From positions 1-51,176 of the forward strand of contig JAQBRD010000019.1 of the NCBI GenBank assembly GCA_028286665.1: a stretch of 51,176 bases of DNA, in the 5' to 3' direction. The DNA comes from Candidatus Tayloriibacteriota bacterium. Its GTDB lineage: Bacteria; Patescibacteriota; Minisyncoccia; Phycocordibacterales; PALSA-1337. This document shows positions 1 through 51,176 of this stretch, in pieces (within the stretch, counting starts at the first letter, position 1; every line of letters begins with the position of its first letter). A program made the translations under genes and the position numbers. The notes under the pieces are model-generated. The model was not told the origin of the DNA. It worked only from the letters and a program-made list of their open reading frames with translations, and made no database searches.

Positions 1-753
1 CTCGGCACCCTCCATCCCGACCTCCAGCATCTGGTTCTCAATCGGGATGCGCTGCGCGACAAGATTAAGTTGCCTCGTTTCGATCGCGCGAAAGATATGT
101 TCGAAGGCATTAGCGGACTTATTGAAAAGGTTTCTGAAATGAAATCGAACGCCTTGGCGCGTGAGATGGCAGATCAGCTTCTGATCTACGGCATCTGGGA
201 GAAGATCCCGGGCGCTGCGGATTACCTTGCGACGAGCTACACTATCTCGAAGGGTTGGACGGTTTCAGTCGAAAAGGATATCGTCAAAGCGATTCCTGGC
301 ATGCATCGTCCGCGCCACATCACCGGGAGAATCTTCTCGTGTGTGCGGAAGATCATGGCGGGTGAACATGTCTTCGATGGAAATCTTCAATTCGTCGACG
401 TTCCTCAGGGTCCGGTGATCGGGCACGTGAAGGATAAGACGATTCGACAGCTTCTCCTCCTGTCTTCGCAGATCAAGAAGGTGCGGGCGAAAGAGGGTCT
501 CAAGCTCAACAGTGAAGAGCTTGATGCGATGTTCGCTTCAAAGTCACACATGGAGTATCTTCATTTCATGCACAGCGCGATGCGCTTGGCTGGTCTGGAT
601 AAATTCGTGCAGAAGCTCGCCGTTGAATGCGCCTGCGAATCCTCCCTGGATTCGGAAGCTGTTTCAAAGCATGCGGAAAGCATGGGTATCAATGTTACGG
701 TCAGCAACGACTGGAATCTGATTCTTATCCGAGCTGATCAGGCAGATGATTAA
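1..753 (+). CDS. Unknown protein, 5'-truncated by the window edge
   Basis: The frame is open from base 1 to the TAA at 751-753, so the gene begins upstream of the window; the TTG at 70 is only the first start-like codon inside it. About 250 residues are visible. They look soluble and mostly helical, with no membrane segment and no catalytic motif I recognise; a short Cys pair (CAC) lies near the C-terminus. It is followed at once by a strong hairpin terminator, so it is the last gene of its transcript and is not co-transcribed with mraZ. I do not recognise the family. Confidence 0.6.
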   Translation, partial: LGTLHPDLQHLVLNRDALRDKIKLPRFDRAKDMFEGISGLIEKVSEMKSNALAREMADQLLIYGIWEKIPGAADYLATSYTISKGWTVSVEKDIVKAIPGMHRPRHITGRIFSCVRKIMAGEHVFDGNLQFVDVPQGPVIGHVKDKTIRQLLLLSSQIKKVRAKEGLKLNSEELDAMFASKSHMEYLHFMHSAMRLAGLDKFVQKLAVECACESSLDSEAVSKHAESMGINVTVSNDWNLILIRADQADD

Positions 754-773
754 TGTTCGAACGATTCAAAAAA

Positions 774-813
774 GACACCTAAGGCAAAGAAATACCTTAG
801 GTGTCGTTTATTT
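774..813 (+). terminator. Intrinsic terminator after the first gene
   Basis: An 11-bp perfect stem (GACACCTAAGG at 774-784 with its complement at 795-805) is followed by a T-rich run (GTTTATTTTAT). It separates the unknown upstream gene from the mraZ promoter region. An A-run precedes the stem, so it could also work on the other strand. Confidence 0.8.
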
Positions 814-826
814 TATAGAAAAAGAC

Positions 827-846
827 TTGTGCACACCTTATCCACA
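827..846 (+). promoter_or_regulatory. Two phased DnaA-box-like sites
   Basis: TTATCCACA at 838-846 matches the DnaA-box consensus TTATNCACA exactly. TTGTGCACA at 827-835 differs from it at one base. The two sites are 11 bp apart, on the same face of the helix, and lie 20-40 bp upstream of the mraZ promoter -35. Their position suggests DnaA-linked control of the division cluster. This is inference: two nonamers alone do not prove binding. Confidence 0.45.
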
Positions 847-866
847 GAATAGGGTGTTGCATTTTG

Positions 867-895
867 TTGTTGAGTGGTATGTAGTGGTATATAAT
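867..895 (+). promoter_or_regulatory. Sigma-70-type promoter of the mraZ cluster
   Basis: TTGTTG at 867-872, a 17-bp spacer, and a consensus TATAAT at 890-895 put the start of transcription near 902, giving a leader of about 66 nt before mraZ. It is the only good promoter seen before murF, so it probably serves the whole mraZ-rsmH-ftsL-PBP-murF run. Confidence 0.7.
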
Positions 896-921
896 ACTAT
901 CGAAGTGGGAAGAAGTGGTAT
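874..921 (+). promoter_or_regulatory. Four phased GTGG repeats, probable MraZ operator
   Basis: GTGGTAT occurs at 874-880, 884-890 and 915-921, and GTGGGAA at 905-911. Starts are 10, 21 and 10 bp apart, so all four face the same side of the helix. Two copies sit inside the -35/-10 spacer and two just downstream of the predicted start. MraZ of other bacteria is known to bind direct GTGG/TGGG-type repeats about 10 bp apart next to its own promoter. The arrangement predicts autorepression. Confidence 0.65.
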
Positions 922-967
922 GAAACAGGTTTCGTTTCATCCGCAGGCACCCGCTTCAGAAACCACA

Positions 968-1417
968 ATGCTTATTGGCGAATACACTCACACTATCGAC
1001 GACAAAAACCGGCTCTCACTTCCGGCGAAATTTCGCCAGGAAATGGGGAAGAAGGTCGTCGTGACGCCGGGACTCGATAACTGTCTCTTCGTCTTCACAT
1101 TGAAGGAGTGGGAAAAATTCTCGGGCAAGCTCGCGGAGTCATCGATGCTCCAGGCGGATACCCGAAGCTTCAACCGATACATCCTCGGAGGAGCTGTCGA
1201 AGCAGACATCGATTCGATAGGACGAATTCTCGTCCCAGATTTTCTGAGAGCACGCGCTGGAATCGCTGCGACTGAAGGCGCTACGAAAGTGGCGATCATC
1301 GGCGTCCAGAGCCGCGTGGAAATTTGGAACGAGAAGTCGTGGATCGAATACAAGAAGGTGGTTGAGAAGCAGGCGGATGCGCTTGCTGAGAAATTGGGCC
1401 AGGTAGGCATGCTCTAA
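968..1417 (+). CDS. mraZ: Transcriptional regulator MraZ
   Basis: 149 residues, the usual MraZ length, beginning MLIGEYTHTIDDKNRLSLP. The two tandem SpoVT/AbrB-like halves each carry the DxxxR signature of the family: DDKNR near residue 12 and DSIGR around residue 80. The frame is open further upstream, but the ATG at 968 gives the canonical MraZ N-terminus, and the extra residues would read through the GTGG repeats and promoter, so that extension is rejected. MraZ is a DNA-binding repressor of the division and cell-wall cluster and heads it here, directly before rsmH. Four GTGG boxes upstream are the likely autoregulatory site. Confidence 0.93.
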   Translation: MLIGEYTHTIDDKNRLSLPAKFRQEMGKKVVVTPGLDNCLFVFTLKEWEKFSGKLAESSMLQADTRSFNRYILGGAVEADIDSIGRILVPDFLRARAGIAATEGATKVAIIGVQSRVEIWNEKSWIEYKKVVEKQADALAEKLGQVGML

Positions 1418-1483
1418 CTCCTTAGGGGTAAGGCATACGAGCTCCTCCTTCAGTCCGATCGAAATTCCAATCACCCTTTGTAT

Positions 1484-2428
1484 ATGACCACACGATTTCT
1501 CCATACAACAGTACTTTTACACGAGTCCATCAGCGGACTCAATATCCAGCCCGGAGACATTTATGTCGATGGAACTCTGGGTAGCGGTGGCCACGCCCTC
1601 GCAGCACTTGATGCTGCACAAGGCAAGGTCACGGTAATCGGCCTCGACCAGGACGAAGACGCGATCGGACGGGCGACAGCCCGGCTCGAAGATCATGCGA
1701 AGTCGCATGCATATGCGTCGACCGTCATTCTGCGCCAGGCCAATTATCGTGACCTCGACCGGGTGCTTGATGACCTCCGCATTCCGCTGGTGAACAGGAT
1801 CATGCTCGACTTGGGGCTTTCGTCCGATCAGTTCGAGACATCGAACCGCGGATTCAGCTTCAAGGAGAACGAGCCGCTGCTCATGACATTCGACCGAAGC
1901 CCGATCGACAAGCTCGGCATGCTCACGGCCAAGGAGATCGTCAATGAATGGGAAGAGGCGAGTCTCGCGGACATCATCTACGGATACGGGGAAGAGCGCT
2001 ACGCTCGACGGATCGCGAAGGCGATCGTCGAAGCTCGCGCGATCCAGCCGATCCGCAGCACGAGCGAGCTCGTCGAGATCGTGAAGAAGGCGACGCCCTT
2101 CACCTATCATCACGGCAAGATCCACCCGGCGACCCGGACATTTCAGGCGCTCCGGATCACGGTGAATGACGAACTCAATGCGCTCAAGGATGGCATTCGG
2201 AAAGGCTTCGAGCGGCTTGCTCCAGGCGGACGGATGGCCATCATCTCATTCCATAGTCTCGAAGATCGAATCGTGAAGCATGCATTCAAGGCGCTCTCTG
2301 ACGAAACAGAGGACTCGCCGGCGAAAGCGAAGCTCATCACGAAGAAGCCGATCGCTCCGCAGTACGAGGAGGTCAGGGCAAATCCTCGATCGCGCAGCTC
2401 CAAGCTCCGCATCATCGAGAAGCTCTAA
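1484..2428 (+). CDS. rsmH: 16S rRNA (cytosine-1402-N4) methyltransferase RsmH
   Basis: RsmH (MraW) methylates N4 of C1402 in 16S rRNA using S-adenosylmethionine. The 314-residue product starts MTTRFLHTTVLLHE and has the family SAM-binding motif DGTLGSGGHA at about 29-38, the LDQDED acid loop, LDLGLSSDQ, and the late motifs HPATRTFQALRI and SFHSLEDRIVK, so the protein is complete. A TTG two codons upstream is open, but the ATG at 1484 fits better. It lies 66 nt after mraZ in the conserved order mraZ-rsmH-ftsL and is presumably co-transcribed. Confidence 0.95.
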   Translation: MTTRFLHTTVLLHESISGLNIQPGDIYVDGTLGSGGHALAALDAAQGKVTVIGLDQDEDAIGRATARLEDHAKSHAYASTVILRQANYRDLDRVLDDLRIPLVNRIMLDLGLSSDQFETSNRGFSFKENEPLLMTFDRSPIDKLGMLTAKEIVNEWEEASLADIIYGYGEERYARRIAKAIVEARAIQPIRSTSELVEIVKKATPFTYHHGKIHPATRTFQALRITVNDELNALKDGIRKGFERLAPGGRMAIISFHSLEDRIVKHAFKALSDETEDSPAKAKLITKKPIAPQYEEVRANPRSRSSKLRIIEKL

Positions 2429-2458
2429 ACGCAGAATTTTTTACACGCAATTTCACAT

Positions 2459-2788
2459 ATGACAAAAGTAATCGCACAACAAGCAAGGAACATCATGAAC
2501 TACCGCGAGGCGGTCTTCGTGGTGCTCGTGTCGTGCTTCGCGCTTTCGCTCGTCTGGTACGGATACTCGGTACGCCAGGCCATCGTCAATGTCGTCCAGA
2601 GAGAGGCTGTGGTCAAGCAGATCCAGCAGAAGAGCAGCGAGGTCGCCGATCTTGAGACGAAATATTTCACATTGAAGAACGGCGTCTCGATCGAGCTCGC
2701 GCACAAGGAAGGTTTCAGGGAGGCTCCGGTGAGCATGTTCATATCGAAGAAGTCGCTCGGTGCGCTCACATACGGCAATCATATCTAA
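2459..2788 (+). CDS. FtsL/FtsB-like division protein
   Basis: 109 residues with the layout of FtsL/FtsB (septum-formation initiator): a short cytoplasmic N-terminus, one membrane segment at about 18-38 (AVFVVLVSCFALSLVWYGY), then a predicted coiled coil (residues about 45-75, including QREAVVKQIQQKSSEVADLE) outside the membrane. In other bacteria such proteins form the FtsQLB scaffold at the septum. Sequence identity in this family is low, so the call rests on topology and on the position between rsmH and the transpeptidase gene. The stop TAA directly abuts the next ATG, suggesting coupled translation. Confidence 0.7.
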   Translation: MTKVIAQQARNIMNYREAVFVVLVSCFALSLVWYGYSVRQAIVNVVQREAVVKQIQQKSSEVADLETKYFTLKNGVSIELAHKEGFREAPVSMFISKKSLGALTYGNHI

Positions 2789-4498
2789 ATGAAAGGCGCT
2801 GCTACAACGCGGATCCGCATTATTCTCGGGATAGTGGTCTTCGTCGCGCTCATTCTCGTGGCGAAGCTGTATAGCGTGCAGATCATGCACGGTTCGGATT
2901 ATCAGAGCAAGGCGGATCGTCAGTATGTGAAGCCGAATACGACGCTGTTCGATCGAGGTTCGATATTCTTTGAAACGAAGGACGGCACGCGCGTCGGAGC
3001 CGCGACGATGAAGGACGGCTTCACGCTGTCGATCGTTCCTGCGCTCGTGAAGAATGAGCAGGCGACATACGACGCGCTCAATAAGATCACGCCTGTCGAC
3101 AAGAAGTCTTTCATGGAAAAAGCTGCGAAGAAAACGGATCCGTATGAAGAGGTGAAGAAGCGCGTCGACCGCGAATCCGGCCTTGCCATCGCTGCGCTCA
3201 ATCTCCCCGGCGTCGGCGTCTACAAGGACATCTGGAGAGTCTATCCGGGCAATGTCACGGCATCGCAGACGATCGGCCTCGTCGGATTCAAGGGCGATGA
3301 GATCGCTGGAAGATACGGGCTCGAAAGCTTCTATGAGGATGTGCTCCGGCGAAACGCTGGCGGCAATCATGTGAATTTCTTCGCAGAGATCTTCGCGGAC
3401 ATCAAGACGAGCGTCTTTAGCGGGGATTCTGCTCAGGGAGACGTAGTCACCTCGATCGAGCCGTCGGTGCAGGACTTCCTTCAGAAGGAGATCGCCGCGA
3501 CGCAGGACAAATGGCACTCGGATTCCATCGGCGGCATCGTCATCGATCCGAATACCGGCGAGATCATCGCGATGGCATCGCTGCCCAATTTCAATCCGAA
3601 CGATGTTTCCGGAGTGAAGGATCCCAAGGTCTTCTCGAATCCGCTCGTCGAGAACAATTACGAGATGGGATCGATCATCAAGCCGCTCACGATGGCGGCA
3701 GGCCTCGATTCCGGCGCTATCAAGCCTGAAACCACCTATGATGACAAGGGCTTCATCGAACTCAATACGAAGCGCATCAGCAACTTCGACGGCAAAGCTC
3801 GCGGTGTCATCCCGATGCAGGAGGTTCTCAGCCAGTCGCTCAACGTCGGTTCTGCCTGGATCGAATCGAGGACCGGGAATGAGAAATTCGCGCAGTATTT
3901 CCGCAGCTTCGGCATCGGCGAGCTTACCGGCATCGATCAGCCGAACGAGCAGAAAGGGCTCGTCACGAACCTCAAGAGCACCCGCGATGTCGAGTATGCG
4001 ACTGCGGCTTTCGGACAGGGAATCGCCATGACGCCGATCGCTACTGCTCGCGCGCTTTCTGTCCTCGCAAGCGGCGGCAAGCTCTTCCGTCCGCATATCG
4101 CCGACAAGATCGAGTATACGCTCGGCACATCGAAGGTCATCGACGGAGGCGTTCCGGTGCAGGTCCTCAAGCCTGAAACAACCGACGAAGTCACGCGCAT
4201 GCTCGTCCAGGTCGTCGACAAGGTGCTCAAGAAAGGCGAAGTGAAGATGGAGCATTACAGCATCGCAGCGAAGACTGGAACGGCGCAGATTGCAGATCAT
4301 GTGAACGGGGGGTATTATAAGGACCGATACCTCCATTCATTCTTCGGGTATTTCCCGGCCTACAAGCCGAAATTCCTCGTCTTCCTCTATCATTATCATC
4401 CGAAGGGGGCAGAGTATGCTTCAGAGACGCTCACGGATCCTTTCATCGATATCACGAAATTCCTCATCAGCTATTATCAGATTCCGCCGGACAGATAA
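2789..4498 (+). CDS. Peptidoglycan D,D-transpeptidase (FtsI/PBP2-like)
   Basis: Class B penicillin-binding protein of 569 residues that would cross-link septal peptidoglycan outside the membrane. It has an N-terminal membrane anchor (about 9-30), a dimerisation-type domain, and a transpeptidase domain with all three active-site motifs: SIIK with the acylated Ser at 295, SLN at 350-352, and KTGTA at 495-499. No C-terminal PASTA repeats follow. The start directly abuts the ftsL-like stop, and the position before murF matches ftsI in division clusters. FtsI and PBP2 cannot be told apart with certainty from sequence alone; synteny favours FtsI. Confidence 0.88.
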   Translation: MKGAATTRIRIILGIVVFVALILVAKLYSVQIMHGSDYQSKADRQYVKPNTTLFDRGSIFFETKDGTRVGAATMKDGFTLSIVPALVKNEQATYDALNKITPVDKKSFMEKAAKKTDPYEEVKKRVDRESGLAIAALNLPGVGVYKDIWRVYPGNVTASQTIGLVGFKGDEIAGRYGLESFYEDVLRRNAGGNHVNFFAEIFADIKTSVFSGDSAQGDVVTSIEPSVQDFLQKEIAATQDKWHSDSIGGIVIDPNTGEIIAMASLPNFNPNDVSGVKDPKVFSNPLVENNYEMGSIIKPLTMAAGLDSGAIKPETTYDDKGFIELNTKRISNFDGKARGVIPMQEVLSQSLNVGSAWIESRTGNEKFAQYFRSFGIGELTGIDQPNEQKGLVTNLKSTRDVEYATAAFGQGIAMTPIATARALSVLASGGKLFRPHIADKIEYTLGTSKVIDGGVPVQVLKPETTDEVTRMLVQVVDKVLKKGEVKMEHYSIAAKTGTAQIADHVNGGYYKDRYLHSFFGYFPAYKPKFLVFLYHYHPKGAEYASETLTDPFIDITKFLISYYQIPPDR

Positions 4499-4510
4499 CC
4501 ATCACGTCGC

Positions 4511-5962
4511 ATGAAATCACTCATCAAGAACATCATCTCAGTCATCCTCGAAATCGAATGCCGATTCGTATTGAAGAAATACAAGCCGTCGATCATCGTC
4601 GTCACCGGCAGCAACGGCAAGACATCGACGAAGGATGCGATCTACACGGTGCTTTCGTCTGCGAAGAATGCTGCGTCAGACAGCTCCGGGATGAAGCAGC
4701 GGGGAATCCGCCGCAGCGAGAAGAGCTTCAACAGCGAGCTCGGCGTGCCGCTCACGATCCTCGGCTGCGACAATCCGTGGGGCAGCATCATCGGCTGGCT
4801 CGGCGTGATCTCCCATGGCATCGAGCTCATTATTTTCAAGACTGAATTCCCATCGACACTCATCCTCGAAGTCGGCGCGGACCGTCCCGGCGACATCAAG
4901 CGCGTCGCCCGATGGATCAAGCCGGATATTTCCGTAGTCACAAAGATCGGCAAGGTGCCAGTCCATATCGAATTCTTCCCGACACGCGAAGCGCTCGTCG
5001 AAGAGAAGCTCGCGCTCGCTCGCGTCAACAAGCCTCAGGGCAAGCTCGTCCTCCCGGCTGATGATGCGGACATTCTTGCGGTACGCAAAGACAATCCTGT
5101 CGGAGCACTCACGTACGGCGTCGATGTCCACGCTGATGTCAGCGCGACCTATGTCGATGCTATCTATGCGGATCGGACGGATGAAACAGGGGGCGTCATC
5201 CGCGTTCCTGCCGGCGTCTCTTTCAAGCTCAATTATCTCGGCAATAGCGTTCCGGTGCGCATCATGGGCGTGCTCGGCGTGCAGCATGTGTATCCGCTCG
5301 TAGCTGCGGCTGCAGTCGGCTTTGCCCGCGGCATGACGCTCACTGCCGTCATCGAATCATTCGGCGAGCACAAGCCGCCGGCCGGACGCATGAACGTCCT
5401 CGAAGGCAAGAATGGCAGCACGATCATCGACGATACGTACAATGCTTCTCCTGACGCGGTCACTGAAGCACTCGCGACATTGCGCGGAGTGAAGGTAAGC
5501 GATGAGGGACGGAAGATGGCGGTGCTCGGCGACATGATGGAGCTCGGCAAATTCTCCCAAGACGAGCATAAGAAGATCGGCGCGCTTGTTGCTGAAATTC
5601 TCATGGGCGAATGTCTCAGGGACGGTCTCAAGGATGGCATTGCGAAAGAAGGTGGAATCTCGAGCTGCACCGTCGGCGCGCTCGCGTCCCGCAATCTCCT
5701 CGTGACTGTAGGCCAGCGGGCGAAGATGATCCGAGACGGCGCGATCGATGCAGGCATGCCCGAATCTGCTATCCTCTCATTCGACTCTTCTGCTGAAGCC
5801 GGTGCCGAGATCGCCAAGATCGTACAGAAAGGCGACATCGTCCTCGTGAAGGGTTCGCAGTCGCCCCGCATGGAACGAGTCTCGTATGCGTTGCTCATAG
5901 ACCAGAAGCGGGCAGCGGAACTGCTCGTGCGGCAGGATGCAGAGTGGCTTGCGAAGAAGTAA
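4511..5962 (+). CDS. murF: UDP-MurNAc-tripeptide--D-Ala-D-Ala ligase (MurF-like)
   Basis: MurF adds the D-Ala-D-Ala dipeptide to the UDP-muramyl tripeptide in the cytoplasm with ATP. The 483-residue product has the Mur-ligase P-loop GSNGKTST at 33-40, the central acidic motif LEVGADRPGD, the DDTYNASPDAV motif and GDMMELG typical of MurF. Oddly, the P-loop lies only 33 residues in, whereas the classical UDP-substrate-binding N-terminal domain of about 100 residues would precede it; here a short helix replaces it. It is the last gene of the cluster, 12 nt after the transpeptidase. Ddl at 31.8 kb would supply its dipeptide. Confidence 0.85.
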   Translation: MKSLIKNIISVILEIECRFVLKKYKPSIIVVTGSNGKTSTKDAIYTVLSSAKNAASDSSGMKQRGIRRSEKSFNSELGVPLTILGCDNPWGSIIGWLGVISHGIELIIFKTEFPSTLILEVGADRPGDIKRVARWIKPDISVVTKIGKVPVHIEFFPTREALVEEKLALARVNKPQGKLVLPADDADILAVRKDNPVGALTYGVDVHADVSATYVDAIYADRTDETGGVIRVPAGVSFKLNYLGNSVPVRIMGVLGVQHVYPLVAAAAVGFARGMTLTAVIESFGEHKPPAGRMNVLEGKNGSTIIDDTYNASPDAVTEALATLRGVKVSDEGRKMAVLGDMMELGKFSQDEHKKIGALVAEILMGECLRDGLKDGIAKEGGISSCTVGALASRNLLVTVGQRAKMIRDGAIDAGMPESAILSFDSSAEAGAEIAKIVQKGDIVLVKGSQSPRMERVSYALLIDQKRAAELLVRQDAEWLAKK

Positions 5963-5969
5963 GAATTCT

Positions 5970-6112
5970 TGTAGTCTTACTTTGCATGATATATCGGGAC
6001 GCAGGGGTTTCCTGCTGGAAACCCCTTATTCTTGGACTGCGCCAAGCGCGATTCTGGTGAATCGTCTTCGGTCCTCGAAATGTCCCTCCATATCATGCAA
6101 AGTAAGACTACA
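5970..6112. other. Long perfect inverted repeat enclosing several hairpins
   Basis: A 23-bp perfect inverted repeat (5970-5992 with 6090-6112) is continued, after a 3x3 internal loop, by GGGAC 5996-6000 with GTCCC 6082-6086. Inside it are a 10-bp hairpin with a TGCT loop (6003-6026), a 5-bp stem CTTGG/CCAAG (6031-6046), a 6-bp stem CGATTC/GAATCG with a TGGT loop (6049-6064), and TTCG/CGAA (6067-6079). As RNA this would be a multibranched fold closed by one long stem. It fills the gap between murF and tRNA-Glu. It may be a structured RNA, a processing or termination signal for murF, or a small mobile element with terminal inverted repeats. Confidence 0.6.
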
Positions 6113-6131
6113 CAAATCTCTGTGTGTTTAC

Positions 6132-6203
6132 GGCCCTATCGTCTAACGGTTAGGACACGGCCTTCTCAAGGCTGTAATTAGAGTTCGATTCTCTATAGGG
6201 TCA
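6132..6203 (+). tRNA. tRNA-Glu (anticodon CTC)
   Basis: The cloverleaf can be drawn by hand: acceptor GGCCCTA/TAGGGTC (one G-T pair), a D-arm containing GTCTAACGGTTAGGAC, anticodon stem CGGCC/GGCTG with loop TTCTCAA (anticodon CTC), and T-arm TAGAG-TTCGATT-CTCTA. The discriminator is A. The next bases are CACCA, not CCA, so the 3' CCA must be added by an enzyme. A 17-bp terminator stem follows at once. Confidence 0.93.
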
Positions 6204-6205
6204 CA

Positions 6206-6247
6206 CCAAAAGAAAAAGACAGCTCCGATGCTGTCTTTTTCTTTTGG
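6206..6247 (+). terminator. tRNA-Glu terminator
   Basis: A 17-bp perfect stem (6206-6222 with 6231-6247) around the 8-nt loop CTCCGATG; the 3' arm contains the T-rich run CTTTTTCTTTT. It starts two bases after the tRNA discriminator, as for the tRNA-Ala terminator in this window. Confidence 0.85.
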
Positions 6248-6254
6248 CTGCTGA

Positions 6255-6354
6255 TTCTGCAGAGAATCGAAAGCCGGAAGGAGTGGAGTCGACTGAGGCC
6301 GGGTCGGGAGCCGAGTCGGCAGGCGAGGACTCCTGACCGATTCTCTATAGGTCA
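6255..6354 (+). repeat. tRNA-linked repeat, copy A (tRNA-Glu type)
   Basis: First of three copies of a repeat found after tRNA genes here. It begins TTCTGC (6255-6260), then AGAGAATCGAA (6261-6271), the exact complement of the T-arm 3' side of the tRNA-Glu just upstream. Then come the conserved core GAAAGCCGGAAG (6269-6280) and CGACTGAGGCCGGGTCG (6290-6306; one mismatch in 17 to copy B). It ends with a sense copy of the tRNA T-arm/acceptor, CGATTCTCTATAGG (6338-6351), identical over 14 nt to 6186-6199. The two tRNA-derived parts are inverted relative to each other. Confidence 0.7.
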
Positions 6355-6418
6355 ATTTTGCCCATCCAAGAAACCGCACCTTGTAGCACCGAGTTTAAAT
6401 CTGTGGCAATATAGTCCT

Positions 6419-6796
6419 ATGTCGTCATTACTCGATATGCTTACCGGATTAAGAAAAGACCCAACACTCGTTGCACAGCTTTATGGACAGTTATTTGATG
6501 CAAAGTACTTTTCTCTTGTTCGCAAAGGGACAGAACACTCTTTGAGTGCAACAGAGTTCCTTACTTATAATGCCAAAGATGGGATCAAAGAACTCCCTCT
6601 TTTCACGGCAGACAAATTTATCATAAGCAATCTTCCGCATCAAACGATGGCGATTCAGCTTGGTGGACGATTATTTTGGACGAGATTACTCGATGTTGTG
6701 GAAACCGGAAAGTGTGAAGTCGCAATTGATCCCGGACAACCTCACGGCATCAGACTTACAAAAGAGATGATATTGGGGATGATCGCAACACACTAA
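6419..6796 (+). CDS. SseB-N-like domain protein
   Basis: 125 residues, soluble, no signal peptide. The order of a central ELPLFTADKF motif, a hydrophobic middle and a C-terminal VAIDPGQPHGIRLTKE resembles the SseB N-terminal domain family (small proteins of largely unknown role), but this is a by-eye match. Codon use is visibly richer in A and T than in the neighbouring housekeeping genes. The gene starts about 65 bp after the end of a tRNA-linked repeat, which fits acquired cargo next to tRNA-Glu. A TATAGT lies immediately upstream of the ATG. Confidence 0.55.
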   Translation: MSSLLDMLTGLRKDPTLVAQLYGQLFDAKYFSLVRKGTEHSLSATEFLTYNAKDGIKELPLFTADKFIISNLPHQTMAIQLGGRLFWTRLLDVVETGKCEVAIDPGQPHGIRLTKEMILGMIATH

Positions 6797-6923
6797 ATAT
6801 GTTATAAAAGGGGCTGTATTAGCAAGTTCGATGGGAATTGTAATTAACATGAGGTTCTGAAAAAATATTGCTCATTATACAAGAGTATGGTATTTTCACG
6901 TCTGACTTACTTGCGCATTTCCT

Positions 6924-7289
6924 ATGAAAAAGTACCCGATTCTCTATCAGAAATTCATCCAGGTCAGAAAGCAATTCAAAAACCTGCGGAGCATGGCGGA
7001 AGTCCTCAAGTGTTTCCCGGGTTTCGAAAATATAGGCCATACTACCTTAGTTCGGTGGGCGAAAGGAGCTAAGAATGAGACGCTCGGACAGTTAGCAAAT
7101 TGGAAGCTTGAAAAAGCTCTTGACTTACTGGAAGCTGAAAAAACGCATTCGGACAGCAACGCTGTAACCAAAGAGGCGAAAGAGTTGCTGAGGCAGACAA
7201 GATTGTTCATCGTTCAAGCAAAAAGCTACTTGTCTACCGCAGTCGCAATCGAGCGCCGTTTAAAAGCTGCCGTTCAGAAAAAGCATTAA
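6924..7289 (+). CDS. Small helical protein with a possible helix-turn-helix
   Basis: 121 residues, basic and predicted to be almost all helical. Residues about 20-48 (MAEVLKCFPGF, then HTTLVRWAKG) look like a helix-turn-helix with a recognition helix, so a DNA-binding role is possible. The rest is an amphipathic, Lys/Glu-rich helical region with coiled-coil potential. A+T-rich codon use matches the SseB-like gene upstream and differs from the surroundings. No good Shine-Dalgarno precedes the ATG. I do not recognise a named family. Confidence 0.55.
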   Translation: MKKYPILYQKFIQVRKQFKNLRSMAEVLKCFPGFENIGHTTLVRWAKGAKNETLGQLANWKLEKALDLLEAEKTHSDSNAVTKEAKELLRQTRLFIVQAKSYLSTAVAIERRLKAAVQKKH

Positions 7290-7348
7290 TTATGATGGTG
7301 GTCAGACCACTAAGTTAGAAGAAACTTGTTAAATCTTCAAGAAATCTG

Positions 7349-7378
7349 AACCGCCTTCTTCAAAGCTGGCGGTTTTAA
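7349..7378 (+). terminator. Terminator of the A+T-rich gene pair
   Basis: The stem AACCGCC (7349-7355) pairs with GGCGGTT (7368-7374), followed by TTAACTTTT. Apart from this hairpin, 7290-7541 shows no gene I can support. Confidence 0.6.
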
Positions 7379-7541
7379 CTTTTATTGCTAGAAGCCCCTT
7401 TGTTTCGCGATTGTCAAAAGGAAGGTATTTTAGCCGAGAGAGCTGCTTTACAACGAATTGTCGGCATGGTTGAATGGCCTTAGTTCTTTGTGAACTGTCA
7501 GCAGATAAACCGCAACCTCGAACCCAAGTGAGTTAGAAAAA

Positions 7542-8282
7542 ATGAGTACGAAAACCGACCGTGACGTAGCCGCTGCTCTCGCAAGGCAAGGCTACAGTTT
7601 CGCATCCTTCGAACCGCCAAGCGGCCTCATGGAAAAAGTCATGAGCGGCTGGAGCAAATATCTTGCTCTGCCGACCGAAGAGCGCGAGAAGTGGCGCGTA
7701 GGCGATCCCAAGGATTGGGATGATGGGTATGTGTATCGGGAGCGCTCCGACGACAAGAAGCACTTCTTTCACTTCCGTCCATACCTGTTCGCTCTCCTCG
7801 AGCATGCAGGCGCCGACTACTCGGCGCATATCAAATGGCTGGAAGATCTCGATGCGCTATGGCATTTCAGTCATCAGCGATTCTATGAAGTCCTCGTGGG
7901 CCTCGATTGCGAAGTGCCGGGATATGGTTTCGCCCATAAGTTCATGTCTCCGGCGCCTCGCAGCAAGCATGTCATCCGCCTCCTGTCATATGAGAACGCG
8001 ATGACGCCCGGCATGCAGCTTGGCAAGCCGCATATCGACCGGAACTTCGGGACATTCCAGCTGCATGAGACGCATCCCGCGCTTGTGCTGGAGTTTCCGG
8101 ATCCGGTGGATTACAAGCCGATTGCCGGTCACACGCTTGTCTTCACCGGTGCGAAGGCTCAGAAGCTTACTGAAGGAAAGCTCCGAGGCGTATGCCATTC
8201 GGTCGTTGTCCCAAAGGACTTCGTCCCGCAGGCAAACGAGCGTCCAAGGCAGTCCGCGGTGTTTTTCGCACACACCTCCTAA
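7542..8282 (+). CDS. 2-oxoglutarate/Fe(II)-dependent oxygenase-like protein
   Basis: 246 residues with the double-stranded beta-helix pattern of the isopenicillin N synthase-like 2OG/Fe(II) oxygenases. The iron-binding triad is visible as H164-x-D166 (PHIDRNFG) and H219 (CHSVV), and the 2OG-binding Arg as R236-x-S238 (RQSAVFF). The N-terminal part, including a FEPPSGLMEKVM segment, resembles the DIOX_N region. Such enzymes use O2 to hydroxylate or desaturate small molecules or proteins; the substrate cannot be told. It stands alone between an orphan pair and a terminator. Codon use is like the core genome, unlike the two genes upstream. Confidence 0.75.
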   Translation: MSTKTDRDVAAALARQGYSFASFEPPSGLMEKVMSGWSKYLALPTEEREKWRVGDPKDWDDGYVYRERSDDKKHFFHFRPYLFALLEHAGADYSAHIKWLEDLDALWHFSHQRFYEVLVGLDCEVPGYGFAHKFMSPAPRSKHVIRLLSYENAMTPGMQLGKPHIDRNFGTFQLHETHPALVLEFPDPVDYKPIAGHTLVFTGAKAQKLTEGKLRGVCHSVVVPKDFVPQANERPRQSAVFFAHTS

Positions 8283-8333
8283 GCACTTCAGAACCTCGTG
8301 AAATGAAATCGTCGCCCGATCCGTAGTCGTGAG

Positions 8334-8361
8334 AAAGCCGCAGGCTCTCTTGCGGCTTTTT
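8334..8361 (+). terminator. Terminator of the oxygenase gene
   Basis: AAAGCCGCA (8334-8342) pairs with TGCGGCTTT (8351-8359) around an 8-nt loop, followed by further T residues. Confidence 0.85.
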
Positions 8362-8370
8362 CATTATGAA

Positions 8371-8402
8371 AATAAAAAAGCCGGCGACAAAGCGTCGCCG
8401 GC
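8371..8402 (-). terminator. Terminator of the minus-strand small gene
   Basis: GCCGGCGAC (8380-8388) pairs with GTCGCCGGC (8394-8402). On the minus strand the stem runs into TTTTTTATT. It lies 31 bp past the stop of the 64-aa gene and back to back with the oxygenase terminator. Confidence 0.8.
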
Positions 8403-8432
8403 CTCGCAGGGTACGGATCATTGTTTATCCGC

Positions 8433-8627
8433 TCAGAACTTATGGATGGGCCGGTTGGATCCCTTTCCATAGTGTTTTTTGCCAGAAGTCTTTTTGCTTT
8501 TCTGAAAAGACAAAGCCATCTGTTTCGCGATCGCATTGTGGAGATGTGAGCCTGAGTTCATAGCTTTTACTCGGTTTTCTATCGGAATGGTTTTTTTGTG
8601 CACTTCCGATAATGCAGAAAGCCGCAT
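8433..8627 (-). CDS. Small basic protein of 64 residues
   Basis: A minus-strand ORF, MRLSALSEVHKKTIPIENR..., ending in a very basic, Gly/Ser/Lys-rich tail (KTSGKKHYGKGSNRPIHKF). No membrane segment or Cys. Support for a real gene comes from its frame: a TTGACA-17-GATTAT promoter at 8737-8765, a hairpin in the leader, and a strong terminator just past the stop, all on the same strand. The composition suggests nucleic-acid or ribosome binding, but this is inference. An overlapping longer minus-strand frame (8440-8661) has less natural composition. Confidence 0.5.
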   Translation of the reverse strand: MRLSALSEVHKKTIPIENRVKAMNSGSHLHNAIAKQMALSFQKSKKTSGKKHYGKGSNRPIHKF

Positions 8628-8648
8628 CGAACAACGATAGTAAGATTA

Positions 8649-8697
8649 CGGCAGTCGGCAAGAGTCCGATCCTCGATCAGGTCCTCGCCGACTGCCG
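8649..8697 (-). promoter_or_regulatory. Hairpin in the leader of the small minus-strand gene
   Basis: An 11-bp perfect stem (CGGCAGTCGGC at 8649-8659 with its complement at 8687-8697) around a 27-nt loop that contains a second short inverted repeat (GATCCTCGATC). No U-run follows on either strand, so it is not a simple terminator. It would lie in the 5' leader of the 64-aa gene, 22-70 nt before its ATG. Confidence 0.5.
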
Positions 8698-8736
8698 CAA
8701 TGCTTCCTCCCGGCTTCAAATAACTGATATGTTGAA

Positions 8737-8765
8737 ATAATCATTGATTAGTCGATTCTTGTCAA
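8737..8765 (-). promoter_or_regulatory. Promoter of the small minus-strand gene
   Basis: Read on the minus strand: TTGACA (8765-8760), 17-bp spacer, GATTAT (8742-8737). The predicted start near 8730 gives a leader of about 100 nt. Confidence 0.55.
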
Positions 8766-8843
8766 TGTGAGCGTTCCTGCCGCTCTGCTTTTCTGAGATG
8801 ATGCGGTAAGAGCCGCGAACCGGCGTGGTATACTTTCGCTCAT

Positions 8844-9929
8844 ATGAAACTGACAAAAAAACAGCTAATCGCATCGGGAATGAGCGGCATTGTCATCATT
8901 CTCGCTATGGCGGGATACTCGGTCAGGAATGATTTCAGGATGCCTGGAGGAGCGTCGTTTGAAAAGGCATCGATGAGCATAGCTCCCATCGAGAACCCGA
9001 AATCTAATTTCCAGTATTTTCAATTCGTGCTGCCGGACTCGAATAAGAATATCGTCCAGTGCGACAAGTATGCTGATTTCGAATTGAATGCCCAATGCTA
9101 CCAGTCTTTGGCGCTGCTTCGCAAAGACGCATCCTATTGCGACAGCATCGGAGCAAGCTTCGAAACCGGGTCGATGCATCGTAACGATTGCTACAACCGT
9201 GTGGCCGCAGCGACAGGGAATGCATCTCTGTGCACGGACGACGGCTGCATCACTTCGATCGGAAAGGATGTCTCCAAATGCCCTCCGCTCGGTCAAAGAT
9301 ACAACGGTTCGTACGAATGCTATTTGGATATCGCTGTTTCAACGAAGAATCCGTCAGTATGCGAGCTGTTAGGAAATGATAAGGACTCGATGCTTACATG
9401 CTATGAGTATGTCGCAGAAGCGAAGCAGGATTCTTCCATCTGCGAAATGGGCAATCCGACGAGCGAGCAGAAAGACGACTGCTATCGAAATTTGTCGCGG
9501 ACTCAAAATCAAAATATGGCGTTGTGCGAGAAGATCTCGAATAAGGAATTCAGGGATAGCTGCAAGTATCGGATTGTCCGAGGAGCTGCGGTGCGAGAGG
9601 GCAATGTGGGCGCTTGTAATAATCTCTCTTCTGACCAATCCAGAATAAATGATTGCCTTGAGAAGGTGGCATACAGGCGCAATGATCCGCTGTTGTGCGA
9701 GCTCATTAAAGATGATGAATATGAACTTTCTACGAATCAGTGCGTTCTCCGATCGTCACCAGCTATGCTCGAACCATCGCGATGTGACGGCTTGAAAGAT
9801 ACTCACTATGGCACAGCCGACAGGGATCTGTGCTATTTCCAATACGCTCGAGTGAATCAGAAGCCTGCAATCTGTCAAAAGATCGGCGAATCTGGCTTCA
9901 GAGATAAATGCCTGAAAGAAAAGAGGTAA
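8844..9929 (+). CDS. Exported or membrane-anchored Cys-rich repeat protein
   Basis: 361 residues. An N-terminal membrane segment (about 10-26, IASGMSGIVIILAMAGYSV) suggests a secreted, membrane-anchored protein. The rest is built of degenerate repeats of about 30-40 residues, each with paired Cys in patterns such as C-x3-A-x(n)-S-x-C and D-x-CY (DDCYRNLS, DSCKYRIV, NDCLEKVA, DLCYFQYA). The regular Cys suggest disulfides outside the cell. No enzyme motif is seen; such repeats may be structural or binding modules. TATACT lies 9 nt before the ATG. Single-gene transcript with its own terminator. Confidence 0.7.
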   Translation: MKLTKKQLIASGMSGIVIILAMAGYSVRNDFRMPGGASFEKASMSIAPIENPKSNFQYFQFVLPDSNKNIVQCDKYADFELNAQCYQSLALLRKDASYCDSIGASFETGSMHRNDCYNRVAAATGNASLCTDDGCITSIGKDVSKCPPLGQRYNGSYECYLDIAVSTKNPSVCELLGNDKDSMLTCYEYVAEAKQDSSICEMGNPTSEQKDDCYRNLSRTQNQNMALCEKISNKEFRDSCKYRIVRGAAVREGNVGACNNLSSDQSRINDCLEKVAYRRNDPLLCELIKDDEYELSTNQCVLRSSPAMLEPSRCDGLKDTHYGTADRDLCYFQYARVNQKPAICQKIGESGFRDKCLKEKR

Positions 9930-9954
9930 GGATTGGCGGCGACGAAATCCATAT

Positions 9955-10004
9955 AAAAATCCGCCCTCGACCGCGCGAAGCGATCGAGGGCAGTGTGGAT
10001 TTTT
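9955..10004. terminator. Bidirectional terminator between convergent genes
   Basis: AAAAATCC (9955-9962) pairs with GGATTTTT (9997-10004), and within it GCCCTCGA (9963-9970) pairs with TCGAGGGC (9984-9991). A-run and T-run on the two sides let it serve both the plus gene ending at 9929 and the minus gene ending at 10003. Confidence 0.8.
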
Positions 10005-10347
10005 AGGCGTGATGTCCTTCGATGAACTTCACCCAGAGGATGGGAGCGTTCGGGTTCACTTTCGGGAACCCTTCGACTTTGATCATCTTTGATTTCAAGA
10101 GCTGGGTTGCCTCCTTGTTGAAGCGAGCTTTCGTTTCGGGGGTTTCTTCGACTTCGAGCTCGATTCCGAACTCTGAGCCGCGATGGCCTTCCTCGAAAGG
10201 AGTGGGGAACCATTCGACGTTTTGCGCCTCGATTTTCATCCATGGAGAGCTTCCCGCCTCGGCTACGATGGCCTGCAGCGCTTCTCCGATTCCTGTGAGT
10301 GCTCCTGGCGTAAATACGCCAGCCTTGTGATAGAACGTGATTTTCAG
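10003..10347 (-). CDS. Small protein of unknown function, unusual start
   Basis: The frame is open from a TTG at 10434; a GTG lies at 10395. I place the start at the CTG at 10347 because AGGAG sits 6 nt before it (10358-10354), because the upstream codons would read through an 18-bp palindrome and a TTGACA-17-TATGGT promoter, and because the product then begins (M)KITFYHKAGVFTPG, a natural beta-strand start. The 114-residue protein looks like a compact alpha/beta fold with an acidic FGIELEVEETPE strand and ends in EGHHA. No family is recognised. If the CTG is wrong, GTG 10395 is the next choice. Confidence 0.55.
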   Translation of the reverse strand: MKITFYHKAGVFTPGALTGIGEALQAIVAEAGSSPWMKIEAQNVEWFPTPFEEGHRGSEFGIELEVEETPETKARFNKEATQLLKSKMIKVEGFPKVNPNAPILWVKFIEGHHA

Positions 10348-10386
10348 AATTTTCTCCTGGTTGAATTGTTGACCGACTTCGGGAAT

Positions 10387-10415
10387 ACCATACACTATAT
10401 AGTGTATAATGTCAA
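10387..10415 (-). promoter_or_regulatory. Minus-strand promoter overlapping a palindrome
   Basis: Minus strand: TTGACA (10415-10410), 17-bp spacer, TATGGT (10392-10387), predicted start near 10380. An 18-bp perfect palindrome (ATACACTAT and its complement, 10390-10407) fills the spacer and reaches the -10, where a bound dimeric repressor would block the promoter. Confidence 0.5.
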
Positions 10416-10456
10416 ATAGTATGTTTTCGCTCAAATCTGATATATGCTCGCCTGTA

Positions 10457-10485
10457 TTGTCAAAAACAAATTTTAATGGTTATAT
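10457..10485 (+). promoter_or_regulatory. Possible promoter of the 261-aa orphan gene
   Basis: TTGTCA (10457-10462), 17-bp spacer, TTATAT (10480-10485). Predicted leader of about 72 nt before the ATG at 10564. Confidence 0.4.
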
Positions 10486-10563
10486 GCAGACAGGCCTGTT
10501 TGCCGAACGATTTAGCGTCTCAACCCTCAATAAGACAATTGAACCCCACAACTGAATAAACCT

Positions 10564-11349
10564 ATGAAAAATATAGTCCATACGCACTACGATGCCTCCT
10601 ATATCCTGTTCTACCTGCATGCGCATCCGCTCATACGAGCCCAATTCATCTTCGAGATGTATAGCGAGACGTTTCACTGCGAGGAGACCGCTCGAGTCGA
10701 TATCCGCACGCGCGGATTCTTCGAGGACTGGTGCAAGCAAGGCGTGATCACGCTCGGAGAAATGGAATCGCTTCAGGATTTCGTTACGATGTCAGTCTAT
10801 TTCCCGGATGACACTCCTGTCTCAGACGATATGATCGTGAAATGGGGGACGAAATGCGCGACGATGGAAGATCTCTGTTCAGTATGGAAGCGGGCATTCG
10901 ATGATTCGGATACGCCCGACATCCAGGAGAAGCGCTGCGGAGTGATCCTCGGATTCATGAAGCAGAAGGCGCTCACCGCCAAGCTGGCGAAAATGGCGCA
11001 TGCTGCAATCGAGAAAAGCTGCAAGGAGGGCGCGTACTGGAAATTCGCCCGAGAAATCGAAGTGCTTTGGAAAGCGCTGCTGCAGCCGGAACTCGAAATG
11101 GCGAATACGCTCGAGCTCGCGAAGGAGCTTGCGGAAAATTGTCCCGACGATGACCGTTTCGCGAGCCCGCCTTTCAAGTTTGCGCAGACGGCTAAGGATC
11201 ATTGGGTGAAGCTCTGGCTTGCAGAGGCAGCAGCGGCTGCAAAGACGAAAGGGAAGGACGAAGCCGAGCGACTGCTTTTGCTTCGCCCGATCTACATCAC
11301 CACTGAGGATCTCCAGAAGAAGCTCCAGAAGATCGCCGGTCAGGATTGA
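10564..11349 (+). CDS. Unknown soluble protein
   Basis: 261 residues, no signal peptide or membrane segment, predicted mostly helical. Scattered Cys (TKCATMEDLC) and Trp; an Ala/Lys-rich helical C-terminus. Nothing matches a family I know. Codon use fits the core genome. It is a single-gene unit between a possible promoter (10457-10485) and a clear terminator (11377-11404). Confidence 0.65.
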   Translation: MKNIVHTHYDASYILFYLHAHPLIRAQFIFEMYSETFHCEETARVDIRTRGFFEDWCKQGVITLGEMESLQDFVTMSVYFPDDTPVSDDMIVKWGTKCATMEDLCSVWKRAFDDSDTPDIQEKRCGVILGFMKQKALTAKLAKMAHAAIEKSCKEGAYWKFAREIEVLWKALLQPELEMANTLELAKELAENCPDDDRFASPPFKFAQTAKDHWVKLWLAEAAAAAKTKGKDEAERLLLLRPIYITTEDLQKKLQKIAGQD

Positions 11350-11376
11350 TCGGATCGATGACTCATGAATGAAATC

Positions 11377-11404
11377 GCGCGCAAGGAAATCCCTTGCGCG
11401 CTTT
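11377..11404 (+). terminator. Terminator of the 261-aa orphan gene
   Basis: GCGCGCAAGG (11377-11386) pairs with CCTTGCGCGC (11392-11401) around a short loop, followed by TTTATGATTT. Confidence 0.75.
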
Positions 11405-11413
11405 ATGATTTCA

Positions 11414-11442
11414 TTGACACGATCAATATTTAATGCTATTAC
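11414..11442 (+). promoter_or_regulatory. Promoter of the methyltransferase gene
   Basis: TTGACA (11414-11419), 17-bp spacer ending in the extended element TGC, TATTAC (11437-11442). Predicted leader of about 45 nt before 11494. Confidence 0.65.
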
Positions 11443-11493
11443 CATACGGATGCTCTTTGTAAATTGTCGCAAAGAACTGCCTCTTAAGAACCT

Positions 11494-12360
11494 ATGAAAA
11501 CCAAAGTAATGAATGGCCTATTGCAGACTGCTCTCTCAAATCCTGCGGTGGTTCCGATAGCTGACGTGAAATTCGTGAGCATACTCTGCGCGATCGGTCT
11601 GCCGAAATCCCAGGCGCAAAGCCTGTCGTCGGACATCATCAATCAGTTGGTGAATCGAGAAACTAACGGAGGTCTCGTCGTTGTCGAAAAACGGATCTTC
11701 GCCTCATTCGGCAAGATCACTGTCAGCGGAAAACCGATGCTCGAAGTCATGCGCAGGAAGTTCTCGGACCGAGCCTACATCGTCTGCGAGCAGGTGCTGC
11801 CGTACCTCAAGCATTTGATGCCTGGCAAAAAAGTCGTAGACCTCGGCTGCGGCGACGGGCGCGTCTCGGATCTCGTGCAGATGGGCTTGCCTGGCGTGAT
11901 TGTTACCGGGTACGATACGGAACTCTACAAAGCTCCGGGAGTTGCGGTAGACATCTACCAGTACGATGGCATCCAGACTGGAGCCTTCGATCGGACGTAT
12001 GACGGCGGCATCATCACAAATGTGCTTCATCATACGCTCGATAAGAAGATGGTCCTCAGGGAACTCGCTCGGATCATCAAGCCGGGCGGCAGGGTAGTCG
12101 TGCTCGAAACGGTTCCTTCCGAACCGGGACAAGTAGCGCGGTCAGTCACATTCCTCGTCGACTACTTCTACAATCGAATCCTTCACGATTCGGACGTGAA
12201 TGTTCCCGGCGCCTTCGAACTCGCAAAGGATTGGCCTCTGCTTTTTGAGGAAGTCGGATTCGACCTCGCGCCGATCAGGGACAATGTCACGGATCTCGGA
12301 ATCGATCAGGTGCTGGTTCCTGAGAATCATTACCGGTTCGTGCTCGAGCGTCGCGGATAG
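11494..12360 (+). CDS. Class I SAM-dependent methyltransferase
   Basis: 288 residues. The Rossmann methyltransferase core starts near residue 110 with motif I VVDLGCGDGRVSDL, followed by the acidic strand end VTGYDTELY, motif IV-like GGIITNVLHHTLD and the post-motif IIKPGGRVVVLET, the pattern of Methyltransf_11/UbiE-like enzymes. About 105 residues before the core contain a helical, perhaps winged-helix-like, region. The substrate is unknown; this family methylates small molecules, lipids, proteins or RNA. It has its own promoter and terminator. Confidence 0.8.
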   Translation: MKTKVMNGLLQTALSNPAVVPIADVKFVSILCAIGLPKSQAQSLSSDIINQLVNRETNGGLVVVEKRIFASFGKITVSGKPMLEVMRRKFSDRAYIVCEQVLPYLKHLMPGKKVVDLGCGDGRVSDLVQMGLPGVIVTGYDTELYKAPGVAVDIYQYDGIQTGAFDRTYDGGIITNVLHHTLDKKMVLRELARIIKPGGRVVVLETVPSEPGQVARSVTFLVDYFYNRILHDSDVNVPGAFELAKDWPLLFEEVGFDLAPIRDNVTDLGIDQVLVPENHYRFVLERRG

Positions 12361-12388
12361 TCTGTATTCTGCGCCTTTGCGACAATTC

Positions 12389-12430
12389 TCCCATGCTGAC
12401 GCTAGCGATAGCGGCAGCATGGGATTTTTG
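12389..12430 (+). terminator. Terminator of the methyltransferase gene
   Basis: TCCCATGCTG (12389-12398) pairs with CAGCATGGGA (12415-12424), with a small inner stem CGCTA/TAGCG, followed by TTTTTG. Confidence 0.85.
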
Positions 12431-12471
12431 TTTTTTGCGATCAGGACCAATGCCATGTTCCTGCTGCATTC

Positions 12472-12480
12472 TGCTATAAT
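12472..12480 (+). promoter_or_regulatory. Extended -10 promoter, leaderless layout
   Basis: TGC-TATAAT (TATAAT at 12475-12480) ends exactly 6 nt before the ATG at 12487, so the predicted transcription start is the A of the start codon. Confidence 0.6.
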
Positions 12481-12486
12481 CAAAAT

Positions 12487-13764
12487 ATGAAGAAGAACAT
12501 ATTCCTCTGGTCGCTCTATGACTTCGCCAACTCGATCATCATGATCGTCTTCCTCTTCTATTTCTCGCAATGGATCGTCGTCGACAGCGGCAAGCCCGAC
12601 TGGTGGTATAACGCGACGCTTGTCGTCTCATCGATCCTTTTCATACTCACTGCGCCGAGCATCGGCCGGAGGATCGACATGACGGGGAACAAGATCTCGG
12701 GCCTCAGGTGGACGACGGTCATAACGATCGGCTTGTATGCGGTCACGACAGGCATCACGCTCTTCGCGCCGTCGCAGGTGCTGCTCGCAGTGATACTCTT
12801 CACCCTCGCACTCTATTTCTACCTCATGAGCTTCGTCTACTATACGCCGATGATGAATGACCTTTCGACTGAAGCGAATCGGTCGCAGATATCCGGCATC
12901 GGAGAAGGGGCGAATTATGTCGGGCAAGTCTTCGGCCTGCTCGTGACGCTGCCGTTCGCCACCGGCTCGATCTATCTGTTCGGCACGCACGGCAGGGTGC
13001 AGGCGCTCTTGCCATCGCTCGTCCTGTTCGCGCTTCTCGCGCTGCCGATGCTCATCTGGTACAAGGAGAAGCATGTTGAAAAAGACGCAGAAGCTTTCGG
13101 CGAAGCTTCTGGCGGCTCGGGCGGAGCCGGAAAAATTTCACTCATGAACGAGTATCGCGGCATCGTCGCAGTCATGAAGCGGATCTTCTCGATCAAGAAT
13201 CTTTTCTATCTCTTCGTCGGCTATTTCCTCTTCAGCGATGCGCTTCTCACATTTTCGAATAATTTTCCGATATTCCTGGAGAAAGTGCACGGCGTCTCGG
13301 ATGCGGCGAAGACGTATCTGTCAGTCGGCATATTGCTGCTTGCAGGCGTCGGATCGTGGGCGGTCGGGAAGATCGCCGATTGGAAGGGCAAAAAGCCGGT
13401 CATGATATTCCTCCTTGCGAGCTGGTGCATCATCCTGCCGCTCATCGCATTCGTGCATTCCTTCACGCTGCTCGTCATCATCTGCCTCGCAGGGGGATTC
13501 ATCTTCGGTCCCGTCTGGGGCGTGAGCCGAGCGATGGTTGCGGACTACACCCCGCCGGATATGGCCGCGAGCTCGTTCAGCTTCTACATCATCGCGGAGC
13601 GTTTCGCCACATTCATCGGACCGATCGCATGGAGCGTCGTCCTGGCTTCGACTGCGAGTAGCGGCAAGGCAAGCTATTCCTATGGGCTCATTTCGCTCGC
13701 AGTTCTCGTATTCGTCGGGCTTCTTTTCACGATGAAGATCAAATCGAAGACTGTGGCGAAATAA
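12487..13764 (+). CDS. MFS transporter, UMF1/Atg22-like family
   Basis: 425 residues with about 12 hydrophobic segments, so an inner-membrane transporter. The N-terminus WSLYDFANSIIMIVFLFYF carries the YDFANS signature of the UMF1 (vacuole effluxer Atg22-like) branch of the major facilitator superfamily. A cytoplasmic loop near residues 200-220 (GEASGGSGGAGK) separates the two six-helix halves. Eukaryotic Atg22 exports amino acids; bacterial members have no settled substrate. Convergent with the wHTH gene ending at 13768, with no clear terminator in the 3-bp gap. Confidence 0.85.
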   Translation: MKKNIFLWSLYDFANSIIMIVFLFYFSQWIVVDSGKPDWWYNATLVVSSILFILTAPSIGRRIDMTGNKISGLRWTTVITIGLYAVTTGITLFAPSQVLLAVILFTLALYFYLMSFVYYTPMMNDLSTEANRSQISGIGEGANYVGQVFGLLVTLPFATGSIYLFGTHGRVQALLPSLVLFALLALPMLIWYKEKHVEKDAEAFGEASGGSGGAGKISLMNEYRGIVAVMKRIFSIKNLFYLFVGYFLFSDALLTFSNNFPIFLEKVHGVSDAAKTYLSVGILLLAGVGSWAVGKIADWKGKKPVMIFLLASWCIILPLIAFVHSFTLLVIICLAGGFIFGPVWGVSRAMVADYTPPDMAASSFSFYIIAERFATFIGPIAWSVVLASTASSGKASYSYGLISLAVLVFVGLLFTMKIKSKTVAK

Positions 13765-13767
13765 ATC

Positions 13768-14601
13768 CTACCTGACGATATAGAAATACTGTGACATGCT
13801 GCTTCTGAATTTTGCCGCACGTGCGCGATTGCGTGAAATCTTTATCTTGCTTCGAGATCGGATCTCGAGGAGGGATTGCAATTCATGTACGAGATTCGGG
13901 TTCACGTTTTCATGCTTCGCGTAGATTTTCTCGATTCTGTCGGCGATCGCTGGATCGAGCGTCACGTCGATGACATAGTTGCCGATGATGCTTACATAGC
14001 GGCTATTTTTGCCGGAAACTTTTTCAATATGATATTGGACTGAATTATCGCCTACGAAATCACGCTTGATGGCGCGGTCGAGCTTCGCGTCCTTGTTGAC
14101 GATGATGAGGAATTGCCGGCCGCTTCGGTGTATTTCCTCGAGGCATCTAAGCTCAGTCTTCCTTCGGGCGATATAGAGCCAGTAGTGCGGATCAATCGTG
14201 AAGATCGGTTCGCGGGGAGCAGTCGTGTGCATGATGAGCGTCTGGATGTGACCCCAGAAGCTATCGAGTTGCTGCGGCGTGTAGCAGGTATATGAAAGGC
14301 TTTCTTTTTCCTTGAGCGAGAAGATGTCGAATGCGTCCGGCTTCAGGGTATATGCCTGAGCGATTGATGCGATCTTGTCGCGCATCTCGCCGATCCATGT
14401 AGTATGTAGGGAGGCGACGCCTTTATAGACGATTGCGATCTCTTGGGCACGGAGTTTCCGCAGGGCAGCATAAAAGCCCTGTTTCGTCGTATTTGGACGC
14501 ATTTCCCCGACTTCCATGAGAAGCTCCGTCGTTTTCCGCTCGCCATGCTGTAGAAGGCTGAGGATGATGTCCTCGACGCTTTTCGGTGCAAGAAGATTCA
14601 T
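13768..14601 (-). CDS. Winged-helix protein, possible transcription regulator
   Basis: 277 residues. The N-terminal ~70 residues (SVEDIILSLLQHGERKTTELL...QGFYAALRKLRAQE) form a likely winged helix-turn-helix of the PadR/TrmB-like type. The larger C-terminal part is mixed alpha/beta with no enzyme motif I know, and ends in a very basic tail. The gene is divergent from the substrate-binding-protein gene, and the 95-bp region between them holds an inverted repeat, so local regulation is plausible. On its own strand TATATA lies 8 nt before the ATG, giving a very short leader. Confidence 0.6.
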   Translation of the reverse strand: MNLLAPKSVEDIILSLLQHGERKTTELLMEVGEMRPNTTKQGFYAALRKLRAQEIAIVYKGVASLHTTWIGEMRDKIASIAQAYTLKPDAFDIFSLKEKESLSYTCYTPQQLDSFWGHIQTLIMHTTAPREPIFTIDPHYWLYIARRKTELRCLEEIHRSGRQFLIIVNKDAKLDRAIKRDFVGDNSVQYHIEKVSGKNSRYVSIIGNYVIDVTLDPAIADRIEKIYAKHENVNPNLVHELQSLLEIRSRSKIKISRNRARAAKFRSSMSQYFYIVR

Positions 14602-14616
14602 TTTCTGGGTATATAA

Positions 14617-14639
14617 AAAGTAAATTATCTTTTTACTTT
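14617..14639. promoter_or_regulatory. Candidate operator between divergent genes
   Basis: AAAGTAAA (14617-14624) and TTTACTTT (14632-14639) form a dyad with a 7-bp centre, next to the -10 (TATATA, 14610-14615) of the minus-strand winged-helix gene. It suits a dimeric winged-helix repressor. Confidence 0.45.
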
Positions 14640-14696
14640 ATATCCATATAACCATCTTATATAGATTATGTCAAATACATATGATCTACTTGCTGC

Positions 14697-15833
14697 ATGA
14701 AAAAACAAACGCGGATTTTCTCGGCAATCGTTCTGGTCATTTGCCTTGTCGGCGGTTTCGCATACATCCAGAGAAAGTCTGATGCGGATTCCGGCATTGT
14801 GCGCATCGGCGGCGTATTTGGCTTGAGCGGGGATGTGTCGTCAGTATCATGGGGCGAAGCGGCTCGCAACGGAACACAGCTCGCCATCGATGATATCAAT
14901 GCTCGCGGCGGCATTCGCGGAAAGAAGGTCGAGCTCATCACTGAAGATATGCAGTCTACATCGCGAGGATCGGTCTCCGCGGTTTCGAAGCTCATCAATA
15001 TCGATCATGTCGCCTCTATTGTCGGTCCGACATGGCTCGATGTGTATCAGGGCGCTGCGGATCTTATCGCTGAGAAAAATATCGTGCTTATTTCGCCCGA
15101 TGCGGGGATCGAAGCGGTCAATGGCACGAAAGTGCATAAGAATGTATTCTCTGCATGGTATCGGACAGACGTGAAGGCAAAGCTCATCGCTGAATATATG
15201 GCAAAGCATGGCGTGAAGCGCCTCGCGGTCATGCTTCAGAATGATGCATACTATTCCGATTTCTCGGCGCGTATGAGCAAGTATGCGGCACTGAATGGAA
15301 TCGAAGTTGTTGCGACTGAACTTGTGAATGAGGCAACGACAGATATCCGGACGCCTGCGCTCAAACTCGCTGCCGCAAAGCCTGACGTCATCATCTTTGG
15401 CCTTTATGATGAGAAGACAATCATTAATTTTCTGAATCTGCACAAGGATACCTTCCCAAAGATCGCCCTTTATGGAGATGAATTCGTCCACGATCATTAC
15501 TTCAAGCCTGAGTATCAGAATCTATATGAAATGGCGACATACTTTCATGCTGCGATGCCGGAAAGCGATTTTGTGCAACGGTACAAGAAGCGTTTCGGAA
15601 CTGAACCTGAATTCGGAGCGGGACCAGCATATGATTCTACGATGATCATCGCGAAGATGCTCGAGGATGAAGGCCTTGATTCGAAGGGGTATGACGCATA
15701 TCTACGCTCGCATGAATTCGATACGGTTTCATATGGAAATATGACATTTGATGCGATCGGCGGCGTACAAAGTTCGAACAATCAATTCGACCTGTGGCAG
15801 ATCCGGAATAACAAGGCTATCAAGGTAAACTGA
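14697..15833 (+). CDS. Extracellular ligand-binding protein (branched-chain amino-acid type)
   Basis: 378 residues with an N-terminal hydrophobic segment (about 7-23) that anchors or exports the protein. The mature part follows the Peripla_BP_6 (LivJ-type) pattern: IRIGGVFGLSGD-like start, GTQLAIDDINARGGIRGKKV, then two Rossmann-like lobes. No ABC permease or ATPase gene is nearby, so it is an orphan receptor: it could feed a distant transporter, bind an external ligand for sensing, or scavenge. The divergent winged-helix gene may regulate it. TATGAT lies 11 nt before the ATG. Confidence 0.82.
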   Translation: MKKQTRIFSAIVLVICLVGGFAYIQRKSDADSGIVRIGGVFGLSGDVSSVSWGEAARNGTQLAIDDINARGGIRGKKVELITEDMQSTSRGSVSAVSKLINIDHVASIVGPTWLDVYQGAADLIAEKNIVLISPDAGIEAVNGTKVHKNVFSAWYRTDVKAKLIAEYMAKHGVKRLAVMLQNDAYYSDFSARMSKYAALNGIEVVATELVNEATTDIRTPALKLAAAKPDVIIFGLYDEKTIINFLNLHKDTFPKIALYGDEFVHDHYFKPEYQNLYEMATYFHAAMPESDFVQRYKKRFGTEPEFGAGPAYDSTMIIAKMLEDEGLDSKGYDAYLRSHEFDTVSYGNMTFDAIGGVQSSNNQFDLWQIRNNKAIKVN

Positions 15834-15877
15834 AACTCTGCACCAAATCAGCGCGCTTTGTCGTATACTATATACAT

Positions 15878-16291
15878 ATGACAAAAAGAACGATATATAC
15901 GATTGTTTTTCTGATAGTTGCCGCAATTATCATTATCATCCTCACGGCGACATTCAGGAATCCTTCAGTGGCAAAGCCGACACGCACCACTTCTCAGGGA
16001 TCTGAGACGCTCAATCCTACCGGAGCGACGTCGACCGGAACTGTTTCATCTGAAAAAACCTACACGCTCGCCGACGTCGCGAAGCATAAGTCGCAGACAG
16101 ATTGCTGGACTGCTGTCCGGGGAAGCGTGTATAACCTCTCGCCATTCGTGAACCAGCATCCGGGAGGCGTCGCAAATATCATGAAGATCTGCGGCATCGA
16201 CGGCACAGCGGCATTCGAAGGGCAGCATGGCGGACAGCCTCGTCCTGAGAATGAGCTCGCTTCGCTCAAGATCGGCACGCTCGTGAAATAG
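15878..16291 (+). CDS. Membrane-anchored cytochrome b5-like protein
   Basis: 137 residues: an N-terminal membrane helix (about 7-24), a Ser/Thr-rich linker of about 35 residues, then a cytochrome b5 fold starting YTLADVAKH. The heme-binding HPGG motif has H94 and the second axial His is H117 (FEGQHGG), so heme binding is expected. It would be an electron carrier facing the outside of the membrane; the partner is unknown. TATACT lies 8 nt before the ATG. DoxX follows 40 bp downstream from its own promoter. Confidence 0.88.
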   Translation: MTKRTIYTIVFLIVAAIIIIILTATFRNPSVAKPTRTTSQGSETLNPTGATSTGTVSSEKTYTLADVAKHKSQTDCWTAVRGSVYNLSPFVNQHPGGVANIMKICGIDGTAAFEGQHGGQPRPENELASLKIGTLVK

Positions 16292-16333
16292 CCTGAAAAA
16301 ATTTCGTCCATAATTTCAAAATATAATTCTATG

Positions 16334-16732
16334 ATGACACTCAGTGATCGGCTCAAGGCATCAGCTCCGACAGTCCTGCGCATCGGCGTCGCGCTCGTAT
16401 TCCTCTGGTTCGGATCCCAGCAGCTCATGCATCCCGGCTCATGGCTCGGCTTCATTCCGAAGTCGATCATGGACATTTCAGGCCTGACTGCTCCGACGCT
16501 CGTCGCATTCAACGGCTCATTCGAAATCGTCTTCGGGCTTTGCCTCCTTGCCGGCTTCTTCACCCGGGTTTCTGCGCTCCTCCTCGCGCTTCATATGCTT
16601 GATATTACCTATGTGGTCGGCTATGGAGCGACTGGCGTACGTGATTTCGGGCTGTCGATCGCTGCGGTCGCGGTATTCCTCTATGGCATCGACAAGCTCT
16701 GCCTGGATCGGCGCTTCACGACTCTCGATTAA
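16334..16732 (+). CDS. DoxX-family membrane protein
   Basis: 132 residues with four hydrophobic segments, starting TVLRIGVALVFLWFGSQQLMHP and including the conserved ELxxGLxLLxGFFTR-like segment (IVFGLCLLAGFFTR). DoxX proteins are small membrane proteins tied in various bacteria to thiosulfate/quinone oxidation or redox homeostasis; the role here is unknown. Two ATGs lie in tandem (16331, 16334). I choose 16334 because the TATAAT at 16322-16327 is then exactly 6 nt upstream, the spacing seen at six other genes here. The stop overlaps the NUDIX ATG (TAATG). Confidence 0.8.
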   Translation: MTLSDRLKASAPTVLRIGVALVFLWFGSQQLMHPGSWLGFIPKSIMDISGLTAPTLVAFNGSFEIVFGLCLLAGFFTRVSALLLALHMLDITYVVGYGATGVRDFGLSIAAVAVFLYGIDKLCLDRRFTTLD

Positions 16733-17250
16733 TGAAAATCATACGGATACTGCGGGAACACGACATATTTCCAGAAAGAAGCCCTCGCTCGGACGATAGT
16801 TACCATCTGTCCAGGGAGGCTGTCCGCATCGTGCTTGTCGACTCCGAAAACAGGGTAGCCGTGATTCATTATCCGCCGAATGATGTCCGAGGCGACTGGT
16901 ATGAATTGCCGGGCGGCGGCATCGATGCGTCTGAAACTGCTGAGGAAGCGCTCGTTCGCGAAGCGCTGGAGGAAACAGGATGCGCTATTGTAAGGTGCCA
17001 AGAAATCGGAAGGATAATCGAATACGGCATCCGTCCCGATTCCATGCAGGACAATCATTGCTTCTATGCCGAAGTGAGCGGCGAGAAGGGGAAGCCGCGC
17101 TTTACCGAACAGGAGCGTCAGGAATTCATGCAGGTCGTCTGGCTGACTTTTCCGGCGGCTCATGCTATTATCCTCGATCAGGTTCCGCGGTCGCTCGCCA
17201 ATGCCCGATCGCTCCTCCTGCTCGAACTCGGTCTCAGCATGCTGAAATGA
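16732..17250 (+). CDS. NUDIX hydrolase
   Basis: 172 residues. The NUDIX box is complete: G62-x5-E68-x7-R76-E77-x2-E80-E81-x-G83, within GGGIDASETAEEALVREAL. These enzymes hydrolyse nucleoside diphosphates linked to another group with Mg2+; the substrate here cannot be read from sequence. It overlaps DoxX by one base upstream and the glycosyltransferase by four bases downstream (ATGA), so DoxX, NUDIX and glycosyltransferase form one translationally coupled unit. Confidence 0.9.
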   Translation: MKIIRILREHDIFPERSPRSDDSYHLSREAVRIVLVDSENRVAVIHYPPNDVRGDWYELPGGGIDASETAEEALVREALEETGCAIVRCQEIGRIIEYGIRPDSMQDNHCFYAEVSGEKGKPRFTEQERQEFMQVVWLTFPAAHAIILDQVPRSLANARSLLLLELGLSMLK

Positions 17251-18245
17251 AAGAATATATCGTAGTCATGCCTGCTTATAATGAGGAGAAGCTGATAGCG
17301 GAATCGCTCAGCGGCGTCCTTGCTGCTGCAGAAAGCTGCCGCAGCGATTTTTTCCTGCGGAAGATCATTGTCTGCGTCAACGGCTGCACCGACAATACGG
17401 AGGAAGCGCTCGGCCGTGTCGCTTCGGCAAAGCCGGATCTCTTCAGCATCATACGATCGCCCAAGGGATATGTCGCAGCAATGCATGCGCTTATGGAAAC
17501 TGCAGCGAAGGATTTTCCTGAATGCTTCGTGATCAAGATCGATGCCGACAGCCGCTCTCAGCCGGATTCGTTCGGAATCCTGCTCGCCGGCCTCTCGCGC
17601 AATCCGAGGATTATCGTCGCTGGCGGTTATCCATATCCGAACCGAAAGCGCGGTTCGCGGATGCAAAGCCTGTTCACCGATATCTTTTGGTGCCGATCGT
17701 TCCATCCGATGAGCGAGGTCGCCGTGCGCGATGTGAGCAGATTCCATCCTGCAGACGAGATGGGACAGGACAAGGGAAGCGGCCTGAAGCCCGAATGGAG
17801 AATTCGGTCGAAGATTTATTTTCACGGAAGATTCTTTGCCCTTCGAGCTGGGTCATATTGGCATCTCGAGTCATGCTGCATAGCCGACGACATCTTCTTC
17901 GCGCCCTATATCCTGACAAGATTCGGACCAGGATCGATCAGGATGTATTACGATGCGAGATGCCTGTATGATCCGTACGTCACCTTCAAGCATCATTGGA
18001 AAGTCTATCGGCGGATCAAGGAAGACATCGATCAGCTGAAGGGCGTGCCTGAATATGCCTGGTATCTGAGCGATGCGGCGCTCGAGCTCGATTGGAAGTA
18101 TATCCGTACGCTGCGAGCATCGGTCATTGTCCATTTTGCGCTCTATGCAGTCATTTCGTCGATCGAGAAAATATCCTTCAGATACGTATCGTACCATCCG
18201 TCGCATTGGGAATATGATCATAAGGCAGCGAAGGTACGCGCCTGA
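17247..18245 (+). CDS. Family 2 glycosyltransferase
   Basis: 332 residues from the ATG at 17247, which overlaps the NUDIX stop; the open frame further upstream lies inside the NUDIX gene. The N-terminus YIVVMPAYNEEKLI is the GT2 GT-A fold start, CVNGCTDNTEEAL is the second conserved strand, and KIDADSRSQPDSF holds the DxD metal site. A weakly hydrophobic stretch near 290 may attach to the membrane. It would transfer a sugar from a nucleotide sugar to a lipid, protein or glycan; acceptor unknown. Confidence 0.85.
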   Translation: MKEYIVVMPAYNEEKLIAESLSGVLAAAESCRSDFFLRKIIVCVNGCTDNTEEALGRVASAKPDLFSIIRSPKGYVAAMHALMETAAKDFPECFVIKIDADSRSQPDSFGILLAGLSRNPRIIVAGGYPYPNRKRGSRMQSLFTDIFWCRSFHPMSEVAVRDVSRFHPADEMGQDKGSGLKPEWRIRSKIYFHGRFFALRAGSYWHLESCCIADDIFFAPYILTRFGPGSIRMYYDARCLYDPYVTFKHHWKVYRRIKEDIDQLKGVPEYAWYLSDAALELDWKYIRTLRASVIVHFALYAVISSIEKISFRYVSYHPSHWEYDHKAAKVRA

Positions 18246-18281
18246 GACTGAATCCAGGCACTTTTATATTTGGCTGAAGCA

Positions 18282-18290
18282 TGCTATAAT
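18282..18290 (+). promoter_or_regulatory. Extended -10 promoter of the cold-shock gene
   Basis: TGC-TATAAT with the hexamer at 18285-18290; no good -35. The predicted leader of about 44 nt is rich in A and has a run of eight A just before the ATG. Confidence 0.6.
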
Positions 18291-18340
18291 GATCTGACAA
18301 AGAAACGGAGTCGGGTTTCTGAAAAAATAATAAAAAAAAC

Positions 18341-18538
18341 ATGACAGGAACTATCAAAACTCTTACTGAAAAAGGATTCGGATTCATTGCTCGCGAAGGC
18401 GAGACAAAGGACCTTTTCTTCCATTCAAAGGATCTTAGCGGCGTAATGTACGATGCGCTCAAGGTTGGCGATGTCCTCAATTTCGAAGTCGCAGACGGAG
18501 AAAAGGGACCATGCGCGAAGAATGTAACACGTGCATAA
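18341..18538 (+). CDS. Cold-shock-domain protein
   Basis: 65 residues, the standard single cold-shock domain. RNP1-like KGFGFIAREG and RNP2-like LFFHSKDL are present; the first KxW position is KTLTEKGFGF, so the usual Trp is lost. Such proteins bind single-stranded RNA or DNA and melt RNA structure in the cytoplasm. It is monocistronic: its own extended -10 promoter, a short A-rich leader, and a terminator 38 bp after the stop. Confidence 0.93.
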   Translation: MTGTIKTLTEKGFGFIAREGETKDLFFHSKDLSGVMYDALKVGDVLNFEVADGEKGPCAKNVTRA

Positions 18539-18576
18539 TTATCGTTAATTCGATAATGAAGCGCAGTTGGCAGAAG

Positions 18577-18603
18577 GCCTCCCTAGCAATACGGAGGCTT
18601 TTT
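18577..18603 (+). terminator. Terminator of the cold-shock gene
   Basis: GCCTCC (18577-18582) pairs with GGAGGC (18593-18598), followed by TTTTT. It insulates uvrB. Confidence 0.75.
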
Positions 18604-18630
18604 GCTATGATGGGGATATAGACCAATCAC

Positions 18631-20811
18631 ATGCCGCTTTTCAAACTCAACTCACAATTCGAACCAGCCGGCGACCAGCCGAAGGCCATCGAGGGCCTCA
18701 AAGAGGGCCTGAAGAAAGGCATGCGCCATCAGACGCTCCTCGGAGTCACTGGTTCCGGAAAGACCTTCACCGCGGCGAACATCATCGCTGCGCATGATAA
18801 GCCGACGCTCGTCATCGCGCACAACAAGACGCTCGCCGCGCAGCTCGCCCAGGAATATCGGGAATTTTTTCCTGAGAACGCCGTGCATTATTTCGTCTCA
18901 TACTACGACTACTATCAGCCGGAAGCGTACATGCCGGTCACTGATACCTATATCGAAAAGGAGGCGATGATCAACGAGGAGATCGAGCGACTGCGTCATG
19001 CCTCGACGCAGGCGTTGCTTACGCGCCGCGATGTCATCATCGTCGCATCTGTTTCATGCATCTACGGCTTGGGAAGTCCCGTCGAATACGAGAAGGTGAA
19101 TATGAAGCTCGCGAAGGGCATGGAGCTCGCTCGCAATGAGCTCATCCGCCGGCTCGTCGACGTGCATTTCGAGCGCACCACTGCGGACCTCGAGTCTGGC
19201 CAATTCCGCGCTATCGGCAACAATATCGAGATCATGCCGGTCAACGAGCACACGGTCTTCCGTCTCGAATACGAAGGCTCGACGATCGCGCGCATCCTCG
19301 AGATCGATCCGGTCACTCGGGCGTATCGCGTCACGAAAGAGAATCAGCAGAATCCTGATCAGTTCGGTCCTGGCGAACGCGAGGCCGTCTTCATCTTCCC
19401 AGCGAAGCATTTCATCAGCAACGACGAGCAGTCTGAGCGCGCTTTCAAGACGATCAAGGCCGAGCTCGAGTCGCGCCTCGAAGAGCTCGCGAAGGCTGGC
19501 AAGAATCTCGAAGCCGAGCGCCTCAAGCGCCGGGTCCGATATGACCTCGCCCTCATCAAGGAAGTCGGCTACTGCAACGGCATCGAGAACTACTCGCGGC
19601 ATTTCTCCGGCAAGCTTCCGGGCGAAGCTCCCGATACGCTCCTTGCATACTTCCCGCGCAAGGCTGACGGCACGCCGGATTTCCTCACGGTCATCGACGA
19701 GTCGCATGTGACGGTTCCGCAGATCGGCGGCATGTTCGCCGGCGATGCGTCGCGCAAGCAGACGCTCATCGAGTACGGTTTCAGGCTGCCTTCCGCCCGC
19801 GACAATCGCCCCCTGAAATTCGACGAATTCGAAGCTCGCGTCGGCCAGATCATCTACACCTCGGCTACCCCTGGCAAATATGAATTCGAGAACAGCAAGC
19901 CTCCGAAAGGCCAGATCGTCGAGCAGGTCATCCGTCCGACCGGTCTCATCGATCCAGTCATTGAAATAAAGCCCGTAGTGGAAGCAGGCAAATACCCTGG
20001 CCAGATCTTCGATTTCATCGAGGAAGCAGCGAAAGTCATCAAGCGAGGCGAGCGCGCCATCGCCACGACGCTCACGAAGAAGATGGCCGAAGACCTTTCG
20101 GAATATCTGAAAGAGAAGGGCATGAAAGCTGAATACCTCCACAGCGATATCAAGACGATCGACCGCATCACCATCCTCACGGAATTCCGCCGAGGAAAGT
20201 TCGACGTGCTCATCGGCGTGAACTTGCTCCGAGAAGGCCTCGATCTTCCCGAGGTTTCGCTCATCGGCATCCTCGACGCGGACAAGGAAGGCTTCCTCCG
20301 TTCCGAGACGTCGCTCATCCAAACGATCGGCCGTGCGGCCCGCAATGTCTTCGGCCGCGTCATCCTCTATGCCGACATCATGACCGGATCGATGGAGCGA
20401 GCTATTGCTGAAACCAACCGCCGCCGCGCCATCCAGGTCGCATATAATACGAAGCACGGCATCACCCCGAAGACGATCATCAAGAAGATCCACGACATTA
20501 CCGATCAGCTTCGCAGCGATCATGACAAGGCCGTGCATGAGCTCCTGAAAGTCGACGACAATCTTTTCAGCGTCGATCCGAAGAAAGTATTCAAGATGAA
20601 GGAAAAAGAAATGGAGGAAGCGGTAAAGCAGCTCGACTTCGAGACGGCGGCGATCATCCGCGATGAGATCGCCGCGCTCAAGGAGCGCCTTGAGAAAGGA
20701 GCGAAGGCTGCAAAGAAAGAAGAGCATAAAAAGAAGACCGGCAAGACATCCGAAGCGCACAAGGAAAGCCTGAAAGAATTCCAGGAGGAGTCAAAGAAGC
20801 GCGGGAAGTAG
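18631..20811 (+). CDS. uvrB: Excinuclease ABC subunit B
   Basis: UvrB is the damage-verifying helicase-like subunit of nucleotide excision repair. The 726-residue product begins MPLFKLNSQFEPAGDQPKAI, has the Walker A GVTGSGKTF near residue 37, the beta-hairpin YYDYYQPEAY near residue 93, motif VI-like QTIGRAARN, and a C-terminal UVR motif (QLDFETAAIIRDEIAALKE) that recruits UvrC. A Lys/Glu-rich tail of about 40 residues follows the UVR motif. All parts are present, so it should be functional. uvrA and uvrC lie 4 and 12 kb downstream on the same strand, each with its own promoter. No LexA-type box was recognised upstream. Confidence 0.97.
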   Translation: MPLFKLNSQFEPAGDQPKAIEGLKEGLKKGMRHQTLLGVTGSGKTFTAANIIAAHDKPTLVIAHNKTLAAQLAQEYREFFPENAVHYFVSYYDYYQPEAYMPVTDTYIEKEAMINEEIERLRHASTQALLTRRDVIIVASVSCIYGLGSPVEYEKVNMKLAKGMELARNELIRRLVDVHFERTTADLESGQFRAIGNNIEIMPVNEHTVFRLEYEGSTIARILEIDPVTRAYRVTKENQQNPDQFGPGEREAVFIFPAKHFISNDEQSERAFKTIKAELESRLEELAKAGKNLEAERLKRRVRYDLALIKEVGYCNGIENYSRHFSGKLPGEAPDTLLAYFPRKADGTPDFLTVIDESHVTVPQIGGMFAGDASRKQTLIEYGFRLPSARDNRPLKFDEFEARVGQIIYTSATPGKYEFENSKPPKGQIVEQVIRPTGLIDPVIEIKPVVEAGKYPGQIFDFIEEAAKVIKRGERAIATTLTKKMAEDLSEYLKEKGMKAEYLHSDIKTIDRITILTEFRRGKFDVLIGVNLLREGLDLPEVSLIGILDADKEGFLRSETSLIQTIGRAARNVFGRVILYADIMTGSMERAIAETNRRRAIQVAYNTKHGITPKTIIKKIHDITDQLRSDHDKAVHELLKVDDNLFSVDPKKVFKMKEKEMEEAVKQLDFETAAIIRDEIAALKERLEKGAKAAKKEEHKKKTGKTSEAHKESLKEFQEESKKRGK

Positions 20812-20831
20812 TGCAGGAGTGAAATAGAAAA

Positions 20832-20874
20832 GACCGCTCGGTGTTCGTGCAGATTGCGCGAAGCCGTGGCGGTC
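20832..20874. terminator. Weak inverted repeat between convergent genes
   Basis: GACCGC (20832-20837) and GCGGTC (20869-20874) could pair across a 31-nt loop between the ends of uvrB and the lipoprotein gene. There is no T-run, so the terminator call is weak. Confidence 0.25.
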
Positions 20875-20902
20875 CATCCTTGTCCGTCTTTCAGGATCCT
20901 AC

Positions 20903-21661
20903 TTAATTTCCTCCGGTATCGAGTTCGCCAGTCAGCCGCGACCTTGCTTTCGTCGCAGGCTTGCAGCTTGTCGAGTAGTGTTTGTCTGGTCCGAAACGTA
21001 TCGTATCGACCCTGCTTCTGATCACTCGGCTGTCGTTCTGCCATACTTCACTTTCAATCGGTCCGACGCTGAATACTGGCGGTCCTTCGTAGACTGGCAC
21101 CCGAACTGGCACTCGAACATAGTTCGTGACGATCCGTTCGGTGGTAACGAAGTTGGTTATCGTGTTCACGATCGGAACGCTGTTCTGGTTCACCGTTGCT
21201 GGCGCCGGCGCCGGCAATACGTGCGGCTTCGGGTAGTCGTCGTCTTGAAGCAGGAAGTAGTTGATCGACGGCTTGACGCTTGTCGCAAGCGACTTGTCGA
21301 TGCCGACCGAGAATCCGCCTGCTATTCCGCCGACGACCGCGAGCACTGCGCCGCCTTCAGTCATCATCCTGCCGTCTGTGAGGCATACGATGTCTCTATT
21401 GCACGTCCTTCCGATTTCATCTTGGAAATGAAGATGGATCGTATGGTCGCGATTGCGGACGGTGGTGAACGTATACGTATATGGCATGAGATGCCACTCC
21501 GATTCTTCATTCACTCGAACCCACCCTACGGGTTTCGAGTTGATCGCGATCCGTCGGGTCCATCCGTCACTCAATAATTGGCATCCGATTTCTCCGAACG
21601 CCAATACCAGACTGAGGCATGCAAGAATGAGTGTCTTGCCGGCCGTTAGCTTTTTTTTCAT
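20903..21661 (-). CDS. Putative lipoprotein of unknown function
   Basis: 252 residues from the ATG at 21661, chosen because GGAG lies 7 nt upstream and because the protein then begins with a classic signal: MKKKLTAGKTL, a hydrophobic core, and Cys in a lipobox-like GEIGC near residue 27. An early beta-rich part (NSKPVGWVRVNEESEW) resembles PEGA/beta-sandwich modules, a Gly/Ala-rich hydrophobic hairpin lies near 110, then come Pro-rich and Val/Thr-rich stretches (RVPVRVPVYEGPP). A strong TTGACT-17-TATAAT promoter is present. Plus-strand frames across it have unnatural composition. Function unknown. Confidence 0.6.
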   Translation of the reverse strand: MKKKLTAGKTLILACLSLVLAFGEIGCQLLSDGWTRRIAINSKPVGWVRVNEESEWHLMPYTYTFTTVRNRDHTIHLHFQDEIGRTCNRDIVCLTDGRMMTEGGAVLAVVGGIAGGFSVGIDKSLATSVKPSINYFLLQDDDYPKPHVLPAPAPATVNQNSVPIVNTITNFVTTERIVTNYVRVPVRVPVYEGPPVFSVGPIESEVWQNDSRVIRSRVDTIRFGPDKHYSTSCKPATKARSRLTGELDTGGN

Positions 21662-21771
21662 AATGTTACTCCATGCTTCATGCGGGACAAGACGCATGAA
21701 GGCTTTTGTTTCGTTTTCAAGTTGCTGTTGCCTGTTGCTGCGTCGTTTCGCTACTTCATTGTCCAGGTTGC

Positions 21772-21800
21772 ATTATATCTCAATTATATAGTAAAGTCAA
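21772..21800 (-). promoter_or_regulatory. Promoter of the lipoprotein gene
   Basis: Minus strand: TTGACT (21800-21795), 17-bp spacer, TATAAT (21777-21772). Predicted leader of about 100 nt. Confidence 0.7.
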
Positions 21801-21849
21801 TAGCATCTCTGGAGTAGGATCGCAGCTGCAAAGGGCTTATAATAAGGCC

Positions 21850-22665
21850 ATGAACGATGGAAAAATCATCCTGATCACCGAAGACGATTCAGGCCTCGGC
21901 GGTGCCATACTCGAACGGCTGAAACAGTCCGGGCATCATCCGCATGTGATCCGCGACGGAGCGGCAGCGCTCCAGGAGATGAAGGAAATCAAGCCTTCGC
22001 TCGTGGTCATCGACGCCGCGCTCGCGCCGAGGGGCGGCTATGAGGTCCTCGAGGCGAAGAACAAAGACGCTTCGATCGCTCGGATTCCCGTCATCCTGTT
22101 TTCAAGATCATCGGTGCCGGTCGACGGCAGGCGCGCCGCAAGTCTCGGCGTGCGCGAATACATAGAAGCCGCGCCTGCCGATGCAGTTGCGGTGATGAAG
22201 GCGGTTGATCGCCACTATCAGCCGACGCCTGTTTCTGTCGCAGCAGCTGCGGCCGGCGCTGCTGCGAATGCTTCAGGAAAAAAGCCGTCGGCGCTTTCCG
22301 GCGTGACCGTGCTCTGGGTCGAAGACGATCGATTCCTCGCCAATATCCTCGTCAGGAAGTTCGTTTCAGTCGGATGCGATATTGTCAGGCTCAAGAGCGG
22401 AGAAGAGGCTTTCGCCTATCTCGAAAATCACGTGCCGAAGCTCGTGCTGCTCGATCTGCTCCTTCCAGGCATGACAGGATTCGATATTCTCCAGAAGATG
22501 CGCATGGATCCGGCGCTCCGGAATATTCCCGTGATCATCCTTTCGAATACGAGCCAGGCGATCGATCTCGAGCGGGCAAAGATGCTCGGAGCCCAGCGTT
22601 TCCTCGTTAAAGCATCGACGTCCATCGATGAGATCATCCGGGAAGGCGAAACTCTTGTGCGGTAG
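21850..22665 (+). CDS. Tandem receiver-domain protein
   Basis: 271 residues from the ATG at 21850; the longer frame from 21706 is rejected because TATAAT (21838-21843) ends exactly 6 nt before this ATG. Two CheY-like domains are joined by an Ala-rich linker (about 125-150). Domain 1 (ILITEDDSG, VVIDAALAPRGG) keeps the acid pocket and the Asp but lacks the usual Lys. Domain 2 is canonical: VLWVEDDRF, phospho-Asp in LLDLLLPGMTG, Thr/Ser in LSNTS, Lys in FLVKAS. No output domain and no histidine kinase nearby, so it probably acts by protein-protein contact. Confidence 0.85.
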   Translation: MNDGKIILITEDDSGLGGAILERLKQSGHHPHVIRDGAAALQEMKEIKPSLVVIDAALAPRGGYEVLEAKNKDASIARIPVILFSRSSVPVDGRRAASLGVREYIEAAPADAVAVMKAVDRHYQPTPVSVAAAAAGAAANASGKKPSALSGVTVLWVEDDRFLANILVRKFVSVGCDIVRLKSGEEAFAYLENHVPKLVLLDLLLPGMTGFDILQKMRMDPALRNIPVIILSNTSQAIDLERAKMLGAQRFLVKASTSIDEIIREGETLVR

Positions 22666-22674
22666 CCGGACTGC

Positions 22675-22683
22675 TGGTATAGT
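22675..22683 (+). promoter_or_regulatory. Extended -10 promoter of uvrA
   Basis: TGG-TATAGT (hexamer 22678-22683). The predicted start near 22690 gives a leader of about 97 nt, long for this window. Confidence 0.5.
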
Positions 22684-22704
22684 ATTGCTTCATCCATAGA
22701 TGCC

Positions 22705-22742
22705 CCCATAGACCGCTCGAGCGGCGTTTCGTGCTATATGGG
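22705..22742 (+). promoter_or_regulatory. Hairpin in the uvrA leader
   Basis: The outer stem CCCATA/TATGGG (22705-22710 with 22737-22742) encloses the 12-bp perfect palindrome CCGCTCGAGCGG (22713-22724). It could be an RNA hairpin in the leader or a dimer-binding site just after the promoter. A three-codon ATG-CCC-CCA-TAG frame starts at 22700. Confidence 0.4.
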
Positions 22743-22786
22743 ATCTGCAATAACGCCCGCGCATTCGGCGGCATACAACAACACAT

Positions 22787-25468
22787 ATGATTCAAAAAGA
22801 CCACAAAGCAAAGACTGAAGCGAAGTCGGCGAGGACTTCGAAGCATGAGCTTCTTGACGGTGAGAAAATCGTCGTGAAAGGAGCCCGCACCCACAACCTG
22901 AAGAACATCACCGTCGAGATGCCGCGCAACAAGATGATCGCCATCACCGGCCTCTCCGGTTCGGGAAAGTCATCGCTCGCATTCGATACGATCTTCGCCG
23001 AAGGCCAGCGCCGGTATGTCGAGTCTCTTTCATCATATGCCCGGCAGTTCCTGAAGCAGATGCAGAAGCCGGACGTCGATGAGATCATCGGACTCTCTCC
23101 GGCTATTTCAATCGATCAGAAATCCCGCTCGAACAATCCTCGCTCGACGGTCGCCACGATCACCGAGATCTATGACTACCTCCGAATCCTTTTCGCGCGC
23201 GTCGGCCATCCGCACTGCCTCGTCTGCGATCGCGAGATCCATCGCATCAGCAAGGAAGAGATCCTCGAGACGATCGTCTCGCAGGTTTCCGGCCGCAACA
23301 AGAAAGCCCGGGAAGTATTCGGCGTTTCCATCACTGATGGAAAGGTGAAGGTCTATGCTCCGGTAATCGTCGGACGAAAGGGCGAGTACTACCAGATGCT
23401 CTACGACCTCCTCGGCAAGGGCTATGACCGCGTGAAGATCGACGGCAAGGTCATGCGACTCCGCGAGCAGATCATCCTCGACAAGAACAAGAAGCACGAC
23501 ATCGACGTCCTCGTCGATGAGATCTTCTTGAGCGAATTCTCTGATAAGGCAACGATGGAGAATGCGAAGGAGCGACTTTCTGAAGCGCTCGAAAAGGCGA
23601 TCGAAGAAGCCCAGGGCCTCATCAAGATCGAATACGGCAACGACAAGGAAGAGACGAAAGAAGAGAAGCTCATGTCGGTCAAATTCATGTGCCCGTATGA
23701 CGGATTCTCATATCCTGAAATCGAGCCTCGCCTGTTCTCATTCAACTCGCCATACGGCGCATGTCCTGAATGCAACGGCCTCGGAACGGAGGAATTCTTC
23801 AGCAATGAGGTCTGCAAGAAATGCAAGGGCGCGCGCCTCCGCGAAGAAGCGCTTTTCGTCCGCATCGACGGCAAGAATATCGTCGAGCTCACCGGCATGT
23901 CGATCGACATCGCCGAGAAATTCTTCCAGTCAGTGAAGCTGACTGCGACTGAAAAGGAGATCGCCAAGATCATCCTGAAGGAGATCGAATCCCGCCTCCG
24001 ATTCATGATCAACGTGGGCATCGAATATCTCACGCTCGACCGGCGCGCGCATACGCTTTCCGGCGGAGAGGCGCAGCGCATCCGCCTCGCATCGCAGCTC
24101 GGTTCCGGCCTCGTGGGAGCGCTCTACGTGCTCGACGAGCCGACGATCGGACTCCATCAGCGAGACAACGACCGCCTCATCACCACCCTCAAGAATCTCC
24201 GCGACCTCGGCAATACGATCGTCGTCGTCGAGCACGATGAGGATACTATGTATGCGTCGGACTATATCATCGACATCGGACCGGGCGCAGGCGTCCATGG
24301 CGGACATGTCGTAGCTGCAGGCTGGCTCGACGAGCTCCTCACGGCGAAGACCTTGCCAGCAGCAAAAGCGAATGAGCTTGGCGGTGCGAAAGAATCGCTC
24401 ACGCTCGCATATCTTCGCGGCGAGAAAGTGATCGCTGTTCCGGCAAAACGCAGAGAATCGAAGGGCAAGATCATGATCCGCGGCGGAAATGTTTTCAATA
24501 TCAAGAACATGGACGCAGATGTGCATCTCGGCGTGCTGAACGTCATCACTGGCGTTTCGGGTTCTGGAAAATCTTCATTCATGTATGAGATCCTCCACAA
24601 GAATCTCCAGGGCCGGCTCGAACGACGCCATCGTACAGCTGAGATTTATAATTGCGAATCATTCGAAGGAACCGAATACGTGAGCCGCGTCATCCTCATC
24701 GACCAGTCAGCGATCGGACGAACTCCGCGATCGAATCCCGCGACATATACGGGCGCATGGACGCACATCCGAGATCTGTTCGCATCATCAGTCGAAGCCA
24801 AGGCTCGAGGCTGGGGCGCAGGGCGATTCTCATTCAATGTGAAGGGCGGACGCTGCGAATCCTGCGAGGGCAATGGCGAGATCGCAGTCGAGATGCATTT
24901 CCTCCCGACAGTCTATGTGCCATGCGAGATCTGCAACGGCAAGCGCTTCATGAAGGAGACCCTCGAAGTGAAATACAAGAAGAAGAGCATCTACGAAGTG
25001 CTCGAGATGACGATCGACGAAGCGATGACATTCTTCGAGGATATTCCTTCGGTGAGTGATCGCCTCGAGACGCTGAAGGAAGTCGGTCTCGGCTATCTGA
25101 AGCTCGGACAATCTGCGACGACGCTTTCCGGCGGAGAAGCGCAGCGCGTCAAGATCTCCTCGGAGCTCTATCGCGCGCATCTCGCGAAGACGATCTATCT
25201 CCTCGACGAGCCGACAGTAGGACTTCATTATGAAGACGTGCGGAAGCTCATCGAGATCCTCGATCGGCTCGTCGAAAAGGGCAACACGGTCGTGGTCATC
25301 GAGCATAACCTCGACCTGGTGAAATCGGCAGACTACGTGCTCGATATCGGTCCCGACGGCGGAAATAAAGGCGGGAAGCTCGTGGCGAAGGGAACGCCGG
25401 AGGATGTGGCGAAGGTCGAGAAATCCTATACCGGCCAATATCTCAAGAAAGTGTTGAAAAAGAGCTAG
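22787..25468 (+). CDS. uvrA: Excinuclease ABC subunit A
   Basis: UvrA is the DNA-damage sensor ATPase of nucleotide excision repair. The 893-residue product has both ABC modules: first Walker A GLSGSGKSS and signature LSGGEAQRIRLAS, second GVSGSGKSS and LSGGEAQRVKISS. The C-terminal zinc finger is intact (CESCEGNG...CEICNGKRF). In the first zinc region the upstream half reads CPYDG, where the usual form is CxxC; its other half, PRLFSFNSPYGACPEC, is normal. Length is slightly below the usual 940. It has its own promoter and a structured leader. Confidence 0.97.
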   Translation: MIQKDHKAKTEAKSARTSKHELLDGEKIVVKGARTHNLKNITVEMPRNKMIAITGLSGSGKSSLAFDTIFAEGQRRYVESLSSYARQFLKQMQKPDVDEIIGLSPAISIDQKSRSNNPRSTVATITEIYDYLRILFARVGHPHCLVCDREIHRISKEEILETIVSQVSGRNKKAREVFGVSITDGKVKVYAPVIVGRKGEYYQMLYDLLGKGYDRVKIDGKVMRLREQIILDKNKKHDIDVLVDEIFLSEFSDKATMENAKERLSEALEKAIEEAQGLIKIEYGNDKEETKEEKLMSVKFMCPYDGFSYPEIEPRLFSFNSPYGACPECNGLGTEEFFSNEVCKKCKGARLREEALFVRIDGKNIVELTGMSIDIAEKFFQSVKLTATEKEIAKIILKEIESRLRFMINVGIEYLTLDRRAHTLSGGEAQRIRLASQLGSGLVGALYVLDEPTIGLHQRDNDRLITTLKNLRDLGNTIVVVEHDEDTMYASDYIIDIGPGAGVHGGHVVAAGWLDELLTAKTLPAAKANELGGAKESLTLAYLRGEKVIAVPAKRRESKGKIMIRGGNVFNIKNMDADVHLGVLNVITGVSGSGKSSFMYEILHKNLQGRLERRHRTAEIYNCESFEGTEYVSRVILIDQSAIGRTPRSNPATYTGAWTHIRDLFASSVEAKARGWGAGRFSFNVKGGRCESCEGNGEIAVEMHFLPTVYVPCEICNGKRFMKETLEVKYKKKSIYEVLEMTIDEAMTFFEDIPSVSDRLETLKEVGLGYLKLGQSATTLSGGEAQRVKISSELYRAHLAKTIYLLDEPTVGLHYEDVRKLIEILDRLVEKGNTVVVIEHNLDLVKSADYVLDIGPDGGNKGGKLVAKGTPEDVAKVEKSYTGQYLKKVLKKS

Positions 25469-25504
25469 TTCATTCGGCCGTTTGCCATGGTATGATGGTG
25501 ATAA

Positions 25505-28500
25505 ATGCCCGCGAAATGGATACAATCCAAAAGAGCTTTTTCCGCTATATTCTTTTTTGCGCTTGTGTCCGCTATTCTCCTCTCGGTATTCGCTTTCAAG
25601 CCGGCATCTTCTGATGCGGCTGGCGGGAATTGCGCTACTCCCAATTTCTACTGGTATACCAATAGCGCTGGCGATTCCTGGAATACGCTCGGTGATTGGT
25701 GGACTGATGCGAGCCATACAGTTAATAAGGGATCGCTCCCTGTTTCAGGTTCTTGCGTTGCTACAGTCGGCAATACTGGTCCTTCTGTTGATATAGAGGT
25801 CGTTCCGATACTTCCTGAGCTCGGCTCACTGGATGCAAGCGCCACAGGAATACTATTCAACAGCAGCTCATTGCTGCCAAATATGCCGTACACAATCAAA
25901 GGCAATATTTCCTTCATAGGAGCTTCGGGTATTGGAGGAAATTTTAATATTGATGACGGAGCCACGGTGACTTTCTATGAGTCAAGCCATAACGATGGAA
26001 ACATCAGCGGTCCTGGCGGCAGTACAGTATTTTTCTACGATTCAAGCGAGAACAATGGTAATATCAGCGGCGGAGTCGATGTGGTATTCAACGGATCGAG
26101 TCTCAATAAAGCTACTGGCAATCTCGATGTCAGTACCGCTGTGTTTAATGGCTCAAGCATCAATGCCGGAGCAGTCCTGGGTCAAACGACCTTCAATGGC
26201 TCGAGCTACAATTCTACGGGGCAGGTATATGGAGGAAGCGATGTCAGATTCAATACTGATCATTATGGCGGAGTTGCGCCGACGGGGGGAACGATCACGC
26301 TGAGCGGAAGTCAGAGCTGGACCATCGGTGCTCCGGAGGGCATTATCCGAGACTCCGACGGCAATCAGATCACTACGTTCGTATTCAACAATCAGAGCAC
26401 TGTAGTCAACACGCTCATTACGGGAGATGCGATATTCAATGGCCAGAGCCGTCCTGAGGGAAGCCACATCACCGGCAATGCCACATTCAATAGCTCGTAC
26501 TTCAGCCAAACGCCTCCAATGGGCGGGGTGCTTGAGTTCAACGGAACCAATTGGTCGAATAGGGTAGATGGCACCATGTTTGATTCGCAGAGCAATCCGA
26601 TCACGCTTTTCCTATTCGGTCCGAATAGCTTCAATGACAGCGCCGGATTCATATTCGCCGACGCATCTTTCAATGATTCGAATAACTTAGGCACTATCAG
26701 CGGCGCCTATACCGCAACATTCAACGGAACAAGCTCGAATAGCGGCGCCGAAGACTATGTTCACAGTATATTCAATGGCGACAGCTATAATACCGGTGCT
26801 ATCAGCGGCGACGCTGAATTCCATGACCGCGCGCATAGCGATACAGGTTCAATATCCGGCACGGCGCTATTTGATGGCGAAAGCTATTGTCAGGGAACTG
26901 AAATTTTCAGCTTCGCCACATTCAATGGTACGGGCTTCAGCAGCTGCTATATCGATGGCGGCGCGGAATTCAACGACACGACCCGCAACGATGGGACTGT
27001 CCTGACGGCTGCCACATTCAACGCTTCAAGCACGAATAATTTCGAAATCTACGCGGATACTACATTCAATGGCAGAAGCTTCAATGGCAGCTCAGGGAAT
27101 ATCTTGGGTGCAGTCACATTCAATAATTTGACCTACAATCTCGGCGGAACCTTCGGTACCACCACATTCAATGGCATAAGCTACAACGGTGGCAATACTG
27201 AAGTCGGCTTCAATGCCATATTCAATGATACGACTCATAATGAAGGCACAGTCCTGAGCGATGCAACATTCAATACTAATTATTATGCTTCTACAACCCC
27301 TGCGGCAGGCAGACTTGCAATAGAGGGCGGAAAATCATGGATTGGCTATCTGGGCGGAGCAGTATATGGTTCGGACAATGACCCGATCACCTCGTTTATT
27401 TTCTACGGCACAAGCACCAATGCCGGCGACGTTAATGTGCCTGCGATATTCAACGGATCATCAACTAATGGAGCGACGCTTCATAGCGATGCGACATTCA
27501 ACGATCACAGCTCCAACGGAGCCGATGTCGAGGGGACTTCGACCTTCAATGGGTTCAGCTTCAATTCGGGCACTATCAGCATCTCGACCTTCAATGGTTC
27601 AAGCCATAATGAAGGCTCTATTTTCAATAATGCGACATTCAACGATCTCAGCTATAACAACAATGACATTGATGGCAACGCCGTTTTCAATGGCACAAGT
27701 CATAATTCTGGGAACGGACACGTCTTCCATTCTGCAACCTTCAACACCGACTGGTATGGCGGATCTGTTCCTGCGGCCGGCATATTCAATATCGATGGAG
27801 GAAAGTCTTGGCTGGGCGAAGTCTTCGGAACGGTATTCGGTTCCGATAACGCCACTACTACGGGATTCTTCCTGAATGGCACAAGCACGAATCAAGGCGT
27901 GATCTTCACGACATATCCGCTGCATGCGACGACGACTCTCAACGGCGATCTTCCAGCCAATAACGGCACGATCAATGGAACGAAAGTGCGCCGATATGCT
28001 TCAAATGCTACGACTACGGCGAATTTCCTTACAGGCGCTCCTTGGACCGTTTTCGCTGACGGCGCTGTCGTCGACGTCTCCGGCGCCACCTTCGGTACGA
28101 GCACGACATTCCTGGCGCTCAATGGAGGATCATTCGCGACTCTTTCGACTGCGTGCGGGTCGCCGCTCATCGGAGGCCTCACATATCGCCTCTCAGCGAA
28201 CGCTACGGCGACGTGCACTGTTTCAGGAAATAACGTCACGCTCGATGGCGATGGAAAGACTCTTGTGGGAAATATCATCGGTAACGGGGCAACATCCGGA
28301 GCCGCTGGCTTCAGCTTCAATCTCGTGAGCATCACGGTCACTGGCAGCATTACGTCGAACGGAGCGAACGGAACGATCGGAGGCGCTGCAGGAACCATCA
28401 CGGTATCATCTTCGACAGTTGCTTCGATCACCTCGACCGGAGGCAACGGAACCGGAAATGGAGGTGCGGGAGGCACGATCACAGTCATCAGCTCGACAAG

Positions 28501-29767
28501 CACTGCGCTCGCCGCGAACGGAGGAAATAGTTCGAATAACGGTGCCGGCGGAAATGGAGGAACTATCAATGTTATCGACTCTGCCTATACAACTCTCTCT
28601 ACTGTTGCAGGAGTCGATGGTCCGAACAAGAATCCGGCTCAAGGCTCAGGCAGCGGAGGGTCGAGCCATGTCACCGACAGAGTTCCTCCAGTCATCACAT
28701 TGAACGGCAGCGCATCAGTGTCTGTCGCTGAAGGCGGTACATATACTGAGCTCGGCGCGACTGCAGTCGACGCGGTTTCGGGAAGCCGAACGGTCGTCGT
28801 GAGCGGATCAGTCAATGCCGCGACTCCCGGTATATACATCATCACATATACTGCAGCCGATGCGGCAGGCAATACTGCAGCAAAGACGCGTGCCGTAACA
28901 GTTGTCGCCGCTGTGCGCGGCTGTATGGACTCGACTGCTGCCAATTACAATTCATCCGCGACGATCAGCAATGGAAGCTGTACCTATGCATCAGCGACGA
29001 CAGATTCACCGGGCTCCGGAACAGGAGCGAAATCCGGATACTCGGGGCTTTCACGCGGCCTTGCTTTCGGCCCGGTGAATCCGCTCTCGTTCAATCCGTT
29101 GCCGAATTTCAGCGGCAGCCTCTCTGCGAATCAGGGCGTCACCAATTTCGGCAATATTCTGAGCGGGCTGAATTCTCCCCGGACGCTCAAGCTCTCGCCG
29201 ATCTCTTTCAGATTCGTTCCGCAGGTTTCATCATTCCTCTTTGCGCCGCTGCCGCCGTCAGTCGTCGCCATACTCAATAAGCTGCCGAAAGTCTCATCGC
29301 AGCTCGCTTCTGCGGGATTGAATCATGAGCAGGATCTCGTGTCGCTTCTCAGGAATCCTATTCCGCTCACGCTTGCTGCTGGGGAAGCGAAGCCTGCCGG
29401 CCTCTTCTTCGTAAGCGCATCGAGCACGCCGCTCCGTGCTTTCATTTCGGGAGATACTGCGCATCCTCTGATAGAGCTTGTTCGCGCAACCTCCGGCGAT
29501 ATCCTCGATGTGAGCCTCATTCCGCTGAGCAAAGCTCCGATATCTGCCAAATTTGAAGGAAAATCCCTCGCATTCTTCATTTCGAAGACTGGAGAAGCTC
29601 ACGCATTGATCAGCGTCCCTGCTAGGCCGGGAAGATATTTCCTGACAACTGCAGCTGCGCCGATGCCGCTCGTCATCGAGGTTCGGGAGGCTGCGAAGCC
29701 TGTCTTTGTTCCGAAGCCGACGCTCGGGCAGAAGGTGTCAGCGTGGTTCAGCCGCATTTTCCGCTAG
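25505..29767 (+). CDS. Giant repeat surface protein with DUF5011-like domain
   Basis: 1420 residues. A signal peptide (hydrophobic core about 13-32, FFALVSAILLSVFAF) predicts export. Residues about 190-800 are a repeat region of roughly 16-residue units with the motif (A/T)-x-FN-x-S-x-N-x-G, as in ATFNGSS and AIFNDTT, suggesting a beta-solenoid. Next comes a Gly/Thr/Ser-rich region, then a DUF5011/HYR-like Ig-type domain (about 1060-1135, PPVITLNGSASVSVAEGG) and a GCMDSTAANYNSSA motif like those of adhesins. The C-terminal ~250 residues are unknown and end KVSAWFSRIFR; no LPXTG or clear anchor helix is seen. Likely an attachment or host-contact protein. Confidence 0.82.
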   Translation: MPAKWIQSKRAFSAIFFFALVSAILLSVFAFKPASSDAAGGNCATPNFYWYTNSAGDSWNTLGDWWTDASHTVNKGSLPVSGSCVATVGNTGPSVDIEVVPILPELGSLDASATGILFNSSSLLPNMPYTIKGNISFIGASGIGGNFNIDDGATVTFYESSHNDGNISGPGGSTVFFYDSSENNGNISGGVDVVFNGSSLNKATGNLDVSTAVFNGSSINAGAVLGQTTFNGSSYNSTGQVYGGSDVRFNTDHYGGVAPTGGTITLSGSQSWTIGAPEGIIRDSDGNQITTFVFNNQSTVVNTLITGDAIFNGQSRPEGSHITGNATFNSSYFSQTPPMGGVLEFNGTNWSNRVDGTMFDSQSNPITLFLFGPNSFNDSAGFIFADASFNDSNNLGTISGAYTATFNGTSSNSGAEDYVHSIFNGDSYNTGAISGDAEFHDRAHSDTGSISGTALFDGESYCQGTEIFSFATFNGTGFSSCYIDGGAEFNDTTRNDGTVLTAATFNASSTNNFEIYADTTFNGRSFNGSSGNILGAVTFNNLTYNLGGTFGTTTFNGISYNGGNTEVGFNAIFNDTTHNEGTVLSDATFNTNYYASTTPAAGRLAIEGGKSWIGYLGGAVYGSDNDPITSFIFYGTSTNAGDVNVPAIFNGSSTNGATLHSDATFNDHSSNGADVEGTSTFNGFSFNSGTISISTFNGSSHNEGSIFNNATFNDLSYNNNDIDGNAVFNGTSHNSGNGHVFHSATFNTDWYGGSVPAAGIFNIDGGKSWLGEVFGTVFGSDNATTTGFFLNGTSTNQGVIFTTYPLHATTTLNGDLPANNGTINGTKVRRYASNATTTANFLTGAPWTVFADGAVVDVSGATFGTSTTFLALNGGSFATLSTACGSPLIGGLTYRLSANATATCTVSGNNVTLDGDGKTLVGNIIGNGATSGAAGFSFNLVSITVTGSITSNGANGTIGGAAGTITVSSSTVASITSTGGNGTGNGGAGGTITVISSTSTALAANGGNSSNNGAGGNGGTINVIDSAYTTLSTVAGVDGPNKNPAQGSGSGGSSHVTDRVPPVITLNGSASVSVAEGGTYTELGATAVDAVSGSRTVVVSGSVNAATPGIYIITYTAADAAGNTAAKTRAVTVVAAVRGCMDSTAANYNSSATISNGSCTYASATTDSPGSGTGAKSGYSGLSRGLAFGPVNPLSFNPLPNFSGSLSANQGVTNFGNILSGLNSPRTLKLSPISFRFVPQVSSFLFAPLPPSVVAILNKLPKVSSQLASAGLNHEQDLVSLLRNPIPLTLAAGEAKPAGLFFVSASSTPLRAFISGDTAHPLIELVRATSGDILDVSLIPLSKAPISAKFEGKSLAFFISKTGEAHALISVPARPGRYFLTTAAAPMPLVIEVREAAKPVFVPKPTLGQKVSAWFSRIFR
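26080..27900 (+). repeat. Two-level coding repeat in the surface protein
   Basis: DNA coding the solenoid: TTCAAT/TTCAAC (Phe-Asn) recurs about every 48 bp. Superposed are four copies of a longer ~48-residue module starting near 26249, 26486, 27269 and 27740. Each reads FN-[ST]-x-[YW], then a Pro-rich turn, a Gly-x-Ser-Trp or similar strand, a DS/SD(N) turn and an F-x-F strand ending in NxST. The regular insertion of a longer module into a short-unit solenoid suggests growth by segmental duplication. Confidence 0.75.
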
Positions 29768-29820
29768 GCGTAGTTCGGTATGCTGCGTATCGTCTCGAAT
29801 GAGAGCATCAGCTATATCAA

Positions 29821-29853
29821 AAAGAGCCCAGCACATTGCATGCTGGGCTCTTT
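29821..29853. terminator. Bidirectional terminator after the surface-protein gene
   Basis: A 13-bp perfect stem (AAAGAGCCCAGCA 29821-29833 with its complement 29841-29853), 7-nt loop. It lies between the surface-protein gene and the convergent membrane-protein gene. Confidence 0.88.
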
Positions 29854-29873
29854 GCGAATGCGAAGAGCGATTT

Positions 29874-30260
29874 TCAATCTGTTCCGCGCTGAGGAAGGTT
29901 GGTGGTCACGAGTTCCGTGATGAATTTCAGGAATGCAGAGCCCACGATCCAGAATGCGACCATCCCGATCGGAATGATGCCTGGGGTTTTCGAATGCAGC
30001 CAGAACACGGTCATGACATAGCAGGCGAAGAAGTATATGCCACTGATCGGGCCCAGGTCCTCTTCTTGGATGAGCAGCACGAGATCCGCGATCAGGCAGA
30101 TGCCGATGATGATTTCACAGATGAGGCGTTCTTTGCCGTGATACCAGCTTATCCCGGCGATAACGGAGATCCATATCGGTATGGCCATGACGAGCACCAG
30201 AAAAAAAGATCCTGGTTCGCGGTCCTCTTCGTCAGTGTTGATATGAGGTGTAGGTTCCAT
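29874..30260 (-). CDS. Small integral membrane protein, unknown function
   Basis: 128 residues with four predicted membrane helices (about 19-38, 46-64, 72-89, 96-115) after an acidic N-terminal tail (MEPTPHINTDEEDREPG). No motif is recognised. A plus-strand frame across it (29706-30341) has the composition of a shadow. The minus-strand promoter TTGACG-17-TATATT (30329-30357) and the shared terminator at 29821-29853 support this gene. Confidence 0.65.
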   Translation of the reverse strand: MEPTPHINTDEEDREPGSFFLVLVMAIPIWISVIAGISWYHGKERLICEIIIGICLIADLVLLIQEEDLGPISGIYFFACYVMTVFWLHSKTPGIIPIGMVAFWIVGSAFLKFITELVTTNLPQRGTD

Positions 30261-30328
30261 AATTCAGACTTCAAGCCTTTCAGGTGCGGTTATTGTTTTG
30301 TGAGATTGCAGGGTGTTTTGCCGATAGT

Positions 30329-30357
30329 AATATACTATTGATACTGCAAAGCGTCAA
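30329..30357 (-). promoter_or_regulatory. Promoter of the small membrane-protein gene
   Basis: Minus strand: TTGACG (30357-30352), 17-bp spacer, TATATT (30334-30329); leader of about 60 nt. Confidence 0.65.
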
Positions 30358-30392
30358 TTGCAGGCGTGGTGAGTGCGAATAGAAAAAGCTCG

Positions 30393-30412
30393 CGTTTTGA
30401 AGTTTCAAAACG
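30393..30412. promoter_or_regulatory. Candidate operator upstream of uvrC
   Basis: A perfect dyad, CGTTTTGAA and its complement with a 2-bp centre (30393-30412), overlaps the -35 position of a TGT-TAAAAT promoter (hexamer 30426-30431). This is where a repressor would act; a DNA-damage regulator is a natural but unproven guess. Confidence 0.45.
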
Positions 30413-30443
30413 AACCTGCCTATGTTAAAATGCCTCACTAAGT

Positions 30444-31769
30444 ATGAATAGTCAAGACTTACTCAAGATCAATATGCCGGACGCGCCAGGCGTCTATTTC
30501 TTCAAGAATTCAGCTGGCGATATCCTCTATATCGGCAGGGCTACTTCGCTGCGCGACCGCGTGCGGAGCTATTTCGGCGACGACCTCATCCATACCCGCG
30601 GGCCGCTGCTCATCGACATGGTGACGCAGTCTGCGAAGATCGATTGGACTGAAACCGGATCGGTGCTCGAGGCGATCATCCTCGAAGCGAACCTCATCAA
30701 GCAGCATCAGCCGTATTTCAATACGAAGGAGAAGGACAATCGCAGCTTCAACTACGTCGTCATCACTGACGAGGATTTTCCGCGCGTGCTCATGGTCCGC
30801 GGGCGCAATCTCGAAGCTGCAATCGCAGACGGAACGCTTCCATACGAAGTCCGCGAGTCATTCGGACCATACACGAATCCGACGATGCTCCGCGATGCGC
30901 TCAAGATCATCCGGAGGATCTTTCCATATCATGATACGTGCGTGCCAGGCTCAGGCAAGCCATGTTTCAATCGCCAGCTCGGCAGGTGCCCGGGCGTCTG
31001 CAGCGGGGAGATTTCTCAGAAAGACTACATGAAGACGATCCGCCGCATCATGCTCTTCCTTCGCGGCAAGACGTCTGCGCTCACCGAATCCCTTGAACGA
31101 GATATGAAGGAATATGCGTCGAAGCAGGAATTCGAGAAGGCGAATGAAGCAAAGAAGACGCTCTATGCGCTCTCGCATATCCAGGATATCGGATTGCTCA
31201 AGAGCGAGGCGGGCATCGTGCTCGGCAATGCATCTGAGGGCGATGAGAAGTATATCGACTATTCGACCGGCTCGATCGCTGGGCGTTATCGCATCGAAGC
31301 ATATGACATTGCGCACCTCGGCGGCAATGACGCGGTCGGCGTGATGACTGTCGTTACGAACGGTACTATCGACAAGGCCGAGTACCGCAAATTCCGCGTG
31401 CGCCGAGCTGTGAAGAAATCGCAGAAAGATGGCGGCAATGATGATGTGAATAACTTGAAGGAAATCCTGTCGCGCAGATTTGCCCGCAATGACTGGCCGA
31501 TGCCGGATCTCGTCGTCGTCGACGGAGGAATCGGCCAGATCAATGCAGCTGAAGCGGTGCTCGCTGGCTTCGAGCTGAAGATCCCGGTCGTTTCAGTCGT
31601 GAAGGATGAAACGCATTCGCCGCGCGATCTCATGAGTTCTACTATGGCGAGCCGTGCAATCACTGATGAAACGCTCAAAGCCGCCGTCCTCCTCGCCAAT
31701 GCCGAGTCGCATCGCTTCGCTATCGCATACCACAAACTCCTCCGCAAGAAGTCATTCATCAAGAAATAG
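30444..31769 (+). CDS. uvrC: Excinuclease ABC subunit C, short form
   Basis: UvrC makes both incisions in nucleotide excision repair. The 441-residue product has the N-terminal GIY-YIG nuclease (GVYFF...ILYIGRATSLRDRV), the Cys-containing linker (CFNRQLGRCPGVC), a UVR motif (about 218-250, EFEKANEAKKTLYAL) that meets UvrB, and the RNase H-like second nuclease (EAYDIAHLGGNDAVG, PDLVVVDGGIGQINAAE). Typical UvrC has about 600 residues: here the frame stops soon after HRFAIAYHKLLRKK and the tandem helix-hairpin-helix domain is missing. That domain aids DNA binding and, in E. coli, the 5' incision. No frameshifted remnant follows. Confidence 0.93.
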   Translation: MNSQDLLKINMPDAPGVYFFKNSAGDILYIGRATSLRDRVRSYFGDDLIHTRGPLLIDMVTQSAKIDWTETGSVLEAIILEANLIKQHQPYFNTKEKDNRSFNYVVITDEDFPRVLMVRGRNLEAAIADGTLPYEVRESFGPYTNPTMLRDALKIIRRIFPYHDTCVPGSGKPCFNRQLGRCPGVCSGEISQKDYMKTIRRIMLFLRGKTSALTESLERDMKEYASKQEFEKANEAKKTLYALSHIQDIGLLKSEAGIVLGNASEGDEKYIDYSTGSIAGRYRIEAYDIAHLGGNDAVGVMTVVTNGTIDKAEYRKFRVRRAVKKSQKDGGNDDVNNLKEILSRRFARNDWPMPDLVVVDGGIGQINAAEAVLAGFELKIPVVSVVKDETHSPRDLMSSTMASRAITDETLKAAVLLANAESHRFAIAYHKLLRKKSFIKK

Positions 31770-31784
31770 CTCGAATATTTCTTG

Positions 31785-31793
31785 TGATATACT
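31785..31793 (+). promoter_or_regulatory. Extended -10 promoter of ddl, leaderless layout
   Basis: TGA-TATACT (hexamer 31788-31793) ends exactly 6 nt before the ATG at 31800. Confidence 0.6.
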
Positions 31794-31799
31794 TTCACC

Positions 31800-32825
31800 A
31801 TGACGCATCTCACCAGAGTCGGAGTGCTCCGCGGAGGCCCGAGCGACGAGTATGAGGTTTCATTGAAATCCGGGGCGACTGTCCTCAGGCATCTTTCGCC
31901 GGACAAATATCATGTCATCGACATCTTCATCGATCGCGACGGCCTCTGGCATATCGCCGGCATGCCGAAGGAGCCGCATGACGCGCTCTCGCAGGTGGAT
32001 ATCATCGTGAACGCGCTCCATGGCCAATACGGCGAAGACGGGAAAGTGCAGGCCATCCTCGATCGTCATGGCATTCCGTACACCGGTTCAGGTTCGCTTG
32101 CTTCTGCGATCGCGATGAATAAGGCACTCACCAAGAAAGTGATCGCGGATCATTCTGCTGCCGAGGGCCATGGCGTGAAGATGGCAAAGCACGTGCTCAT
32201 CAGTCGTGACGACATCATCGATGAATTCATCGGCGATGTTTCAGCGAAGGCGCTTGAGAAGAAACTGCTCGATGTCTTCAAATCTTTCGCACTGCCAGTC
32301 GTCGTGAAGCCTGTCGGCAGCGGTTCGTCGGTCGGCGTATCCGTCGTGAAAGGCTTCCATGAATTCGAAGAGGCAGTGATGAAGGCATTCGAGTCAGGCA
32401 GCAATATCATGATCGAGGAATTCATTCCAGGCGTCGAAGGAACATGCGCCGTCATCGATGATTTCCGCGGTTCTGAGATATACGCCTTGCCGCCGATCGA
32501 GATCCGTCCGACGCATGGCAAATTCTTCGATTATGAAGCGAAATACCAGGGAAAGTCGGAGGAAATCGTGCCGGGCAATTTCACTCATGAGCAGAAAGAC
32601 GAGATGATGCGCATCGCGACGCTTGTCCATAAGGCACTCGGTCTCAAGCATTATTCTCGCTGCGATTTCATCGTCACTCCGCGCCTCGGCATCTACTTCC
32701 TCGAGGTGAATACGCTGCCAGGCCTTACCGAAGCATCGCTCCTGCCGAAAGGCCTGGCAGCGGTCGGCGTGAAGATGGGGGACTTCCTCGACCACCTCGT
32801 CGGTCTTGCAATTAGTGGTAAATAG
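31800..32825 (+). CDS. ddl: D-alanine--D-alanine ligase
   Basis: Ddl joins two D-Ala with ATP to make the dipeptide that MurF adds to the peptidoglycan precursor. The 341-residue ATP-grasp protein has the N-terminal VLRGGPSDEYEVSLKSG (Ddl pattern GGxSxEhxVSlxSg), LHGQYGEDGKVQA, VVKPVGSGSSVGVS in the ATP-binding lobe, and the C-terminal metal-site strand YFLEVNTLPGLTEAS. All catalytic regions are present. TATACT lies exactly 6 nt before the ATG, predicting a leaderless message. tRNA-Ala follows on the same strand. Confidence 0.95.
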   Translation: MTHLTRVGVLRGGPSDEYEVSLKSGATVLRHLSPDKYHVIDIFIDRDGLWHIAGMPKEPHDALSQVDIIVNALHGQYGEDGKVQAILDRHGIPYTGSGSLASAIAMNKALTKKVIADHSAAEGHGVKMAKHVLISRDDIIDEFIGDVSAKALEKKLLDVFKSFALPVVVKPVGSGSSVGVSVVKGFHEFEEAVMKAFESGSNIMIEEFIPGVEGTCAVIDDFRGSEIYALPPIEIRPTHGKFFDYEAKYQGKSEEIVPGNFTHEQKDEMMRIATLVHKALGLKHYSRCDFIVTPRLGIYFLEVNTLPGLTEASLLPKGLAAVGVKMGDFLDHLVGLAISGK

Positions 32826-32888
32826 GTTAGAATGCTTGGACATGGCCGTTATTGGTCATTTTGATTGAAAAACTGGCGGCGAAATTAT

Positions 32889-32961
32889 GGGCCCGTAGCT
32901 CATCTGGTAGAGCAACGCTTTTGCAAAGCGAAGGTGGGAGGTTCGAGTCCTCTCGGGTCCA
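32889..32961 (+). tRNA. tRNA-Ala (anticodon TGC)
   Basis: Acceptor GGGCCCG/CGGGTCC, D-stem GCTC/GAGC, anticodon arm ACGCT-TTTGCAA-AGCGA (anticodon TGC; outer pair 27-43 is A-A), T-arm GGAGG-TTCGAGT-CCTCT. The discriminator A is followed by CAAAA, so CCA is not encoded. The terminator stem starts three bases after the discriminator. Confidence 0.95.
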
Positions 32962-32963
32962 CA

Positions 32964-33006
32964 AAAATAAAAAGAACTCAGTCTTAGACTGAGTTCTTTT
33001 TATTTT
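32964..33006 (+). terminator. tRNA-Ala terminator with 20-bp stem
   Basis: A 20-bp perfect stem (32964-32983 with 32987-33006) closed by the triloop TTA. A copy of the same geometry but different stem sequence lies 1167 bp downstream (34131-34173). Confidence 0.9.
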
Positions 33007-33106
33007 CTGCGAATGAACCGAGAGGACGAGAAAGCCGGAAGTCGCGAAGGCGACTGAGGCGGGGTCGCGGGATTTTTCAGCAGAAAAATACCTGTGACCG
33101 AGTCCT
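33005..33106 (+). repeat. tRNA-linked repeat, copy B (tRNA-Ala type)
   Basis: TTCTGC (33005-33010), a variable part containing CCGAGAGGAC (33018-33027), which is complementary to the T-arm 3' side of tRNA-Ala (32947-32956), then GAAAGCCGGAAG, the hairpin AGTCGC/GCGACT, the core CGACTGAGGCGGGGTCG (33051-33067), and a sense fragment CGAGTCCT (33099-33106) identical to 32944-32951 in the tRNA. The outer arms TTTTCTGC and GCAGAAAA can also pair. Same design as copy A but matched to a different tRNA. Confidence 0.7.
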
Positions 33107-33140
33107 ATATAGGAACTGATTATTCTGATACAATCCCCAC

Positions 33141-34001
33141 ATGAAAGAATACAGGCCTGGAACATTTGATAGCCGTATCATTGCTTATGAAAAAGTCCAT
33201 CAAATTACCGATGACCAGATTAACGCTCTGGTTGGTGCTGTTGGTTTAAAACCTAATCAAAAAGTTCTCGACGGATGTGCTGGCTATGGAAGTGTTACCA
33301 AGTGGCTTTTGGAGAAGAACGCGAAAGAAATCACCTCTACGTGCAGTTTCTTTGTTCAGGATGATAGCTTGGTTCAAATTGAACGAGCAAAAGAAAATTT
33401 GAAGGAACATAAGGATATTGAGTATTCTGTCGAGGACATAAAATCGTTGCCGTATAAAGACAGCTTTTTCGATATTGTGGTTGTCAAAATGGGTCTGCAT
33501 GAAAATCAAAAAGAAGTGCAGTTGAAGATAGCTCAAGAAATCTTCCGAGTACTGAAACCTGGAGGAAGGTTCATCGTGTGGGAGCTATTTCTCAATGAAA
33601 AAACCCAGCCTATTTTCCAGGCATTCATGCACAAGAAAGACGAATTGGCGGGATTTGATACTCTGGTCACAAAAAGATATTTCCCTCGCGGAGATGAAAT
33701 CGAAGGCTGTCTGAGCGGGGCAGGCTTCATTAACTTCAAGAAAGAACTCGTATTCAATCCTTTCCTTAGTACGAAGGCTCGGTTTGATGAGCTGATATCG
33801 CGAGAACTTAAGGAGTCAGGGAAAGTCGAGGCAGATGAGCATCTTAAAAAATTAGCCAGTGAGAGACTTGATACACTCAATAACTTTTTTAGAGGTTTGC
33901 CTGATGAGCAGAAACAAGTGATTGATTTCGAAGATAGGGGAGATACGATAATTTACTACAATATCGACAAGGCTATCGTGAGTGTCGAAAAGCCTCTCTA
34001 A
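33141..34001 (+). CDS. Class I SAM-dependent methyltransferase, possible island cargo
   Basis: 286 residues. The methyltransferase core begins near residue 40 with motif I VLDGCAGYGSVTKWL (one residue off the usual DxGxGxG), then YSVEDIKSLPYKDSFFDIVV and VLKPGGRFIVWELF. A C-terminal region of about 120 residues after the core may select the substrate, which is unknown. Codon use is clearly A+T-rich against neighbours such as ddl. The gene lies between two copies of the tRNA-linked repeat whose first bases are the tRNA-Ala 3' end, so it looks like DNA inserted at that tRNA. TACAAT lies exactly 6 nt before the ATG. Confidence 0.78.
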   Translation: MKEYRPGTFDSRIIAYEKVHQITDDQINALVGAVGLKPNQKVLDGCAGYGSVTKWLLEKNAKEITSTCSFFVQDDSLVQIERAKENLKEHKDIEYSVEDIKSLPYKDSFFDIVVVKMGLHENQKEVQLKIAQEIFRVLKPGGRFIVWELFLNEKTQPIFQAFMHKKDELAGFDTLVTKRYFPRGDEIEGCLSGAGFINFKKELVFNPFLSTKARFDELISRELKESGKVEADEHLKKLASERLDTLNNFFRGLPDEQKQVIDFEDRGDTIIYYNIDKAIVSVEKPL

Positions 34002-34123
34002 ATTAGACCGTTAGCGGATTTTTCCTCTGCTTTATTCCTCAGCTTTTTCTGAATAATCACCCTTTAAAACCCAATTAGATTCTGCAATTCTTTAACTAAG
34101 TGGTTCATAAAAACAACATCGGA

Positions 34124-34206
34124 GTCCACAAAATGAAAAAAGACAGAATCATAGATTCTGTCTTTTTTCATTTCTGTGAATGACCCGAGAGGACGAGAAA
34201 GCCGGA
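34124..34206 (+). repeat. tRNA-linked repeat, copy C, with terminator
   Basis: It begins GTCCACAAAA (34124-34133), identical to the tRNA-Ala 3' end plus trailer at 32957-32966. Next is a 20-bp perfect stem (34131-34150 with 34154-34173, triloop ATA), then 35 nt (34172-34206) matching 33005-33039 at 33 positions, including ACCCGAGAGGAC, the complement of 12 nt of the tRNA-Ala T-arm/acceptor. All three parts are shifted by the same 1167 bp. Downstream CTGAGC/GCTCAG forms a hairpin. Copy C lacks the end fragment of A and B. Confidence 0.72.
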
Positions 34207-34288
34207 CTGAGCGAAGGCATCGCAGAAATGGCTCAGTTAATGGGCTATTCTCGGCTATGGCGAACTGGCACTATGTAAATGTAATCTA

Positions 34289-34316
34289 TTGACATCTTTG
34301 TATTGTATGATATAAT
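34289..34316 (+). promoter_or_regulatory. Strong promoter of the 93-aa gene
   Basis: TTGACA (34289-34294), 16-bp spacer ending TGA, TATAAT (34311-34316): both boxes match consensus. The predicted leader of about 112 nt contains the hairpin TGCTTTGT/ACAAAGCA (34384-34391 with 34397-34404), followed after 9 nt by TTTTTCTC, which might act as an attenuator or end a small RNA. Between 34002 and 34434 I see no gene, only repeat copy C and this promoter. Confidence 0.7.
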
Positions 34317-34434
34317 GTATGTATAAGAGTACATTGAATTCATATAGGTACATTTTGAGTCTGGGAAGAAGGACTGTCATTATTGCTTTGTAACGTACAA
34401 AGCAGAATGCAGTTTTTCTCACCATACTTAAAAT

Positions 34435-34716
34435 ATGATTCGTAATGCATTGAAAAGCATCTTCTTCACCCTTCATCCGGGAGGCAAGATCAAGGAAATC
34501 AAAGTGCGGGGATTAATTCTCATGATACTTCTCCCCGCTGTTATTCTGGCCAGTCTCGCAATCTGGCTTGAACCAAAGGATGTAGTAAAGGCAAAAACAA
34601 TTAAAAGCGCCAAAGATGAACGACGTCAGCAGGAAGAGCTCCAGAACGCCGCCGTGCTTCAGCAGCAGATGTCGCAATTCTTTTTGGATCAGCAGCAAAA
34701 TGCGATGGGAAAGTGA
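34435..34716 (+). CDS. Small single-pass membrane protein
   Basis: 93 residues: a basic N-terminus (KIKEIKVRG), one membrane helix at about 26-45 (GLILMILLPAVILASLAIWL), then a charged Gln/Glu/Lys-rich segment with coiled-coil character (DERRQQEELQNAAVLQQQMSQ). No family is recognised. Strong consensus promoter upstream and a terminator after the stop support a real gene. Its flanks are A+T-rich, like the methyltransferase region upstream. Confidence 0.6.
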   Translation: MIRNALKSIFFTLHPGGKIKEIKVRGLILMILLPAVILASLAIWLEPKDVVKAKTIKSAKDERRQQEELQNAAVLQQQMSQFFLDQQQNAMGK

Positions 34717-34752
34717 TAGGGCATAGGAGTTTCGGTCCAAACCCGATCTTCG

Positions 34753-34782
34753 CCGCAAGGAAAACTCCTTGTGGTTTTCTTT
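34753..34782 (+). terminator. Terminator of the 93-aa gene
   Basis: CCGCAAGGA (34753-34761) pairs with TCCTTGTGG (34766-34774; one G-T) around AAAC, followed by TTTTCTTTTTTT. Confidence 0.85.
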
Positions 34783-34901
34783 TTTTGCGATTGCAGGCTG
34801 TCTGGCAAAGACACGCGATCGATTCCTTTAAGCATTGCGTACTTCCTCCCATAGTGTAAGCTTTCCTCAGTCCACAAACCTGACCTTTCAACAACGAACT
34901 T

Positions 34902-36008
34902 ATGCAACAAGACCTCGAAAAATTATTCCGAATCTCCCAGCACTTCCAGATCTACGGCGAACTCACCAGCGTCTCGATCTGCAAAGTCGGACACATCAAT
35001 GAAACCTGGGCCGCCACATACGACCAGGGCGGCATCCGAGTCCGCTACATCCACCAGTGCATCAACAGCAGCGTCTTCAAGGACCCTGCCGCGACGATGT
35101 CCAACGTGGCGCGAGTCACGAAGCACATCCGGTCGAAATTGGAAGCGGAAGGAGCAAGCCAGATAACCCGGCGCTCGCTCATCCTCATTCCGACCAAGAC
35201 CGGCAAAGACTACTTCGTCGATGGCGAGAACTACTGGAGGACCTTCATCTTCATCGAAGGAGCCAGGACATTCGAAGCGATCACGAGCACGCAGCAAGCA
35301 TATCTCGTCGGCCAGTCATTCGGCCGATTCCAGAGCATGCTTGCGGATCTGCCCGGCGAACGTCTTCATGAGACGATCGCAGGCTTCCATGATACGAGAG
35401 CTCGTTTCCAGGCTCTGATGCAGGCGGCTGAAGCGAACCGTTTCGAGCGCGCTCTAGGAGCAAAGGCCGAGATCGATTTCGCCCTGAAGCGGAAGAAGAT
35501 CGTCGGCATCATCGTCGATGCGCTCGCGAAGGGGAAGATCCCCGAGCGAGTCACGCACAATGATACGAAGCTCAACAACATCATGTTCGATGTGAAGACC
35601 GATGAAGCGCTCTGCGTCGTCGATCTCGACACCGTCATGCCGGGCTGCGCGCTATATGACTTCGGAGACATGATCCGGACTACGACGAATCCGATGCCTG
35701 AAGACGAGCAGAACTTGTCCAAGGTGAAGATGTCGATGCCGGCTTTCAAGAAGCTCGCGGCCGGATATCATTCGAGCGCCAAAGGCTTCCTGACGCCTGC
35801 TGAAAAATCCCTCATGGCCTTCTCCGGCAAGCTCATCACGCTCGAGCTCGGGATGCGATTCCTGACCGATCACCTCGCCGGAGATACGTATTTCCGGATC
35901 CATCGTCAGAATCACAACCTCGATCGCGCCCGAGCGCAATTCAAGCTCGTCGAATCCATCGAAGAACAGGAGGAGGCGATGCAGAAGTTCGTCGATTCTC
36001 TGCAATAG
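34902..36008 (+). CDS. APH-family sugar kinase, NahK-like
   Basis: 368 residues with the aminoglycoside-phosphotransferase/choline-kinase fold. The catalytic loop is THNDTKLNNIMFD (Brenner motif HxDxxxxN in the variant HND...N), and the metal-binding strand is VVDLDTVMPGCALYDFGDMIR; the VDLDTxMPG pattern is that of N-acetylhexosamine 1-kinase (NahK). The N-terminal lobe has INETW and a GENYWRTFIFIEG hinge. It may phosphorylate an amino sugar or N-acetylhexosamine for salvage into cell-wall or glycan precursors; the exact substrate is inferred. Single gene with a strong terminator. Confidence 0.78.
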   Translation: MQQDLEKLFRISQHFQIYGELTSVSICKVGHINETWAATYDQGGIRVRYIHQCINSSVFKDPAATMSNVARVTKHIRSKLEAEGASQITRRSLILIPTKTGKDYFVDGENYWRTFIFIEGARTFEAITSTQQAYLVGQSFGRFQSMLADLPGERLHETIAGFHDTRARFQALMQAAEANRFERALGAKAEIDFALKRKKIVGIIVDALAKGKIPERVTHNDTKLNNIMFDVKTDEALCVVDLDTVMPGCALYDFGDMIRTTTNPMPEDEQNLSKVKMSMPAFKKLAAGYHSSAKGFLTPAEKSLMAFSGKLITLELGMRFLTDHLAGDTYFRIHRQNHNLDRARAQFKLVESIEEQEEAMQKFVDSLQ

Positions 36009-36027
36009 CCCAGTACCTCAAAGCAAT

Positions 36028-36057
36028 CCCCGCGGCCCAAAGCCGCGGGGGCTTTTT
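36028..36057 (+). terminator. Terminator of the kinase gene
   Basis: CCCCGCGGC (36028-36036) pairs with GCCGCGGGG (36042-36050), followed by GCTTTTTATT. Confidence 0.9.
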
Positions 36058-36117
36058 ATTCAGCTGTCTTGATCCCGTTTGCGTTTCATACCGCTGCAAC
36101 GTACAATTCTATTACTT

Positions 36118-36288
36118 ATGGACAGCAAAGAAATACGGACCAAGGCCGAAGAATTGAAAAGCATCCTCTCCGCATCACGGGGAGAATTGAGCATCCTTGA
36201 GAAAGAACTCCTGAATGCTGTCGGTGAATATCAAAAAGCCCTGAACGAGGAAAAGATCCGAGAAATTAAGCAGACTCTGGACATATGA
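36118..36288 (+). CDS. Small coiled-coil protein coupled to the giant NTase gene
   Basis: 56 residues from the ATG at 36118 (MDSKEIRTKAEELKSILS); a longer frame from 36079 would begin before the likely -10 (TACAAT, 36102-36107). Predicted to be almost one continuous amphipathic, charged helix pair (ELSILEKELLNAVGEYQKAL), with no Cys or membrane segment. Its stop overlaps the next start as ATGA (36285-36288), so it is translationally coupled to the 1525-aa protein, as for a small partner or chaperone. No known family. Confidence 0.6.
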   Translation: MDSKEIRTKAEELKSILSASRGELSILEKELLNAVGEYQKALNEEKIREIKQTLDI

Positions 36289-39200
36289 CATCTGTTTCAG
36301 AAAAGCCGAAGGCAATCGATGAAAAGGCCGAGCATGCAATAGCGCAGGCTCCTGAAGTTCTGGGGATCGACGAAGCCGATCTCAATAAGCTCGCTGAAGA
36401 AGCCAGCGCTGAAATAGCGGCTGTTCAGGGCGATATCATCGCATCTGCAGACCAGAGAGTGGAAACCGCCCCTGCATCAGTCGGTCTGAGTCAGGAGAAA
36501 GCTGCAGCGATCTATTCCTCCGGCGGCTTTGCTGAACGGATCGAAGGCATCAAGGCGAAGATATCCGATTTTGCCGAAAGCGCAAATGTGAAAATCGACC
36601 TCATGCGATTGAAACTGCAGGGCATCGAGAATCCCGAGCGTGTTCTGGCTGTCGCCCGGTATCTCGAAGAATCTGCAGTGGAGACGGAATCGCATCATCG
36701 GAATATCAAAAAATCCAATGCAGCCGGCATCGAAAAACAGTCGGAAAAATTCCGAAAGCAAGGCTTTGAGGTCAAGGCTTTTGAAAGTTCAGATAAGGAC
36801 ACCATGAACATCTACGCTACGAAAGAAACCCCATATTCATTCAATGCTGGAAAATCAAAGTATCTTGCGAAAGATATCGAAAAAATGGCGGCCAAGAATG
36901 ATCCGATCAAGCTGCTCGAGGCGCTGCGAGATGCTGGCTATCAGATCGATATCACAAAGGGCGGCACATTCAAAGACTATTACGGACTGAGAGATCTGGC
37001 AAAAAATGCTGACGTGCTGCCGCTGCTCGAGAAGCTCAAGTCGTTCGGAGGCGCAAGCGTCGCGCATGATTTCGGGAAGCGCGGCGAGGAAGCGATGCGG
37101 GATCTTTCGAAGCTCGCAACAAAAGATGCTGCAGAGCATCTGCTGACTCCTGAGGCTGAGAAGAACATAGAGAGAGTTTCATCTTTGCTCGGCAAACCGA
37201 TAGACCTCAACATGCTTGAAAGCTGGATCCGGCTCTCGAAAGACCCCGCTTTGATGGAAATCCTCTCCTTGTCAAAGCCTGCAGAGAGAGATGAGCCGTA
37301 CGCAGAGTCGTCGATGATGCACAGATTAGAAATCATCAAAGAAGCTGGCATCGGAAACGAGTACGCTGCCTTGCTGAAAGACGGATTTTCAGAAAAATCG
37401 ATCGGCAAGCTGTATGGTCATCATACTGAAAAAACTGCAAAGGATCTGCGATCGGCTGCAGAGGCATTCGAGGCAGATCCAGAGCTGAAGAAATTGGCGC
37501 TCGGCATGGAAAAGGTCTTTGCGGCAGACGCATATGATGAGCAGGACATCCTGAATAAGGAAACGATCGAAAAACTCCAGGAACTTGCCCGAGAAATTCC
37601 TGCAGCTTCGGCTGCATTCAGCAACTTGGCCGATCTAGGATTGCGCGGCGGTTCATGGCACATGGATCTCGCTCATCTGCTCGATAGGAATAATCCTGAA
37701 AATGTCTTCGCATGCAAGGAAATCCTCGAGGTCATCGCAGAGCCGGACTTCAAGGATTTCTTCGCGAGCTGCGAAAAGTCAGGATATAAATTCACGCTCG
37801 CGGACTTTTTCAATGAGTATCCGAAATCCAATCGCCTGATCGAGAGCTATCGCTATGAACCGTTCCGGTCAGCGATCGAATCCGAATCTGGCCAGGCGCT
37901 TGCGGAACATCTCGGCATCTTCAAGGTTCCGATGAATCAATGGAACATATGGATCCTCGGATCTCTTTCGAAGATACCGGATTCGCTGCCGACGCTCGTG
38001 AAGCTCGAAGAAAAGTACTCGTATGCATACGATCCGAACAGCAACGAAAATAACAATGCGTCCTATAATCTAACCATGCTGCTGAACGACCACCAGGAGC
38101 TCCTCAGCAAGCTGTTCGAACCGCAGAAAGTAGAGACCATGCGGCTTCTCAATGCCGAATTCGGCATAGCGCTCTCTCTAGTCGGGGCACAGGAGTTTTC
38201 GGATATTGCTGAAGATGCAGACTTCATCGCTGCATTGAACAATCCGGAGAGCGTAGCTTTCGCGAAGGCCGTATTGAAGGATGAAAATAAGGATATAAAT
38301 ACCATCAAGGCATTATTCAGCTGCAATCCTGCTTTCCGACCTATCATCGAGAAAATGGTGAAGGAATTCGATTATGCGCCGCGCGGGACGTATGATATGT
38401 CCTATGAATATGATGAAGAAAAAGACAGGGAGGTTGGCAAGAGGCAATTGGTGCTCGCTGACGCTGCGAAGTTCCAGGAATTGCTCGATAATCCGATCCT
38501 TTTGGAGATTCAGCAGCATCTGGAATCTGTAGGCATGCGGAAAAACCCGCTGACTTGCACGAAGGAGCTCAAGGTCATTTCAGAGAATAACCTTTTGCCG
38601 ATGCTGGAGCAGTGCCAATCTTCTCCGAAGACTCAGGAATTCCTGTGGAATAATCTCGAGGCAGCTATCTCGATATCTCGATTGTCGCCAGAAAAGGTAT
38701 CCACCTATCTGGAAATATTCCAGAAGATCGGCGACTCGCCTTCGCAGGAGATCCAGCGGCTCAAGGACTCCTTGCTCTCTCAGCTTTCCGAATCAGAGCA
38801 TCCGATAGAGGACTATCAGAAGATCGAGTCGATTTTCATAAAGAATAATATTCCCACGGTAGGGAAAATATACGGAGTCTTCGAGACGCTGCATGGCCCG
38901 GAAGTTCTGGAACGTACGATCAAATCGATGGAGAACGTCAGTCCTGTATTGAAAGAGGCAAGCACGAGAAAGCGCTATTACACTCTGTACCAGGATCTGC
39001 TCAAAGTGCATATCGAATCGGGCAATCGATCCTTGAAGGAGTATGCGGAAATATTCCAGAGCGGCGGCCAGCTGATCGAGCGATTCGAAAGCGCAGGGTT
39101 GGAATCGCTCAGCCCGCGCGAGCAGGAGCAGCTCCGCTATTTCGTAGGAAAATTAGAGACCTTGCAGTCCAAATCAGCTTTGGATTCTGCGGATGATGCG

Positions 39201-40862
39201 TTCGCAGTCGCGAATGCCGCTGATGTGGAGCAGCGGATCGCGCATGTGAAAGAGGGGCTGAAAGTCGCCGAAGGGCAGACTGTCCTGGAGAGGGTTTCGG
39301 ATATGTATTTGCGGCCTGCAGGACTGGAAAGCTTCGTTGAATTGCTCGATCGGATGCGCAATTCAAAGAGCGGAGCCGATGAGCGCAGCCGGCAGATGAT
39401 TGCGGATGCGCGGCAGAAAGCCGGCGGCGGCGATGTCGTCCTGGAATTGAGCGGCGGTGAATTCCTGAAGGGCGTGAACGCGAGATATATCGGAAATATC
39501 CTCCAGAACGGTTCTGTCGCAAAGGAGTTCTTGGGATCTGACGCTAGTTCCGATTCGACTCCGCTTGATACGGACATCAGCCTGGTTACGCCCGAGAATG
39601 CGGCGGGAGGTTTCACCAATTCGATCAGCAAATCCCTGGCAAATGGATATGGAGATATCCTCTTCGCGCTGAAGGATCGCGGACAGTATCAGCTGACTGC
39701 CGTAGGCCAGCCGGCGCGCGCAGAAGCGGGCAAGATGGAACTGTTCCAAACCGGAGCCCTCGGCAAGAGCCATTATGGCATCCGTACAGGCTTTCCAAGC
39801 ACCGAAATCGATTTCATGATCGTGAAAGACTTGGCTTCTCGTCCGAAAGATCTGGAGAACTTGTTTTTCGAGATCGCTCAGAACGGATATTACATACCGG
39901 TCGCCGATATTTCAGGAAAAGTCATATTCACTCCTGAAATGTACGACGAATACCGGAAGCTGTTTGCGGGACTTGAAAAATTCGACGGTTCAGAGCTCGA
40001 GCACCATCCGATCACGGAGAGCGAACTTTCATATGAAAAAGTGACCTCGATCGCCGAGGCTCTTCCTGAAGAGAATGATCGAGTTGAGCGTGCTACCCAG
40101 ACGATTCGCAGCGAAGTTGAGCGTGTCTTGGGCAGCATGGGGGTTGCGCTCCGTCAGGAGTTCGATACCGGCATTCTCGGAGCAGAGCTTCTGGATACGG
40201 GTTCGACCGGAAGGCATACGAATACTCCTGGAGACTTCGATTTCGACTTCAGCCTGAAGCTCGATGCGAAAGATTTCCCAAAATCTCCGCAGCTTGTTCG
40301 CGCCATCAAAGACGTTATGATTTTTGACAAAGACGACTCTCATCAGGAGGCTGGCGGGTATTATCAGCTGCGGGTCAAAGGCGTAACATCGATCGGCGGA
40401 CAGCAGCTGGATAAGGCTCTGGACATCGATATCGGATTCTCGAGCAAGTCTGACTTGAGCGCATACGGGTCTCATGACGCCATCCGAGACAAGCTCAAGC
40501 ATCTCAAGGGTCATGATGGCCCGGAAGCCTATGAGCAGACTGTCGCCAATATCATCTTGGCAAAGCAGATATTGAAGGAAGGCCATGCATATAAAAAGCA
40601 GGAAGACGGAGGATTCGGCGGCATCGGCGTGGAAAATTGGATACTGGGGCATGGAGGAAATATCGAGGAAGCTTTCAGAAGCTTCAGGGATGCTGCCTAT
40701 GAGAATGGACAGAAAGTGCCTTATGAAATATTCAAGGAGAAATACAAGATCCTGGATCCGGGCATCAATATCAAGTATTCGGGCCACGATGATTTCATCC
40801 GCGTGCTGAAGCCTGGAGGATATGATGCGATGCTCAGGACTATTGAAAACTATCTGAGTTAG
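36285..40862 (+). CDS. Giant protein with C-terminal class I nucleotidyltransferase domain
   Basis: 1525 residues with no signal peptide or membrane segment, so cytoplasmic. Residues 1 to about 1000 are mainly helical and may contain alpha-solenoid repeats. Residues about 1050-1215 look like a separate alpha/beta domain (NGYGDILFALKD near 1118; HYGIRTGFPSTEIDF near 1162). The C-terminal ~240 residues carry a polymerase-beta-type nucleotidyltransferase fold: GSTGRHTNTPGDFDFDF with G1306-S1307 and Asp 1317/1319/1321, and a third acidic strand LDIDIGF with Asp 1380/1382. The following helical part (KKQEDGGFGGIGVENW) recalls archaeal CCA-adding enzymes. All predicted catalytic acids are present. 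Its natural role is unknown. Confidence 0.75.
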   Translation: MTSVSEKPKAIDEKAEHAIAQAPEVLGIDEADLNKLAEEASAEIAAVQGDIIASADQRVETAPASVGLSQEKAAAIYSSGGFAERIEGIKAKISDFAESANVKIDLMRLKLQGIENPERVLAVARYLEESAVETESHHRNIKKSNAAGIEKQSEKFRKQGFEVKAFESSDKDTMNIYATKETPYSFNAGKSKYLAKDIEKMAAKNDPIKLLEALRDAGYQIDITKGGTFKDYYGLRDLAKNADVLPLLEKLKSFGGASVAHDFGKRGEEAMRDLSKLATKDAAEHLLTPEAEKNIERVSSLLGKPIDLNMLESWIRLSKDPALMEILSLSKPAERDEPYAESSMMHRLEIIKEAGIGNEYAALLKDGFSEKSIGKLYGHHTEKTAKDLRSAAEAFEADPELKKLALGMEKVFAADAYDEQDILNKETIEKLQELAREIPAASAAFSNLADLGLRGGSWHMDLAHLLDRNNPENVFACKEILEVIAEPDFKDFFASCEKSGYKFTLADFFNEYPKSNRLIESYRYEPFRSAIESESGQALAEHLGIFKVPMNQWNIWILGSLSKIPDSLPTLVKLEEKYSYAYDPNSNENNNASYNLTMLLNDHQELLSKLFEPQKVETMRLLNAEFGIALSLVGAQEFSDIAEDADFIAALNNPESVAFAKAVLKDENKDINTIKALFSCNPAFRPIIEKMVKEFDYAPRGTYDMSYEYDEEKDREVGKRQLVLADAAKFQELLDNPILLEIQQHLESVGMRKNPLTCTKELKVISENNLLPMLEQCQSSPKTQEFLWNNLEAAISISRLSPEKVSTYLEIFQKIGDSPSQEIQRLKDSLLSQLSESEHPIEDYQKIESIFIKNNIPTVGKIYGVFETLHGPEVLERTIKSMENVSPVLKEASTRKRYYTLYQDLLKVHIESGNRSLKEYAEIFQSGGQLIERFESAGLESLSPREQEQLRYFVGKLETLQSKSALDSADDAFAVANAADVEQRIAHVKEGLKVAEGQTVLERVSDMYLRPAGLESFVELLDRMRNSKSGADERSRQMIADARQKAGGGDVVLELSGGEFLKGVNARYIGNILQNGSVAKEFLGSDASSDSTPLDTDISLVTPENAAGGFTNSISKSLANGYGDILFALKDRGQYQLTAVGQPARAEAGKMELFQTGALGKSHYGIRTGFPSTEIDFMIVKDLASRPKDLENLFFEIAQNGYYIPVADISGKVIFTPEMYDEYRKLFAGLEKFDGSELEHHPITESELSYEKVTSIAEALPEENDRVERATQTIRSEVERVLGSMGVALRQEFDTGILGAELLDTGSTGRHTNTPGDFDFDFSLKLDAKDFPKSPQLVRAIKDVMIFDKDDSHQEAGGYYQLRVKGVTSIGGQQLDKALDIDIGFSSKSDLSAYGSHDAIRDKLKHLKGHDGPEAYEQTVANIILAKQILKEGHAYKKQEDGGFGGIGVENWILGHGGNIEEAFRSFRDAAYENGQKVPYEIFKEKYKILDPGINIKYSGHDDFIRVLKPGGYDAMLRTIENYLS

Positions 40863-40943
40863 CCCGATGCCCTCCATAATTCCTCATAAAAAACGAAGCC
40901 CCCACATCAAGTAGGAGCTCTGTTGCGGATTTTCGCCAGCTGA

Positions 40944-41276
40944 TCATTCAGTGGTGACGATTACATCCATTTCTGGCCAATTCTTCCATTCGAAACCTTT
41001 GCATCGCTGCACGGGCAATGGCTCTATCCATTCGCCGAATATCTCGGTTGCTTTCTCGAGAGGCAATTTCGCCATCTCCGAGAACTGCTTCTTGATAGCT
41101 GGCACGAAGATCTTCTCAAAGAAATCCGGCATGTCGTCTGCTGTCAGGCGCATTCCTGGAAATAGCTTCTTGAGCAGCCGGACGATCTTCTCAGGCCAGC
41201 CTTCTTTCTCTCTGAGCGTTGCGATGGGTTTGTCGTGGAATATGCTCCAGATAAGTTCGGTGGGGAATTTCTTCAT
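40944..41276 (-). CDS. Small soluble protein of unknown function
   Basis: 110 residues, MKKFPTELIWSIFHDKPIATL, helical with Trp/Phe-rich stretches, no membrane segment or known motif. The frame stays open to 41366, but those codons cross a full-consensus promoter (TTGACA-17-TATAAT, 41329-41357), so the ATG at 41276 is chosen; the leader is then about 46 nt. It faces away from the asparaginase-like gene. Its stop is convergent with the giant gene, 81 bp away, with only a weak hairpin between. Confidence 0.65.
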   Translation of the reverse strand: MKKFPTELIWSIFHDKPIATLREKEGWPEKIVRLLKKLFPGMRLTADDMPDFFEKIFVPAIKKQFSEMAKLPLEKATEIFGEWIEPLPVQRCKGFEWKNWPEMDVIVTTE

Positions 41277-41328
41277 AGGGTAGTTGCGGGGTTGCGGTTG
41301 TATTTCAGCGAGCTGATTGTTCGGGAGT

Positions 41329-41357
41329 ATTATAACCCTCAATGTGTTGCATGTCAA
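41329..41357 (-). promoter_or_regulatory. Full-consensus sigma-70 promoter
   Basis: Minus strand: TTGACA (41357-41352), exactly 17 bp, TATAAT (41334-41329). It matches the consensus at all 12 positions, the best promoter in the window, yet it serves a short unknown gene. Confidence 0.85.
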
Positions 41358-41407
41358 ACAAAGCATGCGCTCAGGTTTCTGGTGTACAATGGATGCATCA
41401 AAAATAT

Positions 41408-41905
41408 ATGAAACCCCGCATCACCTTCATCACCACCGGCGGCACGTACGACAAGGATTATGCAATCGGTGCCGGCTCCTACGACTTCATCATTGCAGAT
41501 TCGGCCATCCCGCAGGTCCTCGCGCCGGTAAATCCGAATTTCGATTCGGAGATCATTTCACTTCTCCGCAAAGACAGCACCGATATCACTGATGCTGATC
41601 GCAAGCTGATCTTCGACGCGTGCGCGAAAGCCGCGAGCGGCAAGATCATCATCACGCACGGGACGGACACAATGACTGAAACGGCGAAGGTTCTTTCGGC
41701 AATCGAAGATAAGACCATCATTCTCACGGGCAGTTCGAAGCCTCAGTCCTTCAAAGTAACCGATGCCGAATTCAATCTCGGCATGGCCGTTGCGGCGGTA
41801 CAGACTCTGCAGGCCGGCGTCTACATCATCATGAGCGGCAGGATCTATCCGTGGGACGGATGCCGGAAAGATCCGAAGACCGGCCAATTCGTCGAGAAGT
41901 TTTGA
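41408..41905 (+). CDS. Asparaginase-like protein, N-terminal domain only
   Basis: 165 residues from the ATG at 41408. The type I/II asparaginase motifs TTGGTYDK (first catalytic Thr) and THGTDTMTETAKVL (second Thr-Asp) are present, with ILTGSSKPQS in place of the usual TGAMRP. Normal asparaginases have about 330 residues in two domains and an active site completed at the dimer interface; here the C-terminal domain is absent and the product ends FVEKF with no frameshifted remainder. It may be a stand-alone family related to asparaginase, with altered substrate or none. TACAAT (41385-41390) lies 17 nt before the ATG. Confidence 0.75.
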   Translation: MKPRITFITTGGTYDKDYAIGAGSYDFIIADSAIPQVLAPVNPNFDSEIISLLRKDSTDITDADRKLIFDACAKAASGKIIITHGTDTMTETAKVLSAIEDKTIILTGSSKPQSFKVTDAEFNLGMAVAAVQTLQAGVYIIMSGRIYPWDGCRKDPKTGQFVEKF

Positions 41906-41935
41906 TGCTATTATATGAGGACATAACCAACACAA

Positions 41936-43090
41936 ATGAACGAAACATCATTCAAGCCTGAAGCGATCGGCCAGCCGAAAGTGAAAGACGTCCGCGACTA
42001 TTTTCCGCTGACCCGATTTCACCGGGAGGCGACGGAGATCGATACGGATCCTTCGCATCCGTGGGGCGCAGTGCACAATCACGAGACCATCAAGGATGAT
42101 TTCGGAACGATCGTCGTCGGCGAATGCTTCGAATCCAGGGACGCTCCGAAAGGCCTCCTCATCGCGGAAAAGGCGAATGACGGCGAAAGCTCCTCGCTCT
42201 ATCTCGACGCGCTTGATCCGCTCCATGCAGACCAGGTCTACGAGCTCGTCACGAAATTGAGCGTGCACCTCGATCATGAGAAGCGGCATGAATTCATCCG
42301 GAAAGTAATCGAAGATGCTCCGAAGCTCGAGCCTGGAGATGTCGTTGCGGAGAAGCTCGGCCTCGACCTGCTCGACCTCCTGCCTGATCTTCAGGAAGAG
42401 GAAGCTGTCGAGGAATCCGTGTGCAAGCACCCGATCATGGAGAAATTCGAAGATCCGAAGCAGCGCGAGCAGTTCGAGGATTTCATCCTGAAAGTCGCGC
42501 AGAAGATGCCGGAAGGGCTGATCCAAGGAAAGCTCGACCAGATGGCCGAGGATACCAGCTTCACGCACGACCTGTTCGGCAAAAATTATCCGATGTTCTT
42601 CAATGATTCGCTCGCTTGGGTCGTGAAGTCGCGCGAAGATACCCGAGCTGACTATGAGCTGCTCCGCCGCCAGGAGCCGGAAAAATATGCCGTGAAGGAT
42701 ATGATCACGAATCCCGTGACGACGAAAGCCGCTCTTTCGAATGTGCTTTCAGGAATGCCGATCGAATCGCTGCCTGATGCGAATCGGATGCAGCTCGGAC
42801 ATCCGCATGCGGAAATCGTGGAGCTCGAGAGCGTCGTCGGCTTCATCGGCGAAGAAAATCCACAAGGCTGGGAAGTGAGCGATTCGAATGGCCGCGGACT
42901 CGACCGCATCTTTGACCTCGCGCATGAATTCCAGGATGGAGGCCGCGACGTGACCGAAAGCGACCCGATCCAAGTCACCAAAGTCGATGGCAAATACTAT
43001 ATCTCGAATGACGGCCGCCACCGCGTCGCTGCGCTCAAGGCGCTCGGCGTGAAGGAGGCGCCGATGCTCGTGAAGGAAGTCGTCGCGTAA
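41936..43090 (+). CDS. Protein with C-terminal ParB/sulfiredoxin-like domain
   Basis: 384 residues. The last ~60 residues (DPIQVTKVDGKYYISNDGRHRVAALKALG) match the ParB N-terminal/sulfiredoxin fold: the GRHRxxA box is the nucleotide-binding core of ParB-like CTPases and of Srx. The first ~250 residues are acidic and unrecognised, with a His-rich stretch near 50 (PWGAVHNHETIKDD). There is no ParB-type helix-turn-helix after the box, so it is not a chromosome-partition ParB. It could be an ATP- or CTP-using enzyme or a regulatory protein. An extended -10 (TGC-TATTAT, 41909-41914) lies upstream. Confidence 0.65.
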   Translation: MNETSFKPEAIGQPKVKDVRDYFPLTRFHREATEIDTDPSHPWGAVHNHETIKDDFGTIVVGECFESRDAPKGLLIAEKANDGESSSLYLDALDPLHADQVYELVTKLSVHLDHEKRHEFIRKVIEDAPKLEPGDVVAEKLGLDLLDLLPDLQEEEAVEESVCKHPIMEKFEDPKQREQFEDFILKVAQKMPEGLIQGKLDQMAEDTSFTHDLFGKNYPMFFNDSLAWVVKSREDTRADYELLRRQEPEKYAVKDMITNPVTTKAALSNVLSGMPIESLPDANRMQLGHPHAEIVELESVVGFIGEENPQGWEVSDSNGRGLDRIFDLAHEFQDGGRDVTESDPIQVTKVDGKYYISNDGRHRVAALKALGVKEAPMLVKEVVA

Positions 43091-43099
43091 TCTCAACCC

Positions 43100-43678
43100 A
43101 TGGCATCTCGCACAGGAACCTTCATCATAATCATCGGACCGTCCGGATCAGGCAAGACCGAGCTTGTGCGGGCGCTTCTTCAGAGAGTGCCGAATTCGGC
43201 GCGCATGATCACTGCGACGACGAGGCAGCCGCGGCCGCATGAGCGGCATGGAAGGGAATATTTCTTCCTCGAAAGGTCGGAATTCGAGAAGGGCATCGCA
43301 CGCGGCGATTTCTTCGAGCATGCTGAGGTGTACGGCAATCTGTACGGCCTATCGAGGCATATCCTCGATGGTTTCCTCGAGAAGAATGATTTCGTATTTC
43401 TCATCATCGACGAGCAGGGAGCTCGGCGGCTCAAGACGGACATGCCGGAGTCCTTCGCGATCTTCATCCGGCCTGATTCGATCGCGGACCTGGAGAAACG
43501 CTTGATCACAGCACGTCCCGAAACGCCGAAAGAAGAGCTGCGGAAGCGCATCGATACTGCGCGGCATGAGCTGTCGATGGCTGATGAGTTCGATGCTGTC
43601 GTCGAGAATTTCGACGGCCGGTTCGGGGAGACGGTCGAGAACACGCTGAAGATCCTGGCTCGATTTCAAAAAAAATAA
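43100..43678 (+). CDS. gmk: Guanylate kinase-like protein
   Basis: 192 residues. P-loop GPSGSGKTEL near residue 12, the GMP-binding region TATTRQPRPHERHGREYFFL and EHAEVYGNLYG match guanylate kinase, which converts GMP to GDP with ATP. In canonical Gmk the mononucleotide motif is TTRxPRxGE; here it is TTRQPRPHERHG, slightly changed, and the lid region ARPETPKEELRKRI replaces RGTDSEE...R, so substrate preference may differ. Ten bases after the ParB-like gene and 7 bases before the carboxypeptidase gene, probably one operon. Confidence 0.82.
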   Translation: MASRTGTFIIIIGPSGSGKTELVRALLQRVPNSARMITATTRQPRPHERHGREYFFLERSEFEKGIARGDFFEHAEVYGNLYGLSRHILDGFLEKNDFVFLIIDEQGARRLKTDMPESFAIFIRPDSIADLEKRLITARPETPKEELRKRIDTARHELSMADEFDAVVENFDGRFGETVENTLKILARFQKK

Positions 43679-43685
43679 TAAATAT

Positions 43686-44414
43686 ATGTCACCTTTCATC
43701 ATTGCCGATTTCGATAAGAATCTCATCGCGTCCGTCGTCGACATTATCGAAGCGGAAAAGACACGCCAGGGAAATGCCAGCCGCGTCGCGACGTATGATT
43801 TCGACGGGCTCTATGCGCTCTTCTCCGAGGAGCAGCGTCCGTCGGTCGAGGCTCTTTTCGAAAAATACATGAAGATCGATCCGCTCGCCTACGGCTTCAA
43901 AGGCGAATATCTCGGCATCGTGCCGGTGCCTGCGGATCTCGTGACGCTGACGGATCAGAAGTGCATTATTGCTGGAAATGAGAAAATAATTCCGCCGCAA
44001 TTCATCGCTCGCGACGCGTACGATGCATATGTGAAAATGAATGAAGCGATGCAGGCTGCTCTCGGCCGTCCGCTCTTCATCGAGTCCGCATACCGCTCGC
44101 CGGCGTATCAGATGTTCGTCCTTTTCTACTATCTGAAGCAGAATGATTTCGATATTGCGAAGACGCTCAAGCGCGTAGCGATGCCCGGCTACAGCGAGCA
44201 TAACTATCCGCCGAAGCAGGCGCTCGACGTCATGAATGTCGATGGCAGTTCGACTGACGAAGAGCCTTTCAAGTTCGATGAGACTGCGGAATATCAATGG
44301 CTCACCGAGAATGCCGGCCGATTCGGCTTCACCATGTCGTACCCGAAAGACAATCCGAAAGGAATCATGTATGAGCCGTGGCACTGGAGTTTTGACTCGC
44401 GTACTGTTTTGTGA
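43686..44414 (+). CDS. VanY-type D-alanyl-D-alanine carboxypeptidase
   Basis: 242 residues. The zinc-site motifs of the VanY/M15 peptidase family are present: SEHNYPPKQALDV (SxHxxGxAxD type, first His and Asp) and EPWHW (general base Glu and third ligand His); ESAYRSPAYQMFVLF is the usual strand before them. The enzyme trims the terminal D-Ala from peptidoglycan stem peptides. No signal peptide or N-terminal membrane helix is seen, which is odd for an enzyme acting outside the membrane; it may act on precursors in the cytoplasm or be exported another way. It follows the gmk-like gene by 7 nt. Confidence 0.83.
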   Translation: MSPFIIADFDKNLIASVVDIIEAEKTRQGNASRVATYDFDGLYALFSEEQRPSVEALFEKYMKIDPLAYGFKGEYLGIVPVPADLVTLTDQKCIIAGNEKIIPPQFIARDAYDAYVKMNEAMQAALGRPLFIESAYRSPAYQMFVLFYYLKQNDFDIAKTLKRVAMPGYSEHNYPPKQALDVMNVDGSSTDEEPFKFDETAEYQWLTENAGRFGFTMSYPKDNPKGIMYEPWHWSFDSRTVL

Positions 44415-44657
44415 CAGCATAGTGCCAGATAAGCTATTTGAAGATGAATTGAAGCATTGAGCGCAGCTTTGCGCGCATTTTCTGTTTGCTGACTGCTGTC
44501 GGCGTGCGGAAGTGCCCGGAAAGCTGCGTTCGCTCGGTGCGCAGCAAATCAACCTATTGGTTTTCCTGACGGAAAAGAAGGCCGAATATCATTTCATGAT
44601 GCTCGATCTCAAACAGGCGGTTCGTTGCGCTTTCCGAAAAAGTGCCTCAATTCAACC
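44415..44657. other. Gene-free stretch with a long-loop inverted repeat
   Basis: No gene is supported here. CGCAGCTTT (44462-44470) and AAAGCTGCG (44520-44528) form a 9-bp inverted repeat across a 49-nt loop. There is no T-run, so its role is unclear. Confidence 0.35.
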
Positions 44658-45323
44658 ATGAACTTACCAAAGAACGCTCCGAAATGGGCACAGCAATCGA
44701 TGCTGGGGCCTGAGACTGAAGGCATTCCTCGTCTCGGTCAATGGGTAACTGTGGAAAAATACGCCGACTTCATTGTCGTCAGATTGATGAGCGGGAAGAG
44801 ACGCGCTGGCAAACCAACGGGAGAGTCGCTCCTGATACGCACGTTCGCTACCCGGGATGAGATTGGAAATCACAGTGATGAATTCAAAATCATCGATCAG
44901 GAACGCATCAAAACTGCAGAGATCGCTGGCTATGAGCCGCTGGGTCTGAATGATGAGGAAGCTGAACGGCTTTTCTTTCTCCGCAGAGGCCGGACGCCTT
45001 TGGAAAAAATATTACTATCCAGAGGGCGTGCCGTGTTTCGGTCTGTGAAGCCGGAAGTGTTCAAAGAGATCGTTCGCGCGCTCGATGACGAGTATCGCGT
45101 TCAGGTCTGCGCAAAGAATAATCTGGTTCAAATTCTTAAAGGTCTGAAGATGCCTGATCTCATCATGTTCGTGAAAGTCGCAGCGTGGGTTTTCCATGGG
45201 ATGCAGCTTCCTGGATATCGGAAAAGTCCGAAATGGAAAAGCACCGGGGGACGCCGCCATAGAACCAACACTCCGCCATCCCTTCGCGTCAATCCTCAGT
45301 TTCCAAATAGCATTGCCGCTTAG
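44658..45323 (+). CDS. Unknown protein with basic C-terminal tail
   Basis: 221 residues from the ATG at 44658; a TTG at 44625 is open but less likely. The N-terminal half is beta-rich (GQWVTVEKYADFIVVRLMSGKR) and may be a small barrel; the middle is helical (PLEKILLSRGRAVFRSVKPE); the end is basic and disordered (KSPKWKSTGGRRHRTN). No family is recognised. No promoter or Shine-Dalgarno stands out, but a strong terminator follows at 45355-45387. Confidence 0.5.
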   Translation: MNLPKNAPKWAQQSMLGPETEGIPRLGQWVTVEKYADFIVVRLMSGKRRAGKPTGESLLIRTFATRDEIGNHSDEFKIIDQERIKTAEIAGYEPLGLNDEEAERLFFLRRGRTPLEKILLSRGRAVFRSVKPEVFKEIVRALDDEYRVQVCAKNNLVQILKGLKMPDLIMFVKVAAWVFHGMQLPGYRKSPKWKSTGGRRHRTNTPPSLRVNPQFPNSIAA

Positions 45324-45354
45324 CTCCGATAGTTCCGTTCCTTCGAATGATTCA

Positions 45355-45387
45355 AGCCGCCGAGATGTGACAACTCGGCGGCTTTTC
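45355..45387 (+). terminator. Terminator before trhO
   Basis: AAGCCGCCGAG (45355-45365) pairs with CTCGGCGGCTT (45375-45385), followed by TT. Confidence 0.85.
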
Positions 45388-45422
45388 AGTTGTGCGTTTC
45401 TATTTTCAGCCTGCGCTTTTTG

Positions 45423-45431
45423 TGGTATATA
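45423..45431 (+). promoter_or_regulatory. Extended -10 promoter of trhO, leaderless layout
   Basis: TGG-TATATA (hexamer 45426-45431) ends exactly 6 nt before the ATG at 45438. Confidence 0.55.
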
Positions 45432-45437
45432 TACGGC

Positions 45438-46328
45438 ATGAATACGATACTCCTGTATTACAAATACGCCGATATCGCCGATCCTGAGAAGCTCGCATCA
45501 GAGCAGCGGGAGCTTTGTGCGCGCTTCAATTTCAAATCCCGCATCATCGTGGCGAAAGAAGGAATCAATGGCACGCTCGAAGGCAAGACCGCGGACACCG
45601 AGGAATATATCCGCATCATGCGAGCCGATCCTCGTTTCGCCGATATGCATTTCAAGAAAAGCGAAGGGACTCCTGCGGGCGACGCTTTCCATCGCGCTTC
45701 AGTGAAAGTCCGAAAGGAGATCGTGAGCGCGCATCTCGATGACAATGATCCGAAGACCGGCGATGTGAATCCGACCCGGGTGACTGGCAAGCGCCTCACT
45801 CCCGAAGAGCTCCACAGATGGTATGAGGAAGGACGCGAATTCACCATCGTCGACATGCGGAATGACTATGAGCACGTCGTCGGGCATTTCCGCGGCTCGA
45901 TATTGCCGAAGCTTTCGAATTTCCGCGACCTGCCGCAGGTGACTGAACGCGAGCTCGTTCCTGCCGGCCTCAAGCAGAAGACCGTGCTCACGGTCTGCAC
46001 TGGAGGCGTGCGCTGCGAAAAAGCCTCAGGCTATCTCGTGAAGCGCGGCTTCGAGGATGTCTACCAGCTCGACGGAGGCATCGTCTCATATATGGAAAAA
46101 TATCCAGGAAAGGATTTCCTCGGGTCGCTCTATGTCTTCGACGAACGCAAGACGATGCATTTCACTCCGGCCGACAAGCATCAGATCATCGGCAAATGCG
46201 AACAGTGCAAAGGCCTATCCGAACGCTATGTGAATTGCGCGAATCTTTCGTGTCATGCGCATATTATCGTCTGTCAGGCGTGCGCGCCTGCAGAAGCGGA
46301 GGCTTTCTGCGCGAAGTGCAAAAAATAG
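45438..46328 (+). CDS. trhO: tRNA uridine-34 hydroxylase TrhO (rhodanese family)
   Basis: 296 residues. TrhO (YceA) forms 5-hydroxyuridine at the wobble base of certain tRNAs with molecular oxygen. Family hallmarks: the N-terminal acylphosphatase-like domain with GINGTLEG, the linker RLTPEELHRWYEE, and the rhodanese domain with active-site CTGGVRCEKASGYL and LDGGIVSYMEKYP. The C-terminus has the Cys clusters CEQCKG, CANLSC and CQAC expected for metal binding. The frame is open to 45390, but the ATG at 45438 gives the family N-terminus MNTILLYYKYADI and has TATATA exactly 6 nt upstream. Confidence 0.9.
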   Translation: MNTILLYYKYADIADPEKLASEQRELCARFNFKSRIIVAKEGINGTLEGKTADTEEYIRIMRADPRFADMHFKKSEGTPAGDAFHRASVKVRKEIVSAHLDDNDPKTGDVNPTRVTGKRLTPEELHRWYEEGREFTIVDMRNDYEHVVGHFRGSILPKLSNFRDLPQVTERELVPAGLKQKTVLTVCTGGVRCEKASGYLVKRGFEDVYQLDGGIVSYMEKYPGKDFLGSLYVFDERKTMHFTPADKHQIIGKCEQCKGLSERYVNCANLSCHAHIIVCQACAPAEAEAFCAKCKK

Positions 46329-46919
46329 TTATTTCTTGAGGCCAGTTTTTGCTTTTTCCAATGCTTCGGTTTCTTCTGCTGAGAGGTCGAATTCTGCCTT
46401 GCTGCCTTTCACAGATTTTGAGAAGACGCTCACATGCTCGCGGGAATAGAGGCTTGAGAGGACGACACCGTCGCCTTCTTCGTTGAGGAAAGCCGTAGCG
46501 AAGCTCTGGTTGCCGCCGGAACCGGTGCCCTTGAACGGATTGAAGCGGATGGTCTGGACTGATTGGACGCTGCGGCGGAGGCGCTTCTCGACTGTCTCGA
46601 GGTATTTTTCGAGGCTAGTTCGGAATTCATCCATGTCCTTCGAATGCTCGCGGAGATACGCGATGGATTCGTCGAGGTTCTTCGAATCGACGCCGACGAG
46701 GAACTTGTTGAGCTTCGTATTGAGCTTCACGATCATGATGATGAGCGCGATCACGGCGATCGCGAGCACGATGATGAGGATCGTGTTGCTATTGAAAGAG
46801 AGGAATCCTGCAGTCGTCGCTGAGGATGAAATAGCAGGTGCTATGACCGGCATGACGCTCTCTGCGACAGTGTTTGCTGCAGATGTCGCAGCTGAAGTTG
46901 TGGCTGAAATTGGATCCAT
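46329..46919 (-). CDS. DUF4446 membrane protein
   Basis: 196 residues from the ATG at 46919 rather than 46955: TATACT lies exactly 6 nt upstream of it. A Ser/Thr/Ala-rich N-terminus outside, one membrane helix (about 45-67, TILIIVLAIAVIALIIMIVK), then a coiled coil (YLREHSKDMDEFRTSLEKYL) and the conserved DUF4446 block FNPFKGTGSGGNQSFA...DGVVLSSLYSRE. The family is common in Firmicutes and candidate-phyla bacteria and has no known function. Divergent from the cysteine desulfurase gene, 56 bp apart, so both promoters share this gap. Confidence 0.85.
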   Translation of the reverse strand: MDPISATTSAATSAANTVAESVMPVIAPAISSSATTAGFLSFNSNTILIIVLAIAVIALIIMIVKLNTKLNKFLVGVDSKNLDESIAYLREHSKDMDEFRTSLEKYLETVEKRLRRSVQSVQTIRFNPFKGTGSGGNQSFATAFLNEEGDGVVLSSLYSREHVSVFSKSVKGSKAEFDLSAEETEALEKAKTGLKK

Positions 46920-46925
46920 GTCCGT

Positions 46926-46931
46926 AGTATA
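46926..46931 (-). promoter_or_regulatory. -10 box of the DUF4446 gene, leaderless layout
   Basis: Minus strand TATACT at 46931-46926, 6 nt (ACGGAC) before the ATG at 46919. Confidence 0.5.
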
Positions 46932-46975
46932 AGAGATTTGTTGCAGATGCGCCATATTTGTTCTAGTGTATAGCT

Positions 46976-48214
46976 ATGTTGCGACACATTTTCGGCCGAT
47001 CTGGCAAAGAGGCCGGCAAAAAAAGAATATATCTCGACCATGCTTCGCTCACGCCGATCGATCCTGCGGTTCAAAGGGAAGTCAATCGCTATAGCAGCGA
47101 AAAATTCATGAATCCTTCATCGATCCATGCGCAGGGAACTGCGGCGGGGAAAGCGCTTCTCGAAGCGCGGCATGCCTGCGCCGCTCTGATCGGCGCGCAT
47201 GCCGATGAGATCGTCTTCGCCGGCAGCGGCACCGAGGCGAATAATCTTGCGATACTCGGCGCAGCAAGAAACGCTGCCGAGAATCAGTTCCTTGCCGGGC
47301 AGCTCGCCGGCAAGAAACCGCATGTGATCGTGAGTGCCATCGAGCATGCGTCAGTCCTGAAGACAGCGATAGCACTGCACAGTTCCGGAGCCGTCGAACT
47401 CAGCCTCGCTCCTGTCGATGCGAATGGCGTCGTCATCCTCTCTGAATTCAAGAAGCTGCTCTGCAAGGAAACCGTGCTCGTTTCGATCATGATGACGAAT
47501 AACGAGATCGGCACCATTCAGCCGATCCGAGAAACCATCAAGGCTGTCCGGCATCATCGCAAGACATCAGGCTTGCTCGCAGTGTCGGATGCCGCATATC
47601 CGCTCGTGCATACTGATGCATGTCAGGCTGCACTCTATGAAAAGCTCGATATGGAAAAGCTCGGCGTCGATATGCTCACGCTCGATGCCCATAAAGTCTT
47701 CGGTCCTCGGGGCATCGGCATGCTGTATGTTCGCCGAAAGACGCCGGTCTCTCCGATCATCTACGGCGGAGATCAGGAGCGGGGACTGCGTTCCGGAACT
47801 GAGAATATTCCTGGAATCATGGGTTTCGCGCATGCGCTCAAGCTCGCAGCAGAAATGCGCGAAAAGGAAACTGCGCGCATGCTCGAGTTGCGCGACTATT
47901 TCGCTGTCGGCCTTCGCAGGATCGATCCGGCCATTTCAATCAATGCTGAGAATGCTGATCGAACGCCGCATATTCTCAATGTCTCTATTCCGGGAATCGA
48001 TGCGGAGTTCTTCATATTGCAGCTCGATGCTGCAGGGATATCCTGTTCGACGAAAAGTTCCTGCCTCAGCATGGATGACGAGTCATATGTGCTTTCGTCG
48101 ATCGGCATAGATAGCAAGAGCAGCGTCAGATTCTCTTTCGGAAGGACGACGACGAAGGACGAATTGAAGCAAGCGCTCGCAGCCATTGACTACCTGCTCA
48201 AAAAATCATTATAA
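46976..48214 (+). CDS. Cysteine desulfurase (NifS/IscS family)
   Basis: 412 residues, PLP-dependent aminotransferase class V fold. It takes sulfur from cysteine for Fe-S clusters or tRNA thiolation. Seen: IYLDHASLTPIDPAV, NPSSIHAQGTAAGK, GSGTEANNLAILG, SAIEHASVLK, TDACQAA, the PLP Lys in LDAHKVFGPRGIG, RSGTENIPGIMGFA, and the active-site Cys in CSTKSSCLS. The Cys loop is short, as in class I IscS-like enzymes. No iscU or mnmA is next to it. TrhO, another tRNA-modifying gene, is 650 bp upstream on the same strand. Confidence 0.92.
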   Translation: MLRHIFGRSGKEAGKKRIYLDHASLTPIDPAVQREVNRYSSEKFMNPSSIHAQGTAAGKALLEARHACAALIGAHADEIVFAGSGTEANNLAILGAARNAAENQFLAGQLAGKKPHVIVSAIEHASVLKTAIALHSSGAVELSLAPVDANGVVILSEFKKLLCKETVLVSIMMTNNEIGTIQPIRETIKAVRHHRKTSGLLAVSDAAYPLVHTDACQAALYEKLDMEKLGVDMLTLDAHKVFGPRGIGMLYVRRKTPVSPIIYGGDQERGLRSGTENIPGIMGFAHALKLAAEMREKETARMLELRDYFAVGLRRIDPAISINAENADRTPHILNVSIPGIDAEFFILQLDAAGISCSTKSSCLSMDDESYVLSSIGIDSKSSVRFSFGRTTTKDELKQALAAIDYLLKKSL

Positions 48215-48227
48215 TAGGGCATCTGCC

Positions 48228-49055
48228 ATGGAAGAACTTACCAAACAACAAATCGTCCTCGTCACGCTCCTCGTGAGCTTCGTCACCTCGATCGCTACGG
48301 GCATCGTCACTGTTTCACTTATGGACCAGGCGCCTCGAGGCGTGACTCAGACGATCAATAGGGTGGTCGAACACACTATCGAGCGAGTAGTCCCGAATCA
48401 GAGCGCTTCAGCATCGGATGCTGCCTCTGGCGGAAACTCGATGACTGCAGTGATCAGCGTGCAGGACCAGCTTGCAGATGCGGTCGACCGCAGCTCGAAG
48501 AGCCTCGTCCGGATCAAGAAGATCAGCGACGACGGAACGCCTGATAAGGTGACGGGATTCGGCATCGTCGTCTCGAGGGATGGGGTGATCGTGACTGACA
48601 AATCGACGATCTCGCTCCTCGGCTCATATGTTGCAGTCTTCTCGGATGACATCGAATTGCCGATACAGCTGTTCCAGTCACAGAACGAAGGCGATATCGC
48701 ATTCCTCGTCGCGCGGCCGAAGGCCGGCAGCCGCGCGACATCGACTCCCGTCGCAGGACAATTCCAGCCGGTTTCGCTCGCCGCCGCTCCGCTCCGTCTC
48801 GGGGAAACCGTATTCGCGATCGGCGGCGAGAAGTCATTGCGGCTCGTGCAGGGCTTCGTCGCGACGGATGAGACTTCGAAAGTAATCCAGACATCGATCA
48901 ATGCGAAAAGCGTCATGGTCGGCAGCCCTATCATCAATTCGAAAGGGGAATTCGTCGGAATGAAGACTGCTTCATTCGACGAAGGGGATTCCGCTTCATT
49001 CTATCCGCTGTCGCTCATTAGGAGCGCTATCCCGAAGGAAGGCACATTCAAGTAA
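48228..49055 (+). CDS. Trypsin-like domain protein with degenerate active site
   Basis: 275 residues from the ATG at 48228. One N-terminal membrane helix (about 7-27, QIVLVTLLVSFVTSIATGIV), a stalk, then an HtrA/S1C-like beta-barrel: VRIKKISDDG, GFGIVVSRDGVIVTDKS, NEGDIAFLVA, AIGGEKSLRLVQGFV and SVMVGSPIINSKGEFVGM. The place of the catalytic His (usually TNxHV) reads TDKS; the Asp in DIAFL remains; the Ser loop is VGSPI, where GNSGGP is usual. It is thus probably a non-catalytic surface or scaffold protein. No PDZ domain. TATAAT lies 12 nt upstream. clpB follows. Confidence 0.75.
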   Translation: MEELTKQQIVLVTLLVSFVTSIATGIVTVSLMDQAPRGVTQTINRVVEHTIERVVPNQSASASDAASGGNSMTAVISVQDQLADAVDRSSKSLVRIKKISDDGTPDKVTGFGIVVSRDGVIVTDKSTISLLGSYVAVFSDDIELPIQLFQSQNEGDIAFLVARPKAGSRATSTPVAGQFQPVSLAAAPLRLGETVFAIGGEKSLRLVQGFVATDETSKVIQTSINAKSVMVGSPIINSKGEFVGMKTASFDEGDSASFYPLSLIRSAIPKEGTFK

Positions 49056-49088
49056 CGCATTAGCAGCCTTTTAATTCACCATACAACC

Positions 49089-51176
49089 ATGCCTCCATTC
49101 AAAGACTTTACAACAAAAGCGAAGGAAGCTCTTCGGCGGGCACATGAGCTCGCCATCGAACGCGGACAGAACCATGTGAATCCGCTGCATCTTCTCTGCG
49201 CCCTCATTCTTCAGGAGGAGAGCATGGTCACCTCTATTCTCGACAAGCTCGAAATCGACACGATGATGCTCACCGATCTCATCCTCGAGAACATCGAGGC
49301 TCCCGAGTCGACGAATGTGCTCTCGCCTTCATATCAGATCTACCTCACGCCTGAGCTCGCTGCGATCCTCGAGAACGCAGGCAAGGTCGCCGCCTCGCTC
49401 AAGGACACGTTCATATCGACGGAACATCTCTTCGTGGCGGTCTTTGACGCAGCCGGTCAGGCGCGCGACATCCTCGCCCGATTCAAGATCACCCGAGCCA
49501 GCGTGCTCCAGGTAATCGAAGAGCTCCGCAGTTCGGACATTTCAGCCGAAGGGAAGCCGAAGCAGTTCCGCACCCTCGCAAAATACGCCCGCTCGCTCAC
49601 CAAGCTCGCGAAGGACAACAAGCTTGATCCGGTCATCGGCCGCGATACGGAGATCCTCCGCGTCATTCAGATCCTTTCGCGCCGAACGAAGAATAACCCG
49701 ATCCTCATCGGAGAAGCCGGAGTCGGAAAGACCGCCATCGTCGAAGGCCTTGCGATCCGCATGGCGCAGGGCGACGTTCCCGAATCATTGAAGGACAAGG
49801 AGCTCGTCTCGCTCGATATCGGCTCGCTCATCGCCGGAACGAAATACCGCGGAGAATTCGAAGAGCGCCTCAAGAACATCCTCAAGGAAATCGAACGGTC
49901 AGACGGCAAAATCATTCTGTTCGTGGATGAAATCCACACGATCGTCGGAGCCGGCGCAAGCGAAGGATCGATGGATGCTTCGAACATGCTCAAGCCTGCG
50001 CTCGCCCGCGGAGATCTCCGCACGATCGGAGCCACGACCATCAAGGAATACCAGAAGCATATCGAAAAGGATCCTGCGCTCACTCGACGTTTCCAGCCGG
50101 TATACGTGAATGAGCCATCGCTCGATGATGCCATTTCAATCCTCCGAGGACTCAAGGAGAAATACGAGCTGTATCACGGAGTCCACATCACGGACGATGC
50201 GATCGTCGCGGCTGTAAACCTTTCGGTGCGCTACATCAGCGACCGATTCCTCCCAGACAAAGTCGTCGACCTCATCGACGAGGCTGCAGCTGCGCTCAAG
50301 ATTTCGCTTGAGAACATGCCTCCTGAACTCGAGATGACCCGCCGCAAGATCATGCGCCTCGAAATCGAACGCGAAGCATTGAAGAAGGAAACCTCGAAGG
50401 AATCGAAGGCCCGTACTTCCAAGATCGAAGAAGAAATCGCTAATCTCAAGGAAGGCACCTCCGAGCTCGAGCTCAAATGGAAGAATGAGAAAGATACGAT
50501 CGTAAGCATCAAGCAGATCAAGAAAGACCTCGAAGCGCTCCGCGTTGAAGCTGAAAATGCCGAAATGCGCGCGGATCTCGCAAAGGCAGCAGAGATCAGA
50601 TACGGAAAGATTCCAGCTCTCGAAAAAGACCTCGAAGCGAAATCAAAGCGCCTGAAGAAGCTTCAGGCTTCGCGACGCATCCTCAAGGAGGAAGTCACTG
50701 AGCAGGACATCGCAGACGTCGTCTCGCGATGGACGGGCATTCCTGTTTCGAGGATGATGGAAGAAGAGATGAAGAAGCTCGGCCGAATGGAAGACGAGCT
50801 CAAGCAGCGCCTCGTGGGACAAGATGAAGCGGTGAAGAAGATTTCGGATACGATCAAGCGTTCTCGCGCAGGCATCGCGGATCCGAATCGTCCGATCGGC
50901 TCGTTCATATTCCTCGGACCTACCGGCGTCGGAAAGACCGAGCTCACGAAGACGCTTGCAGAGTTTCTTTTCAATGACGACAAGGCGCTCATCCGCGTCG
51001 ACATGTCTGAATTCATGGAGAAGCATTCGGTATCGCGGCTCGTCGGCGCGCCTCCGGGCTACGTCGGCCATGATGAGGGCGGCGGTCTCACCGAGCTCGT
51101 CCGTCATCGACCGTACTCAGTCATCCTCTTCGACGAGATCGAAAAGGCGCATCCCGACGTCTTCAACATCCTGCTC
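49089..51176 (+). CDS. clpB: ATP-dependent disaggregase ClpB, 3'-truncated by the window edge
   Basis: 696 codons are visible with no stop; the gene runs off the window. ClpB is a hexameric AAA+ machine that pulls proteins out of aggregates with DnaK. Order seen: Clp N-domain ([20 protein letters not shown]), linker, NBD1 with Walker A GEAGVGKT at 208-215 and Walker [10 protein letters not shown], a ClpB-type coiled-coil middle domain (about 410-530), then NBD2 with GPTGVGKT at 610-617. The long middle domain separates ClpB from ClpA, and the lack of a short UVR-type insert separates it from ClpC. No CIRCE-like repeat was seen upstream. Confidence 0.93.

Follow-up and report, generated by a model that had tools for sequence, protein, structure and literature searches.

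The locus and its two genes

The window analysed here is a stretch of 51,176 nt from the genome of a Candidatus Tayloriibacteriota bacterium (0.93 Mb, 34 contigs, 94% complete). On the forward strand it contains a gene for a charged, coiled-coil-like protein of 56 amino acids (36118–36288), its coiled-coil character being judged by eye, followed by an ORF of 1525 amino acids (36285–40862). As the first-pass annotation had claimed, both ORFs are present and are coupled by an ATGA overlap at nucleotides 36285–36288. Upstream of the pair lies a hairpin (36027–36051, forward strand) of 10 pairs, nine of them G-C, with a T-rich tail. Since this strong terminator-like structure closes the preceding gene, the two genes probably constitute a unit with its own start, beginning after the hairpin. 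No membrane segment was found in the 1525-aa protein, the highest 19-residue Kyte-Doolittle mean being 1.0.

The gene just upstream of the pair (34902–36008, forward strand) specifies an APH-family kinase-like protein (PF01636, E 7e-13), and the downstream neighbour is an asparaginase-like ORF. Two genes downstream, a 384-aa protein without a Pfam match (41936–43090, forward strand) ends in a segment (SNDGRHRVAALKALGV) similar to the ParB-like portion of SerK/SbnI (NCBIfam E 3.5e-4). Elsewhere in the window, nucleotides 25505–29767 (forward strand) encode a secreted-looking protein of 1420 amino acids with many diverged FNGSS/FND repeats.

Homologs of the small gene are found directly upstream of relatives of the large one. 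ORFs of 49–60 amino acids, ending between -11 and +5 nt from the large-gene start, were located in 10 loci including the source genome, and a profile of these 10 recovered an eleventh, unseeded, in L023 (E 3e-8), where the overlap is GTGA at the GTG start of the large gene. A survey of the gene pair, which the first-pass annotation had advised, therefore reveals a small partner kept as a protein in 11 Patescibacteria loci. These are scattered over the Patescibacteria part of the family tree; at the corresponding place in the Bacilli members the profile found none.

A family with exchangeable N-termini

Used alone against Pfam, NCBIfam and the PDB, the 1525-aa sequence returned noise only, as did searches of the same databases with small alignments. 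No Pfam or NCBIfam model attains its cut-off on this protein, in agreement with the earlier suggestion of an undescribed family, and weak cGAS matches (E about 1) served as pointers only. A single-sequence search of the genome contigs found no relatives, whereas an alignment-based search succeeded. Seven full-length relatives (1360–1701 amino acids) come from the same order as the source genome, and an alignment of these seven gave 117 matches in species-representative genomes, from which 78 loci were kept. Altogether more than 100 relatives were found and 77 were aligned. The nearest relative of the 1525-aa gene, from a Candidatus Zambryskibacteria MAG, is 66% identical. Loci were retrieved with the patterns HYGIRTGF and GVENWI, so that conservation there is partly built in; invariant residues outside these two patterns are unaffected.

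Among the Patescibacteria, carriers include Parcubacteria, Uhr-, Magasanik-, Davies-, Collier-, Roizman-, Nomura-, Peri-, Moranii- and Saccharibacteria, and outside them uncultured gut Bacilli and Clostridium. Presence is sporadic: in the order 11 of 397 genomes carry the gene, in the phylum 8 of 380, and in the source organism's own family 1 of 14. The Patescibacteria and Bacilli members stand apart in the tree, and the gut Saccharibacteria are nested on the Bacilli side, which is consistent with lateral transfer. Tandem copies occur in L082 (4485–16580; three in a row) and in L050. No relative was found in 50,697 phage records, 72,556 plasmids or IMG/VR, ruling it out as mobile-element cargo; a viral structure library gave distant nucleotidyltransferase (NTase) or ART matches only.

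The C-terminal ~720 residues are common to all members, and the part in front of them ranges from ~300 to more than 2000 amino acids. In the source-genome protein this front is a fast-evolving helical module (aa 1–804; 36285–38696, forward strand) with 10% mean column identity and no Pfam match. The C-terminal halves of L061 and of L057/L063 are about 80% identical (about 81% between L061 and L057), whereas their fronts have no detectable similarity; the L061 front is related to those of L055 (E 5e-28) and L058, whose C-termini belong to other clades. Within the clade of the source-genome member, L024 has its front in common with L033 and not with the source-genome member, L022 or L023. Single linkage separated the members compared into 26 front types. 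The odd N-terminus of L056 was left out of account, an upstream 452-aa ORF suggesting a frameshift there. Unrelated fronts on closely similar C-termini look as if recognition parts were being exchanged while the catalytic part stays constant. Sequence comparison makes it quite probable that the N-terminal ~800 residues are exchanged between members, a feature missed by the first-pass annotation.

The nucleotidyltransferase and ART-fold domains

The constant module begins with a conserved helical segment (aa 805–1040; 38697–39404, forward strand), delimited by alignment and AlphaFold. The AlphaFold model of aa 805–1525, built upon the 77-sequence alignment, has a pLDDT of 92.5 and a pTM of 0.91 and contains the predicted NTase core on which the first-pass reading hinged. 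This core and a CCA-like helical domain occupy aa 1251–1525 (40035–40859, forward strand), as judged from structure and profile matches. The two motifs reported previously, GSTGRHTNTPGDFDFD (aa 1306–1321; 40200–40247) with the catalytic GS and the first two acids, and DID (aa 1380–1382; 40422–40430), are where they had been placed on the forward strand. The set of GS and three acidic positions is likewise intact, the third acid being D1382 and not D1380. G1306, S1307, R1310, D1319 and D1321 are invariant in all 77 aligned relatives, and position 1382 is D in 76 and E in one. The protein thus has the GS, three acids and core fold by which the Pol-beta nucleotidyltransferase superfamily is recognized.

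In a Foldseek comparison of the NTase with the PDB, the leading matches were class I CCA-adding enzymes of archaea (1r89, E 6.1e-6, probability 1.00), followed by poly(A) polymerase, Cid1, OAS1, TUTs, CdnC and cGAS. Among 65 members, the Pfam models NTP_transf_2 and SMODS were matched by 22 and 7, respectively, the PADLOC CD-NTase (oligonucleotide cyclase) models by 37 (best 2.2e-6; the source-genome member was not matched), and TIGR03671 (archaeal CCA) by 25, all weakly (best 2e-4). A sequence-only comparison with one archaeal CCA enzyme scored 18.9, barely above the 18.5 of shuffles. The archaeal-CCA-like helical segment proposed to follow the NTase was recovered by alignment: aa 1422–1463 align with the A. 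fulgidus CCA enzyme, and GGFGGIGVENWIL (aa 1442–1454; 40608–40646, forward strand) is the equivalent of the archaeal helix. Based upon the predicted fold, the profile matches and the invariant G1306, S1307, D1319, D1321 and D1382, the domain is very likely catalytically active.

The archaeal class I CCA-adding enzyme (1r89, TIGR03671) likewise has an NTase core with GS, DxD and a third D, and its helix after the core corresponds to GGFGGIGVENWI of the 1525-aa protein. Its C-terminal tail domains are missing here, where the chain ends about 70 residues past the helical motif, and, unlike the archaeal enzyme, this NTase terminates a chain of 1525 residues and usually coexists with a regular CCA enzyme of the bacterial kind. 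CD-NTases, OAS and cGAS belong to the same superfamily; they are about 300–500 amino acids long, and the bacterial ones stand beside an effector gene. Unlike these, the NTase described here is fused to a predicted ART-fold domain and a swapped front, and has no effector gene.

The additional alpha/beta domain noted before at about aa 1050–1225 is present in the predicted structure. Modelled alone, aa 1045–1250 (39417–40034, forward strand) reached a pLDDT of 91, and the best PDB match was yeast Tpt1 (7yw4), a tRNA 2'-phosphotransferase (E 1.2e-3, probability 1.00). All 50 of the matches listed are members of the ART superfamily (KptA, DarT, PARPs and bacterial ART toxins). That the domain adopts an ART fold, which had escaped the first-pass annotation, is accordingly well supported by the model. 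E1081, D1090, T1092, D1095, D1097, G1123, G1165, R1167 and P1205 are invariant; the set E1081, D1090, D1095, D1097 and R1167 is not known from other ARTs. With catalytic positions placed by sequence alignment rather than from coordinates, the usual H/R position of ARTs is K1062 in 75 of 77 members and H in two, and E1174 is present in 64 of 77. The R-S-E, H-Y-E and Tpt1 R-H-R-R catalytic sets were not found in the 77-member alignment.

At strand 1, L042 and the paralog L107 carry LLHGT, matching the HGT of Tpt1 and PARPs; the sequence is K-G-[IV] in most members. The likeness to Tpt1/KptA and the ART superfamily thus lies in the predicted fold and in the HGT of these two proteins; it does not extend to the K that replaces H at strand 1 in most of the family, nor to the sequence level, where no similarity to PF01885 (Tpt1/KptA) was found and the Tpt1 profile comparison was not significant (P 0.04). 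We limit the label to a predicted ART fold, the domain being neither a Tpt1 nor a proven ADP-ribosyltransferase. Helical-plus-ART proteins lacking the NTase also exist, namely a 376-aa protein (G245:C18:17431–18486) and the 718-aa L107 of G474.

Possible functions

With the folds of the predicted structures, the conserved active-site residues, the swapped fronts and the gene coupling in hand, we propose that the large protein is a modular recognition-plus-effector enzyme which adds nucleotides, probably in conflict or stress; for this reading as a whole we estimate a probability of roughly 0.4. Residues 805–1525 would be the constant catalytic unit, consisting of a helical scaffold, the ART-fold domain and an NTase of the class I CCA/CD-NTase type, and the N-terminal ~800 residues an exchangeable helical module that sets the binding or sensing target. 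With D1319, D1321 and D1382 holding two metals, the NTase would use NTPs to transfer NMP onto an acceptor, which the CCA-like helical domain would hold in place. The likeliest acceptor is the 3' end of an RNA, tRNA for example, although we put an RNA end at even odds. We infer further that the ART-fold domain might bind or modify the same nucleic acid, or a nucleotide or NAD-like ligand, and that in Patescibacteria the 56-aa protein might bind the large chain and regulate it. Whether the enzyme acts as an effector in conflict or stress responses or is instead a housekeeping protein is, in our estimate, a balanced question. The former is suggested by the sporadic presence, lateral transfer, tandem copies and swapped fronts, that is, by pattern and not by gene context. 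The neighbours of family members are unrelated, mixed housekeeping genes, many of them for translation, as small genomes lead one to expect, which rules out a defence island; among them no defence, RNA-repair or effector genes were found, only scattered PADLOC matches.

ART domains and Pol-beta NTase domains are also both found among the polyvalent proteins of phages and conjugative elements, which are large conflict proteins of many domains (PMC5512222). Unlike these, the present family is chromosomal, was not found in phages or plasmids, and has a fixed two-domain C-terminus. In the limited literature consulted, we found no report of ART and NTase domains in one such chain.

A first alternative is RNA repair, in which the NTase restores 3' nucleotides and a Tpt1-like ART domain removes the 2'-phosphate on damaged tRNA. 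Structurally, the NTase comes closest to a CCA-adding enzyme and the ART-fold domain to a tRNA 2'-phosphotransferase, earlier work links ARTs of the KptA type with NTases as repair partners (PMC9503650; PMC7824862), and a separate KptA/Tpt1 (PF01885) was missing from 192 Patescibacteria genomes, E. coli and other controls being positive. However, the family does not keep the catalytic residues of Tpt1, and N-terminal swapping is atypical of a repair enzyme. Of 29 carriers tested, just one has RtcB, which rules out RtcB-dependent repair and makes ligase-coupled repair unlikely; RNA ligase is likewise absent among the neighbour families listed. We consider repair unlikely.

Somewhat more doubtful is a signalling role, whereby a CD-NTase-like synthase would make a cyclic or linear oligonucleotide and the ART-fold domain would be the ligand-binding or effector part of the same chain. 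The PADLOC and SMODS matches and the presence of OAS, cGAS and CdnC among the structural matches speak for this, but no separate effector gene adjoins, and in structure CCA enzymes and PAP are nearer than CD-NTases. A toxin-antitoxin-like pair, in which NMP is transferred in the manner of MntA to a protein such as the 56-aa partner, is less likely still. The conservation of the coupled gene in the Patescibacteria loci and one family member that matches MntA speak for it; against it, the small gene is not found beside the Bacilli members, and the large N-terminal part is left unexplained.

That the protein is the organism's own CCA-adding enzyme was attractive at first, since the two tRNA genes in the window do not encode CCA and PF01743 has no match in the source genome or in its nearest relative G359, but it is highly improbable: a class II CCA enzyme is present in 41 of 50 carriers and in 9 of 11 of another sample, which rules out a general replacement, the same-family genomes G133 and G381 have neither a PF01743 match nor the giant protein, and 13 of 14 genomes of the family lack the giant. 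The Saccharibacteria carriers L090, L091 and L098 also have no class II CCA enzyme (PF01743) match.

Returning to the recognition-plus-effector enzyme, a bolder version would see in the family a new class of immune or conflict enzymes of small-genome bacteria. Their ART-fold domain would be catalytic, with a new active site, and would act in sequence with the CCA/CD-NTase-type NTase on a single substrate, tRNA ends for instance, when triggered via swappable fronts. We regard this as a rather long shot, if less so than repair. The ART and NTase superfamilies both have central roles in RNA repair, in antiviral signalling and among toxins. Since the family is large, unnamed, present in two distant groups of small-genome bacteria and subject to swapping of its front half, it may offer a way into the response of Patescibacteria and gut Bacilli to attack or stress.
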